NCBI GenBank assembly: GCA_026692845.1
Contig: JAPLNM010000047.1
Coordinates: forward strand, 62,001 to 126,000
DNA length: 64,000 bases
Direction of reading: 5' to 3'
Origin: Planctomycetota bacterium
GTDB lineage: Bacteria; Planctomycetota; Planctomycetia; Pirellulales; Pirellulaceae
The notes beneath the pieces are model-generated. The model made no database searches. It worked only from the letters and a program-made list of their open reading frames with translations, and was not told the DNA's origin. Shown piece after piece: positions 1 to 64,000 of the stretch. Position 1 is the first letter of the stretch. Every line of letters starts with the position of its first letter. The position numbers and the translations under genes are program-made.

Positions 1-207
1 ACCTATCAGCTCCATCTTTGGGCCGAGTACCACGATTCGATCCGCTGGATTCCCATCGATTCCTTTCTCGACACCGATACGGTTCCAATCGATCGGATTA
101 AAATAACCGAGTCGACTATGCCGTCGATCAACGCTTACGAGCCTATACTCACCGCGATTCGGTTAACTGCAGACATGGAACTCACGGCCAGGACCAGGAA
201 ACCTTGA
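1..207 (+). CDS. C-terminal fragment of a CDS truncated by the window start, possibly transglutaminase-like
   Basis: Frame 1 is open from base 1 to TGA at 205-207; 'HLWAEYHDSIRWIPIDSFLD' resembles the end of a transglutaminase core (H-x-W.E...W.P.D). Confidence 0.5.
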   Translation, partial: TYQLHLWAEYHDSIRWIPIDSFLDTDTVPIDRIKITESTMPSINAYEPILTAIRLTADMELTARTRKP

Positions 208-1667
208 GCGGCGAGAAGCTCGGCACGAAGTACGACCCGAAGTACGCTCCGAAGTACGTACGGAGCTCGACGGCAACCATCGTCGCTTTGGCACTCGCGC
301 TGAGGATCCTCGCTGCGTTGGCCTGGCAGTCGCAATGCAGTTTGCTCGACACGACTCTGAAATTTGGAGACAGCCATTCCTATTGGACAATCGCTTCGAA
401 TTTGGCAGTCGAGGGTCAGTATCAATACGGAAGCGATCAATCGAAAATATTCCGATCCCCTGCCTACCCGTTGTTTCTTGTACCTTTCGCTTGGAGCGAA
501 AGTTTTTTCTCAACCCAGCGCGCGCAATTGCCCTTTGTGCTGGGGGCAAGAATCGCTGGGTGTATTTTAGGGGCGATAACCGTCTGGATCTTGATACGTT
601 GGACTCGCTGTGTCGCAGGATTGGCGGCAGGTATTTTTGCAGGACTCTTGGCAGCGACCTACTGCGGTGCGGTAGGAATGAGCATCTTTGTCTTGAGCGA
701 GGCAATCGCCACCCCGCTTATGGTCCTCTCTTGCTGGATGCTCTGGAGATCGACTCAAAAGGATCCAGACCTACGCTGGTCGAATCGCTGGTTTTCGAAT
801 CGCTGGTTTACGACCGCTTGTTCGGCTCTTGCGCTGGGGTTGGCGTGCTTGGCCAGACCTAGTTGGGGTCTATGGCCAGCGGTCGCCTTTGCGCTCGTTG
901 CGTTTGCTAGCAATCGATGCGATTTATTTTTTTGGAGGAACTGGATTGTTCAGGGTTTGTTTTTTTTAGGAATTTTGTGCTGCCTAATGGCACCTTGGTG
1001 GGTTCGCAATTATTCGATTACGGGCAAGTTCGTACCATCGACGCTCCAGGTTGGAGCGAGCTTGTACGATGGATGGCATGCTGGAGCGAGCGGTTCGAGC
1101 GACGAAAACATGGCTTTTTCGATCGAAACGATGCAGCGGATCCTCCGCGAAGAAACGATGCTAGCAAACCCTTCCTTGGGGGTCGAATCGACCTTGGAAT
1201 GGCGGATTGACCATCGGTTGCACAAGGAGGCCTGGGCGTGGGCTGGTGAAAATCCATCTGACGCTCTATGGCTAGGATTGGTAAAGTTCCGAAAGACTTG
1301 GTCGCCTTTTCCTACAGCGCGAGAGTTGTCGAATCCCATAGTTGTGCTGTGGGAGGCCGGCAGTTACTTGTTCATTTTGAGCATGAGTGCAGTGGGTTTG
1401 TGGAGTTTGCGGTCAGACCGCAGGCGATGGACCGAAGCGTGTTGGTTCATCGCCCCGTGTGTTTACTTGGCGATGCTCCACATGGTCTTCGTCGGATCGG
1501 TACGCTACAGGCAACCAGGAGTTTTGATGCTGTGCGGCTTGGCTGGAATTGGCCTAAGTGCCGTGTGGACTAGATACATCGACAGAGCGCGGGATAGACC
1601 AACCGGATGGAATAGGATCGCCAACGGATGCCGACGGAAACAGAGTCCAAACAAAACCTCAACTTGA
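204..1667 (+). CDS. Multi-pass membrane protein, glycosyltransferase family 39/ArnT-like
   Basis: 487 aa, many hydrophobic helices; N-terminal 'FGDSHSYWTIASNLAVEGQY' resembles GT39-type loops. TTG start overlaps the previous stop. Confidence 0.65.
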   Translation: MSGEKLGTKYDPKYAPKYVRSSTATIVALALALRILAALAWQSQCSLLDTTLKFGDSHSYWTIASNLAVEGQYQYGSDQSKIFRSPAYPLFLVPFAWSESFFSTQRAQLPFVLGARIAGCILGAITVWILIRWTRCVAGLAAGIFAGLLAATYCGAVGMSIFVLSEAIATPLMVLSCWMLWRSTQKDPDLRWSNRWFSNRWFTTACSALALGLACLARPSWGLWPAVAFALVAFASNRCDLFFWRNWIVQGLFFLGILCCLMAPWWVRNYSITGKFVPSTLQVGASLYDGWHAGASGSSDENMAFSIETMQRILREETMLANPSLGVESTLEWRIDHRLHKEAWAWAGENPSDALWLGLVKFRKTWSPFPTARELSNPIVVLWEAGSYLFILSMSAVGLWSLRSDRRRWTEACWFIAPCVYLAMLHMVFVGSVRYRQPGVLMLCGLAGIGLSAVWTRYIDRARDRPTGWNRIANGCRRKQSPNKTST

Positions 1668-4600
1668 CGAGACCCAGATCGGGCGGACGCCTGAGTTGGA
1701 TTTTGTTGCTATGCGCATCGGCCGTGATGGCCTACTATGTCTTGTTCGACAGGGTGGATCACACGTTGACCTCAGAGATCCAGAGCCGGTTGCGGAAGCA
1801 GTTTCCGGAGCATTGCATCAAGGTAGATCGGGCGCGTTTGGTTCCGGGTAAGTCCATTCTCATCGATGGATTGAGCATCTGCAAATCGACCGAGCAGGGC
1901 ATGCGGGACGTGGTCAAGATCGCCAGGGTCCAGTGCAACGGGCCGATTGATTTGATGGGGATTTTGCAGGGGCAGACGATTGTCGACTCGGTGCTAATCG
2001 ACGGGTTGGAGGTAAGTCTCTGGCCTAAAGCCGATGGAAACTGGAGTCTTTCGGAGCTTTTCCGAAGCCCTTCGGGATCGCTCAAGATGCCGTCGGTGCA
2101 GGTTCGTTCAGGATTTTTAAGGATTGGACATCCCACAGGCGAGCAGCGGCGAGAGATCCTATGTCATGATCTCCAAGGCACTTTCATCGAGCACGCCCTT
2201 GCGACCGAGGATCCCTCGGTCCATGAGTTGCGTCATGAGGTACGCGCTACCTTATCGAGCAGTTATTTCTCGTTGCTTGAACTCCATGCGGTAGGAAACC
2301 TTGCCACTTTGCAGTGGGACGTGCGGGGATCGATTTCCAAGCTCGATTACTCATCGCAATTGAGCGACCAGTTGCCGAGTATCGTCCGAGAGCGGATTCG
2401 AAAGCTTGAAGGCTTCTCGGGTCGACTCGATACGGATTTTCGGTGGGTAAAAAAGGGTGAGCACACGGATTTCAATGGTCATGTGCAGATTCAACAGGGA
2501 CGGTTGCTTCATCCGCAGGTACCCTATCCCTTGGACCAGATCTCTGGCGATTTGTACGTCAGCAAGAACCTGCTTCAACTCAGGAATACCGTCGGTCGAT
2601 CGGGGCGTGCTTCGGTTTCGCTCGAGTGCGATGTCTATGGATTAGATGAGCGCGCACCGTTATCCGCCAAGTTTGGGGTCAGCAATCTGGCGCTCGATGA
2701 GCAGCTTTTCAATGCCCTTCCGCAGGGGGTCCAGGAGCATTGGAAGAAGTTGGGAGTACAAGGAATTATCGATGCCACTGCGGTGGTCGGATACGACGGA
2801 GAGGTTTGGGATCCGCATGTGATGGTACGTGCAGTCAATGGTTCGGTCCATGCGGAATATTTCCCCTATCCGATCCAGCGATTGACGGGGGATTTTGAAT
2901 ACCGAAATGGAGTCATCCACGCCCCGGACCTGATCGCTTATGCTGGAAATCAAAAGCTGCATGGATCTTTAACTTTATGGAAATCCCAGCCTCGATGGCT
3001 CATGGATATGAGCGTGGCAGCCGATGGACCGATCGCGATTGACGAATCCTTACTCCAAGCTTTGACACCCCGTGGTCAGCCTGAGAGCGGTTTCCAACGC
3101 TTTGCCAATTCGCTCCACCCGACCGGGACCGTGTTGGTCAAGAAAGCGAGGTTTGTACGATCGGCCACAAGGCCAGAGTTGGTTTCGAGGTCGCTAGAAC
3201 TGACGTTCTCCGAGTGCTCGATCCGCTACGATGGATTTCGCTATCCGATTACAGATATCAACGGACATGCGACTTTGGACCATGATCGATTAGTGCTCAA
3301 GGACTTTATCGGACGCAACGATGGGGCGCGCATCCAGGGTTCCGGTGTTGCCAATTGCAGCAGCACGAGTCTGGAATCGGTGGACCTTGTCTTTCAAGCT
3401 TTCGGGGTGTCCTTGGACGAGGAACTCAAGCAAGCTTTACCTACAAGTGCAAGAAACCTGTGGGTTCAATTGCAACCCAGTGGATCGATCGACAGGGTGG
3501 AGATCAAGATCCAGCGACCTAACTTGCGCTCGCCGTTGGATCTGAAAGTGGCGATCCAAGAAACCCGAAACAGCGATCGGAGCGGGACAGGTGTATCGCT
3601 TCATCCGCTATCGTTTCCTTACGCGATGCACGACATCGACTGCGTGGTTGATTTCCGACCTGGAAGGATCGACATTCGATCCCTATCAGGAATCCATGAT
3701 GCGAGCCGCATCGAAACCAATGGACAAATCCGGCTCCATAGCGATGGATCATGGGACGGAATGCTCAATTGGCTTCCCACCTCGCGTTTGCTCGTCGACC
3801 AAGTGCTCATCGGTTGTTTGCCCAAAGTGCTCCGCGAACCGATGACTCGATGGGGTTTTCGAGGACCGGTGAGTATTACCGGCTCTACCTATGTCGCCTC
3901 GCCCGAGGAAGGCCACGCATCGCTGCTCAGGGATTGGAACCTTCGGGCGGACTTGGAAGATGCGTCGATCGGGATCGAGCAAGTAAAAGGATTGCGAGGA
4001 ACGATCCAAATCACTGGGGAGAACAGCAATCACTCGACGACGGCTTATGGCTCCCTTGCTCTCGATGCGATGTCGGTTCGCGGTGTGGCCGTAACGGGAG
4101 TCGAAGGACCCTTTGCACTAAACCACAATATCCTTTACTTAGGACGAGACGCAAGCGATTGGAATACCAGGAACCCCTCGGGCCGTCGAATTGCCTCGAA
4201 CAGCTCGGCGGCCAATCCGACGAGCATCCAAGCACCGGTCGTCTCGGCATCCTTTCAATCGAGCGTCCGAAACAGTTTGGTCGAGCGAAGAGACCAAGGG
4301 GTGCCCAGTTGGTTCGGCCCGAAACACACCGCGCCGATCGAATCCCCGAGTATGGATATCAGCGATAACGACATGCGCGCTCGGACCCTCAGCGGGACGC
4401 TGTTGCTCTGCGGTGTCGTACCATTGAACGGCGACCGAGCGCACTTACGCTTGCGATTGGTGGATGCCGACGTTCACGGGATGCTTGTCGATCTCGGAGA
4501 GTCCCTAACAACGGCCAATGGACGGCTTTTCATCGAGTGCGATATTGACGGATCGATGGACAATCTCAACGCGTTTTCCGGAGTGGGTAAGGCTTGGTTG

Positions 4601-4987
4601 CGAGGCGCGAATCTTTATGAGCTCCCTGTGATGATTCGCCTGCTGAATCTTTTGGCTGTCCGACCTGACCAAGGTGCTTTCGATTCGGCGGACATTGAGT
4701 TTGGCATCGATGGTGATAGGATTCCGATCAAGAGCTTGCAACTAGACGGCGATTTGATCTCAATGCAAGGGAAGGGATCTGTGAATTTTCGGCGCGAATT
4801 GGATTTAGAATTGGTGGCCAATGTAGGTCGACGCGGAATCGTCGGTGCGTTGGTCAGACCCTTCACCCAAAACCCCAACGCCAATTGGATGCGAATCGAA
4901 GTGGGGGGTACGACGAGCAACCCTCAGATTCGCCCCCCGATGCCATTGCGGGATTCGATCGACCAAGTCATCCTTGACGCCCCTTGA
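1628..4987 (+). CDS. AsmA-like/DUF3971-type large envelope protein
   Basis: 1119 aa, one N-terminal TM; C-terminal 'LDGDLISMQGKGSVNFRRELDLELVANVGRRG' resembles an AsmA C-terminal region. Confidence 0.65.
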   Translation: MPTETESKQNLNLTRPRSGGRLSWILLLCASAVMAYYVLFDRVDHTLTSEIQSRLRKQFPEHCIKVDRARLVPGKSILIDGLSICKSTEQGMRDVVKIARVQCNGPIDLMGILQGQTIVDSVLIDGLEVSLWPKADGNWSLSELFRSPSGSLKMPSVQVRSGFLRIGHPTGEQRREILCHDLQGTFIEHALATEDPSVHELRHEVRATLSSSYFSLLELHAVGNLATLQWDVRGSISKLDYSSQLSDQLPSIVRERIRKLEGFSGRLDTDFRWVKKGEHTDFNGHVQIQQGRLLHPQVPYPLDQISGDLYVSKNLLQLRNTVGRSGRASVSLECDVYGLDERAPLSAKFGVSNLALDEQLFNALPQGVQEHWKKLGVQGIIDATAVVGYDGEVWDPHVMVRAVNGSVHAEYFPYPIQRLTGDFEYRNGVIHAPDLIAYAGNQKLHGSLTLWKSQPRWLMDMSVAADGPIAIDESLLQALTPRGQPESGFQRFANSLHPTGTVLVKKARFVRSATRPELVSRSLELTFSECSIRYDGFRYPITDINGHATLDHDRLVLKDFIGRNDGARIQGSGVANCSSTSLESVDLVFQAFGVSLDEELKQALPTSARNLWVQLQPSGSIDRVEIKIQRPNLRSPLDLKVAIQETRNSDRSGTGVSLHPLSFPYAMHDIDCVVDFRPGRIDIRSLSGIHDASRIETNGQIRLHSDGSWDGMLNWLPTSRLLVDQVLIGCLPKVLREPMTRWGFRGPVSITGSTYVASPEEGHASLLRDWNLRADLEDASIGIEQVKGLRGTIQITGENSNHSTTAYGSLALDAMSVRGVAVTGVEGPFALNHNILYLGRDASDWNTRNPSGRRIASNSSAANPTSIQAPVVSASFQSSVRNSLVERRDQGVPSWFGPKHTAPIESPSMDISDNDMRARTLSGTLLLCGVVPLNGDRAHLRLRLVDADVHGMLVDLGESLTTANGRLFIECDIDGSMDNLNAFSGVGKAWLRGANLYELPVMIRLLNLLAVRPDQGAFDSADIEFGIDGDRIPIKSLQLDGDLISMQGKGSVNFRRELDLELVANVGRRGIVGALVRPFTQNPNANWMRIEVGGTTSNPQIRPPMPLRDSIDQVILDAP

Positions 4988-5013
4988 TCCAGCTTGGAAA
5001 CCGAAGGCTTGGG

Positions 5014-5283
5014 ATGACACAACCGATCGATTCATTCAAAGACTCTTTCCGATTCAAACGGATTGTCAAGGACCGACCGGTCGAGCAAGCCACGGCACTT
5101 GGACAGAACGCCGAGCGCTTCGGCGACGGGAAATCGTACGCGGCTCGATCAAAGCCCAGCTCCGCGAATCCGGAGTCTGATGAAAGCCCGACCGATGAAC
5201 TCGGATTTGGCGGCCAAGCCGGCGAGCAATCCGCTGAACCGCCTGAAAGCCAGACCGACAGCTCGATCGATTATTTGGCCTGA
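5014..5283 (+). CDS. Hypothetical small protein
   Basis: Short polar ORF directly after the AsmA-like gene; ORF track start 4984 (TTG overlapping the previous stop), ATG at 5014. Confidence 0.4.
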   Translation: MTQPIDSFKDSFRFKRIVKDRPVEQATALGQNAERFGDGKSYAARSKPSSANPESDESPTDELGFGGQAGEQSAEPPESQTDSSIDYLA

Positions 5284-5367
5284 GTTGCACTACAAAAAAC
5301 TCCCAGAAGCATTAGAATTAAGACGACTTACTCGTTTCTTACTTCTTCTTTAAGTCCGGAATTGCTC

Positions 5368-6147
5368 ATGCACGTTGCCCTCCTACCACGGATTCTTTCA
5401 AGCTTTTCGTTCGCCTTCGTGTTCGCATTCTTGTGCTGGGAATGCTCTGCGGAGCCAGTCGCACAAGACACCGTCAAGATGATGGTCGATCCCTCGGGGA
5501 CATGGAGATGGGAATACGATCTGGATGGCCAACAGTTTAAGGATCAGGTTCGCTTGACGCTCGGAGAAGCGATAAAAGACTCGAAGGACAAAGCGCTCAA
5601 AGGCAAATACCAAAGTAGCTCAGGCCGTAAAATCGATATCGAAAACGGGCGGGTGAGTGGAGATAAAATCAGCTTCGAATTCAAGATCAACTACCAAGGC
5701 ATGGACGTCAAACTGCTATTCGATGGAACCGTCAAAAAAGACTCGCTCGATGGCACGGTCAAGGCTTCGACCGATGCCGGCAGCAGGGACCTGGATTGGA
5801 CGGCCACCCGAAGTGTTCTTGCGGATGACGTTGTCGGGAAATGGAAGCTGCGGATCGATGCGAACGGAAACGTCATGGAACCGATCCTGACGATCACCAA
5901 AGATGGCGAGCAACTCAAGGCGAGCTACGCTTTAGGCAATGATGTCAAGATCGAAGCCAAGGACGTGAAAATCGAAAAAAATGAACTGACATTTACTGTA
6001 GAAGCTGACTTTCAAGGCTCCCGCATCAAGGCAGACTTCATGGGTAGCCCCCTGGGCGACAAGATCAAAGGATCGATCGACTATGCGTTGGGTAACGATG
6101 CAGGGGAAGTCGAGTTCACAGGGGAACGTCGCGACGATGCGATCTAA
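5368..6147 (+). CDS. Secreted protein with two tandem lipocalin-like repeats
   Basis: Signal peptide; two roughly 100-aa units beginning 'GTWRWEYDLDG' and 'GKWKLRIDANG', each with '..YQG/.FQG..' and '.GT/.GS' strands. Confidence 0.6.
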   Translation: MHVALLPRILSSFSFAFVFAFLCWECSAEPVAQDTVKMMVDPSGTWRWEYDLDGQQFKDQVRLTLGEAIKDSKDKALKGKYQSSSGRKIDIENGRVSGDKISFEFKINYQGMDVKLLFDGTVKKDSLDGTVKASTDAGSRDLDWTATRSVLADDVVGKWKLRIDANGNVMEPILTITKDGEQLKASYALGNDVKIEAKDVKIEKNELTFTVEADFQGSRIKADFMGSPLGDKIKGSIDYALGNDAGEVEFTGERRDDAI

Positions 6148-6226
6148 CCCGCAGCGCTGATTCAGCCCACTCGATGATTTTCCTAGCAGATATCTATCTT
6201 TGAAAAAGATTCAAGGACCACAACCG

Positions 6227-6322
6227 ATGAAAATACCGGTTCTCTCATGGAATCGAACTGCACTCCGAATCGCCTGCCTGTTATGCCTTTACGAAAGCTT
6301 GGACCATCCCGTCTTCGGCTGA
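6227..6322 (+). CDS. Possible small ORF (31 aa, hydrophobic N-terminus)
   Basis: ATG at 6227 preceded by AAGGA (6213-6217, 9-nt spacing); translation MKIPVLSWNRTALRIACLLCLYESLDHPVFG*. Not in the ORF track. Confidence 0.25.
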   Translation: MKIPVLSWNRTALRIACLLCLYESLDHPVFG

Positions 6323-6341
6323 CTGTTATACGCAATAGGGC

Positions 6342-7319
6342 TCAGCGGGCGTCACTCGTCAAGCGGGCCTTAACGCCTTTTTTGGCACCGAAGGGTTCCT
6401 TGGTAGAACCCGGATCGTTGGCTAATAGCCCCGAGCCCTCGGCCTTGGTCTTGGAAGGTTCCGTCGGTTCGGCTTTGTTCGACTCGAACCAAGGGTGAGC
6501 GAAGGTGATTTGCGAGCGAGGATCCACACCATTGGGTGCATCACCTTTTGGAATCTCGTCGTTAAGAATCCTCTGCCCATTGAATCTTCGTCCCGCAAAC
6601 CTTGGCCCTCGGTAGATGGATCCTTGCTGAATGGGGCCTATTCCCAGGAACCATGTATCCTTGGCGTTGCTGCCTGCTTGGGCGATCCCCGACTGCCACA
6701 GAGGTTCCCTAGTATCCCGGTCGTAGGCGAATACCGCGATCTTCGAGGCTGCGCTTTTAACTTCTTTTTTGGCGAACGAAACCTCGGGGATCGTCGGAAG
6801 CATTGGAGCGGCAGCCATCAACGAAGAGGCACCTCCAAAGATATTCAACGCAGGAATTCCGTAGGTGACGTTGTGACCGTCGGTACCCAAGGCTCCACAT
6901 CTGGCTTCGCAAATGATGTCAGCAACATCTTTGGTATCGACGATCTGACACCCGGCGGCAGTCAGTTGCTGGCGAATCGAGCTGATCACATAGTCAGAGG
7001 TTACCAGGTTGGTTTGCATAGCAACGCCGGGAATCGGCTTTCCCGCCGAAGCCATGAACGTCGTATCGAGGTAGACCTTGTAACCGGTTAGTGGACGAAA
7101 ATCGATTTTAGATATCGTCGAATCGACCGCGTCGGACATGAGCAATTGCTCTGTAGCCGTCACCGACTTGGTCGTACCACATCCGGGCAGTGACAAAGCG
7201 AGCATGGTTCCGAGAAGGAGGTTGAAACCAGTGGCATGGGTCGCAATTCGGATCGATCCGATACCTAATTTTCGGAGTAGCAATTTTCTCATCGATTGGT
7301 CTTTGACGCGCTGATTCAT
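6342..7319 (-). CDS. Lipoprotein-like protein, DUF6655-type
   Basis: Signal region with lipobox-like 'LSLPGCG', then 'TKSVTATEQLLMSDAVDSTISKIDF'. Family name from memory. Confidence 0.55.
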   Translation of the reverse strand: MNQRVKDQSMRKLLLRKLGIGSIRIATHATGFNLLLGTMLALSLPGCGTTKSVTATEQLLMSDAVDSTISKIDFRPLTGYKVYLDTTFMASAGKPIPGVAMQTNLVTSDYVISSIRQQLTAAGCQIVDTKDVADIICEARCGALGTDGHNVTYGIPALNIFGGASSLMAAAPMLPTIPEVSFAKKEVKSAASKIAVFAYDRDTREPLWQSGIAQAGSNAKDTWFLGIGPIQQGSIYRGPRFAGRRFNGQRILNDEIPKGDAPNGVDPRSQITFAHPWFESNKAEPTEPSKTKAEGSGLLANDPGSTKEPFGAKKGVKARLTSDAR

Positions 7320-8569
7320 TTCCAGCGTACTTGGCTTTGGGTATTGGCTTGAAGATTCCTTTGCGATTCCTGACGCATCTTTTCGATGAGCTGGTCGCTA
7401 GGTCGATCGATCGTCAATTGCCGGGTGCTTCCCGATGAATCGGTTAGAATCACGGTCATGGTCGTCGGACCGGCGGTTGCCAAGGACCCTTCAGGAACGG
7501 ATTTAGGGGCGTTCGGAAGCTTGTGCAAGCCGAGTTTCTTTAGCTGGTCGTGGACAACTTGAATTCCACAGAAGAGTCCTTCATCGAGCTGGGCATCGGC
7601 TGCAAAGCAAACACCAACCAGCTCGCCTCGGCTGTTGAACAACCCACCGCCACTGCGTCCCTGAACCGGAGCGCCTGCGATCTCGATGTTGGCCGAGCCA
7701 AGGTATCGATTCAGCTTCGTCACATGCGAATCGCGTCTCGAGGGAACACCGCCATGATCACAACCCAGGCTATAGACCCGGTCACCTTGCACGAGTTCCT
7801 CAACCTGCTGTGCAACTTGGGCAACCGGGACCGCTTTGCTTGGTTGAAACATAAGAAGTCCGATATCGGCGTCCTCGATTTGGTAATCGATTAACTCGGC
7901 CGAGTAGCTAACGGGAGTCCCGCTTTCGAAACGTTCGACCCTAATGATCGATTTTGCGGTTCGGTCGCGAAAAAGATGTCCGCAAGTTAGCACCACGGCA
8001 CCCTGGGCATCGCACTGGATCACGGTGCCAGAACCGATCGCGTGCGAATCGGGCTCGTCGACCATGATGCGTACTGTGGCTCCCGCGGGATCCGATAGCA
8101 ATGGCTCTGGGTTTCTCGGGATCGCCGAGCGTTGCATGGGAACCAAGGAATCGGGATCGATACTGGATTGGTTCGTGCTTGTCCGAATCGGTGAGTGCTT
8201 GATCGAATCGGGTGCAGAATACCTGATCATTCTTCGATAAAACTCGGTCCAATTGACTGGACCGAGAATCCGATCGACCTCCCGGCCTCCTTGAGTTAGG
8301 ACCGTTGTTGGAGCAGTGTGGATGCGCCATCGTTCGGTCAAGTGCGGCTCGCGCCGCGCATCGACGCGGCGAACAGCCCAGCCCATCTCGATGGCTTGAG
8401 TTGCGACCTGATCCATCGACTCACTATCGGGATGCTGCGGATCGACGAAAACAATCGCTAGACAATCCCCCACCTGAGCCCTCGCCACGGGAGAAGCCAG
8501 TGCGCCAATCACGGCCCATCCTAGCATCCACCAGAGCAAGTGCGTTGACGCTCTGTTTCTCGTTACCAT
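7316..8569 (-). CDS. Secreted trypsin-like serine peptidase with thioredoxin-like N-terminal region
   Basis: Candidate triad: His in 'LTCGHLF', Asp in 'DADIGLL', Ser in 'GRSGGGLF'. N-terminus 'CLAIVFVDPQHPDS...TAPTTVLTQGGREV' is thioredoxin-like. Confidence 0.7.
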   Translation of the reverse strand: MVTRNRASTHLLWWMLGWAVIGALASPVARAQVGDCLAIVFVDPQHPDSESMDQVATQAIEMGWAVRRVDARREPHLTERWRIHTAPTTVLTQGGREVDRILGPVNWTEFYRRMIRYSAPDSIKHSPIRTSTNQSSIDPDSLVPMQRSAIPRNPEPLLSDPAGATVRIMVDEPDSHAIGSGTVIQCDAQGAVVLTCGHLFRDRTAKSIIRVERFESGTPVSYSAELIDYQIEDADIGLLMFQPSKAVPVAQVAQQVEELVQGDRVYSLGCDHGGVPSRRDSHVTKLNRYLGSANIEIAGAPVQGRSGGGLFNSRGELVGVCFAADAQLDEGLFCGIQVVHDQLKKLGLHKLPNAPKSVPEGSLATAGPTTMTVILTDSSGSTRQLTIDRPSDQLIEKMRQESQRNLQANTQSQVRWK

Positions 8570-8679
8570 CCGGATCCTCCTTGATCCAATCCAGGCTGAT
8601 CTAGCCTAATCCTTCGGGACCAAGGGCCTCCGAACTCACTTAGTCCGGAGTGTCCAAATTGAAGGCATTCAGAGCAAGA

Positions 8680-9609
8680 TCATTCCTGGTCTTTTGAACG
8701 ATTTACAGGCGAATCGTTTGCTAGCAAAACATCCACGGCGACATCGAGCAGCGTATCGCCGCCTCCGACATAGACTCCTTGGATGGGTGGAACATCCGCG
8801 TAATCACGGCCCCAAGCAACGGTGATATGATCCCAGTTGGCCCGTATGTTGTTGGTCGGGTCCCAATCGATCCAACCGAGTTGCCCGAGAAAGATGCTGA
8901 CCCAAGCGTGCGAGGCATCGGCACCGATTCGCTTGGATTCCCCTGGGGCCGGGACCGTGACGAGATAGCCGCTGACATAGCGGGCTGGAATACCGGCGGT
9001 TCTCATGCAGGAGATGAACACGTTTGCGAGATCTTGGCAAACCCCAACACGATTCTCCAGGGCCATGAGCGAGGGAGTTGTCACATCGGTCGAACTGGGT
9101 TCGTACCGGATGGATTGATGGATGTGTTGATTGATCGCGTCGAGCAGCATGAGGCTATCGCATTTTGGGTCCCAAACCGCCGACAAGAAGGACTCGAACT
9201 GCGGATCGACGGCGCAGTACCGCGATGGACTAAGGAATTCGAGTGCCAAGCGGCTTTCGCTGGTGTTGGCCTGTAGGGTTTCGGTCACTAAATCGCCGAT
9301 TGAAAAGCCGGCCAGTGGTACGAATCGGTTTTCGGATCGCTCGACTCCACAGGACGAGTGAACCGTCATTTCCGCATGGGGCCGTTCGATGCTGAAGAAC
9401 TCCGTCGGATTGCCAAAGCTATCAAAGCCTTGGGTTCGATAGTCTGGTTCGGGGGTGATTTCTATCGCCGAGTGGAGGAGTTTTTGGCCTGCGACCTCGC
9501 GAGGTCGCAGGTGCAGTTGGTTGTGGCACAAGGACGCCTGGAGACTATGCCGATAGCTGGTCCTGTGCGAAATCTGGTATTGTCGTGCTTGAAAAATGCC
9601 TAAAGACAT
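8680..9609 (-). CDS. Transglutaminase family protein
   Basis: N-terminal 'YQISHRTSYRHSLQASLCHNQLHLRPR'; core 'GVCQDLANVFISCMRTAGIPARYVSGYL' and 'DASHAWVSIFLGQLGWIDWDPTN'. Confidence 0.9.
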   Translation of the reverse strand: MSLGIFQARQYQISHRTSYRHSLQASLCHNQLHLRPREVAGQKLLHSAIEITPEPDYRTQGFDSFGNPTEFFSIERPHAEMTVHSSCGVERSENRFVPLAGFSIGDLVTETLQANTSESRLALEFLSPSRYCAVDPQFESFLSAVWDPKCDSLMLLDAINQHIHQSIRYEPSSTDVTTPSLMALENRVGVCQDLANVFISCMRTAGIPARYVSGYLVTVPAPGESKRIGADASHAWVSIFLGQLGWIDWDPTNNIRANWDHITVAWGRDYADVPPIQGVYVGGGDTLLDVAVDVLLANDSPVNRSKDQE

Positions 9610-9660
9610 TCGATGCCGATCAGGAAATAGAGAAAACCTGTCTACAAGCTCGCTCCCCCT

Positions 9661-10521
9661 ATGCTTACGGAGCAGACCTTAGATTATTCTATCGACTCCT
9701 CGAAAGGTCCCAACCCCTTCCTTGAGTCCAACCCCATGCAAACCGTCGAAGAAAGCATTTACGATCACCCTGTCTACTACGACTTGATTTTTGGGAGCGA
9801 CTGGGCTGCCGAGTACAAGTTCCTTAAGGCAGCTTTTACTAAGCATGTCAAGGGCAAGACGAAGCGACTTTTGGAGCCGGCCTGCGGGACCGGACGCTTG
9901 CTCTACCGAATGATCAAGGGTGGGTATCACTGCGCAGGCCTGGATTTGAACTCCAAGGCGATCGAATTTTGCAATCAACGGCTTAAGCGGCACGAGATCC
10001 AACCCACCGCTTTTGTCGCGGACATGTGCAATTTTCAAATCGATAAGCCTTACGATGCTGCTTTCAACACGATCAACTCCTTCAGGCACTTGTCCAGTGA
10101 GCAGCAGGCCGTCAAGCATTTGCGCGCCATGGCCGCTGCGGTTCGACCTGGGGGAATCTACGCTTTGGGTTTTCACTTGACACCACTGGTCGGCCCGACG
10201 ACCGACGAGGAAAGCTGGACAGCTCGGCGAGGTCACCTGCAGGTCAACACCCGCATGTGGCCCCGCGATAAAGACCCGAAAGCCCGCGTCGAGCGGTTCA
10301 ATATCCAATTCGATATCTACAGACCGACCGGTTCGATGCGAATCGACGATTGCTTGGTCCTAAGAAGCTACACCTACAAGCAGTTTGCATCTTTGGTCAA
10401 AAAGGTTCCTGCCTGGACCATCGAGACGGCCTACGATTTTAGCTACGATATCGACGAGCCGATCGAAGTCGATGAGACCACCGAGGACGTTGTCTACATC
10501 CTAAAACGCAATGCCGATTGA
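9661..10521 (+). CDS. Class I SAM-dependent methyltransferase
   Basis: 'RLLEPACGTGRLLYRMIKGGYHCAGLDLN' motif I; 'FNTINSFRHL'. Confidence 0.85.
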   Translation: MLTEQTLDYSIDSSKGPNPFLESNPMQTVEESIYDHPVYYDLIFGSDWAAEYKFLKAAFTKHVKGKTKRLLEPACGTGRLLYRMIKGGYHCAGLDLNSKAIEFCNQRLKRHEIQPTAFVADMCNFQIDKPYDAAFNTINSFRHLSSEQQAVKHLRAMAAAVRPGGIYALGFHLTPLVGPTTDEESWTARRGHLQVNTRMWPRDKDPKARVERFNIQFDIYRPTGSMRIDDCLVLRSYTYKQFASLVKKVPAWTIETAYDFSYDIDEPIEVDETTEDVVYILKRNAD

Positions 10522-10560
10522 TTTCCGATCGACGCCTCATGCACTCTAGGAGCCCCGGTA

Positions 10561-11193
10561 CTAGCTCGACCTGTGGTCCGATCGCACGCAGTTTCCACCC
10601 GACTGCTTGGCCTCGTAGAGCGCACGATCGGCTCGGTCTTGCCATTCCTCGATCGACTCGCCTTCGATTCGCTGCGCAACCCCAGCACTGCATCGGATAA
10701 CGATCGATTGCTGGCTGTCGTTCAAAGGAGATGACGCTCCTGTATCGAGCCAGTGTTGGACAATTTCAACTAGCGATTCGGACGGTTGCCGGGAAAAAAT
10801 TGCGAATTCTTCCCCGCCCAAACGAGCTAAAGTAGCGCCCGAAGACTCGAAGCCATTTTTGAGCCGGTCGGCGAACTCCTTCAATACGCGATCTCCCATA
10901 CGATGCCCGTGGCGATCATTGGTCTGCTTGAATTGATCCAGATCGAGCATCACCATCGATTGCATTCGCGTTGGAGGCATTTCTCGCATCGCTCTATCCC
11001 ACCCACGCCGATTCAGAAGGCCCGTTAAATAATCGTAGAAGGCTTGGTGTGCATTCTCACGGGACAGTCGCAACTGCGTCTTAAGCGAGGCGATTTGGTG
11101 CAAGAGTCTAAGAAGGAAGGCGATTAGGCACAGAGCAATGAGGCTGACCAAACCGCAGGCAAGCGCAAGCGGTGTATAGTTCGTTAACGGCAT
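10561..11193 (-). CDS. Membrane-anchored GGDEF diguanylate cyclase
   Basis: N-terminal TM; 'DYLTGLLNRRGWD', 'MLDLDQFKQTNDRHGHRMGD', intact 'GGEEF'. Confidence 0.9.
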   Translation of the reverse strand: MPLTNYTPLALACGLVSLIALCLIAFLLRLLHQIASLKTQLRLSRENAHQAFYDYLTGLLNRRGWDRAMREMPPTRMQSMVMLDLDQFKQTNDRHGHRMGDRVLKEFADRLKNGFESSGATLARLGGEEFAIFSRQPSESLVEIVQHWLDTGASSPLNDSQQSIVIRCSAGVAQRIEGESIEEWQDRADRALYEAKQSGGNCVRSDHRSS

Positions 11194-11220
11194 GATGGGG
11201 TGCTTTTCATCAAAGCTGCC

Positions 11221-11988
11221 TTAGGTCAATCCCCCGAATCGTCGATCTCGCTTAACGTACTCGTTGACGGCTTCGACGAGATCTGTTTTTCCGAACTCGG
11301 GCCAGGCCTTGGGTGTGATCCAAATCTCACTGTAGCTGATTTGCCAAAGTAAAAAGTTGCTGATTCGCAACTCTCCACTGGTTCGGATCAACAAATCAGG
11401 ATCTGGAATTGAGTTCGTGTAGAGGTGATTGGAAATCGTCGTCTCGCAAATGTCTTCGGGACTGAGTTTTCCACTGGCGACATCCCGAGAGATCTCTCGG
11501 ACCGCATCGACGATTTCTTGGCGAGCCCCATAGTTGATCGCCAGGACGAGGGTCTGCTTGGTCCCTGCCTTACAGCGGTCGATGGCTTGCTCCATCACAT
11601 CCAAAACGTCTTGGCTTAACCCGTCTCGACGACCGATGACCATCAGGCGCACGCCATTGGCGATAAGTCGCTTAGTTTGGTTGATGAGGTAGGTCTTGAG
11701 AAGTCCCATCAAAAAGTCCAGTTCGTCTTTGGGCCGTTTCCAGTTTTCGTTGGAAAAGCAGTACAAAGTCAGGTAGGGGATCCCGAGTTCTCCGCAAGTA
11801 GTCAGGGCGATATCTACAGAATCGGCGCCTTGGCGATGCCCTTCGATCCGGGGTAATCCGCGCGCCTTGGCCCATCGTCCGTTGCCATCCATGATGATCG
11901 CAACGTGCTTGGGCAAGCGTTCTGGATCGATGGCTAGGAGGGATCCGGAGTTCTTATCGACTTGTTTTTTTCTACCGAAGATCGCCAT
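11221..11988 (-). CDS. uppS: Isoprenyl transferase (undecaprenyl diphosphate synthase)
   Basis: 'PKHVAIIMDGNGRWAKARGLPRIEGHRQGAD', 'YLTLYCFSNENWKRP', 'DLLIRTSGELRISNFLLWQISYSE'. Internal start MAIFGRKK preferred. Confidence 0.95.
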   Translation of the reverse strand: MAIFGRKKQVDKNSGSLLAIDPERLPKHVAIIMDGNGRWAKARGLPRIEGHRQGADSVDIALTTCGELGIPYLTLYCFSNENWKRPKDELDFLMGLLKTYLINQTKRLIANGVRLMVIGRRDGLSQDVLDVMEQAIDRCKAGTKQTLVLAINYGARQEIVDAVREISRDVASGKLSPEDICETTISNHLYTNSIPDPDLLIRTSGELRISNFLLWQISYSEIWITPKAWPEFGKTDLVEAVNEYVKRDRRFGGLT

Positions 11989-12010
11989 CAATCGAACCTT
12001 GCGAAACCGA

Positions 12011-13300
12011 CTATATGAGAAAAATCGTCTGTTCGCGGTCGGGTCCAACCGAAAGAACTCCAAGGGGGACCGAAACAAGTTCCGAGATGCGGTCCATATA
12101 CTTTCGCGCGTTGGTTGGAAAGTCCTTCAACGTCCGAACCTTGGTCACATCTTGGTTCCAACCCGGCAGGGTTTCGTAGATTGGTTGGCATCGCCGCAGC
12201 GTGTCGGCCTGACTTGGAAGTCGATCCGTGCGTTGGCCATCGAGTTCATAAGCCACACAGACCTTTAGTGTTTCGAAATGGCTCAGAACATCGAGCATCA
12301 TTAATGACAGGTAATTCGCACCGCTGAGTCGAGCAGTATACCGAACGGCTACAGCGTCGAACCAGCCGCATCGTCTTGGCCGACCCGTGGTTGTGCCATA
12401 CTCGCGTCCGATCTCTCGGATCTTGTTACCGGTCTCGTCGAGCAGCTCGGTTGGAAAGGGTCCACCTCCGACGCGGGTCGAATAAGCTTTTGCGACCCCG
12501 ATCATTCGATCGATGGAACGGGGGGGAATGCCCGAACCACTCGAAACCCCGACACCCGATGCATTGCTGCTGGTGACGAAGGGGAAAGTTCCATGGTCGA
12601 TGTCCAACAAGGAGCCTTGAGCTCCTTCCATGAGTAGCTTTTTATCTGCATCGAGCTGATCGTGGAGAAAATAAGTCGTATCGCAGATCATGCTTCCCAG
12701 AGAGTCGGCCCAAGAACGGCAAAGCGCAATGATCTTCTGGGCATCGAGTTGAGCGATGTCCTCGGGGCTTGCTAGGGGAGCAAGAAGCGATCGCTTCGCG
12801 TCGACGATTTCGTGGATCCGGTCGGCTAGCAGAGGGCTGACCAAGTCGGCCATACGGATCGCATGGGTCCGGCCTACTTTATCGCGATAACATGGACCGA
12901 TGCCTCGGTTAGTCGTCCCGATGCTCTCGCCGTTGACGACGGTCTTGTTGATCGCTCGATCCTCGATCATATGCCAAGGCATCACTACGTGCGCTCGCTC
13001 GCTGATCATCAGATTTTTCCGAGGGTTGATGCCACGAGACTCCAGGCCCGTAAGCTCTTGGATCAGCATGTTCGGTTCGATCACCACCCCAGGGCAGATG
13101 ACGTTCTGGATGTGGCTCGAGAGAATTCCGGAGGGAACATGATGAAGCTTATAAACTTCCTTACCCGTCACGACGGTGTGGCCTGCATTGGCGCCACCTT
13201 GGTAACGCACCACCACATCATAGTTGGGGGCCAGAAGGTCGACAAGTTTCCCTTTGGCTTCGTCGCCCCATTGCAGGCCGATCACACAAGTCGCTGGCAC
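12011..13300 (-). CDS. purA: Adenylosuccinate synthase
   Basis: '[21 protein letters not shown]', '[14 protein letters not shown]', '[11 protein letters not shown]'. GTG start at 13298-13300 fits the family better than the ORF track start. Confidence 0.96.
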
Positions 13301-13371
13301 AGCTAATTCCCGTCTAAAAGTGGTCCGAAAAGTTCTAGAGTTTATGGCCCGAAGGCTTGGAGCGTCAAGGC

Positions 13372-13557
13372 TTAACCGCGGCCACCCTCGCAACAGGTCT
13401 CGCAGATCCTGTGGCAACGACTGCATTGGTATTTGGCACGGATTTCGATCAAACGGCCGCTACAGACTGGGCAGCAGGGAATGTTCGACAGTTCCATGAC
13501 GATCGGATCGCGACCAAGGGTCGATGGTTCGGGCGTTGGAGTGATTTTCTGATCCAT
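13372..13557 (-). CDS. Small zinc-ribbon protein
   Basis: '[33 protein letters not shown]' with CxxC pairs. ATG of MDQKITP preferred over the upstream start. Confidence 0.6.
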
Positions 13558-13804
13558 AGTCTTGTGTCGATTTCTTGTGTCGATTTCTTCGCTCGATTCG
13601 TCCAACGGCCCTCGGGTCGACCTTTTGTGTTGGCGGATTCCGAATTAACATATCCGGTCGAGGTTTTCGAGTCGATCGCCCCGCCTGCTCCTTGGGCATA
13701 GCTTAGCAGAAGTCCGGATCGGCATCGAACCGAACGCATGTTCTACGGTGAATTCGGCAGGACAGTGAATTTAGAAGGTTCGTTTTCGCAAATTAGGATT
13801 TCGT

Positions 13805-14467
13805 ATGGCCATTGAACCGGACACCAACCGACGGCCCTATCCGTGGCCCGCTTGGTTGCGCCTCGGGGTGTCGATCCTGTTGGTCATCCATTTCGGCTTG
13901 ATCTCACTGGTTTACTTTTCGAACAACAGTTTGAGCCGAATGCCGATTGCCGATGTTCTGCTGCAAAAGGCACAGCCCTACCTGATCGCATTGGGCTGGT
14001 ACACCGAATTGGTTCCGATGTCGATGGTCGGTTCGGAATCCTTCGATCGTCCCGTTCAAATAGACTACCGTACGAACCGCAACAGCCGATCATGGACCGC
14101 TTGGATCGATTCGGCCGACTCTGACGCCCGCTGGAGACGATTATCGCAGCTTGCCGGCGCCCTTGCGAGCAACGAGGATGAAGAGGGATTTGGACGGATC
14201 GCACTTTCCTTGGTCCAACGCGCCAAGCTCCAGGGGCTGGAAATCGATCAAATCCGCTTTACGGCTCGGGATGCCACCGGCAAGGGGAATGGAATGCTCT
14301 TTCAAGCGACCGTCGTTCCTCTACGAAACGGAGAGTTGACTTTAGTGCCCTCGATCGATGCGACGAGAACCGTGCCTGTCACGAAATCGGCATTGCCAAC
14401 GAGCATCCGACCAGTTCCAAGCAGCACTGGGGCAGTAGATTCAGGAGGTTCGCGTGCAACGAACTGA
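13805..14467 (+). CDS. Hypothetical membrane-anchored protein, coupled to the HTTM gene
   Basis: N-terminal TM; stop overlaps the next start (14454). Confidence 0.6.
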   Translation: MAIEPDTNRRPYPWPAWLRLGVSILLVIHFGLISLVYFSNNSLSRMPIADVLLQKAQPYLIALGWYTELVPMSMVGSESFDRPVQIDYRTNRNSRSWTAWIDSADSDARWRRLSQLAGALASNEDEEGFGRIALSLVQRAKLQGLEIDQIRFTARDATGKGNGMLFQATVVPLRNGELTLVPSIDATRTVPVTKSALPTSIRPVPSSTGAVDSGGSRATN

Positions 14468-15377
14468 ACCGGCGAACTTCGTGCAATCACTCAAGCACCT
14501 GCCCGAGACTTGGAACGACTTTTGGTTTGCCCCAGTGGCCTTGGCCGCGATCAACCGCGTGCGGCAGCTGTTTGCGATCGCCATTGCGCTGCAATTCGTT
14601 GCGTATTTGTTTTGGGTTCCCCAATGGCTTTCGGGCGATGGTTGGCTCGGATCGCAAGCTGGCCTATATCTGATCGGTCAAGGAATGCCCGATACGGGTA
14701 GCCAATACCGTTGGTCCATTCTTTACTGGCTGACGAGTCCACTTGCGGGCCAATTGGTTTGCTTGATGGGACTCTTGGCCAGCGTCCTGATGTTCTTGGG
14801 AATTGGGCATCGCTTAGCTCCTGTATTGGCTTGGGGTTGCATGATGATGGTGCACCATCGGGCCCCTTGGTTGACGATGCCCTCGGAGATCCTTATGTCT
14901 GCCGGACTTTTGTATTTGTCGATCGAACCTGGTCAGTCGACCTGGATTAGGAAACCGGCCGATGAATCAGTCGATCGTCCGAGAGTGCTCGCCAATATCG
15001 CTCTTCGATGCCTTCAGATTCATTGGATCTTATGGGTCGGCTTGTCATTTGCCAGCATGCTGCAGCAACCGGTTTGGTGGAACGGTGAGGCCATCGGGGT
15101 ACTTTCGCAGCAGGGCGCCGGGTGGTTGGGGAAGATATCGCGTGAGGATACGATCGGGCAGCTTATCGGCTTGGTCCTCTTGCTCTTACATGCCGCAACC
15201 TTGGCCTGTCTGTGCAACCGTAAACTGCAAAGTCTCGGGATCGTTTTTACGATTCTGCTTGGACTGAGCTATATTCTGCTAACAGGTGACATGCTGCTGG
15301 GTTTGATCGCCGGAGCTTACGCGTTGGCGTTCGTTCCTCACGGCGTTCCTATGAGTAATATCGCTCGAAAAATCTGA
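14454..15377 (+). CDS. HTTM-like (vitamin K-dependent carboxylase-related) membrane protein
   Basis: GTG start 5 nt after AGGAGG; multi-pass; 'INRVRQLFAIAIALQF', 'WSILYWLTSP', 'HHRAPWLTMPSEILMSAGLLYLSIEP'. Confidence 0.65.
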   Translation: MQRTEPANFVQSLKHLPETWNDFWFAPVALAAINRVRQLFAIAIALQFVAYLFWVPQWLSGDGWLGSQAGLYLIGQGMPDTGSQYRWSILYWLTSPLAGQLVCLMGLLASVLMFLGIGHRLAPVLAWGCMMMVHHRAPWLTMPSEILMSAGLLYLSIEPGQSTWIRKPADESVDRPRVLANIALRCLQIHWILWVGLSFASMLQQPVWWNGEAIGVLSQQGAGWLGKISREDTIGQLIGLVLLLLHAATLACLCNRKLQSLGIVFTILLGLSYILLTGDMLLGLIAGAYALAFVPHGVPMSNIARKI

Positions 15378-15403
15378 TACAATCCCGGCTTTGCTAGGTC
15401 GCA

Positions 15404-16471
15404 TTGACGAAAATCTGCCTTGAAGTCACCCACCGAAATCACCTGAAAAACACAAGAATGCAAACCCACGACGATTCACAACCGATTCCAGAAACGATGC
15501 TTGCAACAACGCGTATGGCAGAACGGATTCCTAGGCGCGACCTGCTAAGCGTCGCTGCAGGGGCCGTAGTCCTCGCAACGGTCATGAATTCCACGATGGA
15601 ATCGCAAGGTTCCTCGCTCTATCCCAAAACCACTGGAGTATCGAAATTGAAGTACTGTCTGAACACAAGCACCATTCACGGCGAAGTCATCCCAATCCTC
15701 GATCAAGTTTCTATAGCCCAGAAGGCAGGCTACGACTCCATAGAGATCTGGCTTAGGGATGTCGACAAATACACCTCGGCCGGAGGCACTCTTAAAGACT
15801 TGCGCAAACGGATCAGCGATGCGGGATTGACCCTCGAGAGTGCCATCGCGTTTGCTCCTTGGATTTTGACCGATTTGGATGCCCACAAGAAGGCATTGGA
15901 GCAAGCCAAAAAAGAGATGGAGATTGTTGTAGCACTCGGAGGAAAACGCATTGCCGCGCCTCCGGCAGGAGCTGTCGAAGGCGACTTGCTGAATCTCGAT
16001 GTTGCTGGCCAACGCTATCGAGCCTTGCTCGAACTTGGTCGTAGCGTCGGCTGTCTTCCGATGTTAGAGGTTTGGGGCTTTTCGAAGAATCTATCGAAAC
16101 TATCGGAGGTATTGCATGTGGCGGCTGCTGCTCAGCACCCGGATGCTTGCGTGCTACCCGACGTGTACCATCTCTACAAGGGTGGATCGAACTTCAACGA
16201 CCTTGGGTTGCTTGCTGGGACCAAGATTCCAGTGTTTCACATGAACGATTATCCGGACATGGTGCGCGATAAGATCTCCGATGCAGATCGGGTCTATCCT
16301 GGCGACGGGATCGCCCCGATTGGCGAGATCTTAAAGACGGTCATAGCCAGTGGGTTCAACGGAGTGCTTTCCTTGGAGCTCTTCAATCGAGAGTACTGGA
16401 AGCTTGATCCGCTTGAGAATGCCACGGTGGGTCTGAAGAAAATGAAAAGCGTCGTGCCAACCGGAAACTAA
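15404..16471 (+). CDS. Sugar phosphate isomerase/epimerase-like TIM barrel, Tat-type leader
   Basis: 'IPRRDLLSVAAGAVV' leader; 'GYDSIEIWLRDVDKY', 'PVFHMNDYPD', 'GVLSLELFNREYW'. Confidence 0.8.
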   Translation: MTKICLEVTHRNHLKNTRMQTHDDSQPIPETMLATTRMAERIPRRDLLSVAAGAVVLATVMNSTMESQGSSLYPKTTGVSKLKYCLNTSTIHGEVIPILDQVSIAQKAGYDSIEIWLRDVDKYTSAGGTLKDLRKRISDAGLTLESAIAFAPWILTDLDAHKKALEQAKKEMEIVVALGGKRIAAPPAGAVEGDLLNLDVAGQRYRALLELGRSVGCLPMLEVWGFSKNLSKLSEVLHVAAAAQHPDACVLPDVYHLYKGGSNFNDLGLLAGTKIPVFHMNDYPDMVRDKISDADRVYPGDGIAPIGEILKTVIASGFNGVLSLELFNREYWKLDPLENATVGLKKMKSVVPTGN

Positions 16472-16498
16472 ATTCCTTCGAATAAAGAAATTGAACCC

Positions 16499-18289
16499 AT
16501 GAGCAATACGGTAAACATCGAGCCACAAACCCCAGAAATCTTCGGCCACCAGCCGAGTCTGTTTCTACTTTTCTTCACGGAGATGTGGGAGAGATTTAGT
16601 TACTACGGAATGCGTGCGCTACTGGTGTTATTCCTTGTTAGCCAAGTTGCCGACAACGGTTGGGGCTGGTCAAGAGTGAATGCACTCCAACTGTATGCCA
16701 CCTATACGGGCCTTGTGTACCTTACCCCCATCCTCGGGGGAATCATCGCAGATAAGCTCCTTGGCTATCAAGTTGCCGTGATGCTCGGAGCGCTGCTGAT
16801 GACCCTGGGGCATGCCTCCATGGCATTTGAGACCCAATTTGGGTTCTATACGGGGCTCGGACTTCTGATCTTTGGCAACGGATTCTTTAAGCCAAATATT
16901 TCATCCATCGTAGGACAGCTTTACGCAAATGCTACTGACAAGAAGGATGGTGCCTACACGATCTTCTACATGGGAATCAACGCAGGTGCATTCCTTGGAA
17001 TCCTCTTCTGCGGGTATATAGGCGAGAAAGTAGGTTGGAGTTATGGATTCGGTCTAGCGGGTATCTTCATGGCCCTCGGTTTGATTATGTTCGCACTTGG
17101 GCGGCCGATATTTGGAGAGGTTGGTAAACGAGGGCTTCAAGGGGCAACGACAAGAGCCTCTGAGGAGGAACCATCGGTTCCGGAAAACGTCAAACGCGAT
17201 CGGTTGATCGTAATCGGCATCCTCTCGTTTTTCACCATTTTCTTCTGGATGGCCTTCGAACAAGCGGGGGGATCCATGACCATTTTTGCAAAGGACTACA
17301 CGGGCCGCATTCTTCGCGGTGGCAGCGCGACGGCTTTTTTCTGGGCAAATACTCTTCTGACCATTATTCCGTTGGTTCTTGTTACCTATGTTCTCATCCG
17401 GCTTATCCTAGCAACCTACCGTAAAATCCCTTGGTCGAATTTATCGATAGCTTTTAGTTTCGTTTTGATTTGGGCAATCGCATTATGGATGCTCAACAAA
17501 GAATTCAACATGAAGGCTTATTTGATTCAGATGACCGTCGCATCCGAGGTGGCTGATACAGCTACCGATAAAACAATAGATACGGCCGAATCAAAAGTGA
17601 TCGAGCGGACTCTTCAATCCGACCTTCCTCTTAACATCGGTGAATCAATCTTGCTTTTAGACCGTGAAAACAAGGACGGATATGGGAAATTGAAATTGCT
17701 GTCGCAGGATCAAGCAGCGGAATTCAAAAATGTTTATACCGCAAAAGTCCTAAAAATCCAGGAAAACGAAACCGAGGTTCCCGCATCTTGGTTCGGAATC
17801 CTTAATTCGTTTTTCATCATAGCACTAGCACCATTGCTCAGTCGAGTTTGGGAGAGCAAGGCGAACCCGTCGGCACCGGTCAAGTTCGGCCTGGGGTTAA
17901 TCCTGCTGGGGGTTGGTTTTGGAGTTTTAGCCCTGGGTAGTTCGGGGATCGATCGTGAAGCCAAGGTGGCAACGGTCAGTATGTGGTGGTTGATTCTTGC
18001 ATATTTTTTCCACACTCTCGGCGAGCTATGTGTTTCTCCAGTCGGACTATCCTACGTCAGTAAACTAGCTCCACTAAAACTGGTCGGTTTAATGTTCGGA
18101 ATCTGGTTCATTGCTACGGCCGTCGCGAATTATCTAGCCGGTTGGACCGGAAGTTACATCGATCCGATATCCGAACGTTACGGTCTGAAGGTGTTTTTCT
18201 TAATCTATACCGTTATTCCAATTCTCTCAGGCTTACTCATTTGGTTTATCACGCCGAGGATCAAAAAGATGATGCATGGGATCAACTGA
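16499..18289 (+). CDS. POT-family peptide MFS transporter
   Basis: 'FFTEMWERFSYYGMRALLVLFL' (ExxERFxYY-type), 'GIIADKLLGYQ', 'FYMGINAGAFLG'. Confidence 0.93.
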   Translation: MSNTVNIEPQTPEIFGHQPSLFLLFFTEMWERFSYYGMRALLVLFLVSQVADNGWGWSRVNALQLYATYTGLVYLTPILGGIIADKLLGYQVAVMLGALLMTLGHASMAFETQFGFYTGLGLLIFGNGFFKPNISSIVGQLYANATDKKDGAYTIFYMGINAGAFLGILFCGYIGEKVGWSYGFGLAGIFMALGLIMFALGRPIFGEVGKRGLQGATTRASEEEPSVPENVKRDRLIVIGILSFFTIFFWMAFEQAGGSMTIFAKDYTGRILRGGSATAFFWANTLLTIIPLVLVTYVLIRLILATYRKIPWSNLSIAFSFVLIWAIALWMLNKEFNMKAYLIQMTVASEVADTATDKTIDTAESKVIERTLQSDLPLNIGESILLLDRENKDGYGKLKLLSQDQAAEFKNVYTAKVLKIQENETEVPASWFGILNSFFIIALAPLLSRVWESKANPSAPVKFGLGLILLGVGFGVLALGSSGIDREAKVATVSMWWLILAYFFHTLGELCVSPVGLSYVSKLAPLKLVGLMFGIWFIATAVANYLAGWTGSYIDPISERYGLKVFFLIYTVIPILSGLLIWFITPRIKKMMHGIN

Positions 18290-18305
18290 CCGATTGGGGG
18301 AACAC

Positions 18306-20576
18306 ATGACAATTGAAGTCCATAAGCCTTTCGTTGCAGATGACGAAAACCTTCCCGAGTTGACTTGGTTTCCAGTGCTCATGGGAGCATTGCTTGGAAT
18401 CGTTTTCGGGGCTTCGTCGATCTACCTGGTGCTCAAAGTCGGACTGACCGTATCGGCTTCGATTCCGGTGGCCGTTTTATCGATCACCTTGTTTCGAGCG
18501 ATCAGCCAAGCAACCGGGCTTCGAAAAACCACCATTCTGGAAAACAACATCGTCCAGACCACCGGGTCGGCTGGGGAGTCGTTAGCCTTTGGCGTCGGGT
18601 TGATCATGCCCGCCTTGATGTTGCTGGGCTTTGATATCGATGTCGTACGGGTTATGACCATCAGCATCTTTGGCGGGTTGCTAGGGATCCTGCTGATGAT
18701 TCCGCTCCGACAAGCGTTCATCGTCAAGCAGCACGGCAAACTGACGTTTCCCGAAGGACGGGCATGTGCCGAGGTCCTCATGGCCGGGGAAAAGGGAGGC
18801 GCCACTGCATCGATGGTTTTCGCTGGATTTGGACTTGGATTCCTCTACCAATTCGCCATGCAGGCTCTGAAGTTCTGGCGGGAAGAGGCTTCCATGCCCC
18901 TTTATTCAACGGCTGCCGGGAAAACAGTCGGACTCAAAGGCGCTGCCCTTTCGATCGAAGTGGCTCCGAGCTTGCTCGGTGTCGGTTACATCATCGGACC
19001 GAAGATCGCAAGCATCATGGTCGCTGGTGGCGTTCTGGCTTATTTGGTCATCGCTCCGATGATTGTGACGTTCGGAGAAGGATTGACCACTATCTTGGAA
19101 CCTGGGACCAAGCTAATTCGGGACATGACACCTGGGGAGTTGCGATCCTCCTACATCCTGTACATTGGAGCAGGCGCGGTTGCCGCTGGCGGAATCTTGA
19201 GCATGATCAAGGCTATGCCCGTGATTTTAGGGGCCGTGTTCACCAGCTTTCGCGACTTGGTCGCAAGCCGTTCGGGCCAAGGTGCAAAAAAGCTTCGTAC
19301 CGATACGGATTTGCCGATCCCGCTTGTCGTTTTGGCAAGTCTGATTCTCGTTGCGTCCTTGATGGCCGTACCGCAACTCGGGTTAGGTTTCGGGTTCACG
19401 GGGCTCGTCGCAGCAGTGATGATTGTCGTTTTTGGATTCTTGTTCGTGACCGTTGCGTCGCGGCTGACGGGCGAGATCGGTTCGTCGTCGAATCCTATCT
19501 CTGGCATGACCGTCGCTACCTTGCTCCTGACCTGCCTGATCTTGCTGGCATTCGACGGATTTGGATGGCTGACGATCAACAAAGAGATCAAACTCACTGC
19601 GTTGACCATCGCTGGGGTCGTGTGCATCGCTTCATCCAATGGAGGTAGCACGGCTCAGGCGCTCAAGACCGGGCATTTGATCGGAGCGACCCCTAAGTCG
19701 CAACAGATCGCCATCCTCATCGGGGCTCTGACCAGCGCACTTGTCGTAGGACTCGTTCTACTGGCCCTGAACGAAGCCAATACAACCTACAGCAAAAAAG
19801 CGGTCGAACCTTATCGTGACCTAAGACTCGATGTCACAGGCCTACCCAAAGACAACGTGCACTCTGGCGATTATTCGACCGACAAGAACCAGTACTATGT
19901 CCTAAATCTAGGCAAGGCCGAAACCGACAAAGCCGTTCCCCCTGGAAGGTACTTGCTCGACGAACAAGGAACCCCGGTGTACTTAGTCGATCCAGCAATC
20001 AACGGTAGTTTGAAGCAGGACGACCAAGGAAGAGATGTTTCAAAAAGCAAGTTCGATGCGCCTAAAACCGTTTTGATGCAATTGATTATCGATGGTATTC
20101 TCGATCGGCGGCTACCTTGGGGATTGGTCTTGATCGGTGTCGTGATCGCCATCACGCTCGAGCTCAGCGGTGTGGCGAGTTTGCCGTTTGCAGTAGGTGT
20201 CTACTTGCCCCTTTCGGCTTCGACTCCGATCTTTGTCGGTGGAATCATCCGTTGGTTTGTCGATTCCTACCATCGGGTTCCGAAAGACAAGGACGACGAT
20301 TCGAGTCCTGCGGTTCTGTTGAGTTCTGGCTATATCGCCGGCGGTGCGATCGCTGCGGTTTTGATTTCCTTTTTGAACTTCAAAAAGGAATGGTTTGAAG
20401 CATTGGACCTATCGGTATGGCTTGGATTCGAAGAGAAAGCCAAGAAGCTTGCCGAACATGGGGATGTTTACCAGTCGTTTCTCTATTCGAACATCCCTGC
20501 GTTGGCAGCCTTTGGTTTTCTTTCGCTCGTCCTCTTGATCATCGGGGTACTTCGCAAGAAAAGTGCAGTCGAGTAG
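18306..20576 (+). CDS. OPT-family oligopeptide transporter
   Basis: 'TILENNIVQTTGSAGESLAFGVGLIMPA', 'KLTFPEGRACAEVL', 'SSSNPISGMT'. ATG at 18306 preferred. Confidence 0.92.
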   Translation: MTIEVHKPFVADDENLPELTWFPVLMGALLGIVFGASSIYLVLKVGLTVSASIPVAVLSITLFRAISQATGLRKTTILENNIVQTTGSAGESLAFGVGLIMPALMLLGFDIDVVRVMTISIFGGLLGILLMIPLRQAFIVKQHGKLTFPEGRACAEVLMAGEKGGATASMVFAGFGLGFLYQFAMQALKFWREEASMPLYSTAAGKTVGLKGAALSIEVAPSLLGVGYIIGPKIASIMVAGGVLAYLVIAPMIVTFGEGLTTILEPGTKLIRDMTPGELRSSYILYIGAGAVAAGGILSMIKAMPVILGAVFTSFRDLVASRSGQGAKKLRTDTDLPIPLVVLASLILVASLMAVPQLGLGFGFTGLVAAVMIVVFGFLFVTVASRLTGEIGSSSNPISGMTVATLLLTCLILLAFDGFGWLTINKEIKLTALTIAGVVCIASSNGGSTAQALKTGHLIGATPKSQQIAILIGALTSALVVGLVLLALNEANTTYSKKAVEPYRDLRLDVTGLPKDNVHSGDYSTDKNQYYVLNLGKAETDKAVPPGRYLLDEQGTPVYLVDPAINGSLKQDDQGRDVSKSKFDAPKTVLMQLIIDGILDRRLPWGLVLIGVVIAITLELSGVASLPFAVGVYLPLSASTPIFVGGIIRWFVDSYHRVPKDKDDDSSPAVLLSSGYIAGGAIAAVLISFLNFKKEWFEALDLSVWLGFEEKAKKLAEHGDVYQSFLYSNIPALAAFGFLSLVLLIIGVLRKKSAVE

Positions 20577-20581
20577 TCATT

Positions 20582-21010
20582 GTGTTCACCCTGCGGCTTT
20601 GGAATTACTTGTCGACGGCTTGGCGATACCTTTGGCCTTCACCCTATACCCTCTTAGGGCTCTTGGTGTACCTGATTCCGATCCGAGGCAGCCGGAGTTT
20701 GTTGATGCATCGAGGTACTGTAGGAATCTTCGGTCCTGCTGTGGAACGACTTTTGCTCAGGGTACCTTTGCTTGGCGGGGCCGCTGCGATGACCTTCGGG
20801 CATGCGATTTTGGCCAGGGACCGAGCGACGTTCTTCGACACCTGGAACCATGAACGAGTCCACGTGGATCAATACCAACGATGGGGATTGCTCTTTGTAC
20901 CGATGTACCTAGGCGTTGGACTGTTGCTTAAGCTCCAACGCAAGGATCCTTATTGGGACAATCCATTCGAGATTGAGGCAAGGAGATTGGGCGATGGCCT
21001 CGACTGTTGA
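20582..21010 (+). CDS. Hypothetical membrane protein
   Basis: GTG at 20582 just after the OPT stop; 'HERVHVDQYQRWGLLFVPMYLG'. Confidence 0.65.
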   Translation: MFTLRLWNYLSTAWRYLWPSPYTLLGLLVYLIPIRGSRSLLMHRGTVGIFGPAVERLLLRVPLLGGAAAMTFGHAILARDRATFFDTWNHERVHVDQYQRWGLLFVPMYLGVGLLLKLQRKDPYWDNPFEIEARRLGDGLDC

Positions 21011-21062
21011 ATCTTCAGCCTAATTACGTCGCCCCCACCCCCGCCCAAGCTCGCATGGGATC

Positions 21063-22328
21063 TTAGAGAATCCGACACCAGTACGCTTTGAGGTACCCGG
21101 TTTCCGGACAGTGCGTGGCTACTGGATGGTCCATCGCGGCGGATCGCGTTTCAAAAATTTGAACGACCCTGCCTCGCGATCTTGTTCCGTCTGGATTCGT
21201 TCCTGTAGCTCTTGCGGCACTTTGGACCACTTGCATGAACGAAGGACCGTCGAGCAATCCGGCACAGCAACAGGTCAGTAGGATTCCACCGGGTTTGACC
21301 AATTGGATGGCCAAACGGTTCAAGTCGATGTGCTTGCGGGTCCCCTCCTCGAGCTCGGTCCGGGAGCGGATGAGTTTCGGAGGATCGAGTACTACGATAT
21401 CGAACTGTTTGTTGTTTCGTGCCATATCGCGCATGTAGGCGAATGCATCGGCGTGGACGTATCGAACTCGTACGTCATTGATGTCGGCATTTTTCTTGGC
21501 CATGACCAAGGCTTCTTCGTCGAGGTCCACACCGACAACCTCGGATGCTTGGCCGGATTTTGCCGCAGCGACGGAAAAACCACCTGAGTAGCAACAAACA
21601 TCGAGGACGCTTTTACCCTTCGCATGGCCTGCAAGAATCGCTCGGTTCTCCCGTTGGTCGCAGAAAAAACCGGTTTTGTGACCCGTGCCGAAATGGATCC
21701 GGTATTTCACCTGGTTTTCTTCGACCGTCATGTACGCCGGGAAATTTTCGGATTTCGAGTCCTGCCAGATTCCGCCTTCCTGACTTGTGAACTGAGGAGA
21801 AGGGCGAACCAAGGCGTGTTTGGTACCCAGCATAGGATGCAAGCGTTCGAGGATTTCGTTGGCGCGTTGCGCCATGCCCAAGCTGAACACCTCGGCGCTT
21901 AAGCAATCCCCATAGCGATCGACGACAAGCCCGGGGAAACCATCCGATTCGCCGTGGAGGACTCGATACGCATTGGTCGTTTTGGGAATCTGCAACGTAT
22001 GGTGTCTCAGGTGGACCGCATCGTTCAGAAGCGTGTCCCACTGCGCTAGGGTCGGAAGCTCAGCTTGCCAAAAGTAAAGTCGGACGGCCACTTCGGATCG
22101 AGGATTGTAGATCCCGTATCCGAATAAGATCGGCTCGTGCTTGGGCTGATTCGGAGTCGGATCGGTGTCTGTGGCGTAGACGGCTACCCAATCTCCAGGT
22201 TGCGGATTTCCCTCGGCGCGTTCGATTCTTTTACGAAAGATATTCGGATGCCTGCTTGGGCGAGGCATGTACACTCGGGCGATAGGCTCCGAAGGATTCG
22301 GCACAAGCGCATTGGTCGTATTTCGCAT
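21063..22328 (-). CDS. Class I SAM-dependent rRNA methyltransferase, RlmI-like
   Basis: PUA-like N-terminus; 'GFFCDQRENRAILAGHAKGKSVLDVCCYSGGFSVAAA', 'FDIVVLDPPKLIRSR', 'GGILLTCCCAG'. MRNTTNALV start preferred. Confidence 0.9.
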   Translation of the reverse strand: MRNTTNALVPNPSEPIARVYMPRPSRHPNIFRKRIERAEGNPQPGDWVAVYATDTDPTPNQPKHEPILFGYGIYNPRSEVAVRLYFWQAELPTLAQWDTLLNDAVHLRHHTLQIPKTTNAYRVLHGESDGFPGLVVDRYGDCLSAEVFSLGMAQRANEILERLHPMLGTKHALVRPSPQFTSQEGGIWQDSKSENFPAYMTVEENQVKYRIHFGTGHKTGFFCDQRENRAILAGHAKGKSVLDVCCYSGGFSVAAAKSGQASEVVGVDLDEEALVMAKKNADINDVRVRYVHADAFAYMRDMARNNKQFDIVVLDPPKLIRSRTELEEGTRKHIDLNRLAIQLVKPGGILLTCCCAGLLDGPSFMQVVQSAARATGTNPDGTRSRGRVVQIFETRSAAMDHPVATHCPETGYLKAYWCRIL

Positions 22329-22357
22329 CGATGGATTTGGTTCTTCGGACGTAGGGG

Positions 22358-23548
22358 TTATCTTCGAAAGGATTCGAGTTCCGCGAGCAAAGCTTCGACG
22401 CGCGGAGATCGGTGGTCGATGCTTGGGACTGTCTCTAGGAGTAGTCCAGCGATTTGACGCAGAAGGAGTTGGACTTCCGGTACGCGATTGGCGATCTCGT
22501 TTTGTTGCCAACGGTCTTCAGGAAAGCAGTAAACCTCACCAAGGTGTTCTTCGGCAATCGAAAGGCTACCTTCTGGATCCCGAATCGTCTCGAACCGCGC
22601 GCTCCAATGCTCGGTACAAAGTGCGATCTCGTAGACTCCGGTTGCCCACGCTAACTGGCAAGCAGCGCTAGGATCGTCCGAAAGGATCTCATTGTTCCCA
22701 TGGGTGATCTGATCGATCCATCGAGCAAGATGACTCGGTTGATGGATTTGGCTTTTTCTAACCCCGAGTTTCATTTCTTGATTAGGCCGAACGATCCAGG
22801 GTGTGTGCAGCCGTTCTGAGTATGCGTCAGCGACAGGAAATTGGCCTTCTGGGAAATCCATGGCGCGATCGCCTAGTCCTACTCGACGATGTTCGCCGAG
22901 AGGAAACCCAAGGATACCGGCAATGGAGATCCAGCAATTTTCCGCGATACCGATCTCTTGGAGAGTTTGAAGGATTAGTTCCAATCCTTGATCGATGCAG
23001 ATGGACTGCGCTCCTGCACCGCAGGCGTTTCCAAAGAGCAAATCGGGGTCAAAATCCGATGGAAGGATCAGTTCCGGAGGGACTTGGTCTACCGGCGGAT
23101 CGGGATCCTGACTGTCGCACATCAACTTTCGGAATTCATAGGGAGCATCCCAAGTTCCACGCAATCCTTTGGAATGGATCCACAGAAAAGGGGTTTTCTG
23201 GCGTTGCTCCAGCCAACATTCCAGGGACTCTGTAAGGAGGTGTTCAAAAGACTCTTGTTTCGATGCGGGTGTCACCTCAAGCCGGTCTATTTCCTCGAGT
23301 TGCCGGAGCATTCCGATCGCAGGGAGGCTATCTGTAGCCACGAGCCACCGATCGGCCTGGAGGCCTTGCAAGATCGCTTGGAGATTTGGTTCTAGATGGA
23401 TCGAGTGCATCCAGAATTGGTCGAACACGATGCCGTGCGCGGCGAGTCGGTCCACGTTGGGAGTTGGAAGAAGTGCGTTACCGTAGCAACCTGCAAGATT
23501 CACTCCCCAGCCTTCGATCGTGACCAATATACCGCTAGGGGTACCCAT
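22358..23548 (-). CDS. Alkaline-phosphatase-fold protein, apparent catalytically degenerate sulfatase
   Basis: Sulfatase-like 'TPNVDRLAAHGIVFDQFW', but 'LEPNLQAILQG' sits where C/S-x-P-S-R-x-x-x-x-T-G is expected, and 'VTIEGWG' where the metal-binding Asp pair is expected. Confidence 0.7.
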   Translation of the reverse strand: MGTPSGILVTIEGWGVNLAGCYGNALLPTPNVDRLAAHGIVFDQFWMHSIHLEPNLQAILQGLQADRWLVATDSLPAIGMLRQLEEIDRLEVTPASKQESFEHLLTESLECWLEQRQKTPFLWIHSKGLRGTWDAPYEFRKLMCDSQDPDPPVDQVPPELILPSDFDPDLLFGNACGAGAQSICIDQGLELILQTLQEIGIAENCWISIAGILGFPLGEHRRVGLGDRAMDFPEGQFPVADAYSERLHTPWIVRPNQEMKLGVRKSQIHQPSHLARWIDQITHGNNEILSDDPSAACQLAWATGVYEIALCTEHWSARFETIRDPEGSLSIAEEHLGEVYCFPEDRWQQNEIANRVPEVQLLLRQIAGLLLETVPSIDHRSPRVEALLAELESFRR

Positions 23549-23549
23549 G

Positions 23550-24458
23550 CTATTTGTTTTCAATGGCAAACCATTTGACTAAACCGCTTTGAGTCCATTT
23601 GAAGACGGCTTGAGCATGCGGATCGACGATGGCGGGTTGATCATCGACTAGGAACAGGCCGACAGGGTTTTTCAACGGCTCACCCGAGACAACCAGTTTT
23701 GGTTCCTCACCGAGTTTCCAAGACCAAATCCCTTTGCGATAGCCGTCGCTTACAAAAATTTGATCCTTAGAGTTGACGACCACTTGATGCGGAAAATCGA
23801 AAACCCGCGTCGAAACGATTGGCTCAATTTGGCCATCTTTCGAAAGCCTAATGAGTTGTTGTTCGTCCTGCGATATAACCCAGATACGATCCGCATAGTC
23901 GACAAAAACTCCTCGCGGATTGACTTGGGCAAAAATCGCAGGTTCGGAGCCGGGTGCCGATTGCTTCCACAGGACGCGGCGTTCAAGATCTGCGATCAGT
24001 AAGGAGCCATCGCTCAGGAAAGCCAAATCGACAGCAATGCCGATCTTGGCATTGAGGGTCCCGGTCCAGCGGCCGTCGGCATCTTTACGGTAGACCTCTC
24101 GCGTGGCCGGATCGCCGAGTGCAATTTCCCCGGACGGTGAAATTGCAATACACCGTACGGCATTAAGCGCTTGACGGAACTTGTTGCTACCCTGGACTTC
24201 GAGTTTGAGTTCATTGTTTTGAAAAAACCAGACGCCTGGCTTGTTTCGATCTACGATCCACACGCCTCCAGATTTGTCGAGGACACCATCCAAAGGGTAG
24301 ACTTTGGAGGCCTCTCGAGTGGTGGACGACTTGGTGGAAGCTTCCGTGGACTGCGCACCAGCTTTTTGGTCAAGCCGAAAAACAACATCCAGGGAAATCA
24401 ACAGAAAGGAGGCCAGAAAAATGCGAGCGCAAGGTCGGTACAAAAGATACAGTTGCAT
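23550..24458 (-). CDS. Secreted NHL/SMP-30-like beta-propeller
   Basis: Repeated 'AISPSGEIALGD', 'AFLSDGSLLIADLERR', 'VVNSKDQIFVSDGYRKGIWSW' blades; signal-like N-terminus. Confidence 0.7.
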   Translation of the reverse strand: MQLYLLYRPCARIFLASFLLISLDVVFRLDQKAGAQSTEASTKSSTTREASKVYPLDGVLDKSGGVWIVDRNKPGVWFFQNNELKLEVQGSNKFRQALNAVRCIAISPSGEIALGDPATREVYRKDADGRWTGTLNAKIGIAVDLAFLSDGSLLIADLERRVLWKQSAPGSEPAIFAQVNPRGVFVDYADRIWVISQDEQQLIRLSKDGQIEPIVSTRVFDFPHQVVVNSKDQIFVSDGYRKGIWSWKLGEEPKLVVSGEPLKNPVGLFLVDDQPAIVDPHAQAVFKWTQSGLVKWFAIENK

Positions 24459-24660
24459 GGTCCGAGTTCGGCAAAACCAATGGGAAATCACGGCGGAATA
24501 ATCGATTAACGACTCAGGGTTTGAGCCGTTCCAAGGATTGTACCGCAGAAAAAACATCGGATGGAGTCGAACGCCAAAAGCCGTCGGATTAAACGAGACC
24601 GTAGCACTGAAGATGTGGATCTAGTGCCAAGTCGCTCGAGTAAAACCAGGGAACTCAACT

Positions 24661-25854
24661 TTAGGGAACAACCGGCGAAACGATCACGTTGGAATCATCG
24701 TCATTAGCGACAGCCAATCCGATGGCCGTCAGACCACCGATGAGTGCCAAGGGCGCGAGCCCTCCTCCGAATCCACCACCGATTCCGCCTCCTCCACCAC
24801 CTCCACCACCGCCGCCACCGGCAACTCCGCAACAACCTGACATAGGAAGCGGACAGCAGGTTTCCTCGAAGGGTACCGCTGTTTCGGCGGTCATCGTTGC
24901 CCCGAGGCAGTCGCTAGCAGCCAACTCAACGTTCAACATCGGGACGGCGTCTTGTTGCACCGAAGCGTGAACGAACTTACGTCCATCTTGTGCGACCGAA
25001 GTGCTTGAACCGCTATCGTCGCCACCCTTACCGACGGCTACGAAGCCTAGTGCTGCGATCCCTGCGGGACCCGAGGCAACAAACCCGTAATTCCCAGGTG
25101 GAATGTTATCGAAGCGATAATTTCCATTGCGATCCGCGCGAGTCTTTGCAACTTCGTTGCCCGCATGGGTGAGGTAAATTTGTGTTCCGCTGAGATCTCG
25201 GTTGCCACCTGGAATGGAAACCCGACCGCGAATTCCACCGTTCTCGTCGATCGCAATCCGTCCACTGTTCCAGAATTTCCTACCTTCTCCGACGGGGTCT
25301 TTGTCGAACTGCTCCAAACTGGTGGTCCTTGGGATCGAGCCGCTGCGAATGAGCGAAACGACGCGTTCGGTCGCAGGGGTCAGTGTTCTTACTTGAATCC
25401 CGCCCGGAAGATGCTTTCCGGACGTCGCATCCAGGATCGTCAGGGACATCACAGCAAGCGTACTTGGGTTGTGCACAACCAAAGCGTAAACACCAGGTTT
25501 GATGTCCGAAAATCGGAACGAGCCGTCCTCGGCTGTTGTTACCGAAGCGACCGTTTTGCCGTTTTGTACCAGAGCCAAATCAATGCCGCTTTGTTTGATT
25601 TGGTTTTCACCAGCCGGAGTCCCGAGTGTACCCCAGAAAGACCCATCAGATGCCAAATGGAGCCATTGATGATGGTTCAATCCATCTGCAGGAAGCTCTC
25701 TGGAAGACTGTTCGAGGGTCGTTTGAACCGCAGGTACTGCAAGGCTTTCAGCAACGGTCGCTGCTTGCTCTTGAGCAATGCTATAAACGCCCTGCGTGGT
25801 CAAAACAAGAGCAAGCGTTGCAGACAGATGATATCGGAAGATAGATTTGGACAT
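24661..25854 (-). CDS. Secreted carboxypeptidase regulatory-like (SdrD-B-like) protein with Gly-rich C-terminal region
   Basis: 'TVASVTTAEDGSFRFSDIKPGVYALVVHNP' and 'KTRADRNGNYRFDNIPPGNYGFVASG'; C-terminal poly-Gly run, hydrophobic segment, acidic tail. Confidence 0.7.
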   Translation of the reverse strand: MSKSIFRYHLSATLALVLTTQGVYSIAQEQAATVAESLAVPAVQTTLEQSSRELPADGLNHHQWLHLASDGSFWGTLGTPAGENQIKQSGIDLALVQNGKTVASVTTAEDGSFRFSDIKPGVYALVVHNPSTLAVMSLTILDATSGKHLPGGIQVRTLTPATERVVSLIRSGSIPRTTSLEQFDKDPVGEGRKFWNSGRIAIDENGGIRGRVSIPGGNRDLSGTQIYLTHAGNEVAKTRADRNGNYRFDNIPPGNYGFVASGPAGIAALGFVAVGKGGDDSGSSTSVAQDGRKFVHASVQQDAVPMLNVELAASDCLGATMTAETAVPFEETCCPLPMSGCCGVAGGGGGGGGGGGGIGGGFGGGLAPLALIGGLTAIGLAVANDDDSNVIVSPVVP

Positions 25855-26254
25855 AGCGGCGGGTTGAATTTTTGGGCCAAGTGATGAAAGCGTCAAGTGT
25901 GTAAGTCTATTCCTCGGAAAACGACATACAAGAGAAATCGGAGCAAGTAGGGTGGTGAATTTGGTAAATCGGGGAGGATATTCGGTCGGTTTCGGATCCT
26001 GGATCCGATTCTAGCGAACCCGATGGACCTGCATAAGGCATTTTGATGCACGATTTTGCTCAGCTGTTTTCTCGAAAACCCTGTGTTTCGGATTATACTT
26101 GTCGAGTTGGCTCTAGGGATTTGGAAGCTGGATCGAGCTCAAGGCGTTTCGACCCCAGCCATTTCTTTAGGATAATATCCAGCGGTTATCAGAAGCGATG
26201 GATCTGCGTGGTATTTTTTTCCTGGTTTTTGCGCAAGGATTACAAGGTACACCC

Positions 26255-27181
26255 ATGGCGAAACGGCCCCGGATCAGCGCTTTCCCCAAGTGCTACTTGG
26301 AGGAGATATCCCAAAAGCGGACGATGAGCGTTTTCGATTGGATTCAGATGGCCAAGGACTTGCCGGCCGAGGGTTTGGAAATGTACGAGGGTTTCCTCTG
26401 GGAGCTTACAGATTCCTTTCTAGGACGATTGTCCGATGCACTTTCTCGATCCAATTTTGCGATGCCAATGCTTTGCTGTTCGCCGGATTTTACGCATCCA
26501 GATAGGTCAAAGCGGGTCGCGGCAGTCGAGTACCAAAAGAAAATGATTGAGGTTGCCTTCAAACTCGGAGGCCAAGGAACAGTGTGTCGGGTCCTGAGTG
26601 GACAAAGATGGCCCGAGGTGGAACTCGAACAGGGTTTAGAGTACGCGGCTGAGGGAATATTGGCATGCATCCCTACGGCGGAGTCCCATGGAGTGGTATT
26701 GGGAATCGAGAACCATTACAAGGATGGTTTTTGGCTTTATCCGGAGTTCGCTCAAAAGAAAGAGGTGTTTTTGGCACTCTTAGATCGCATACCCGCATCG
26801 GCAAATTTTGGAGTACAGTACGACCCTAGCAATGCGTTTGTAGCGGGTGATGACCCATTGGAACTACTCGATGCGGTGTTACCGCGAGTCGTGAGTATGC
26901 ATGCGAGCGATCGATACCTGGCCCCTGGGGCGAGCCTAGAGGACCTCAAACACGCCGAGGGGAGCGCGGGGTACTCGAAACTCCTACTTCATGGAGTAAC
27001 TGGAAAGGGACTTAACGATTACCCGGAGATTTTCCGTCGGCTCGCCGAAAGCCGGTACTCCGGTTGGATCAGTATCGAAGACGGAATGAACGGCATGGAG
27101 GAAATGCGAGAATCACTTCTATTTCTCCATCAGATGGTAGAAAAGTTCTACGATGCCGATGGAATACCACCGGCATCATAA
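26255..27181 (+). CDS. Sugar phosphate isomerase/epimerase family protein
   Basis: 'GVVLGIENHYKDGFW', 'NFGVQYDPSNAF', 'GWISIEDGMNG'. ATG at 26255 preferred. Confidence 0.8.
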   Translation: MAKRPRISAFPKCYLEEISQKRTMSVFDWIQMAKDLPAEGLEMYEGFLWELTDSFLGRLSDALSRSNFAMPMLCCSPDFTHPDRSKRVAAVEYQKKMIEVAFKLGGQGTVCRVLSGQRWPEVELEQGLEYAAEGILACIPTAESHGVVLGIENHYKDGFWLYPEFAQKKEVFLALLDRIPASANFGVQYDPSNAFVAGDDPLELLDAVLPRVVSMHASDRYLAPGASLEDLKHAEGSAGYSKLLLHGVTGKGLNDYPEIFRRLAESRYSGWISIEDGMNGMEEMRESLLFLHQMVEKFYDADGIPPAS

Positions 27182-27220
27182 GAAAAAATTAACATACTAG
27201 ATGTCCTTTAAGCACCAAAA

Positions 27221-27261
27221 AATCTAGGCATTCTCACCAGTCCGCCTATTCGGCCTAGATT
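27221..27261. repeat. Inverted repeat, 9-bp perfect arms, 23-nt spacer
   Basis: AATCTAGGC (27221-27229) and GCCTAGATT (27253-27261), intergenic. Confidence 0.6.
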
Positions 27262-27384
27262 ACTCAGTCTCTCGCTTTTGTGGTCGTTGGGTTTCTTGCC
27301 TAAAGCCAGACCGAGATTAGAATGCGATGAAACGGACGTTTGATCTGTGAAACAAGATACCAGCCGGAACGGAACTTAGACTGC

Positions 27385-28116
27385 ATGAATGCGATCAAAC
27401 TCGCGGCGATTCTAAGTGTTTTTATTGGATCGGCATGGAACGACGAAGCCACTAATGCTGGGATGGCAACCAGCACCATCGACCAGGATGGAACCAAAAT
27501 CGGTTTCAACATGAATCGGGGCTCGGCTTCAAAGATTGGGGTTTTCGACTTCAACTTCCCGTCGGGACTTGCAGAAGTTGATTTCCTTCAAGCCCGTATC
27601 CGCTTATCGGTCCAACTTCCTCCTGAAGCCATTGGTGACTTAGCTCCGCAGATCGTGTTTGCAAAGGTTGGGACAACCAACCTGGACCAAGCATTGATCA
27701 CAGGCGACGCAATCCGAACCGACATCCGGATTTCCTACAATCTTTTTCCATCTGGTAGTGGAGTCGTTGAGAAACAAACCGATCTTGTAAATCTATCAAG
27801 GGAACAGAACTTGGCCCTCTCGGCGATACTCACGTACGATCCGAGTTCCAGAGTCGAGGCGTGGCTTGCTAGTGATTCGTTGACGGCAATAACTGTTCCC
27901 GCATCCGGACAGTATTTGGATTTGACAGGACCATTTCCGATCGTTTTTCACCAACGATTCGATTCAACCTTGGATTTAGTTTTTGTTCCGGAACCCTCCT
28001 CAGGCCTTGCTTTTGCAGGCTTCGGGTCATTGTTTTTGCTACGCGGCAGAAGATCGGTTCTGCGGCGGTGGCAGAAAACCCCAAACCAAACCACTCAGTC
28101 TTTATGTCTTTCGTGA
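27385..28116 (+). CDS. PEP-CTERM sorting-domain protein
   Basis: C-terminal 'VPEPSSGLAFAGFGSLFLLRGRRSVLRRW': PEP motif, hydrophobic segment, basic cluster, then a short extra tail. Confidence 0.8.
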   Translation: MNAIKLAAILSVFIGSAWNDEATNAGMATSTIDQDGTKIGFNMNRGSASKIGVFDFNFPSGLAEVDFLQARIRLSVQLPPEAIGDLAPQIVFAKVGTTNLDQALITGDAIRTDIRISYNLFPSGSGVVEKQTDLVNLSREQNLALSAILTYDPSSRVEAWLASDSLTAITVPASGQYLDLTGPFPIVFHQRFDSTLDLVFVPEPSSGLAFAGFGSLFLLRGRRSVLRRWQKTPNQTTQSLCLS

Positions 28117-28748
28117 ATCGCACAGTTTCTTCGTTTACCCGTTTACTGTTCTTGTTCTTGTTCCTGTTGGCCCCTTTACCTGTGTCGGCAGACATCATCA
28201 AGGAGTTCACGCAACAGTCGGGTGCAGCAGAAGACTTCGGGTCGCGAAGAGCCGTGTATCTTGGACGCCTTTTCAATGGCGTCGATGGTGGACCTTTCCG
28301 TCGAATGGACTCGATGTACGCGATCGTCACGATTGCCCAAGCGACGAACGTACAGTTATTTGCAGGCGACGGCAGTTCTAGCTTCGACAACGCGTTGGCT
28401 CAGGGCAAAATGACTGACACTGGGATTCGGGTAACGACCGTCACCCAGACCAACACAGAGGTGGTTTTTGTGCCCGGGAACCCATCGAACACACCACCTT
28501 TCAAGATCGCTGTTCCCGCAGGCGTTGCGATCCACGATTCTTTAGCCGCCAACAACCGCCTCGATTTTTGGCTCGTCGGTGCGACGAATTCCGGTTTTAC
28601 CGTACCGTCGAGCGTAGCTGGCAATGCAGCAAATTTTTTCATCCAGTTTGACCGATCGACCGCTGTGCCAGAGCCTGCGTCGTTGTTGCTAGTCGCTACA
28701 GGCTTATTCACACTTCTTGCCAGGAAACGCTTCGCGAAACCCCTGTAG
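28104..28748 (+). CDS. PEP-CTERM sorting-domain protein
   Basis: C-terminal 'VPEPASLLLVATGLFTLLARKRFAKPL'; signal peptide. ATG at 28104 lies inside the end of the previous CDS. Confidence 0.85.
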   Translation: MSFVNRTVSSFTRLLFLFLFLLAPLPVSADIIKEFTQQSGAAEDFGSRRAVYLGRLFNGVDGGPFRRMDSMYAIVTIAQATNVQLFAGDGSSSFDNALAQGKMTDTGIRVTTVTQTNTEVVFVPGNPSNTPPFKIAVPAGVAIHDSLAANNRLDFWLVGATNSGFTVPSSVAGNAANFFIQFDRSTAVPEPASLLLVATGLFTLLARKRFAKPL

Positions 28749-28754
28749 GGTTGG

Positions 28755-29885
28755 CTATCTTGACTTCAAATTAGCCAGCGTCAACAAGGCATATCCTGTT
28801 ACCAAGTTAGGATCCCCCTCCATCCATCTTGGTTCTGGATTGGTCCAAGACCCGTCTACCTTTTGTGTCTTGAGCAATTGGTTAAGAATGTCTGACTTCC
28901 AAGCGTGGCGACCGGAGTCGGACTCAAAGGTTTCGTTGCCAACCATCGCAAGCGCTTTGGACATGGTCTGCAAGTAATAGAAAAGCCCCGCTGGGCCCAT
29001 CCCTGGATTGCTTGTAACGCTGTAGTTCTTCGAGAGGAATTTCGTGGCGGCCTTCACGCGAAAGTCTTCAGGACCTACGCCCGCATAGAGCATGCTTTTG
29101 AGTCCTGCATAGGTCATCGAAGCGTAGGATCGAAGGCCCCCGGTCGCTTCATCCTTACCAGCCATGGAATCACCCCCTGCGGCCGGGGTGTAATAAAATC
29201 CCCCATCGTTGAGCTTCGACGCAAAAGGGGTATCGTTTGCTGGCGATTCCAAATTTTGACAACGGTTGACGAATGCCAAGGCTCTTTGAATCGCTGGGTC
29301 CGACTCTTCGATTCCCGTCGTCCGAAGCGCCTCGATGAAAAATGCGGTATTCGAAAGATCGGGCCTGGATTTACTGCCGTAGCCTGCGCCTCCGAACGCC
29401 GGATCCTTCGGGCCAAGCCCTTCTCCCTCATCCCATTGCTCCCCCTTAACAAATCGCTGGGCACCTTGGAGGATTTCATCATGGGCGCCTTGCTCGTTGA
29501 CTTTGGAAAGAGCCATAATCGCAAGGCAAGTTTCGTAATTCGCGTGCCTGGACCCCTCGGCATACAACCCGCCGTCGGCCCGTTTGGTATTCAACAGGTA
29601 CACGATTGCTTTGTCGACCATCGGATCGTTCTTAGGTACTCCAGCGGACAATAAAGCAGCGGCCACAAGCCCGGTAACACCGGGCCCGGCTTGGGAGCTA
29701 AACGAGCCGTCTACCCCCTGACTTTGCCTTAGAAAAGCCACTGCTGCGCGTTCCATACGTGACTGAGCCTCCCCGTCGAGGGCAATGACAGGCCCTCGGT
29801 CGGTCTCCTGAGCAAGTGAAAACCCAGCATGCTGAGAGACGAAAAGACCGGACAGAAAGGTCATTGCCAGCAATTGATTTTTCAT
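28755..29885 (-). CDS. Secreted prenyltransferase/squalene-cyclase repeat protein
   Basis: Signal peptide; alpha/alpha repeats 'FLRQSQGVDGSFSSQAGPGVTGLVAAALL', 'YLLNTKRADGGLY', 'LLKTQKVDGSWTNPE'. Confidence 0.8.
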   Translation of the reverse strand: MKNQLLAMTFLSGLFVSQHAGFSLAQETDRGPVIALDGEAQSRMERAAVAFLRQSQGVDGSFSSQAGPGVTGLVAAALLSAGVPKNDPMVDKAIVYLLNTKRADGGLYAEGSRHANYETCLAIMALSKVNEQGAHDEILQGAQRFVKGEQWDEGEGLGPKDPAFGGAGYGSKSRPDLSNTAFFIEALRTTGIEESDPAIQRALAFVNRCQNLESPANDTPFASKLNDGGFYYTPAAGGDSMAGKDEATGGLRSYASMTYAGLKSMLYAGVGPEDFRVKAATKFLSKNYSVTSNPGMGPAGLFYYLQTMSKALAMVGNETFESDSGRHAWKSDILNQLLKTQKVDGSWTNPEPRWMEGDPNLVTGYALLTLANLKSR

Positions 29886-30067
29886 CGTTCACCTCGAATT
29901 GATCGTTGCCAATTGATCGTTACCAGACGAGAATCGCTGGCAATCTTCATGGAAGTATAGATTCATTCAGTATTTCCTACATGGGCTAGAGTGCGAATTG
30001 TCCAGTGCGATAACAATTTTTAACCCATCGGCTCGAATTCCTGGCAAGCCAACCGAAACGACCTGCG

Positions 30068-31162
30068 ATGCTCCTGTCGGAAATTGCAAGAAAACAGATC
30101 GAGCAGTTCGCCACAGCCCATGGTTTTCACTCGGTCGGGTTCGTTCCTTGTGAAAATGCGGAGACATTCCCAGAGTTTTGCGACTGGCTCGATCGCGGTT
30201 ACGCAGCGTCGATGGGGTACCTCGAAAAACGCAAAGACGCTTACCGAAATCCCGCCGGCGTTCTTCCCGAATGCCGAACCGCCGTGCTCCTGACACTTCC
30301 CTACCAAGGCCATCCTGGGACAAAATCAGTGATCAAGCAGGGTAGAAAAAGAGACCTACCTGTGCAGTCCGAACCGACGATCGGATCCTATGCAGCCGCT
30401 GCCGAGGATTATCACATCTGGATTCGCAGAAAGCTCAAACCTTTGGTTCGGGAGCTTCATGCCATGTTTCCACAGTGCCAGACGCGCGCCGTAGTCGACA
30501 CGGCCCCCCTTTTAGAGCGGCATTACGCACACCGGGCCGGGCTCGGTTGGATCGGGAAAAATACCATGCTTTTGAATCGACAGATCGGCAGTTATTTTTT
30601 CCTATGCGCGATCCTCACCCAAGCCGACCTAGCAGGCGAGGTTGTACGGCAAGCGACGAGCCATTGCGGAACGTGCACTGCGTGTCTGGACGCATGTCCG
30701 ACTGGGGCCTTCGTCTCGCCTTACGTGCTCGATGCGAATCGGTGCATCAGCTACTGGACCATCGAGCACCAAGGTCAAGTCCCTGAATCCGTACGCCCGT
30801 TGCTTGGACCTTGGATCTTCGGGTGCGACATTTGCCAAATGGTCTGCCCCTGGAATCAACCTACACACGAGACGACTTCGGAAGAAATCAAGCCATTTGC
30901 AGTCGAACAAAAATCCGATTGCTCCCACTGGCTGAGCCTCGATCAAGAGAGCTTCGAGAGGCTATACCGCAACACTCCGTTTTGGAGAACGGGACTTCTA
31001 CGAATGCAACGCAACGCCTTGATCGTCGCTGCCAACCTTCGGGTTCCTACCGCATATCCTTGGATCCAACAGTTCACCAACCATCCGATCCAGGATCTGC
31101 AGGAGCTTGCGCGTTGGGCACTTGAGCAGTACCGCGATGCGACAAACCAAGAGTCGCATTGA
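30068..31162 (+). CDS. queG: Epoxyqueuosine reductase
   Basis: 'RAGLGWIGKNTMLLNRQIGSYFFL', 'CGTCTACLDACPTGAF', 'CDICQMVCPWN'. Confidence 0.95.
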   Translation: MLLSEIARKQIEQFATAHGFHSVGFVPCENAETFPEFCDWLDRGYAASMGYLEKRKDAYRNPAGVLPECRTAVLLTLPYQGHPGTKSVIKQGRKRDLPVQSEPTIGSYAAAAEDYHIWIRRKLKPLVRELHAMFPQCQTRAVVDTAPLLERHYAHRAGLGWIGKNTMLLNRQIGSYFFLCAILTQADLAGEVVRQATSHCGTCTACLDACPTGAFVSPYVLDANRCISYWTIEHQGQVPESVRPLLGPWIFGCDICQMVCPWNQPTHETTSEEIKPFAVEQKSDCSHWLSLDQESFERLYRNTPFWRTGLLRMQRNALIVAANLRVPTAYPWIQQFTNHPIQDLQELARWALEQYRDATNQESH

Positions 31163-31180
31163 CCCAATGGCGGACCAGAG

Positions 31181-31510
31181 CTAGTTGGTCGGTTGCTTTT
31201 TCAGGAGTGCAAAACCGAAGATCCCTGAGCTGTGGCCGTCGGAAAACCGAATACTGTAAGCGTAATTGCCCACCGGATGCATTGAGTCGATCCTCAAAGG
31301 CTGAGCTTCCTGGAGCGGGATCACTTGCAACAATCCTCCGGTCGCTGCGACCTTGCGTTCCTCAACTCCCTTTTGCTTCTCTTTACAGGTCGCACAGGGA
31401 CAAACCGCCCTGAGTTCAACTGGGGTCCATTCGCTAGCTGACGAATCGCTCCATTGGATCTTGATTCCACCCCTCTCCGTACGCTCGATTGAACAAGGAA
31501 TGACGTCCAT
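31181..31510 (-). CDS. DUF971 domain protein
   Basis: 'IKIQWSDSSASEWTPVELRAVCPCATCKE', 'VGNYAYSIRFSDGHSSGIFGFALL'. Confidence 0.8.
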   Translation of the reverse strand: MDVIPCSIERTERGGIKIQWSDSSASEWTPVELRAVCPCATCKEKQKGVEERKVAATGGLLQVIPLQEAQPLRIDSMHPVGNYAYSIRFSDGHSSGIFGFALLKKQPTN

Positions 31511-31633
31511 CGGTCCTGCCCTACTATTCCGCATGAGGTAACTTACGACTAAAATCACAGAGCAATTTAGGGTCGAGTCAAGTACGACGCAATCCACTAC
31601 GCCGATTCAAGGCCGATTCAAGATGGTAGGCAG

Positions 31634-32590
31634 ATGAGCTTTCCCTTCCGACGATTATTCATTGCGGGCCACCAAGGAATGGTTGGGGCATCGGTCTGCC
31701 GATTGATGCAAAGCCAGCATCCGGAAGTCGAATTGGTTGTCAGGTCACGGCAATTGCTTGATTTGCGAGACGCCAGCGAAGTGGATCGGTTTTTTCAAGA
31801 AACAAAACCAGATGCGGTGATTTTTGCAGCCGCCAAAGTCGGTGGTATCCTTGCCAACGCGACGTTCCCAGTCGAGTTTCTTTCCGAGAATGTGCGCATG
31901 GCAATCAACTCCATCGAGTCTGCCCATCGCAGCGGAGTCCAAAGGTTTCTGTTCCTGGGCTCGACATGCATCTATCCCAAGCATGCACCACAACCTTTAT
32001 GCGAACCGAGCCTTCTATCAAGTCCGCTCGAATCGACCAATGAAGCTTACGCGTTGGCAAAAATCGTCGGATTGAAAATGTGCCAGTATTACCGAAGGCA
32101 ATTCGATGCTCTTTACCACAGCGCAATGCCCACGAACCTCTATGGACCAGGCGACAACTACCATCCCGAGCACAGTCATGTTATTCCTGGCCTGCTTCGA
32201 AGGATTCACGAAGCCAAAATCCAGAACTCTCCAACGGTCACCCTGTGGGGAACAGGAACTCCTCGACGCGAGTTCCTCTACGTTGACGACCTTGCCAAGG
32301 CCCTGGTACATCTGTTGACTCTGGAATCGCCGCCCGACTGGATCAACGTCGGAACGGGTCAGGAAATCTCGATTTTGGAGTTGGCCAAGCAAATCGCTCA
32401 GACTGTAGGATACTTGGGAGACTTCGAGTTAGATGCAAGCAAGCCCGACGGAACTCCCCTGAAAAGAACCGATCCGAGCCTCGTTTTTTCCACAGGTTGG
32501 AAACCGCAAATCGAATTGAAAGAAGGCTTAGCTCGCACCTACCGAGATTTTCTAAATCGCATCGAACGCGGGACCCTACGTAGCAATTAA
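31634..32590 (+). CDS. fcl: GDP-L-fucose synthase
   Basis: 'IAGHQGMVGASVCR', 'FLGSTCIYPKHAPQPLCEPSLL', 'YHSAMPTNLYGPGDNYHPEHSHVIPGLLRR'. Confidence 0.93.
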   Translation: MSFPFRRLFIAGHQGMVGASVCRLMQSQHPEVELVVRSRQLLDLRDASEVDRFFQETKPDAVIFAAAKVGGILANATFPVEFLSENVRMAINSIESAHRSGVQRFLFLGSTCIYPKHAPQPLCEPSLLSSPLESTNEAYALAKIVGLKMCQYYRRQFDALYHSAMPTNLYGPGDNYHPEHSHVIPGLLRRIHEAKIQNSPTVTLWGTGTPRREFLYVDDLAKALVHLLTLESPPDWINVGTGQEISILELAKQIAQTVGYLGDFELDASKPDGTPLKRTDPSLVFSTGWKPQIELKEGLARTYRDFLNRIERGTLRSN

Positions 32591-32676
32591 AAGCCAAGGC
32601 AGGTATCCTAACCGTCCGTTTGGGAACGAGTTGACCGGCCATTTCTAAAGAAAGAATCTAAGGAAAGAACGACGCA

Positions 32677-33690
32677 ATGGGTAAATCAGCATTGATTACC
32701 GGGATCACCGGACAAGATGGCTCCTATTTGGCTGAACTGTTGCTCGAGAAAGGATACCTCGTGCATGGACTCGTGCGACGAAGTTCGAGTTTCAGCACCG
32801 GACGCATCGACCACCTCTACAAAGACATTCACGAGAATCCTGGATTGCTCCTGCATTACGGAGATCTAACGGATGGACAAGCCCTGAGCAACTTGGTCCT
32901 GAACCTCGAGCCCGACGAGATCTACAACCTCGGAGCGCAAAGTCATGTTCGTGTCTCTTTCGACCAACCTGTCTACACCTTGATGACCGACGGAGTCGGA
33001 GCTTTGAATGTTCTCGAAGCGGCAAGAATCCTCAATCAGAAAAAGCCGGTACGAGTGTACCAAGCCAGCTCCTCGGAAATGTACGGAGCGGTCCTCGAAA
33101 CGCCTCAAAAAGAGTCTACTCCCTTCAACCCACAGAGCCCTTACGCCTGCGCCAAGGTCTATGCGTTCTTCCAAACGGTCAACTACCGCAGGAGCTACGA
33201 TCTGTTTGCCTGCAATGGAATCTTGTTCAACCATGAGTCGCCCCGACGCGGGGAAACCTTCGTCACGAGAAAAATCACCCGCGCCGCTACCCGAATCAAA
33301 TTGGGGCTGCAGAAAAAACTATTCCTAGGCAACCTCGATGCAAAAAGAGACTGGGGATACGCCAAGGATTATGTCGAAGCGATGTGGCTGATGCTCCAGC
33401 ATAACCAACCCGATGACTTCGTTATCGCCACTGGAAACACCTACTCGATCCGAGAATTCCTACAGATGGTCTTCTCAAAACTCGAACTAGATTGGCAGAA
33501 ATTCGTCGAAATCGACCCTCGCTATTTCCGACCAGCAGAAGTCGAACTCTTGCTCGGAGACCCCTCGAAAGCCAAGAATTCCCTCGGTTGGACCTCGAAA
33601 ACATCCTTGGACCAACTTGCATCCATCATGGTCGAACATGACCTTGAATTGGCAAAACGTGAGCAACACAACCAGTCGTTCCAACAGTAG
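32677..33690 (+). CDS. gmd: GDP-mannose 4,6-dehydratase
   Basis: '[44 protein letters not shown]', 'SSSEMYG', 'YACAK', '[16 protein letters not shown]'. Confidence 0.95.
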
Positions 33691-33717
33691 CTCTGCTTCG
33701 ATCCCTGGACTTCAACC

Positions 33718-34710
33718 ATGCGCGCAGTCATCACCGGAATCACCGGCCAAGATGGTTCGTACCTGACCGACTTGCTCCTTGCCAAAGGCTATGAAGTCCA
33801 CGGAATCGTTCGTCGCAGTAGTAACCTCCAACGACCAAGGTTGGATCAACAGGTTCACGATCATTCGATCTATGGAAAGCGACTGTTCCTTCACTACTCC
33901 GACCTTACCGATACGACCTCGCTTCGACGCATCCTCAATCGTATCGTCCCTGATGAGTTCTATCACCTCGCAGGCCAATCTCATGTGGGACTGAGCTTTG
34001 AAATCCCTGAAAGCACCTGCGAATTGACCGCTATGGGAACCTTGCGTATCCTGGAAATCCTCCGAGACGTGTCCCCATCCCCGCGTTTCCTCCACGCCAG
34101 CAGCCGTGAAATTTTCGGGACACCCGTCTATGCTCCCCAAAACGAAGATACCCCGCTTAATCCAAACTCCCCTTACGGTGCCGCAAAGGCCTTTGCCAAC
34201 CAACTAGTCAAGATCTACCGCGACTCGCTCGGGCTCTTCGGCTGCAACGCGATTTGCTATAACCACGAAAGCCCCCGCCGAGCGGAAAATTTCGTCACCC
34301 GAAAAATTAGCATCGCTGCTGCCTCTATCAAACTAGGGCTCCAAAAGGAGTTGGTTCTCGGCAGTATCGATTCAACTCGAGACTGGGGTTGCGCTCCGGA
34401 ATTCGTCGAAGCCATGTGGCTGATGCTCCAGCAGCCAACCCCCAAAGACTATATCCTCGCCACAGGAAAAACGCATTCCGTTCGCGAGTTCCTCGAACTT
34501 GCTTTTCAACATGTCGGACTCAATTGGCAAGAATACTACCGCCATGACCCTAGGTTTCAACGCCCTGTCGAGCCAGAAAACCTAAGGGGTGACGCAAGCC
34601 GAGCTATGGTCGAACTTGGCTGGAAACCAAAAATTTCCCTAGCTCAACTAGCAGCGATGATGGTCGACCATGACTTGCATCGACTCAAACATTCGATGCG
34701 TCAAGAATAA
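33718..34710 (+). CDS. GDP-mannose 4,6-dehydratase paralogue (divergent)
   Basis: '[43 protein letters not shown]', 'ASSREIFG', 'YGAAK', 'NHESPRRAENFVTRKI'. Confidence 0.88.
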   Translation: MRAVITGITGQDGSYLTDLLLAKGYEVHGIVRRSSNLQRPRLDQQVHDHSIYGKRLFLHYSDLTDTTSLRRILNRIVPDEFYHLAGQSHVGLSFEIPESTCELTAMGTLRILEILRDVSPSPRFLHASSREIFGTPVYAPQNEDTPLNPNSPYGAAKAFANQLVKIYRDSLGLFGCNAICYNHESPRRAENFVTRKISIAAASIKLGLQKELVLGSIDSTRDWGCAPEFVEAMWLMLQQPTPKDYILATGKTHSVREFLELAFQHVGLNWQEYYRHDPRFQRPVEPENLRGDASRAMVELGWKPKISLAQLAAMMVDHDLHRLKHSMRQE

Positions 34711-34721
34711 CAGTGCACTGT

Positions 34722-36158
34722 CTAAGGCCCTTTCGGATCAATCGATCCGTCGCCTAGTTGCCATCGCTGCATTCGCTGATGATATTCACCCTGCTCCTTA
34801 GAAGCCTCCTGCATGAATCCAAGCAGCGGATTGGCAATTCCCATTGCCTCCTTTTCGTAACGACCGGCCTGCTCAAAGTGCCAATCTCTGGACGTATCGT
34901 CCCCTAAAAGCCCCTTGCAAAACGCAAGACTCAAATGGACCATCGGCAAATCCAAGCCCTCAACAAGCCATTGATTGAACTCTTTTTGCAATCCTAATAG
35001 CTCCTCTTGAGGCCGAAGCAAACTCCTAGCCATTACGTCTTGAACTCTCGGACTAGCACCACTGGTACGGAGAATTTTCACTAAGCAATAGGCTAGCTCT
35101 CGGAGGTCTCTAGGCTCTCTTAAGGCTGCTTCCGTTCGTCGTTCAAGGAACGCTCGATAAGCATCGATCGATTCCTTGTCACGACGGATCTTATACCCTT
35201 CGATATGGACCACCTCTGCCCTGCCCCACTCCCCGAGCATCTCATAGATGGACGTAAGCTGATTGCGGAGGGCACGATTCCATGGATCGGAACGCAATTG
35301 CTCAGCGATGCGAGCGGCCCCCGTTTTCAAAACAAACTCGCGCTCTTGGTCCTTTCCGAGTTTCTTCAACAAGGCTCCGAATCCGACACTCTGAAAGGCA
35401 TCGGCCTCCCAAACCGCCCGATACTTAGATTCCGCATCTTCCAAGCGACCATCCCAGTATGCCTTCATCGATTCGAGCACCGCCATTTGTCCAACGCTCA
35501 CCCCGGAGGCTCTCTCCAAATGCCAATCGAAGTCATCGAGAAGCTCCCGTCGCTCGGATGCATCTACCTTGGATTCCTCCAAGTTCCCTAAACACTGACT
35601 TGCTCTCCAAAAATGCGCTATCCCCAGTCCCGTCGAATCCCTCGGAGATAGACGCTCGAGAATTCGTTCGGCGGTTACTGCATTTCCATTTTGAATCTCA
35701 ACCAAAGAGTAAAGAAATTTTCGATCCGCGTTGGCAAACTCCGAATCACCAATCCACCGCATCGCAGCCCGAACTCCCCGGGATCCATCCTGCTTGGTAT
35801 AAGCATTCTGGACACGAGCAAGGTACCGGTTTAGGATCCGTTCGCGATTGAACGCAATGAGCAAAGATCCAGTGACCACGGTCAAGCCTAACAAACAAAA
35901 AGGGATACTCCAGAGGAACTGCCTTCGTCGCTGCCCACGGTAGAAAAATCCTGCGACCGGATAACTGACAAAGCTAGCGACAAACCCAAAAAATTGAGAT
36001 AGCCTACGACGCAACGCCCCGTAGATTCCAACCGGCCGATCCAAGTCCTCGAAATTTCCTCGATCCAAGAAACTCCCGAAGAACCTAAGTGCAATTTCCA
36101 AAATATCGGAAATCCAAGCGATGGTTCGTACTGGCAGATCCGCTAGGAATCGAAGCAT
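34722..36158 (-). CDS. TM-anchored TPR-like protein, partner of exosortase-like gene 1
   Basis: One TM after a roughly 80-aa N-terminal region ('FLWSIPFCLLGLTVVTGSLLIAF'), then alpha-helical repeats; 12 bp downstream of the exosortase-like gene. Confidence 0.65.
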   Translation of the reverse strand: MLRFLADLPVRTIAWISDILEIALRFFGSFLDRGNFEDLDRPVGIYGALRRRLSQFFGFVASFVSYPVAGFFYRGQRRRQFLWSIPFCLLGLTVVTGSLLIAFNRERILNRYLARVQNAYTKQDGSRGVRAAMRWIGDSEFANADRKFLYSLVEIQNGNAVTAERILERLSPRDSTGLGIAHFWRASQCLGNLEESKVDASERRELLDDFDWHLERASGVSVGQMAVLESMKAYWDGRLEDAESKYRAVWEADAFQSVGFGALLKKLGKDQEREFVLKTGAARIAEQLRSDPWNRALRNQLTSIYEMLGEWGRAEVVHIEGYKIRRDKESIDAYRAFLERRTEAALREPRDLRELAYCLVKILRTSGASPRVQDVMARSLLRPQEELLGLQKEFNQWLVEGLDLPMVHLSLAFCKGLLGDDTSRDWHFEQAGRYEKEAMGIANPLLGFMQEASKEQGEYHQRMQRWQLGDGSIDPKGP

Positions 36159-36170
36159 GGAACACCCCCC

Positions 36171-37691
36171 CTACGGATTCTTACCATCAATGGCCGCGCC
36201 GAACCGTAACTGTTGTTCGATCGCTTGGACCATTCTTGCATGGAGATCTTGTTGCTCTTTGCGTTGCTTTTGAGAAATCGGACGTACCGACTCTAGAACC
36301 AACGAAACCTGCACGAGCGGTCCGGCCAAGGAACTATCCCCAAGGACACGAATCCCCTTGGTCACCACATAACCTTCTTCAACAATCGATCGCTTCATCT
36401 CGAAGGAAGAACTACCGTTTTCGGCCGGAACCACTCGGTCGATCTTCCAGCCATACCAACGCCACAACCAATCGAGTTTTGGCAAACGTAACCAGATTCC
36501 GTCCACACGAAGCTTCATCGTCCCGTTCAGGCTTTCGGCTGGGGTCAACTCCCATTCCCGATGAGTCCAACTCGGAGTGTGTCGAAAATGAGCACTAAAA
36601 TTTTCCGCCGACTCCGTCGCTGGTCCGATCGTCCATCCCGCGACGCTCGGATCAAGCCGCAATGATTCCACAGCAGCGGTTGCAGCTGCTTGTCCAACAT
36701 CCAAACCATGGCCCCACTGATTCCTAGAGATCGACCACCCACCGAGCCCCACGATTCCCAGCAAAACGCTCCATGCGGCAAACGAAGAAATCCTCGATTC
36801 GCGGTTATCAAGATCGCTCGACAATTCATGCCCTTGGGTTTCTTTGGAACTCTCCTGATCCTTATCGTTAGCTTGGTCTGAAAACGCCGAATAGAACTGG
36901 TCTCCGCTCCAGGTAAGAAACAATACGCTCAGCATGATGACTAGCGGAAGTGCTCCTAGATCCCAACTGACCTTTGCCTCCTGCCCGTCCTGGATAAATG
37001 CGTGATACGCGATGCGCGAACCGTCGGCAACGATCGACCAGAACAAACATGCAACCAGTAAGTACAGGCAACGAAAGATTGGATACCGTCTGAAAAAACC
37101 ATAGGTCATCACCAACAAAACACAAGGATAGGTGAACCGGAGCCCGGAGCAGGCGTCATTTTCAAGGAAATCGGTACTAACTAAACCGAGCACATTCCCC
37201 TTGGCAAAGTAAAAAACCTTGCCAAGATCCAAAATCGATCCTGCAAAACTGCTCGCAAGCCATTGCCCAATCGAATGCATTTCAGGCGCCATTTTCCATA
37301 AAGCCCAGGGCACCATACTGAGCAGCAATCCCATGTGCAACAGCCGTCTCGACGAGAAACCCATCAATAACGCCATGGTTGCACTCAAACAAAACCCGGT
37401 TCCTCGCCAAACCCAAACCGCGTCATCGCTGAGAACTCCCCAAAGACTTGCGATCAAGGCAGCCAACAGAACACCAAGCAAAAATCTAGCAGGAATGCTT
37501 GGTTGGTTTGCGCTCGTCTGAGGTCCTTGGAAACCGATTCCCGTCAAAACCAAAAATGCAACCCCCAGAAGCATTACGAACAATTCGAACCAAAGCCCAG
37601 CAAAACCGATTTGATTCAAAATCAATCGAATCGCAGGAACATGGACCGCCATTGCTACCAATAGCAGCGCAACTGTGACCTTTTTATCCAT
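36171..37691 (-). CDS. Exosortase/archaeosortase-family protein with C-terminal EpsI-like extension, third catalytic residue apparently missing
   Basis: Polytopic N-half; 'ENDACSGLRFTYP' (Cys motif), 'FWSIVADGSRIAYHAF' (Arg motif), no H-x-x-x-G at the expected distance. ATG at 37691 preferred. Confidence 0.75.
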   Translation of the reverse strand: MDKKVTVALLLVAMAVHVPAIRLILNQIGFAGLWFELFVMLLGVAFLVLTGIGFQGPQTSANQPSIPARFLLGVLLAALIASLWGVLSDDAVWVWRGTGFCLSATMALLMGFSSRRLLHMGLLLSMVPWALWKMAPEMHSIGQWLASSFAGSILDLGKVFYFAKGNVLGLVSTDFLENDACSGLRFTYPCVLLVMTYGFFRRYPIFRCLYLLVACLFWSIVADGSRIAYHAFIQDGQEAKVSWDLGALPLVIMLSVLFLTWSGDQFYSAFSDQANDKDQESSKETQGHELSSDLDNRESRISSFAAWSVLLGIVGLGGWSISRNQWGHGLDVGQAAATAAVESLRLDPSVAGWTIGPATESAENFSAHFRHTPSWTHREWELTPAESLNGTMKLRVDGIWLRLPKLDWLWRWYGWKIDRVVPAENGSSSFEMKRSIVEEGYVVTKGIRVLGDSSLAGPLVQVSLVLESVRPISQKQRKEQQDLHARMVQAIEQQLRFGAAIDGKNP

Positions 37692-37735
37692 TTGACCAAT
37701 CACCGTTCAACAAAGGCTAATCCCATCGTTCAAAT

Positions 37736-37765
37736 AAAAGACGCGTCGATTAAGACGCGTCTTTT
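37736..37765. terminator. Bidirectional intrinsic-terminator-like hairpin
   Basis: Perfect 12-bp arms AAAAGACGCGTC / GACGCGTCTTTT with 6-nt loop GATTAA, in the intergenic gap between the wzc-like and exosortase-like genes. Confidence 0.75.
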
Positions 37766-37824
37766 GATAAAAAATCCCGATTCAATCTTGCTTTGCAAAA
37801 TCAACGCAACCAACTGCTGACCAT

Positions 37825-40308
37825 TTAGGATCCTCGGTCGCTCGACATGCGATCCTCGGCCCGCACCTTATCAGAATAATCCGAATACTTCTTGTCGTAA
37901 TATTTTTTGTACGAATATCCGTTGTAGTAAGCACCACGATAGTACGTTCCGTACTCATTGTAATAGAGGTTTTCGTCCATTCCGTTGACGATCACGCCGA
38001 TCAGATTCCCATTGACCATGCTCAAGCGGCTCTTGGCCTTGTGGGCCGACAGTACCACACCACGGCGAATTCGAAGTACCATAACAATTCCATCGACCAG
38101 CCCACATATCGAGGTGGCATCCGCAACGGGAATCACAGGTGGAGAATCGATCAGAATGAAATCGAATCGATTACGGAGTTCCAGGATGAACTCCAGGAAA
38201 GACTGCGATGCTACGAGCTCTCCAGGATTTTTAGGACGGCCACCTGTGGTCACCAACCAAAGATTCTTCTGAAAGTCACAGGGCCTGAGCGCCTCATCGA
38301 GCGTGCATTGTCCCTCGAAATACTGCATCCCACCGGGCTCGAATTGGACTCCAAAGTTTTGCTGAACTCGGGGTCGGCGGTAGTCCGCATCTACCAAACA
38401 CACACGCTTATTGGTCTGTGCTAACGAAAGCGCTAGATTCGCAATCGTGGTCGATTTTCCATCGCCTGGAGATGGACTTGTGAACATAAAGACCTTCCCA
38501 CCATTTTGGGCGGCCGTAAACAACAGCGATGTGCGAGCCGCCCGGAAGGACTCCGATACCGATGAATTCGGCTGGTGGGCAGCTACAAGCATGGGAGAAC
38601 CGGCAAACCCTGCAGGAACCTTAGATTTTTTAATTCTCGGTATCTTGCACAACACCGGTGTGTTGAGATTCTCCTGAATATCAATCGGTGTGCGATACGC
38701 CAGATCCGAGTGATCGATCAGCACCGCAAGTCCACAACCGAGCAAACCGCCTAAAGCCAGCCCACCGAGCAGAAATTTCCAGAGCTTCGGAAAAACTTGG
38801 CTTGGATACGAGGCTTCATCGATAATTTTCACTCGCGTCGATGAGTAAGAGTTGGACATGGCCCGCATCGCCGATAGCCGCTCTAAAATCTGTCCAACCG
38901 TGTTGCGTCGTTCTTCGATCTGATCCCTCAACATGTTCACTTCGGTGATGTCCCCTGCAATCACTTTAGACTTTTCCGTCAATTCGGCGATATCCTCCGC
39001 AATTCGATCCATGTTGTACTTCGAACGCTCTCGTTGATTCGATAAAGATGCAGCGTAGAGCTGCAAAATATCGCTGTCCCTGGTTCGAACCTCCTTGGAC
39101 AATGCAGCCGCATACAACTGCAATAATTCGCTGTCTGCGTTCTGAGTCCGCTTGGCTAACTCCTCACCTTTCTTTTCAATATCCTGTTCGCTTGTCAAAA
39201 AACCTCGTAGCGTTTCCAACTCCTGATTCAGTCGATTGCGAGTTGCCACTGCAGCCTGGTACTTCGCTTCCACAAACTCCACCTGAGGATGCTTTGCCCC
39301 ATAACGGGACATCGCCTCTGCGCGTTCGGAATCCATCGAAACAACGTCGCCATTGGCCGATTCCATTCGCTGCTCGTAACGCGTTAGCCGGAGCCTGTCC
39401 TCCTCGGACATTCCGTTGAGGAAGTCCATGCCCCGATCTTGTTTATCCAAGTTGAAGTACTTTCGCCCCTCGATGACTGCAAGCCTCAGCAGGTCATCCC
39501 TTTGGGTTGCCGGATCCATAGCAGTTCGCAACTGCTCGAGTTGCTGATCTGCATCGCGAAATTCCAAAAGGAGGTCATCTCTCTCTAATCGCAGCTTCTC
39601 GATCTCGGAAACATAAGGATTTACCCACCGCCCCTTGTCGTTCTCAGCCGTCAAATTAAGCTCTTTGAGCAACTGATAGTATCGGTCCTGATCCACCTTC
39701 TGGTCATCGACCAGCGAACGCTGCAATCGCTCAATCAACTCTACAGATTCCTTGCCAGATATCTCCGAATCCTTCTCGATCGCGGAAATATAGGAAGCCA
39801 CCACCTGGTTCAAGATACCAGGCAAATCCTCCTTGACCTTACCCTCGCAAATGATCTCCAGGGCATCGGATGAGAGATCTTTACCCACCGGCGAGATCGT
39901 CAACATATCGCGCAGATCCACAATCGGTGAGTCAACACTTTGAAACGTTGCGAGCTTGTCCAACTGGCCATTGCGGATCGCCTCGGCAAGGACCATCTGC
40001 CCGGAAAGCAGCACCCGATGCTTCTCTAAAGAAACTGCCTGCGGCACAACCTCTCCATTAATTACGCTCGGAGGGGCTTGGACAAAAAGCATCAGCTTCA
40101 TGACCGAGGCGTACACTGGTGTGACCTGAGTGTAGAGCAAGCTAGCGATCGCCGCGCCGAGCACCGACAAGAGCACAATCACAGACTTTCGACGCCATAA
40201 CGCACCGTAAAAATCGATTGTTGGCATCGGGGGTTCGTCCGATAAATTGGACCCGCGACCAATCGACCCAGAATCGTCGAAACCGTACTGCAAATTAGGC
40301 TTATCCAT
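37825..40308 (-). CDS. wzc: Polysaccharide co-polymerase/BY-kinase (Wzc-type tyrosine autokinase)
   Basis: Wzz-like N-terminus; Walker A 'SPSPGDGKST', A' 'VCLVDADYRRP', B 'FILIDSPP'; Tyr-rich C-terminal tail. Confidence 0.93.
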   Translation of the reverse strand: MDKPNLQYGFDDSGSIGRGSNLSDEPPMPTIDFYGALWRRKSVIVLLSVLGAAIASLLYTQVTPVYASVMKLMLFVQAPPSVINGEVVPQAVSLEKHRVLLSGQMVLAEAIRNGQLDKLATFQSVDSPIVDLRDMLTISPVGKDLSSDALEIICEGKVKEDLPGILNQVVASYISAIEKDSEISGKESVELIERLQRSLVDDQKVDQDRYYQLLKELNLTAENDKGRWVNPYVSEIEKLRLERDDLLLEFRDADQQLEQLRTAMDPATQRDDLLRLAVIEGRKYFNLDKQDRGMDFLNGMSEEDRLRLTRYEQRMESANGDVVSMDSERAEAMSRYGAKHPQVEFVEAKYQAAVATRNRLNQELETLRGFLTSEQDIEKKGEELAKRTQNADSELLQLYAAALSKEVRTRDSDILQLYAASLSNQRERSKYNMDRIAEDIAELTEKSKVIAGDITEVNMLRDQIEERRNTVGQILERLSAMRAMSNSYSSTRVKIIDEASYPSQVFPKLWKFLLGGLALGGLLGCGLAVLIDHSDLAYRTPIDIQENLNTPVLCKIPRIKKSKVPAGFAGSPMLVAAHQPNSSVSESFRAARTSLLFTAAQNGGKVFMFTSPSPGDGKSTTIANLALSLAQTNKRVCLVDADYRRPRVQQNFGVQFEPGGMQYFEGQCTLDEALRPCDFQKNLWLVTTGGRPKNPGELVASQSFLEFILELRNRFDFILIDSPPVIPVADATSICGLVDGIVMVLRIRRGVVLSAHKAKSRLSMVNGNLIGVIVNGMDENLYYNEYGTYYRGAYYNGYSYKKYYDKKYSDYSDKVRAEDRMSSDRGS

Positions 40309-40509
40309 ACTCGACCGCCCTTGCCCCTATGGGAGCATTTCGACCCCTGCCGTTTCCCACAGAACCCTCAAAGCTAGCTTTTCGCCATCTGCGGGTTTAT
40401 CTTAGGAAATCCAACTCCGAATGTCTACTCGAATCGGCGATTCGACCAAGCTCCCTGCAATGCAACCGGCCAAGGGCCAGCACAAAAGCCCTCATTTCCT
40501 CAAAGCTTC

Positions 40510-41256
40510 TCAAAAATACTGGTAGATTTTCCTAATGGGCTTTAGGAATCGCAGGCCAATGGGCGGCCGTAGTCCATTGACCCGCCAAGCCTTTGCATCT
40601 TCTCGGTTGGCTTGCATTCGATTCGAAAAAGACGCGTTGCTCTTGCCCCCGACCCGCATACAAACCAGAGTCTGAGCAATGTATCTCATCGGAACCCCGT
40701 GGACCATCATCATGCGAAGGAGCAACTCGTAATCAGCTGCCAATTGAAAGTCATCGCGGAACCGGCCGTACTGCACATAGCACTCCCGGCGGAAGTAAAC
40801 CGTCGGATGAGGAGGCATCCATCCCCATCGATAGTTCGATACATCGTATTTGCCAGAAATCCACCGACGCACCGTTCGGGTCGGTTCAAGGTTATCGACA
40901 TAGACCAAATCTCCGTACACTCCCATGGTGGCTCGGTCTATGGAGAACTCCTCAACGAGGCTTGCGATGACATCGCGATGGGCAAAAAAGTCATCCGCAT
41001 GTAACAGACCCACGACATCTCCGGTGGCCAATCGAATCCCTTTGTTCAACGCATCATAGATCCCATGGTCCTTCTCCCGAACCTGTCGATCGATCCGATC
41101 GCTATACTTCGAGATGATGCGATCGGTGCCATCATCCGACATGCCATCGACGACGATGTATTCGATATCGGGATAGGTTTGTCCCAAAACCGATTCGATG
41201 GTATGCGAGATTGTTTCTACTCGGTTGTATACGGCGGTGATAATCGATACTTTCAT
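40510..41256 (-). CDS. Glycosyltransferase family 2
   Basis: 'VSIITAVYNRVETISHTIESVLGQTYPDIEYIVVDGMSDDGT', 'HADDFF'. Confidence 0.92.
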   Translation of the reverse strand: MKVSIITAVYNRVETISHTIESVLGQTYPDIEYIVVDGMSDDGTDRIISKYSDRIDRQVREKDHGIYDALNKGIRLATGDVVGLLHADDFFAHRDVIASLVEEFSIDRATMGVYGDLVYVDNLEPTRTVRRWISGKYDVSNYRWGWMPPHPTVYFRRECYVQYGRFRDDFQLAADYELLLRMMMVHGVPMRYIAQTLVCMRVGGKSNASFSNRMQANREDAKAWRVNGLRPPIGLRFLKPIRKIYQYF

Positions 41257-42305
41257 AGACTACCAACCCAGTCGATCATCTGTGATAGCCCCTCGTTTGC
41301 ACTGACCCGTGGCGTCCATTCAAGCAATTCACGTGCCTTGGTGATGTCTGCCACGAAGAAATCCTGATCGCTCTGCCGACGTGGCAATCGAGAATAGCTT
41401 AATTCTTCGGATCGCTCCAGAAGAATCGAAAGCTGGTCAAAGAGTTCGATCAAACTCAAGCTATTGCTCATCCCTCCTCCGATGTTGAATACCTCGCCTG
41501 CACAGCGGCTTCGTTTTTCATAAGCACATTGGTAAAGGGAGATCAAATCCTCACTGTGAAGCACATCGCGGACCTGTTTTCCTGTCCCAGAGATCGTAAA
41601 TGGGACGACTTCGGATCCTTGTTTCCTGCAGGAAACTTGTTCAAGCGCTTGCTTGACAAACCAACCTATCCAGCCTTGATCTGCCGTAGCAAACTGCCGT
41701 CCCCCATAGATCGATGAATGCCGAAAAACTACAGTATCGAGCCCAAAATTCCTGAACCAATCGCGCACGTACTGGTCCGCACTACCCTTGGAACACCCAT
41801 AAGGTGACGCGAAATCCAAGGGCATTGTCTCGTCGATCCCATCTGGAAACTGCGCTAGGACGTACCGAGTGTCATTCTGGCTATAATCCAGGTGGCGCAG
41901 GTCTCCGTAAACTTTATTCGTCGAACTGTAGGCCACCAAGGCTTTAGGGGACCATTTCCGCGTGCATTCGAGCAGATGCAAAGTCCCCAATGCGTTGGTC
42001 CTAAAGTCCGAAATCGGATCGGCCAACGAGGTCGTCATCGCAACTTGACCAGCCAAATGGCATACATAATCGAACGGTCCACGTTTCTCGAATACATCTT
42101 CCATCCGATCGATCGATGCGACGTCGATCTCGTGAAACTCAAGATCCCGCTGCTGATTGCAGGAACCTTGAAGCCATCGGAGATTTTCCCAAGATCCCGA
42201 TTTGTACATCTTGTCGATGATCGTGACTCTTGCCCCATCACGAAGATATCTGCTAGCGACATTCGAACCTAGGAATCCGCAACCGCCAGTAATCAATACG
42301 TTCAT
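41253..42305 (-). CDS. rfbE: CDP-paratose 2-epimerase-like
   Basis: 'MNVLITGGCGFLGSNVASR', 'HLAGQVAMTTSLADP', 'YSSTNKVYGDL', 'FRHSSIYGGRQFATADQGWIGWF' match recalled RfbE sequence closely. Confidence 0.88.
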   Translation of the reverse strand: MNVLITGGCGFLGSNVASRYLRDGARVTIIDKMYKSGSWENLRWLQGSCNQQRDLEFHEIDVASIDRMEDVFEKRGPFDYVCHLAGQVAMTTSLADPISDFRTNALGTLHLLECTRKWSPKALVAYSSTNKVYGDLRHLDYSQNDTRYVLAQFPDGIDETMPLDFASPYGCSKGSADQYVRDWFRNFGLDTVVFRHSSIYGGRQFATADQGWIGWFVKQALEQVSCRKQGSEVVPFTISGTGKQVRDVLHSEDLISLYQCAYEKRSRCAGEVFNIGGGMSNSLSLIELFDQLSILLERSEELSYSRLPRRQSDQDFFVADITKARELLEWTPRVSANEGLSQMIDWVGSL

Positions 42306-42348
42306 TACACTGCTCTTGTCATTTGATCTGTATTCAATTCAGAGATTT

Positions 42349-43830
42349 TTACTTGCCACGACAAAAAGTTACGATCGTCGTGATCACATAATCGATCATT
42401 TCCTCGGACAGACCAGGATATGTTCCGATAAAAAGCGCTTCATTCATGATGCGATCTGAACCTGATAAATCGCTGACGACCCGAATCGAACTGGGATTCT
42501 CTTTGCGTAGATTTACAAAAGCAGGCTGCCTGAGTAGATTCCCTCCGAAGAGCATCCTGTTACCGATCAACTTGGAATCCAAGTGCTTGGCCAATTCCGT
42601 CCGCGTGAAACCCGCCGTGGGCCTAACTGAAATCTTGAATCCAAACCAGGAGCATTCCGTTCGGCAACCCGTAGAGTCCCAGGAGAAACCACTGGCAGGA
42701 TCCCAACCGGCCGCATGGGTCGGTAACGAAAACTCCAGAACATCCTCCAATTCCGACAAACCACGCCGGAGCCGGATCCAATTGTGCTTCCTTGCCTCGA
42801 TAAAACGATCAAGCTTTTCGAGTTGCTTGAGTCCAATCGCTGCCTGGATATCCAGTGGCTTGAGGTTGTAGCCCAAGTGGCTGTAGATGTATTTATGGTC
42901 ATACCCCTCAGGCAGTTCTCCAAGTTGCCATCCAAAGCGTTTATTGCAGGTATTGTCTTTCCCAGAAGGGCACCAGCAATCTCTACCCCAATCCCGAAAA
43001 CTCTCCACAATCACCTTAAGCCCCGATTGCTTGACAACGTTCACTGCCCCGCCTTCCCCCAAGGTCATGTGATGCGGTGGATAAAAACTTTGTGTCGACA
43101 GGTCCCCCCAAGCCCCCGTGTACTTGCAAAGACTTCCGTCGCCTTGCGCAGGATCCTTCGGAAACATCTGCCGCCAGTCCGAATTCGATGGCATCGTATA
43201 CTTGCACCCAAGCGCATCGCAGTTGTCTTCGAGAAGCCAAAGCTGATGCTCGCGGCAAAATTCCAAGGTTGTTCGCAAATCGAACGGATTTCCCAATGCA
43301 TGGGCCATCATCACCGCTTTGGTCTTGCCCTTGCAAAAAGCATCCTGCAATTGTTCGCATTTCGCATTCCCCGTGATTGGATCTGCATCGATGAAAACCG
43401 CAGTCGCTCCGCACTGAAGGATAGGTGCGACCGTCGTAGGAAATCCCGCCGCGACCGTGATCACCTCGTCTCCGGGAAACAATCGCCGGTCCCTAGGCAA
43501 TTTTGGACTGGTCAATGCAGATATCGCAAGAAGATTGGCACTCGAACCAGAATTCACCAAAAGCGAATTCCTAACCCCCAGAAACTCCGCCAACGAACGC
43601 TCAAACCGTTCGCCCTCGGCACCGAGCGTCAACCAAAAATCCAATACGCTACCGACCGCCGCTTGGACCTCGTCCTCGGTGAACACACGCCCTGCATAGG
43701 GAACCGGGGTTTGACCAGGGATGAATTCCGACCGGCCGGAATCGTCCCCAGCACGATTTGCGCGGTGTGTCATTCGCGAATATTCACCGACAAGCCTACT
43801 GATCTCCTGCCGCAGTTCCTGAGCATTCAT
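42349..43830 (-). CDS. rfbH: CDP-4-dehydro-6-deoxyglucose 3-dehydrase (E1, PMP/2Fe-2S)
   Basis: 'STQSFYPPHHMTLGEGGAV' (His in place of the usual PLP Lys) and 'RDCWCPSGKDNTC' Fe-S cysteines. Confidence 0.94.
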   Translation of the reverse strand: MNAQELRQEISRLVGEYSRMTHRANRAGDDSGRSEFIPGQTPVPYAGRVFTEDEVQAAVGSVLDFWLTLGAEGERFERSLAEFLGVRNSLLVNSGSSANLLAISALTSPKLPRDRRLFPGDEVITVAAGFPTTVAPILQCGATAVFIDADPITGNAKCEQLQDAFCKGKTKAVMMAHALGNPFDLRTTLEFCREHQLWLLEDNCDALGCKYTMPSNSDWRQMFPKDPAQGDGSLCKYTGAWGDLSTQSFYPPHHMTLGEGGAVNVVKQSGLKVIVESFRDWGRDCWCPSGKDNTCNKRFGWQLGELPEGYDHKYIYSHLGYNLKPLDIQAAIGLKQLEKLDRFIEARKHNWIRLRRGLSELEDVLEFSLPTHAAGWDPASGFSWDSTGCRTECSWFGFKISVRPTAGFTRTELAKHLDSKLIGNRMLFGGNLLRQPAFVNLRKENPSSIRVVSDLSGSDRIMNEALFIGTYPGLSEEMIDYVITTIVTFCRGK

Positions 43831-43931
43831 CGTTCTCGAACCCACTTCTTTCGCTCAAATCTCAATTTGATATTTCCAATACTGTTTCATCGCGTCGTGA
43901 GGTTTCCGATCGCGACGGATTGGCTGAAATC

Positions 43932-45041
43932 CTATCCTAGGGTCCACGCCTGCTTGAGCGTCCGTGCGTCTTGAATGTATCGCTCGATACATTCTTGCGT
44001 GACAGCCTGAGGATCTAAACCAGCCTGAACGGCCTGATACCAAGTCGCAGTCTTTTCGATGCAAGATTCGAATGTCCAAGTAGGCTTCCATCCCAAAATA
44101 TGATAAGCCTTATCAATCGCGAGATTCAGTCGAGATGCTTCGTGGGGCTCCGATAGATTCGAAGCATCGATCCAGGTCCCGCCGGTATGGTTTAGAAAAC
44201 TCTCGACCAATTGGCAGACACTGCGATTGCTTTCAAGCTGCGGGCCAAAATTAAACGCCGAACACAAAAGCTCCGTGTCATATCCACAATTCTTAGGTTG
44301 AGCTAGTTGGGAAGCTAGCCACAGATAACCCGAAATCGGCTCCAAAACATGTTGCCATGGCCTGGTCGCTAGCCGATTTCGAACCGATACCGGTGTGCCT
44401 GACATCACGGATCGAACGATATCCGGCACGATTCTCTCGGGTGCCCAATCGCCACCCCCAATCACGTTTCCCGCACGAGCAGACGCCACCCGAACCGAGG
44501 AATCCGCCCCGGAAAAAAACGACGATCGATAGGCCGCCGTTACCAACTCAGCACATCCCTTCGAGGCACTGTAGGGATCGTAGCCACCCATCGGATCTTC
44601 TTCTCGATAAGCATGCAGCCACTCTTTGTTCTGGTAGCATTTGTCTGTCGTAACAATCACAACCGAACAGGGTTTGGAGTATCCGACAAGAGCCTCAAGG
44701 AGATTGACCGTTCCGAGCACGTTGGTTTCAAAGGTTTCACGAGGCTTGCGGTAGGAAGCTCTCACCAAGGGCTGCGCTGCAAGGTGGAATACAAAATCGG
44801 GCTGAGTGCTCAAGATGGCTTGTGTCAAAGATCTTGAGTCCCGTACATCTCCATGACCGTCGCACTTTATCGAAGACGCTAATCGCAACTGATCGAAAAG
44901 AACTTCATGCGACTGTGGCTCAAGCGAATACCCAAAGACCTTCGCACCCAAGGCGACCAACCAAGCAGTTAACCAGCTCCCTTTGAAGCCGTTATGGCCG
45001 GTGATGAAAACGTTTTTTCCCTCAAACAGGTCATGAAACAT
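43932..45041 (-). CDS. rfbG: CDP-glucose 4,6-dehydratase
   Basis: 'GKNVFITGHNGFKGSWLTAWLVALGAKVFGYSL', 'VIVTTDKCYQNKEW', 'YSASKGCAELV'. ATG at 45041 preferred; the longer ORF overlaps rfbF. Confidence 0.95.
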   Translation of the reverse strand: MFHDLFEGKNVFITGHNGFKGSWLTAWLVALGAKVFGYSLEPQSHEVLFDQLRLASSIKCDGHGDVRDSRSLTQAILSTQPDFVFHLAAQPLVRASYRKPRETFETNVLGTVNLLEALVGYSKPCSVVIVTTDKCYQNKEWLHAYREEDPMGGYDPYSASKGCAELVTAAYRSSFFSGADSSVRVASARAGNVIGGGDWAPERIVPDIVRSVMSGTPVSVRNRLATRPWQHVLEPISGYLWLASQLAQPKNCGYDTELLCSAFNFGPQLESNRSVCQLVESFLNHTGGTWIDASNLSEPHEASRLNLAIDKAYHILGWKPTWTFESCIEKTATWYQAVQAGLDPQAVTQECIERYIQDARTLKQAWTLG

Positions 45042-45042
45042 G

Positions 45043-45828
45043 TTAGTTTTCCCAAATCTTCCAAGGCGCTTTGCCCGTTTCCCAAAGCTGTTGCAACTCG
45101 TTGCGATCCCTGAGTGTGTCCATCGGCAACCAAAATCCTTGATGCCTATATGCCGCAAGCATCCCTGATGCGGCCAAGTCTGCAAGTGGCTGACGCTCCC
45201 ATACCGTCTGGTCTCCCTGCTGGATGTAGTCAATGGCCGATGGCTCCAACACAAAGAAACCGCCATTGACCCAGGCCCCATCCCCTTCAGGCTTTTCCTG
45301 AAATACAGAGATCCTAGTCGGATCATTTCTGCTGAACGACAACGCACCGTATCGCCCTGGAGGCTGAACCGCCGTCAAGGTTGCCGTCGATCCGCTGTTT
45401 TGATGAAACGCAATGAGATCCTTGATGTTGATATCCGCGACCCCATCGCCATAGGTCATGCAAAAGGTTCCTTGACCAAGAAACGGCGCAACCCGCTTTA
45501 ACCGACCACCGGTCATCGTCGCGTCCCCGGTGTCGACGACCGTCACCCTCCAGGGCTCGGCTTTTTTGTGAAGCACCTCGACGGTATTGTTGGCCATGTC
45601 GAATGTCACATCGGACATGTGAAGGAAATAGTTCGAAAAATATTCCTTGATCATGTATCCTTTGTAACCGGCACAGATGATAAAATCGTGTATTCCAAAA
45701 GTTGAGTATATCTTCATGATATGCCATAAAATGGGCATGCCTCCGATCTCGATCATCGGCTTGGGCCTCAGATGGGTCTCTTCTGAGATCCGCGTTCCCA
45801 ACCCACCCGCAAGTATCACTGCTTTCAT
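45043..45828 (-). CDS. rfbF: Glucose-1-phosphate cytidylyltransferase
   Basis: '[42 protein letters not shown]', 'TYGDGVADI', '[10 protein letters not shown]'. Confidence 0.97.
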
Positions 45829-45855
45829 CGCTTTCCCTCCGGACTCATACCCTGC

Positions 45856-47496
45856 CTACTTCGTCGCATGTTCAAAGCTAGACTGTTTCCTGGCTTCCTC
45901 AAGCAAGCCCTCAACGAACTTCCCGTTCGACGAATTCGTACCGATTTTCTCGAGATAACTGATGGCAATATCCCACTTTTGAAAACCCATCGACAAAACC
46001 GCCGCCCCAATCTTCAAATCGAAACTCTGAGGATGTGCTTGATTGAACGACTCGCAAATCGTCTCGAGCCTTGCCCATTCTAGCGTTCTTCGACGACTCG
46101 CTTGGATCCAGTATGCCAGCAAGCCGACCAATCCATCGATATCTCTGTCGGACCACTCGGGCATCGCCTCGCCCGCTTTCGGCAGAAACTCCGCTGGGCG
46201 TTGCATAATCTGCTTTGTCCATTCCAAGGCCACAAGAAACGTCTCTGGGGTGCCAGTCGTATCTACCCGAAGAAGCTCCACCAAGGGGTCTGAGCCCTGG
46301 TCCTGCCCTAGGGAGTTCTCATCGTAGTATTGATCCAATAATCGACGGACCTCGGGATGATCCGATCCGAATCTGAGCATGGATCGAAGAAGAGCACCAA
46401 CCGGTAAATCTCGATGAGCTCCCTCGGGAAAAACGGACTTGGCTACCAGAGCGCGAAGTTCGCTCGCCACGACGGTATGCCTTAGCGATTGTTGATCCTC
46501 AGGGAGTATCTGGTCGATGCGTGTCAGAACCGATGTACTGGCTTCCTCGATGCCCGAGACCATCATCAAACATCGAAAGAATGCGTCGATCGCTTCGATC
46601 TTGGTTTCGCTCGACCAATCGACGCTCATGCGTTGCATGATCGGGGAATACTCCACAATCGCCGTTCTTGCCTCTCGGACCGCTCGCTTTGGATCCATAC
46701 TAGCAAGCCCCTCGACCAACCATGCCTTAGTGATCAATCTTCTTGGATTGCTCGTATCGATCGGAATGCTATTGCTCAGACTCGATTCCAAACATGCAAT
46801 CCCTGACCGCAGCTTGATTTCCCGCTGCGTTGCTTCCAAAACCGGTGATGCTCGATGTGCAAGCTGAATATCTACTGAACCTAGGATTTCGTCGAGCTCG
46901 ACCGCTTTCATGCCGATCGATAGTTGCTCGGCGCGATCCATCATCGATTGGATCTGAGATTCCTCGACTCGGCAACTTTGCCTTAGCCTCAGCAGATCGC
47001 TTCGCAAAATGTAAAACTTCGCCCAGATCGCATCCGGTCCTTCGAGTCGAGTCGCGCTGCGAATCGACTCGAAGGCGCGATTCTTCGATACCATAACAAA
47101 CTCTTTTAATCGCTTGCTATCCTCGCCCACATTGGGTTCGTTAGCTAGTATTCGTCCACCAACTCGATCGATCTCCGAGGCTACTTCCGCATGCATGCGG
47201 CGATAGCGAGCTTCCGTAGGCGAATGAACCATCAGTCGCTGCGCGGCAAGCTCCGCTTTCTTCATGCTTGTAAACCACTCTAACGAATCCATCGCCAAGT
47301 TGGCATTTGGGTCTGCTTTCAACTCGAAAGCTCGCGCCTGAATTACCATTGTTTCATACCGGCTTAAAATCCTCGGCTCGACAAAAAAATGACTCATGCC
47401 CATCGCAACTAGGGTGACGCCCCCCAGTACCAATGAAGGAACTCCCCATCGCCAATAGGTTTCCGGTGTCTCTGGAAGCTCGTTACTTTGAACCAT
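45856..47496 (-). CDS. TM-anchored TPR-like protein, partner of exosortase 2
   Basis: N-terminal TM 'WGVPSLVLGGVTLVAMGMSHFF', then long helical region; overlaps the exosortase stop by 14 nt. Confidence 0.65.
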   Translation of the reverse strand: MVQSNELPETPETYWRWGVPSLVLGGVTLVAMGMSHFFVEPRILSRYETMVIQARAFELKADPNANLAMDSLEWFTSMKKAELAAQRLMVHSPTEARYRRMHAEVASEIDRVGGRILANEPNVGEDSKRLKEFVMVSKNRAFESIRSATRLEGPDAIWAKFYILRSDLLRLRQSCRVEESQIQSMMDRAEQLSIGMKAVELDEILGSVDIQLAHRASPVLEATQREIKLRSGIACLESSLSNSIPIDTSNPRRLITKAWLVEGLASMDPKRAVREARTAIVEYSPIMQRMSVDWSSETKIEAIDAFFRCLMMVSGIEEASTSVLTRIDQILPEDQQSLRHTVVASELRALVAKSVFPEGAHRDLPVGALLRSMLRFGSDHPEVRRLLDQYYDENSLGQDQGSDPLVELLRVDTTGTPETFLVALEWTKQIMQRPAEFLPKAGEAMPEWSDRDIDGLVGLLAYWIQASRRRTLEWARLETICESFNQAHPQSFDLKIGAAVLSMGFQKWDIAISYLEKIGTNSSNGKFVEGLLEEARKQSSFEHATK

Positions 47497-49108
47497 TGGC
47501 TCGCTGACTCCTGACGATCCCTAGAGCACTGGCCGATTGGGAGACGATCTGCTGGCGATTCTCCATAAAAATCCGGCGTAAATCCCCCATTTGCACATCC
47601 GTTGGCAATGCGCTGGTGTACGCGATCTGCTGGAACTGAAAAGTCATGGGTTCATGCGATCGATCGCCAGGCCGCTCACGGTTTAAAATATTGTTCGTCC
47701 ACCGCCCGGCTTGCCTGCGAAACTCGACGGATCCCTCATACTTATAGGGATGTCCTTGCTGGTCGAAAAGCGAAAAATGCAGGATCGCAAGATCTCCAAG
47801 ATCGTTTTTCAAAACAGTTTCAAAGAAGGAGGTTCCGTCTGTTTCGATCAATTCGGACCTCTCCCTTTGCCATCCGGAATTGATGTAACATTCCCAGAGT
47901 GGATGCCAACCCCGAAATGGGAAATCCAGGCATACGGTCAATCGCCCAACATCGCTCGAAAGCTCCCAAATACGCGAATGCTGACCCAACATGTCGTTGC
48001 GATCACGGTATGCGGTATGAAAGCCGACCAACTGCGAACCGCTCGGCGCGACCAAGTCCGATGCTCCTGGAAATGCACCCGACTCGTCTTGCGTGATGCT
48101 CGGCAAATCAGAATTCGCATGGAATTCCATCACCGCCCGGACGCTCACCGGAAGAAAAACGAACAAGCTCAATGGCAAGACAGCCCAACGAAAGCTGATT
48201 CGACCAAAGGAGATCGGGTTGCCGGCATTGCTTGCTTTGGACGCATTGAATTCTGTCGAAATTTGCCTTCTGGAAACCCACCTCAAATGTAGGAAATTGA
48301 GCAATTGAACCGAACTCCAATGGACCCATGCGGTAAATGCGAAAACGCCCAACCCCAAAAAAATATGAGTCGTCCCATGCGACAAATCCACGCCGAACCA
48401 CTCTAAACCTAGGACAATTAAATAGATACGCAGCAGATTTCCCAATATCGCCCAGATCGGGACCGTAACGATCGTAACCAGGCTAACCCACCAAGTAGCC
48501 TGCCCAATAAGAAGCAAAACTCCGGCGACGGCCATCAGCGCATACTGACTGTCGACCCCACTACAGGCTTCCTCAACAAACAAAGGCTTGCTAGGAACCT
48601 CGATGATATTGCCACGCCGCACGTGTACAATATTCGTTAAATCCATCAGGCGGCTGCAAGCAAAGGAGGATAGTGATTGCAATCCATTGATAAGTCGCTT
48701 GTCCCATCCCAAGGGCGCAGGCAAGGTAACCACGAGCAATCCACAAATACCCACAATTCGCAGGATACTCAGACCGGGTCTTGCGACTAGAGCCCATGCA
48801 CCCACGATCGTGATCGCTACGAAATGTGCAAGCCAGGGGCTTCCATAATACAATGCCAGTAACGCCAACAGCATCGAAAAAACCCATGCTCCGAGCGCCC
48901 ACGTACGAAGATTTTCGTTTCCTTTTAAATCTTTACTTTCACGAAAAAAGTATACCGATGCAGCCACAGCCAACGGAAAAAACTGCAAATGCGGCTTTTG
49001 CATCAGGATGCAGCATTGCATGTAAAGAAGCGGCGACAAAGCCACCAATGGCAATACCAAGCCGATCCAAGTCCATCGATTCAGGCGTCTTGGGCTATCG
49101 ATCGACAC
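47483..49108 (-). CDS. Exosortase (planctomycete type, XrtU-like) with EpsI-like C-terminal domain
   Basis: 'LFVEEACSGVDSQYALMAVAG' (Cys), 'PIWAILGNLLRIYLIVLG' (Asn/Arg), 'SHGTTHIFLGLGVFAF' (His). XrtU label from memory. Confidence 0.9.
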   Translation of the reverse strand: MSIDSPRRLNRWTWIGLVLPLVALSPLLYMQCCILMQKPHLQFFPLAVAASVYFFRESKDLKGNENLRTWALGAWVFSMLLALLALYYGSPWLAHFVAITIVGAWALVARPGLSILRIVGICGLLVVTLPAPLGWDKRLINGLQSLSSFACSRLMDLTNIVHVRRGNIIEVPSKPLFVEEACSGVDSQYALMAVAGVLLLIGQATWWVSLVTIVTVPIWAILGNLLRIYLIVLGLEWFGVDLSHGTTHIFLGLGVFAFTAWVHWSSVQLLNFLHLRWVSRRQISTEFNASKASNAGNPISFGRISFRWAVLPLSLFVFLPVSVRAVMEFHANSDLPSITQDESGAFPGASDLVAPSGSQLVGFHTAYRDRNDMLGQHSRIWELSSDVGRLTVCLDFPFRGWHPLWECYINSGWQRERSELIETDGTSFFETVLKNDLGDLAILHFSLFDQQGHPYKYEGSVEFRRQAGRWTNNILNRERPGDRSHEPMTFQFQQIAYTSALPTDVQMGDLRRIFMENRQQIVSQSASALGIVRSQRANGSK

Positions 49109-49940
49109 CCAAACCTCCTTCGTGTTCCTGCTGGCGTAACTCTCGGATCTTCAACGCGATGAGATACTCATAGATGGAAAGCAATCGGCAATAGTGATAT
49201 CCTGGAAGTCCATCGAGAAATCCTGCTTTGACAATGTACATATAGACAAAGCGTAGAAATCCTCTGCAGGGCATTCGAAAGGATAGTTCCTTCAAGGCCA
49301 AGCGACGCGAGGATGGATCGCGAAACTGGAAAAGGTCTGTCCAAGGCACCTTGCGGTGCTTCAAACTTCGAAGCGATTCAATCGCCTCATTCGTCGAGTA
49401 TTTGTTGTGCTTGTCAACCCAGGCGGCTAGTCCTTTGCGGAAGCTATAATGATGGAAGTGTCCATTGAGCTCTCCAATCTCCCCTCGTACCACAGGAGTG
49501 CAATTGACCATTCGCTCCCATTGCACGTTCTGCGGACGATAGAATCTTAACACCCACACGGGATAAATACCACAGTGTTTGATCCAACGGTCCATAAAGT
49601 AGTTTTTGTATCGCAATCGATAAGCTACATACTTGTTCGTTTTGTCCGACGCGATCGATTTCATTTCTTCGGTCAGATCCCAGGGGAGTACTTCGTCAGC
49701 ATCTGAACAATAGACCCAAGGATACTTGTACTCGATCTGTGTACCCGCCCAATTCAGTTGGGCTGATTCGTTGTCAAATTGGCGTTGGATCACACGGCAA
49801 CCGGCCTCCTGCGCGATCTGGACTGTTCGATCCGTACTTCCCGAATCCAGAACTACAATGTCATCGCACCAAGAAAGAGACGCAAGGCAATGCGGCAGAT
49901 TCACCTGTTCGTTTAGGGTTCGAATCAAAACCGAAATCAT
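49095..49940 (-). CDS. Glycosyltransferase family 2 (WaaE/KdtX-like)
   Basis: 'ISVLIRTLNEQVNLPHCLASLSWCDDIVVLDSGSTDRTVQIAQEAG', 'SDADEVLP'. Confidence 0.92.
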   Translation of the reverse strand: MISVLIRTLNEQVNLPHCLASLSWCDDIVVLDSGSTDRTVQIAQEAGCRVIQRQFDNESAQLNWAGTQIEYKYPWVYCSDADEVLPWDLTEEMKSIASDKTNKYVAYRLRYKNYFMDRWIKHCGIYPVWVLRFYRPQNVQWERMVNCTPVVRGEIGELNGHFHHYSFRKGLAAWVDKHNKYSTNEAIESLRSLKHRKVPWTDLFQFRDPSSRRLALKELSFRMPCRGFLRFVYMYIVKAGFLDGLPGYHYCRLLSIYEYLIALKIRELRQQEHEGGLGVDR

Positions 49941-50524
49941 GAGTCGCTACGCTTGACGCGTCTTTGCTTTTTTACCGTCGCTGGGTTGCCAGCGACAACC
50001 GTCCAAGGAGCCACATCTTTGCTCACCACGGCACAGGCGGCCACTACGGATCCTTCTCCAAGGCGTACACCGGGACCGATAAATGCTCTTGCGCAAACCC
50101 AAGTTCCGTTTTCGATTACGATCGGGGCGTGGGTCAGAGCCATCTGTGGGTCCGTTATATCGTGACTCCCAGTGCACAAAAACGCTTGCATACTTACTGT
50201 GCAATGCGAGCCGATCTCGATACGATCGACCGAATAGACCTCCACCCCAGGTCCTACGGCCGTGTGCTGACCTATTTGTACCCTGGCTGGATCCCATATC
50301 ACCGTAGTGGGATAAACATAACTGCTCGACTCAAGCTTGGCACCAAACAGTCGCAATAAAAATCGACGCCATGCAAAGGCCCGCTGAGGACTCCATCGAA
50401 ACAGACTCGATTGGACCACAGCCCATAGGAATCGCCGAAGCTTCGAACCCAATGAGGCCGCGTTGATGTACTTCGATACGTCTAACCCGCCGGCCGAATG
50501 AGGATCACGGAAAATAGAGTTCAT
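49937..50524 (-). CDS. WcaF-like hexapeptide acetyltransferase
   Basis: Left-handed beta-helix repeats 'GQHTAVGPGVEVYSVDRIEIGSHCTVSMQAFLCTGSHD', 'VVAGNPA'. Confidence 0.88.
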   Translation of the reverse strand: MNSIFRDPHSAGGLDVSKYINAASLGSKLRRFLWAVVQSSLFRWSPQRAFAWRRFLLRLFGAKLESSSYVYPTTVIWDPARVQIGQHTAVGPGVEVYSVDRIEIGSHCTVSMQAFLCTGSHDITDPQMALTHAPIVIENGTWVCARAFIGPGVRLGEGSVVAACAVVSKDVAPWTVVAGNPATVKKQRRVKRSDS

Positions 50525-51611
50525 AAGCCTCTTTCAACCGCTGAGAAATCGTCGGCCAGGCGAACTCGTCACGAACCCAAGCACGCCCTCGCAAACCCAT
50601 CTCACCGAGTTCTTTTGAGCTAGTCGATGTGGCTTGACCAAGGGCATGAGCGATCGGCTCGACAGTGGGTGCTACCCACCATCCGCAACGATGGTCGACA
50701 AGCCCCTGCCAAGGCGCTCCTGTCGTGGTAATGACCGGCAATCGATACGCGAGCGCTTCGGCGACTGCAATCCCGAAATTCTCGCTAAATGTGGGTAGAA
50801 TGAACAAATCGGCGTTCGAAAGAACCTTCTCTTTCTCGGTTCTATAGACTGCATCTTGAAACTCCCAACTTGTACGCAAACCCAGCCGTTCCACTTGGGA
50901 TTCGACCCATTGCCTATGACCATCTGCATCCGGTCCGACGACTTTCATCCGCCACCCCTGCGGGCGAACCTTTGCCCAGGCCTCCGCCAGCATCCCGAGC
51001 CCCTTTTTCGGGTGAATCCGACTCAGAAAAAGCGCCGTTCTGACCGGGTTTGAATCCCCGGGATTGGATTCTCTTGTGTCAAGAGGGAGATTTTCTGGAA
51101 AAGCAATACCATTAGGAAGCACCACGGTCTTATTGGTTAATCCCAGTCGAGCAAACTGCTCAGCTTCGCTCGGTGCAGTTGCAAGCAGGAACTCCGAGCG
51201 TTTCAGATCGTTTCGCTGATACAACCACCAGGCCAATTTCTTTTTCCATTTCCGGTGACTCAACGCCCAAGGCTCCAGCATTCCGTGAGGACTAAATAGG
51301 TAAGGGATCCTTGATTGCCGAGCAGCTTTCGAAGCGTTATGCAAGTACCACTCCCAAACCCCGTGGATATGCATCCCTCCTATCATTTCTCTTGGTTCGT
51401 TTGCGAGCAACGCCTGGATCGTTGGATAATGCACCGAATTTACCGGAGCAAATCGAGAAAGATCTTGCTCATGATCAGGGCAGACCAGGATACCATCCTG
51501 TCCGGAGTGCCTAAGAGCCTCTATAAGTTGCGTTGCTGTCAAAGAAGGCCCGCCTCGGTCGAGCCGAGTTGAGGTGATGACATGAATGACCGACTTACCT
51601 TTTAGCATCAT
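50505..51611 (-). CDS. Glycosyltransferase family 4
   Basis: 'STRLDRGGPSLTATQLIEAL', 'LFLSRIHPKKGLGMLAEAW', 'FILPTFSENFGIAVAEALAYRLPVITT'. Confidence 0.92.
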   Translation of the reverse strand: MMLKGKSVIHVITSTRLDRGGPSLTATQLIEALRHSGQDGILVCPDHEQDLSRFAPVNSVHYPTIQALLANEPREMIGGMHIHGVWEWYLHNASKAARQSRIPYLFSPHGMLEPWALSHRKWKKKLAWWLYQRNDLKRSEFLLATAPSEAEQFARLGLTNKTVVLPNGIAFPENLPLDTRESNPGDSNPVRTALFLSRIHPKKGLGMLAEAWAKVRPQGWRMKVVGPDADGHRQWVESQVERLGLRTSWEFQDAVYRTEKEKVLSNADLFILPTFSENFGIAVAEALAYRLPVITTTGAPWQGLVDHRCGWWVAPTVEPIAHALGQATSTSSKELGEMGLRGRAWVRDEFAWPTISQRLKEAYELYFP

Positions 51612-52666
51612 AGAGCCTGCAAACGATCCGAGAGTGCTGCAGCCCGTAGCCCCCAATGGTGTTGTGAAAGATCGTAAGCCACGTCAGGTTGCCTATCTCG
51701 AATCATCGCTTTGTAGATCGCATCGGCAAGCGCCTCGGCCGTTGGTTCAACATAGACAGCTTGATCACCTAAAATCGAACGAACCTCCCCGACATCGGAT
51801 GTAATAACCGGCCTTTGTGCTTGCGCAAATTGAAAGCATTTGAATGGACAACGTGCCAAATTCAGTTCCTTACGACGGATAGGAAAAACCAAGCAATGGG
51901 CCTCGCGCAATTGCAAAAGCATGGGGTTCCAATCGAGGTAGCCGGGAAATTCGAATTTCTCCAAACCGAGCTCAACGACTCGTGCTTGACAACGCTCCAG
52001 TTCGGCTCCCGTGCCGATCCAGCGAATAGGGACCTCTTTATCACGGCGCCGGAGAACCCCTGCAGCCTCAACCAATAGATCGTGGTCCCAATTCGGATGG
52101 AGGCTCCCCATGCCAATGGCTACAGGTGCGATACTCTCAAGATTAGGATTCGGAAACTCCTTCGGAAGGCATGCATAAGGCAAGTACAGCGAGTCCCTGC
52201 CGAAGCGATCCATGATGTATCTCGAGAGCCATGAACTCGCGGTGATGACAGTCGCTGCACGCCGTACTAGCCACCGATCCCGGATCTCTTTGTACCATCT
52301 GCGAATCGGATTTCGTTCGACAAAAGTCGTCCAGTCCTCCCAATCAAACACGAATCGTTGACGCCGATGGATCGCCGAGAGCATAAGCGCTTTCTCTTTG
52401 GGATTGAGCATGTGCACGAACTCGGGTCGCTCGCGTCGAAGGATTCCCCCTAGGCTCGCTTGGATCCTCTTGGCGGACGGATCGTAGTAGAACGCATTCG
52501 TCTCCTCAGGAAGGCCAAAAGACCGATTCGAAGGAGTATCTGGAATTGCCACTTGTGCATCCCATCCGAATTTCCGCAGATGAATCGCTAGATGCAATGC
52601 ACGTATGCAACCCGTTGTACTTAGGTCACCGAAGCTGATGAAAAGTATTTTCCTATTAGCGATCAT
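51608..52666 (-). CDS. Glycosyltransferase family 4-like
   Basis: 'GMGSLHPNWDHDLLVEAAGVL', 'CLVFPIRRKELNLARCPFKCFQFAQAQRPVITSDVGEV'. Confidence 0.85.
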   Translation of the reverse strand: MIANRKILFISFGDLSTTGCIRALHLAIHLRKFGWDAQVAIPDTPSNRSFGLPEETNAFYYDPSAKRIQASLGGILRRERPEFVHMLNPKEKALMLSAIHRRQRFVFDWEDWTTFVERNPIRRWYKEIRDRWLVRRAATVITASSWLSRYIMDRFGRDSLYLPYACLPKEFPNPNLESIAPVAIGMGSLHPNWDHDLLVEAAGVLRRRDKEVPIRWIGTGAELERCQARVVELGLEKFEFPGYLDWNPMLLQLREAHCLVFPIRRKELNLARCPFKCFQFAQAQRPVITSDVGEVRSILGDQAVYVEPTAEALADAIYKAMIRDRQPDVAYDLSQHHWGLRAAALSDRLQAL

Positions 52667-54006
52667 CGCTTTGGTGCAGCGTTAGGACGCATGAAAAACG
52701 CGTTCGCAAAAATCAAAAATGCCATGCTCATAGGCCAGGAAAACCGGGCAAAGGCATTGGGTGAAAACAGAACATGCCAACAAAAATAGGGAACGTAAAC
52801 TACAGCGATCGCTATGATTCCCATTGAGCCATTGATCAGCAATTGGTTTGAAAGATAAAAGGTTCTATAAATCACATAAACCCAAAAAATGAAACCGGCC
52901 AAACCTCCGAACACCCAAGCACCAAGCAATACCGAATGAACCGGTAAGATATCCTGAATCAATTTTTTGGGAGCTGCTGCACCGTAAATCTCGCGCATCT
53001 TAAGGAGATAAAGTCGCCGTAAGTGTCCTGGATTCGCCCAGGAACCATGTCCTAGAATCGGTTTCTCGTAAATCGCATCCAAGGCGATTACCGATTCGTT
53101 GCGAGCCAGCAACAACACCTCCATGGGATTGTAAGGGTTCTTGGCCAAGTCGATCTGCATCTTAGCCGCCTTCCCTAAAGCTCCGCTTTGTGCGTAGACC
53201 ACATACAATAAAAAAAGGGGGACAAGCAATACCGCACAGATCATCAAACCAGAGCGCATCGAGTAGCGCAGATCACCTCGCGAATGCGTTACCTGGAACC
53301 ACAAATAGACGAAAAACAACGTGCTGATCAATACCACTAGCCCATCGGATCTTCCCCCATACATATTCGCTACGATTCCATAAACAATCCCGAGAGGGAA
53401 AACCAACCAAGGATGGGATCGATAAAACAAAAAGGCGAAAATTGCAAAGGCAGGGTGCGCCCAACCCGAGACGTAAAAATCCCAAATATTCTCAGCATAT
53501 CCAGCATTATTTCCCTCGAATCGATAAAGCAAACCTGCACTCAAAACACCACCGGCAATCGCTCCCAGCAACGTCCCGAGGTGATTGCGAGGGTTGCGGC
53601 AATACAATCCGCAAAAGAATAAGAATGTCGTCATCGTCAGGAAGATGCTACCCAAGCCTCGCAGGGAGTTCTTCATCGTGGTGGCGTTGTACAAGTCGCT
53701 TAAGACTTGCGAAGTTAACCAAAGCAATCCTAATCCAACGATCGCCATGACTTCGCGGTTCCGAAGCGCTTTGAGAATCTGCTTCATGTAAAAAGGGTAC
53801 AACGCCAGGACAAGCAACTCACCGAGTCTAAATGTACCGATCAAATTAACCGGGATCACCATGCATGCAGCAATCATGAACGGAATCAGATTGCGCCGAT
53901 CCAATAGCAGTCGCCAGCCGCTCGATGCGTTTACGCCTTGAGCTTGGACTCGCCTATTTGCGAGGCCTTGTGTTCTTGGCTCCGATGCTATACTTGGCTG
54001 CATCAA
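52663..54006 (-). CDS. O-antigen ligase/polymerase-like membrane protein (Wzy candidate)
   Basis: Multi-pass; 'IYEKPILGHGSW...HSVLLGAWVFGGLAG' typical of Wzy/WaaL. Confidence 0.8.
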   Translation of the reverse strand: MMQPSIASEPRTQGLANRRVQAQGVNASSGWRLLLDRRNLIPFMIAACMVIPVNLIGTFRLGELLVLALYPFYMKQILKALRNREVMAIVGLGLLWLTSQVLSDLYNATTMKNSLRGLGSIFLTMTTFLFFCGLYCRNPRNHLGTLLGAIAGGVLSAGLLYRFEGNNAGYAENIWDFYVSGWAHPAFAIFAFLFYRSHPWLVFPLGIVYGIVANMYGGRSDGLVVLISTLFFVYLWFQVTHSRGDLRYSMRSGLMICAVLLVPLFLLYVVYAQSGALGKAAKMQIDLAKNPYNPMEVLLLARNESVIALDAIYEKPILGHGSWANPGHLRRLYLLKMREIYGAAAPKKLIQDILPVHSVLLGAWVFGGLAGFIFWVYVIYRTFYLSNQLLINGSMGIIAIAVVYVPYFCWHVLFSPNAFARFSWPMSMAFLIFANAFFMRPNAAPKR

Positions 54007-54950
54007 CGACTCCTTATCGATTCGTTTGCCCGTGGCAAATGCCGAGTCCAGTTCTTACCGAGTATCCTCTGGATCGTATATTCGATAGCCAAACTCAACC
54101 TAAATCTTCCGCCACAATCTTGGACTATTTGATCATACACAGATCTTGATGAATGATTTTTGAAACTCTTTACCCACAGCATCGATCGATACCGATCATA
54201 AAATTCAGGACGGTAATTTTTTACGAAGTACCATCGAACCCATTCCCGCGGCAGATTCAAATCCTTTGCCTGGATCGTGATGGAACCTTCGTGGGCTTGC
54301 ATGACCACCAATCGTCTATCAACGCACCGAACCATGGGATAGCGAAGCGCGATTAGAAGAAAAAGCAGTTGGTCTGGACCAGCCCCGTGGCTTGCATAAT
54401 CGATCTCAAAGGGATTGGGAATCTGATCCACCAAAGCCTCAAGCATATCGCTTCGCCGAAACAATGCATTGAGCGGAGAAATCAATTGGATCTCTTTTGG
54501 ATTTAAGAAAATTGCCGCTTCGAGCAACTCCTCACGGGAAAACATGGTTTGAGACTGAAAGCTCGACGCCCCATAATACCCCCCTTGGCCTTGCATCGTA
54601 TGACCGGTCATCACATACGCCGTTTCCTCATCGAACAATCTAAGGGTCTCAGTGAGAAAATCTGGTTCAAGTCGGTCGTCCGAAAAAAGAAGATGGCAAT
54701 ATTCACCTTTGGCCGCCTCGATGCCTAATCGCCAATTCCTAACCGGACCTACATTCCGGTCATTGCGAATGCACCGAATCCGTGAATGTTGCTTGGCGTA
54801 TTCCTGCACGACAGCCCAAGTCGCATCGGTACTGCAATTGTCGATCACCACAATCTCATGGCCTTCGACCGACTGCTCCAATGCAGACTCAATCGCAGGT
54901 TTCACCAAATCCTGCCGGTTGAAAACCGGAATAATGGTGCTGACTCTCAT
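54003..54950 (-). CDS. Glycosyltransferase family 2
   Basis: 'MRVSTIIPVFNRQDLVKPAIESALEQSVEGHEIVVIDNCSTDAT'; internal ATG preferred because the upstream part overlaps wzx. Confidence 0.9.
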   Translation of the reverse strand: MRVSTIIPVFNRQDLVKPAIESALEQSVEGHEIVVIDNCSTDATWAVVQEYAKQHSRIRCIRNDRNVGPVRNWRLGIEAAKGEYCHLLFSDDRLEPDFLTETLRLFDEETAYVMTGHTMQGQGGYYGASSFQSQTMFSREELLEAAIFLNPKEIQLISPLNALFRRSDMLEALVDQIPNPFEIDYASHGAGPDQLLFLLIALRYPMVRCVDRRLVVMQAHEGSITIQAKDLNLPREWVRWYFVKNYRPEFYDRYRSMLWVKSFKNHSSRSVYDQIVQDCGGRFRLSLAIEYTIQRILGKNWTRHLPRANESIRSR

Positions 54951-56263
54951 GCCCTTGCCACGCATTGCTTCATGCAACTTATCCAAACAAACGGGGCTAT
55001 GAACCCAAACAAAGATAACGACAAAGCACTGGAAATCAGAACCCCAGATATGCCGATTCCCTCGATCCCACATAACCAGATCGCAAGTGGGATGTTCATC
55101 AACGATGCAAATATCGAGCAAACTACCTGTTCTCGCGTGCGTCCGATCCCATTGAGCAAACTCGCGTAAGCAGCACCCCAAATGACAACCCACGTATAAC
55201 CCACCATGGACCAACGGACCATGGGAGACAAAGTGATACTCCTATCGATCCAAAAATGGATCAACGGATTCATCGCAAACCCGATCGCAATCGAAACGAC
55301 TCCGAAGGGTATCATCAAACCTGTGACGATCCGCCAAAGCCGAAGCATCAACGGCCGATCTTGATTCGCCCATGCTGCTCCAGACAACGCCCAAATCGGT
55401 CCAATGCACAACGCAAAGCCAGTCGTCGCCAAAGCAGAAAGCCGCAATACCACATCATACTCGGCAACCATCGCTGGCCCGAGTATCCTCAAGACAATCA
55501 GCCGATCCGTCATGAAAATCACCATGTAAGTGATCTCGATGAACAAAAACGATAGGCCGATACGCGCTACGTCCAGAAAAATACCCCAAGTAGCCTCCGA
55601 CCGCCGAGGAACTAGGTCCGGTAAACAACGAATCAAGTAACTCGCTTGAACCGTATAACCCAACGCAAACAATAAAAAATTCGTGCTAGCCAAGCGAGGT
55701 AAACTCACTGCATGAGCATTCCATTGAGCTATCAGCAGATAAAGAAACAACCCAATCGAAGCCAAAAAACTCACCAAGGCCGTCGCTGAATTCCAATGCT
55801 TGGCATACAAAATCGCATTCATCACCCCAGACAACTGAGTCAAAGCGAACGTCAGAAAACAAAACAACAGACTCCAAGCGATCGTTCGATCGGAACTTGA
55901 ACTCCTAAGCCAACTTGCCAGCGGAAAATCCATAAGGAAAAGCAAAACGACCAAAACAAAAGCAACCAGTCCCCACAAGACCACTTGACCAAACAGCGTG
56001 GAGGATAAATACCGCCTCGCGAGCCGATGATCACCGACCCCTAACGACTCAATCAACTTGTTGCGAAGCCCCTTTCCAATCCCCAATTCCAAAACCGCGA
56101 TCCATATCACCAACGATTGAAGCACCACCCAGACCCCATACTCACCCTTGCCCAGAGCCTTCATCAAAAGCGGCAACATTGCAAACTGCAACAGAAACGT
56201 GCTGAGTTTGAGCACGGTCGATAAACCAACATTTCTTACGAAAACATCCCGCAACATGGCCAA
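54947..56263 (-). CDS. Oligosaccharide flippase (Wzx-like, MOP superfamily)
   Basis: Multi-pass; 'LLPLLMKALGKGEYGVWVVLQSLVIWIAVLELGIGKGLRNKL'. Confidence 0.87.
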   Translation of the reverse strand: MAMLRDVFVRNVGLSTVLKLSTFLLQFAMLPLLMKALGKGEYGVWVVLQSLVIWIAVLELGIGKGLRNKLIESLGVGDHRLARRYLSSTLFGQVVLWGLVAFVLVVLLFLMDFPLASWLRSSSSDRTIAWSLLFCFLTFALTQLSGVMNAILYAKHWNSATALVSFLASIGLFLYLLIAQWNAHAVSLPRLASTNFLLFALGYTVQASYLIRCLPDLVPRRSEATWGIFLDVARIGLSFLFIEITYMVIFMTDRLIVLRILGPAMVAEYDVVLRLSALATTGFALCIGPIWALSGAAWANQDRPLMLRLWRIVTGLMIPFGVVSIAIGFAMNPLIHFWIDRSITLSPMVRWSMVGYTWVVIWGAAYASLLNGIGRTREQVVCSIFASLMNIPLAIWLCGIEGIGISGVLISSALSLSLFGFIAPFVWISCMKQCVARA

Positions 56264-56490
56264 ATACCTACAAAACCTAAACCACCCTAAACAAAAACAT
56301 TAGGAGGTCTGATGCATAGCTTCGCTTCGGTCGGTGGCACCAAAACCATCGATTTTTCTAATTCCATCCAGGGCGTCTAGATCCCAATACCACTTTAGGT
56401 CACCCTTTAATTCGGTAAAGCAAACCCAAACAGTTTTGCCAGATCATGCAAAATATCCTCTCAGACTGGAAAACTGCCAAGTTAGCCTCG

Positions 56491-58071
56491 CTAAGCGAGC
56501 AACTCGGTCAGAACATGCCCGTGAACGTCGGTCAAACGCCGGTCAATCCCATTGTGTCGCACCGTGAGCTTCGTATGGTCGATTCCTAGCAGATGCAGAA
56601 TCGTCGCATGGATGTCATAGACCTGCGTCGGATTTTCCCGGTCCAAAGGTTTGTACCCGAACGCATCGCTTGGACCGTAGCTGACCCCGCCTCGGATCCC
56701 TCCCCCGCATAGCCAGTTCGTGAAGCAATAAGGGTTATGGTCCCTTCCGCGTCCCCCCTGGGAACTGGGCATCCGCCCAAACTCCGTGGTCCATAAAATC
56801 AGCGTGTCCTCGAGCATCCCTCGTTGTTTAAGGTCCTGAATCAACGCTGCTGCTCCCTTGGCCATCCCGGTCGAGAGCGGTCCGTGATCGCGCTGGATAT
56901 CCTCGTGCGAATCCCAATTCCGCCTCGGAAATCCATTGTCATTGCCCGACCAAATCTGGATGAATCGCACTCCTCGCTCGAGCATCCTTCGGGCCGCTAG
57001 ACACTTGCGTGAAAAATGAACCGTCTCCTCCTGGGGATTGATCTCTTTGTCAAACGTTGCTGGAATCTGGTCGAGTCCGTACAACTTTAGGATATGCTCG
57101 GGCTCCTGAGAAAAATCCAGCGATTCAGGGGCCGCCATCTGCATGCGTGCCGCCAATTCGTAGCTGCGAATGCGGGATTCGAGCCGCAGGTCGCCCAATC
57201 GATCCTGAGCGTGTCGCGCATTGAGCTCGGCCAGCAAAGACTGACCGGCCGCCTCACTCTTGCCTGTGATGTAGGTACCGGACTTGTGCGGACGCAAATC
57301 CGCAATCGGATTCTCCGAACCGGGATAAATCACCGTACCACTGTGTTGCGCTGGTAGAAACGCCGAATCCCAATTCTTCGTGCCGTTGCTTGCTAGCCCT
57401 CGATGGTCTGGAAAAACCACAAAGGTCGGCAGATTATCATTCATACTCCCAAGGCCGTAGCTGACCCAGGCTCCCATGCCCGGGAAACCTGGCAATTGAA
57501 AACCAGTCGCATGCAACAAAGTGGCTTGGCTATGGACTCCGGTTTTGCCGACGACGTTATGAACAAAAGCTAGCTCATCTGCCACTTTGCCCAACTCGGA
57601 CACCGGTTCGGAAAGCAATCTGCCACTCTGCCCGTAGCGCTTGAAGTCCCATACCGGCTTGAGCCACGGTCCTAATCCATTTTGAAACGCTTCGACCGGC
57701 TCGCCAAAGTCACTCTCCTGCCCGTGCCGTTTGACCAACTCTTCCTTGAAATCAAACAAATCCAGATGGCTCGCCGCACCGGCCATGAATAACTGAACTA
57801 CCCGTTTGGCCTTCGCCGGATGATGCAACGTGTTCAAACTCCCTGCGACCCCAAGACCGGTCCCTGTCGACGGACCGCCTAGTACCGAGGACCCTCCCAT
57901 ATCGCGATCGAGCATCGTGCCGAGAACCAATCCGCCGAACCCCTGGCCCAGCGATTCAATCCACCCGCGCCGTGAAACGCATCGGTTTTCCATCGGATCT
58001 ATTTGCATCTGTCTATCCCCCAAAAAATCCCTGGAATCTGCTTGCTTGAAGACGGATCGATCGCAACTCAA
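56491..58071 (-). CDS. DUF1501 domain protein
   Basis: 'RVVQLFMAGAASHLDLFDFKEELVKRHG', 'WTTEFGRMPSSQGGRGRDHNPYCFTNWLCGGGIRGG'. Confidence 0.95.
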   Translation of the reverse strand: MSCDRSVFKQADSRDFLGDRQMQIDPMENRCVSRRGWIESLGQGFGGLVLGTMLDRDMGGSSVLGGPSTGTGLGVAGSLNTLHHPAKAKRVVQLFMAGAASHLDLFDFKEELVKRHGQESDFGEPVEAFQNGLGPWLKPVWDFKRYGQSGRLLSEPVSELGKVADELAFVHNVVGKTGVHSQATLLHATGFQLPGFPGMGAWVSYGLGSMNDNLPTFVVFPDHRGLASNGTKNWDSAFLPAQHSGTVIYPGSENPIADLRPHKSGTYITGKSEAAGQSLLAELNARHAQDRLGDLRLESRIRSYELAARMQMAAPESLDFSQEPEHILKLYGLDQIPATFDKEINPQEETVHFSRKCLAARRMLERGVRFIQIWSGNDNGFPRRNWDSHEDIQRDHGPLSTGMAKGAAALIQDLKQRGMLEDTLILWTTEFGRMPSSQGGRGRDHNPYCFTNWLCGGGIRGGVSYGPSDAFGYKPLDRENPTQVYDIHATILHLLGIDHTKLTVRHNGIDRRLTDVHGHVLTELLA

Positions 58072-61000
58072 TCCACAAAGGAAAACTCATTGAGATTGAA
58101 GACCAAACGGCATGCGTTCGCTAAGCCATGCTCGGCGATGTATGGCTCGAAAGCAGATAGCTCGGCATCCGTTGGCTTTCTGCCAAACGCCAATAGAAAC
58201 ATCCGCTCGATCTGCTTGCCCCGATCTGTTTGCTGAATCTCAACCCGATTCGCGAAATGCCTTGCCATACTCACCATGAAACCATTGTTGAGCAGCGCCA
58301 AGGCCTGCAGCGGACTGAGCGATTCATTGCGTTTGTCCACCCGCATCGATGGATCTGCGCAGTCCAAGGTCGCCATGAATGGCTGCGGTTGCGAACGAAC
58401 TAAAAACCGATACACACTCCTGCGATGGGATTTCAAATCGTCGGGATCATGCAAATGGTATTCGTAATGCGGCGAATGCTCAGGCTGCTCAATGACGAAA
58501 TCCTGGAAACTCGGACCACCCATCGTTAAATCCAACTTGCCGGCAACCTGCAAAACCATATCACGAAGCGCCTCGGCCTCCAATCGACGTCGATTCGACC
58601 GCCACAAGTACCGGTTGTCGCTATCCACCGATTCGGCTCCCAATGCTTGCGCCTCGTTTGTGACGCTTGATACTTGCTGATAGGTGTGACTCGTCACAAT
58701 CAACCGATGAAGCCCCTTGAGCGATTGCCCCTGATCGCGAAACTCAACAGCTAGCCAGTCGAGCAACTCTCGATGGGTCGGCTCGGAACCCATTCGTCCT
58801 AGATCATTCGCCGTCTCGACAATACCTCGCCCGAAATGATACTGCCAAACCCGATTGACAATGCTGCGCCACGTCAGCGGATTGCGGTCGTCAGAAATCC
58901 AATGCGCCAAAGCCGCACGCCGATCTGATTCGCTGTGGTCATCGGGTAAGTCGAACCAACTTTTAAGCTCGACAAAGCAATCCAGTGCGCCGCTTTGGAC
59001 CTGATCCTTGGGCTGGGTCACACTTCCTCGATCCAACACATAGATCGGTCGTGGCTTGCCCCCACTGCCCCCCGTACCGACAAACGCTCCACTCCCAATA
59101 TGCACCACTCCCGCATAGACCACTTGCTGCGGTGGCAAACCTGACTTCGCCCCCTGGACCTTGCTTATCAGGCCGGCCAATTCTTCCTTTCGTATCTTCG
59201 TCTCGTTCCCGAGTATCCCATCGACCATTGCAGAACGCTGGGCCTGCAAGTTCTTCAAATCGGTATCAGCCAACTTAGAACGGCCATAATAGTATCCATC
59301 CACGATATTTTTTCGTTGCCATCGCGGGCCCGCTTCGATCGAGTCCAAAGCCGTAACACTGCAGCCCGACGCGAGGTTCTTACCTTCCCTAGAAAGAACC
59401 GAAATCTCGCCTAATGCAAAGATAAAATCAGTGGGCATCCTCCGAGCAAGTTTGGTTGCTGTTATCCGTACATAACGCCCCTTGGTCGAGGATCCGGCTG
59501 GGGATTCGCTCTCAAATCGCTGTGGGACTACCCCTGGGTTTGAAAAATCTCGCTCCGTACGATCGACCCATCGGACCACCCCGGCACGGAATTCCGGATC
59601 GTCGCTGACCTCGACCAAGAACCGAACGGGAAATCCAAAACCTGCTCCAATCCCGTTGAACGTGTCATGGCAACCGACGAACTCCAAGGCAACAAAGCTT
59701 TGAGAATCTCCTAGGTCGACTTGCACCCACTTGGGGACATCGTCTCGTGTCTCGATCTGGCTGTGGTACCCAAACTCGGGCAGCTCGTTACCTCCTAAAG
59801 TCTTGGTCGTTTCGGCAATGAGACGATCCAGATCCGAAAGCGGCTTGCCTCCTCGCTCGATGATCTGCTCGTCGATCTGCTTGATCTCCGTCGCAAGCAA
59901 TGCGATCTGCTTGTCCAATTCCAATCGCTTTGCGGCAACCTCCGGATCGCGGTCGTAAACTCGATCGGCTCGATCCAATGCAGCAAAAACGGCTTGCAGA
60001 CGATAGTAATCCTGCTGCGATATCGGATCGAATTTGTGGTTGTGGCACTGGGCACAGCCAACGGTCAAACTGTTGAAGCTCCCCATCACGGTCGCAATCA
60101 TATCATCGCGATCCAGGTGCCGAGCCACTTTGCCGTCGATCTTCGTCTCGGGCACCTCGGCATGTCCGATGAAATCCCATGGCCCAGCTGAAATCATTCC
60201 GAGGGCCTCGATGCCGTCGGAGGTCCCCGGATACAGCACGTCTCCTGCAATCTGCTCCTGGATGAACCTTCGATATGGCTTATCGGAATTCAATGCGCTG
60301 ATGACATAATCCCTATATGGCCACGCATTGGGACGCTGTTTGTCTTTGTCATACCCATGGGTCTCACCAAAGTGAACCACATCGAGCCAATGCCTCGCCC
60401 AACGTTCCCCGTAACGCGGTGAGTCCAACAACCGATCGACCACCCTTCGGTAAGCTTCTTCATCACTTGCAGGATCCTGAACAAATTCCGAAATTTGCTC
60501 TGGACTCGGCAATAGGCCGATCAAGTCCAAGTAAAGTCTTCGCAACAACGTATGCCGGTCTGCCCTCGGGGATTGAGGAAGCCCTTTTTCCTGCAAGCGA
60601 GAAACCACAAACGCATCGATCGCATTGGCGACAACGTACCCTTCTTGGTTTACCTCCGGAACCGCAGGGCGTTCCAAAGGCTTCAGCGACCACCAATCCG
60701 TATCGGGTACGTGACGATCCTCCAACTTCTTCCCTTCAGGCCACTTCGCCCCGGCTTGAACCCATGCCCCCAGGGCCTCCACCTCCGCTTGAGTAAGCGG
60801 CTTTCCCCCCTTGGGCATCTGCGGATCCGTGCCACTGACATACTCCAACAAAACGCTCTTCTCGGGATGCCCAACGTCGAGCGATGGGCCGCTTTCACCT
60901 CCATGAAGCATCGCACCGAGTGTCTCTAAACCTAGACCACCCTTGGGCTTGCTCCCCGCATGACAACTCACACACCTACGCTCGAGCACCTCGGAAACCA

Positions 61001-61100
61001 CTCCAAAGGAATCCTCCTGAGAGTGCCCTACACAGGCCAACGCACCTATGAAAAACGTTGAAACCATTCCAGCGATGTGTTGATTGGAGTTGCGCATCAT
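58068..61100 (-). CDS. PSCyt1/DUF1549/DUF1553 protein
   Basis: 'RRCVSCHAGSKPKGGLGL', 'RRLYLDLIGLLPSPEQI', 'CAQCHNHKFDPISQQDYYRL', 'WRSIVNRVWQYHFGRGIVETANDLG'; overlaps DUF1501 start. Confidence 0.95.
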   Translation of the reverse strand: MMRNSNQHIAGMVSTFFIGALACVGHSQEDSFGVVSEVLERRCVSCHAGSKPKGGLGLETLGAMLHGGESGPSLDVGHPEKSVLLEYVSGTDPQMPKGGKPLTQAEVEALGAWVQAGAKWPEGKKLEDRHVPDTDWWSLKPLERPAVPEVNQEGYVVANAIDAFVVSRLQEKGLPQSPRADRHTLLRRLYLDLIGLLPSPEQISEFVQDPASDEEAYRRVVDRLLDSPRYGERWARHWLDVVHFGETHGYDKDKQRPNAWPYRDYVISALNSDKPYRRFIQEQIAGDVLYPGTSDGIEALGMISAGPWDFIGHAEVPETKIDGKVARHLDRDDMIATVMGSFNSLTVGCAQCHNHKFDPISQQDYYRLQAVFAALDRADRVYDRDPEVAAKRLELDKQIALLATEIKQIDEQIIERGGKPLSDLDRLIAETTKTLGGNELPEFGYHSQIETRDDVPKWVQVDLGDSQSFVALEFVGCHDTFNGIGAGFGFPVRFLVEVSDDPEFRAGVVRWVDRTERDFSNPGVVPQRFESESPAGSSTKGRYVRITATKLARRMPTDFIFALGEISVLSREGKNLASGCSVTALDSIEAGPRWQRKNIVDGYYYGRSKLADTDLKNLQAQRSAMVDGILGNETKIRKEELAGLISKVQGAKSGLPPQQVVYAGVVHIGSGAFVGTGGSGGKPRPIYVLDRGSVTQPKDQVQSGALDCFVELKSWFDLPDDHSESDRRAALAHWISDDRNPLTWRSIVNRVWQYHFGRGIVETANDLGRMGSEPTHRELLDWLAVEFRDQGQSLKGLHRLIVTSHTYQQVSSVTNEAQALGAESVDSDNRYLWRSNRRRLEAEALRDMVLQVAGKLDLTMGGPSFQDFVIEQPEHSPHYEYHLHDPDDLKSHRRSVYRFLVRSQPQPFMATLDCADPSMRVDKRNESLSPLQALALLNNGFMVSMARHFANRVEIQQTDRGKQIERMFLLAFGRKPTDAELSAFEPYIAEHGLANACRLVFNLNEFSFVD

Positions 61101-61223
61101 TCCCTAAGCCCGCCTCAGAACAGCAAGGTCATCAATAACACCCTCATAGCAGCGACTGCTGCCTGAGCTGAATCGGTATTTTACTCGGTTTGTGCCCCTA
61201 GGAGCACCGCAAGAGGCGAGCCA

Positions 61224-62156
61224 CTAGCTTTTCTTTCGCCCATACACCCGAATCACCATCCCCAATCGACTCAAGTCGATCGCTTGCAATGCCAGACTGG
61301 TCCCAAAATGGACCAATGGTAGTAACGGCCTGGCAAAACTCGGACAGCGTTTCTCGAAACTCGACTTGGGTAAACGCGACACCCATTCGATCTTCGCAAC
61401 CTCAAATCCATGCTTGCGCAGCAAACAAGAGAGACTTCGAGGACTGAAAAAATTCAAATGGGTTGGTGGACAAACAAACGGATCACGCTCCTGAAGCAAC
61501 TTGCGGGTGATACTTCCATAATTGGGTAGCGCAATCGCTAGGATCCCACCCGGCACGAGAAGCCGATGCGCCTTTTCAATCCACAAATTCACATCCAGCA
61601 CATGCTCGAGGATCTGACTCATTAAGACCACCCCAAGAGAGGATGGTTCGCAGACATACTCCTCGAACGAGGATGCCGTCGGATCCAACCCAGTCATCTG
61701 ATGGGCGATCTGCCGCTCGATAGCAGCCAACTCCAATGCTTGCACCTCAAAACCGGCTCGCTGCGCCTCGTGCGAGAAAAAACCATAGCCACAACCGACA
61801 TCCAAAAATCGATTGCTGATGCGGGCCGAACCACCCGAGCTATTCGCGAGCGATTGAATCGTCCGGACTAGGCATTTCGCATCCACCGTTGAGTTTGGGA
61901 AGCTTTTCTCGCGTTTTTGGACCGATTCGAGCGTCGGCTTGTCCTGGGCAATCTCCGCATCTCCATGCCCGAACGTCGAATAATAATCCATCAAAAAGGC
62001 TAACGAGGGCCGAGGATTCACAAAACAATATCCGCAACTCTGGCATACATCCATGCGATACTGCTGCTCGCCTACCTGCTTGGAACGCCAGGGCTTATAA
62101 GCACAAGAGCATCCAGGACAGCTTGAGTAATAGATTTGGTCTTTTTCCATCGCCAT
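61224..62156 (-). CDS. Class I SAM methyltransferase with N-terminal zinc-ribbon-like segment
   Basis: 'CPGCSCAYKPW...CQSCGYCFVNPRP', 'FLDVGCGYGFFSHEAQRAGFEVQALEL', 'QILEHVLDV'. Confidence 0.88.
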   Translation of the reverse strand: MAMEKDQIYYSSCPGCSCAYKPWRSKQVGEQQYRMDVCQSCGYCFVNPRPSLAFLMDYYSTFGHGDAEIAQDKPTLESVQKREKSFPNSTVDAKCLVRTIQSLANSSGGSARISNRFLDVGCGYGFFSHEAQRAGFEVQALELAAIERQIAHQMTGLDPTASSFEEYVCEPSSLGVVLMSQILEHVLDVNLWIEKAHRLLVPGGILAIALPNYGSITRKLLQERDPFVCPPTHLNFFSPRSLSCLLRKHGFEVAKIEWVSRLPKSSFEKRCPSFARPLLPLVHFGTSLALQAIDLSRLGMVIRVYGRKKS

Positions 62157-62290
62157 TGCGTCACTTCCCCTTGAACCACTCGTTTGGCCGATCTGTTACC
62201 ATCCGCAGGTCCTTGAATCCTAATTACTAAGCTAGCAAACCTCAACGTTTCAGCGGACTCAAACAGGCCTATCTTTATTTCGTCGCTAAT

Positions 62291-64000
62291 TTAGAGCATC
62301 TTGAGATAAACGATCAGATCAAGGGTCTCTTCCCTGGTCAATACCTGACCATTGACCTTGTCCGGAGAATGCTCTCCTGTGAGCAACTCCTCGAGCGTCG
62401 ATGTCCGACCATCATGCAAAAACTGCACTTTGCGAAACACCCCCTGGAGACTCGGAGTGTTGAAACCTTGGTAAGCATCATTAGACGATCCTAGCCCTAG
62501 ATCGTGGATCTGGTTATCGGTCCATGTCGCTCCGGAATGGCAATCCGAACAAGCTCCTTGCGGACCAAAGAAAATCTCCTTGCCCCGCGCCGCCGACTCG
62601 CGGATCGGCTCGCCGAGGTTTCGATTCGGGTTCGGCGGAGACTGAAGTGTCGACAGGTAAGCCGCAAGATCTTGTGCATCCTCCTGGGTTGGGTCAGGTC
62701 CCGACATCGTAGTTTTCAACGAATGCTCCATCGCATCGATCAATCCCTTTTGCCAACCATGCCAAGTCCACGGCCCGGTTCGATCCAGCGTATAGAGTGG
62801 CAGTACGGTCTTAAAAGTAAACGCAGTACCATCATTGAATGTATCCATGGCCACAGCATTCGAACCTCCGAGATAATGGCATGAGTGGCAACTGTACCAC
62901 TGGTCCAAACTGCGCTTCGCATCGTAAAAGATCGCTTCGCCGCGCCTGGATGCTGACGCTATTTGGCTTCCCCCTAGAAAAATCCGCCCGGCGATTTTTC
63001 GCTCCATCAAATCGATCACTTGGATGGAGTTATCTAAATAATTTGCGACATAAGCGGTCCGATCGTCGGCCGAAACCCTCAACCCCATAGGCCGCCCACC
63101 CAACTCGATCCGATCAAACCTTTCGCGATCCTTGAGCAACTCTGGATCGATATGGTCAGTGCTGCCTCGATCCAAAAACGGAAGACCTCCGATCTGATAG
63201 ATCAACAACTCGTGGGATCCCGATGCAGTTATTAGAACCTTCTGCTCATCGTGGCTTAGCGCCAATCCATGAGGATCCGCAATGGCCTTGCCTGGTGGAT
63301 CCAAGGAAATCGCTTCACGATGCGCCCCGTCGGTAAAACCGATACGCCCAAGACGACTTGCCATCACCCAGCCGAGGCGGATGTTGCGATCATTGACCGG
63401 ATTGCGACGGTAAACCATCCATGGAAAGTAAACCTCGCCGGTCGTTTTGGCCGTCTGCATGTGTCCGATGTTCAGACCTACAAATCGATCGACATGCAGC
63501 AACTTGCCCTCTTGGATCTCTACGATAGAAATGCCGCGGTCACCGCTGGTGCCTATCGCAAGGCGCGTTCCATCATTTGAAACGGCTAAAGAACGAGGCC
63601 AACGACCCACAGGGATTTTTCGAAGTACACGTCGGCTCTGAAAGTCGACCACGGCGATCGCGTCGGCATCGGTAAGACAAACATACACTTCCTCCCCATC
63701 TGCCGATAAGGCTAGACCCGTCGGCTGAAACCCAAGCTCCAGCTCGCCAGCCTGCTGAAGTTTCTCTCCGTCGACTCGCAGCCAATGCAACTTTCCGGCG
63801 TAACTTGAGGTCACCAATAGATGCCGACCATCTGGATGCAGCACGATGGAACTCGGGTACTCGCCGACGCTCATCTCATCCAAAACAATTCGATCGCTGA
63901 GTCTTACGAGAGATACCGAGTTGGACGTTTGGTTGGCTGTTGCAACCCAAGACCCGTCGAGTGCGACCACCAGATCAACCGGAGAACGATCTTGATTCGG
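62291..64000 (-). CDS. YVTN-type beta-propeller fused to di-haem cytochrome c peroxidase-like domain (5' end beyond window)
   Basis: Propeller blades 'VVDFQSRRVLRKIPVGRWPRSLAVSNDG'; haem motifs 'CHSCH' and 'CSDCH'. The frame stays open to the window edge. Confidence 0.8.
   Translation of the reverse strand, partial: PNQDRSPVDLVVALDGSWVATANQTSNSVSLVRLSDRIVLDEMSVGEYPSSIVLHPDGRHLLVTSSYAGKLHWLRVDGEKLQQAGELELGFQPTGLALSADGEEVYVCLTDADAIAVVDFQSRRVLRKIPVGRWPRSLAVSNDGTRLAIGTSGDRGISIVEIQEGKLLHVDRFVGLNIGHMQTAKTTGEVYFPWMVYRRNPVNDRNIRLGWVMASRLGRIGFTDGAHREAISLDPPGKAIADPHGLALSHDEQKVLITASGSHELLIYQIGGLPFLDRGSTDHIDPELLKDRERFDRIELGGRPMGLRVSADDRTAYVANYLDNSIQVIDLMERKIAGRIFLGGSQIASASRRGEAIFYDAKRSLDQWYSCHSCHYLGGSNAVAMDTFNDGTAFTFKTVLPLYTLDRTGPWTWHGWQKGLIDAMEHSLKTTMSGPDPTQEDAQDLAAYLSTLQSPPNPNRNLGEPIRESAARGKEIFFGPQGACSDCHSGATWTDNQIHDLGLGSSNDAYQGFNTPSLQGVFRKVQFLHDGRTSTLEELLTGEHSPDKVNGQVLTREETLDLIVYLKML

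Follow-up and report, generated by a model that had tools for sequence, protein, structure and literature searches.

Exosortases were reportedly proposed in 2006 as the Gram-negative counterparts of sortases. Members of the EpsH family carry the motifs Cys-x-Gly, Asn-x-x-Arg and His-x-x-x-Gly, and their active site is predicted to lie on the periplasmic face of the membrane (PMC1569441). PrsT (TIGR02917) is a TPR protein correlated with the XrtA/PEP-CTERM exosortase system; it has a lipoprotein signal, is co-profiled with PrsK/PrsR in Proteobacteria and is found near epsH in 3 of 13 cases (PMC1569441). EpsI (TIGR02914) is a second component that is adjacent or fused to EpsH exosortases (PMC1569441). 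TPR superhelices also serve envelope proteases of another kind: the lipoproteins LbcA and NlpI bring substrates to the C-terminal processing proteases CtpA and Prc, respectively, and activate them (PMC8764530). The XrtU family and the PrsT protein of the XrtA system were already known, and the XrtU-linked TPR partner described here was previously unnamed. In the openly licensed literature we found no paper that names XrtU or describes such a partner, which does not prove that none exists.

We analysed a window of 64,000 nucleotides from a Pirellulaceae genome (contig JAPLNM010000047.1), which contains two of the three exosortases of this genome. A sequence-only reading of the window had described two exosortase genes, each directly followed by a gene for a large TPR-like protein with a single transmembrane (TM) helix. 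All four open reading frames were found again on the minus strand in this order, and the longest frame of exosortase 2 starts at 37703, not at 37691:

47483..49108, minus strand: exosortase 1, XrtU type, 541 aa; PF09721 E 5e-26, 92 bits against a cut-off of 25.7
Residues 357-526 of exosortase 1: C-terminal XrtU domain; NF033780 103.6 bits against a curated cut-off of 40
45856..47496, minus strand: TPR1, 546 aa, one TM helix near residues 21-39; divergent member of the XrtU-partner family
36171..37703, minus strand: exosortase 2, 510 aa, very divergent XrtU lineage; PF09721 E 3e-10, 40.5 bits against a cut-off of 25.7
34722..36158, minus strand: TPR2, 478 aa, TM helix near residues 85-103, predicted TPR superhelix from about residue 125; member of the partner family

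TPR1 lies directly downstream of exosortase 1 with a 14 bp overlap, and TPR2 directly downstream of exosortase 2 after a gap of 12 bp. Exosortase 1 scores far above the cut-off of the XrtU C-terminal model (NF033780), which is matched by 45 of the 47 surveyed exosortases of its kind. Exosortase 2 has no match to this model at E <= 1, although its core domain falls among XrtU-type exosortases in the tree. Close named relatives of the XrtU genes are from Rhodopirellula, Stieleria and similar genera. TPR2 shows weak TPR similarity (PF14559, E 0.0066), and TPR1 has no match in Pfam or NCBIfam.

The surrounding genes show that this is an exopolysaccharide (EPS) locus with sugar-nucleotide genes, and candidate substrates are encoded within the window:

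37825..40308, minus strand: Wzc-like polysaccharide co-polymerase/tyrosine autokinase, directly upstream of exosortase 2; TIGR01007 137.6 bits against a cut-off of 108
42349-45828, minus strand: CDP-3,6-dideoxyhexose cassette between the modules (glucose-1-phosphate cytidylyltransferase, CDP-glucose 4,6-dehydratase, RfbH)
49095..49940, minus strand: family 2 glycosyltransferase, directly upstream of exosortase 1 with a 14 bp overlap; PF00535 E 2e-11
27340..28116, plus strand: possible exosortase substrate with a weak C-terminal PEP-CTERM match; PF07589 E 0.009, 16.5 bits, below the cut-off of 20.7
28068..28748, plus strand: likely exosortase substrate, PEP-CTERM protein; PF07589 25.7 bits against a cut-off of 20.7, TIGR02595 above cut-off

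The window also holds a tandem of GDP-mannose 4,6-dehydratase-like genes on the plus strand (32677-33690 and 33718-34710), the second scoring just below the curated cut-off. PEP-CTERM proteins occur elsewhere in the genome, which has 15 PF07589 matches at E <= 0.1, and several genomes whose sole listed exosortases are of the XrtU type encode dozens of them. One genome (G001) has the exosortase-TPR pair, yet no recognised PEP-CTERM protein. PEP-CTERM proteins are the likely substrates of XrtU.

To see how general the gene order is, we ran PF09721 against 100 genomes from this family and fetched the neighbourhoods of the exosortases among the matches listed. Commonly, the next gene on the strand of an exosortase of about 550-670 aa encodes a protein of about 460-680 aa that has a single clear TM helix, at whose start stands a W..(G)(I/L)PA(L/M) motif. 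A partner HMM was built from 32 such downstream proteins with the genus of the window excluded; it matched TPR2 at 3.9e-32, together with many other proteins. In the 100 genomes the partner is directly downstream of 42 of 70 evaluable XrtU-like exosortases and fused to one more (among the matches listed), which leaves about 40% of XrtU-type exosortases in this survey and among these matches without an adjacent partner. None of the 10 XrtA-like exosortases among the matches listed has one. Since the HMM was made from adjacent genes, there is some circularity in the adjacency counts for the proteins that went into it; this applies less, or not at all, to the tests that left out the genus, took in another class or named genomes, or looked at unlinked copies. 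A scan of named genomes, one per species, took in Rhodopirellula, Stieleria, Neorhodopirellula, Roseiconus and Verrucomicrobia MAGs and found 58 of 77 evaluable XrtU relatives adjacent to the partner and four fused to it. Partner-family matches fetched from genomes across the class lie directly behind an exosortase in 16 of 20 cases, and the same partner stands beside XrtU genes in another family of the class, elsewhere in the phylum and on Verrucomicrobia MAG contigs (L261, L264, L294 and L302). Each genome has only a few members of the TPR family among thousands of genes, so the chance of such adjacency is about one in a thousand. The commonest gap between the two genes is -4 bp, a spacing typical of translational coupling; genes were called mechanically and some starts are surely too early, so that some overlaps look too large. 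Both modules recur in two genomes of the same genus. In G010 they are about 10 kb apart and in the same order, with a Wzc-like gene directly upstream of the exosortase 2 relative there as well (synteny, L066). In G074 they are found on different contigs, and the end of a contig cuts off the upstream neighbour of TPR2. In two relatives from the genus of the window, L066 (18573-20000) and L068, a further gene of the TPR family follows TPR2.

XrtA-like exosortases of about 350 aa (L070, which is G000:C20 in the window's own genome, and L159-L165) have a neighbourhood of another kind. The next gene encodes a protein of about 750 aa that looks Wzz/GumC-like by eye, and behind it, contig permitting, there is often a gene for a protein of 1240-1530 aa, several of which show TPR-type similarity.

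The two TPR proteins of the window are themselves related, although this was visible only at the level of profiles. The sequence-only reading had pointed to a shared N-terminal signature. This signature is indeed the top BLASTP segment between TPR1 and TPR2, with 37% identity over 38 residues, but its E value of 0.011 in a single comparison makes kinship, as seen by eye and in pairwise alignment, suggestive only. TPR1 escaped the first partner HMM even at E <= 10, and a profile of four TPR1-type sequences gave an hhalign value of 97.5 against the partner family, no better than against other TPR proteins (98.6 for giant TPR proteins). Two additional TPR1-type proteins came from Pirellula-type MAGs, where they are encoded two genes behind exosortase 1 orthologues in the same gene row. 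With these six sequences hhalign reached 98.7 over 434 columns including the TM helix, against 65 for giant TPR proteins, and the six-sequence HMM gave 33 further matches at E <= 0.01, all of them members of the partner family (best 1.2e-14). We assigned proteins to the family by a profile match in which the N-terminal TM motif and the TPR region are collinear, as is found for both TPR1 and TPR2, for TPR1 by the profile of its group only. Proteins of the TPR1 type also lie downstream of exosortase 1 orthologues in G010, G074 and G059. Judged by profile, TPR1 is a very divergent branch of the partner family, tied to the exosortase 1 clade. Both the profile alignment and the neighbourhood survey that the earlier reading had proposed as checks therefore came out in its favour: the two TPR proteins share significant profile similarity, and the exosortase-TPR adjacency recurs in other genomes.

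The association extends beyond neighbouring genes. Across the 100 genomes and among the matches listed, 44 have both an XrtU-like exosortase and the TPR family, two have only one of them, two only the other and 52 neither (p 2e-23). Each of the two is thus present in 46 genomes, of which 44 also have the other. The association persists when unclassified and partial exosortases are taken as XrtU (p 4e-16 among the matches listed); both p-values overstate the number of independent events, because genomes of the same genus are not independent. The TPR family is not associated with XrtA-like exosortases in the same 100 genomes among the matches listed (p 0.23). Trees of 40 exosortase-partner pairs have 23 of 37 splits in common, against a maximum of 3 in 2000 random pairings, and only 2 of 4608 reassignments of partners within genomes reach 23 shared splits, the true pairing being one of the two. 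In the correlation of distance matrices the true pairing ranks 73 of 4608 within-genome reassignments, which is moderately decisive; the shared splits are clearer. In genomes whose exosortase has no neighbouring partner, an unlinked TPR protein falls into the clade predicted by that exosortase (G059/G098, G051/G096 and G038, and further G012, G027, G029, G049, G067, G093 and G095). Moreover, in five proteins the exosortase core is fused to the TPR protein, whose own TM helix is kept (L147, L260, L283, L296 and L298), and in four of the five the E-x-CSG catalytic motif is intact.

Recurrent adjacency, unlinked co-occurrence, tree congruence and fusions together support the pairing well, and we consider a functional partnership of exosortase and TPR protein very probable. 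The suggestion that the TPR protein is an uncharacterised exosortase partner is borne out by the 42 adjacent genes and one fusion among 70 XrtU-like exosortases (among the matches listed). Some family members have no nearby exosortase, including two in the window's own genome:

G000:C140:26352-27764 (L071): TPR-family copy without a nearby exosortase
G000:C35:78014-79423 (L072): TPR-family copy without a nearby exosortase

Relatives of these copies are present in G010 and G074. Such exosortase-free members imply that part of the family has another role or acts in trans on exosortases encoded elsewhere.

The partner family differs from the components of the described systems. In 27 of 30 partner members TIGR02917 detects TPR-type similarity at E <= 0.001, but neither partner in the window matches this model at E <= 1, and both have an N-terminal TM helix and no lipoprotein signal. 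Unlike PrsT, members of the partner family are anchored by a TM helix, stand directly behind XrtU, share the XrtU tree and fuse to XrtU. EpsI is not described as a TPR protein, and XrtU has a C-terminal domain of its own, with the TPR protein as an additional component. LbcA and NlpI are lipoproteins of C-terminal processing proteases, whereas here a TM-anchored TPR protein accompanies a multi-pass exosortase; the resemblance is one of fold only, and we claim no homology beyond the TPR.

The confident AlphaFold2 model of TPR2 (pLDDT 84.1) starts with helices at the N terminus, which are followed by the TM helix and then by a TPR superhelix, and its Foldseek matches are TPR superhelices including OGT, P58IPK and LbcA (7rqf). 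The TPR1 model is all-helical and poor (pLDDT 56), too poor for a fold search. Charge bias around the TM helix of TPR-family proteins counts 29 for and 25 against an N-in orientation, which is not decisive. In the fusion L147 a basic linker joins the exosortase core to the TPR TM helix; this is weak evidence, which hints that the L147 linker may be cytoplasmic and the TPR domain periplasmic. The TPR2 fold resembles peptide- or protein-binding superhelices, LbcA among them, and a TPR adaptor anchored beside an exosortase whose active site is predicted to be periplasmic would fit. We propose by analogy that the TPR protein is a membrane-anchored adaptor dedicated to XrtU, comparable to NlpI for Prc and LbcA for CtpA, and give this reading a probability of about 0.55. 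Each module would then consist of an XrtU-type exosortase and a dedicated TPR protein in the inner membrane, anchored beside the exosortase by its one N-terminal helix. The superhelix would bind the exosortase and gather or present its substrates, PEP-CTERM proteins retained through the C-terminal helix, or else would activate the enzyme, and the pairs would specialise as each exosortase lineage keeps its own adaptor lineage. Physical contact, the periplasmic side and the adaptor role are inferred.

The best surviving alternative, though an unlikely one, is that the TPR protein is a scaffold tying the exosortase to EPS export by Wzc-like proteins and glycosyltransferases, coupling protein release to polymer export and having no part in substrate choice. 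Exosortase 2 and its G010 relative do lie directly behind a Wzc-like gene, orphan family members (L074.3, L076.6 and L085.3) occur near such genes, and the window is itself an EPS locus with sugar-nucleotide genes. Most modules, however, have no adjacent gene of Wzc size while the exosortase link recurs, and the fusions join the TPR protein to the exosortase; we saw none to a Wzc-like protein. We find it improbable that the TPR protein acts only in the assembly or stability of the polytopic XrtU, without touching the substrate. Such a factor would give the same pattern of co-inheritance and fusion, and the pairing does persist where the exosortase has lost its catalytic Cys, but a long TPR superhelix kept in lineage-specific pairs exceeds the needs of an anchor, and XrtA-like exosortases do without an adjacent one. 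That the two proteins act independently and are neighbours merely through common membership in EPS loci is very improbable: both do sit in such loci, and exosortase-free TPR copies exist, but clade matching and co-occurrence are seen for distant genes as well, translational overlaps are frequent, and several genomes have fusions.

The earlier proposal of an ancestral module duplication within one EPS locus held only in part. The TPR proteins are homologous by profile, but the exosortases belong to separate lineages. Exosortase 1 groups with proteins of G010, G074 and G059, and exosortase 2 with a different set, which includes proteins of G010, G059 and G098; its clade with L066.11, L073.4, L137.3 and L144.6 has 100/100 support. 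A tree that forces both lineages into one clade is rejected (AU p 7.8e-5), and with it, at the level of these trees, duplication of one module within the EPS locus. Because the branch of exosortase 2 is long (2.59), its separation from the exosortase 1 clade is more certain than its precise position; the BLASTP match between the two exosortases (E 6e-5) is too weak to argue from. G059, from another genus, has both module types on different contigs. By these trees the modules are ancient paralogous units from separate old XrtU lineages that share one locus in this genus. That module 2 is a recent degenerate copy of module 1 made within the locus is most improbable. The same gene order and locus and a fast-evolving exosortase 2 that lacks the conserved His would fit such a copy, but exosortase 2 groups at 100/100 with proteins of other genera and the rejected joint clade refutes it at the level of the tree, with caution for the long branch.

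The two exosortases also differ in their catalytic residues. Exosortase 1 has all of the putative ones (C182, N-x-x-R227 and H248-x-x-x-G). Exosortase 2 keeps C185, G187 and R230, but D227 replaces the Asn and the His of H-x-x-x-G is absent, so that it lacks the full Cys, Arg, His triad. Its relatives L066.11, L137.3 and L144.6 (G010, G059 and G098) have lost the same His and kept Cys and Arg. Given the loss of the His, the activity of exosortase 2 may be altered or absent, and without this third catalytic residue the two modules may differ in their job. The full triad is present in 52 of the 61 paired exosortases; six lack the Cys (L141.4, L143.5, L145.1, L148.5, L155.4 and L191, homologues that keep the downstream TPR partner) and three have the Cys but lack Arg or His. 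As some paired exosortases lack the Cys, the pairing is not only about catalysis and outlives it in some lineages. Retention of the TPR partner where the exosortase lost its Cys, in several lineages, or its His, as here, raises the tentative possibility, on balance doubtful, that non-catalytic exosortase-TPR complexes receive tagged proteins at the membrane or gate their export and do not work as proteases. An exosortase and an exosortase-like gene also occur in tandem (L118 4675-8440, L140 5497-9173 and L115 3623-6959); the second copy lacks the Cys in L118 and L140, and the TPR partners are encoded at other sites of the genome, frequently two in tandem.

Partners kept after the loss of catalytic residues offer a natural test for a non-proteolytic role of exosortases. 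More broadly, a TPR protein that is co-inherited with its exosortase, matches it in the tree and is sometimes fused to it is a concrete missing component of one whole exosortase class, and it points to a missing part of a protein-sorting machine that is itself still unproven.
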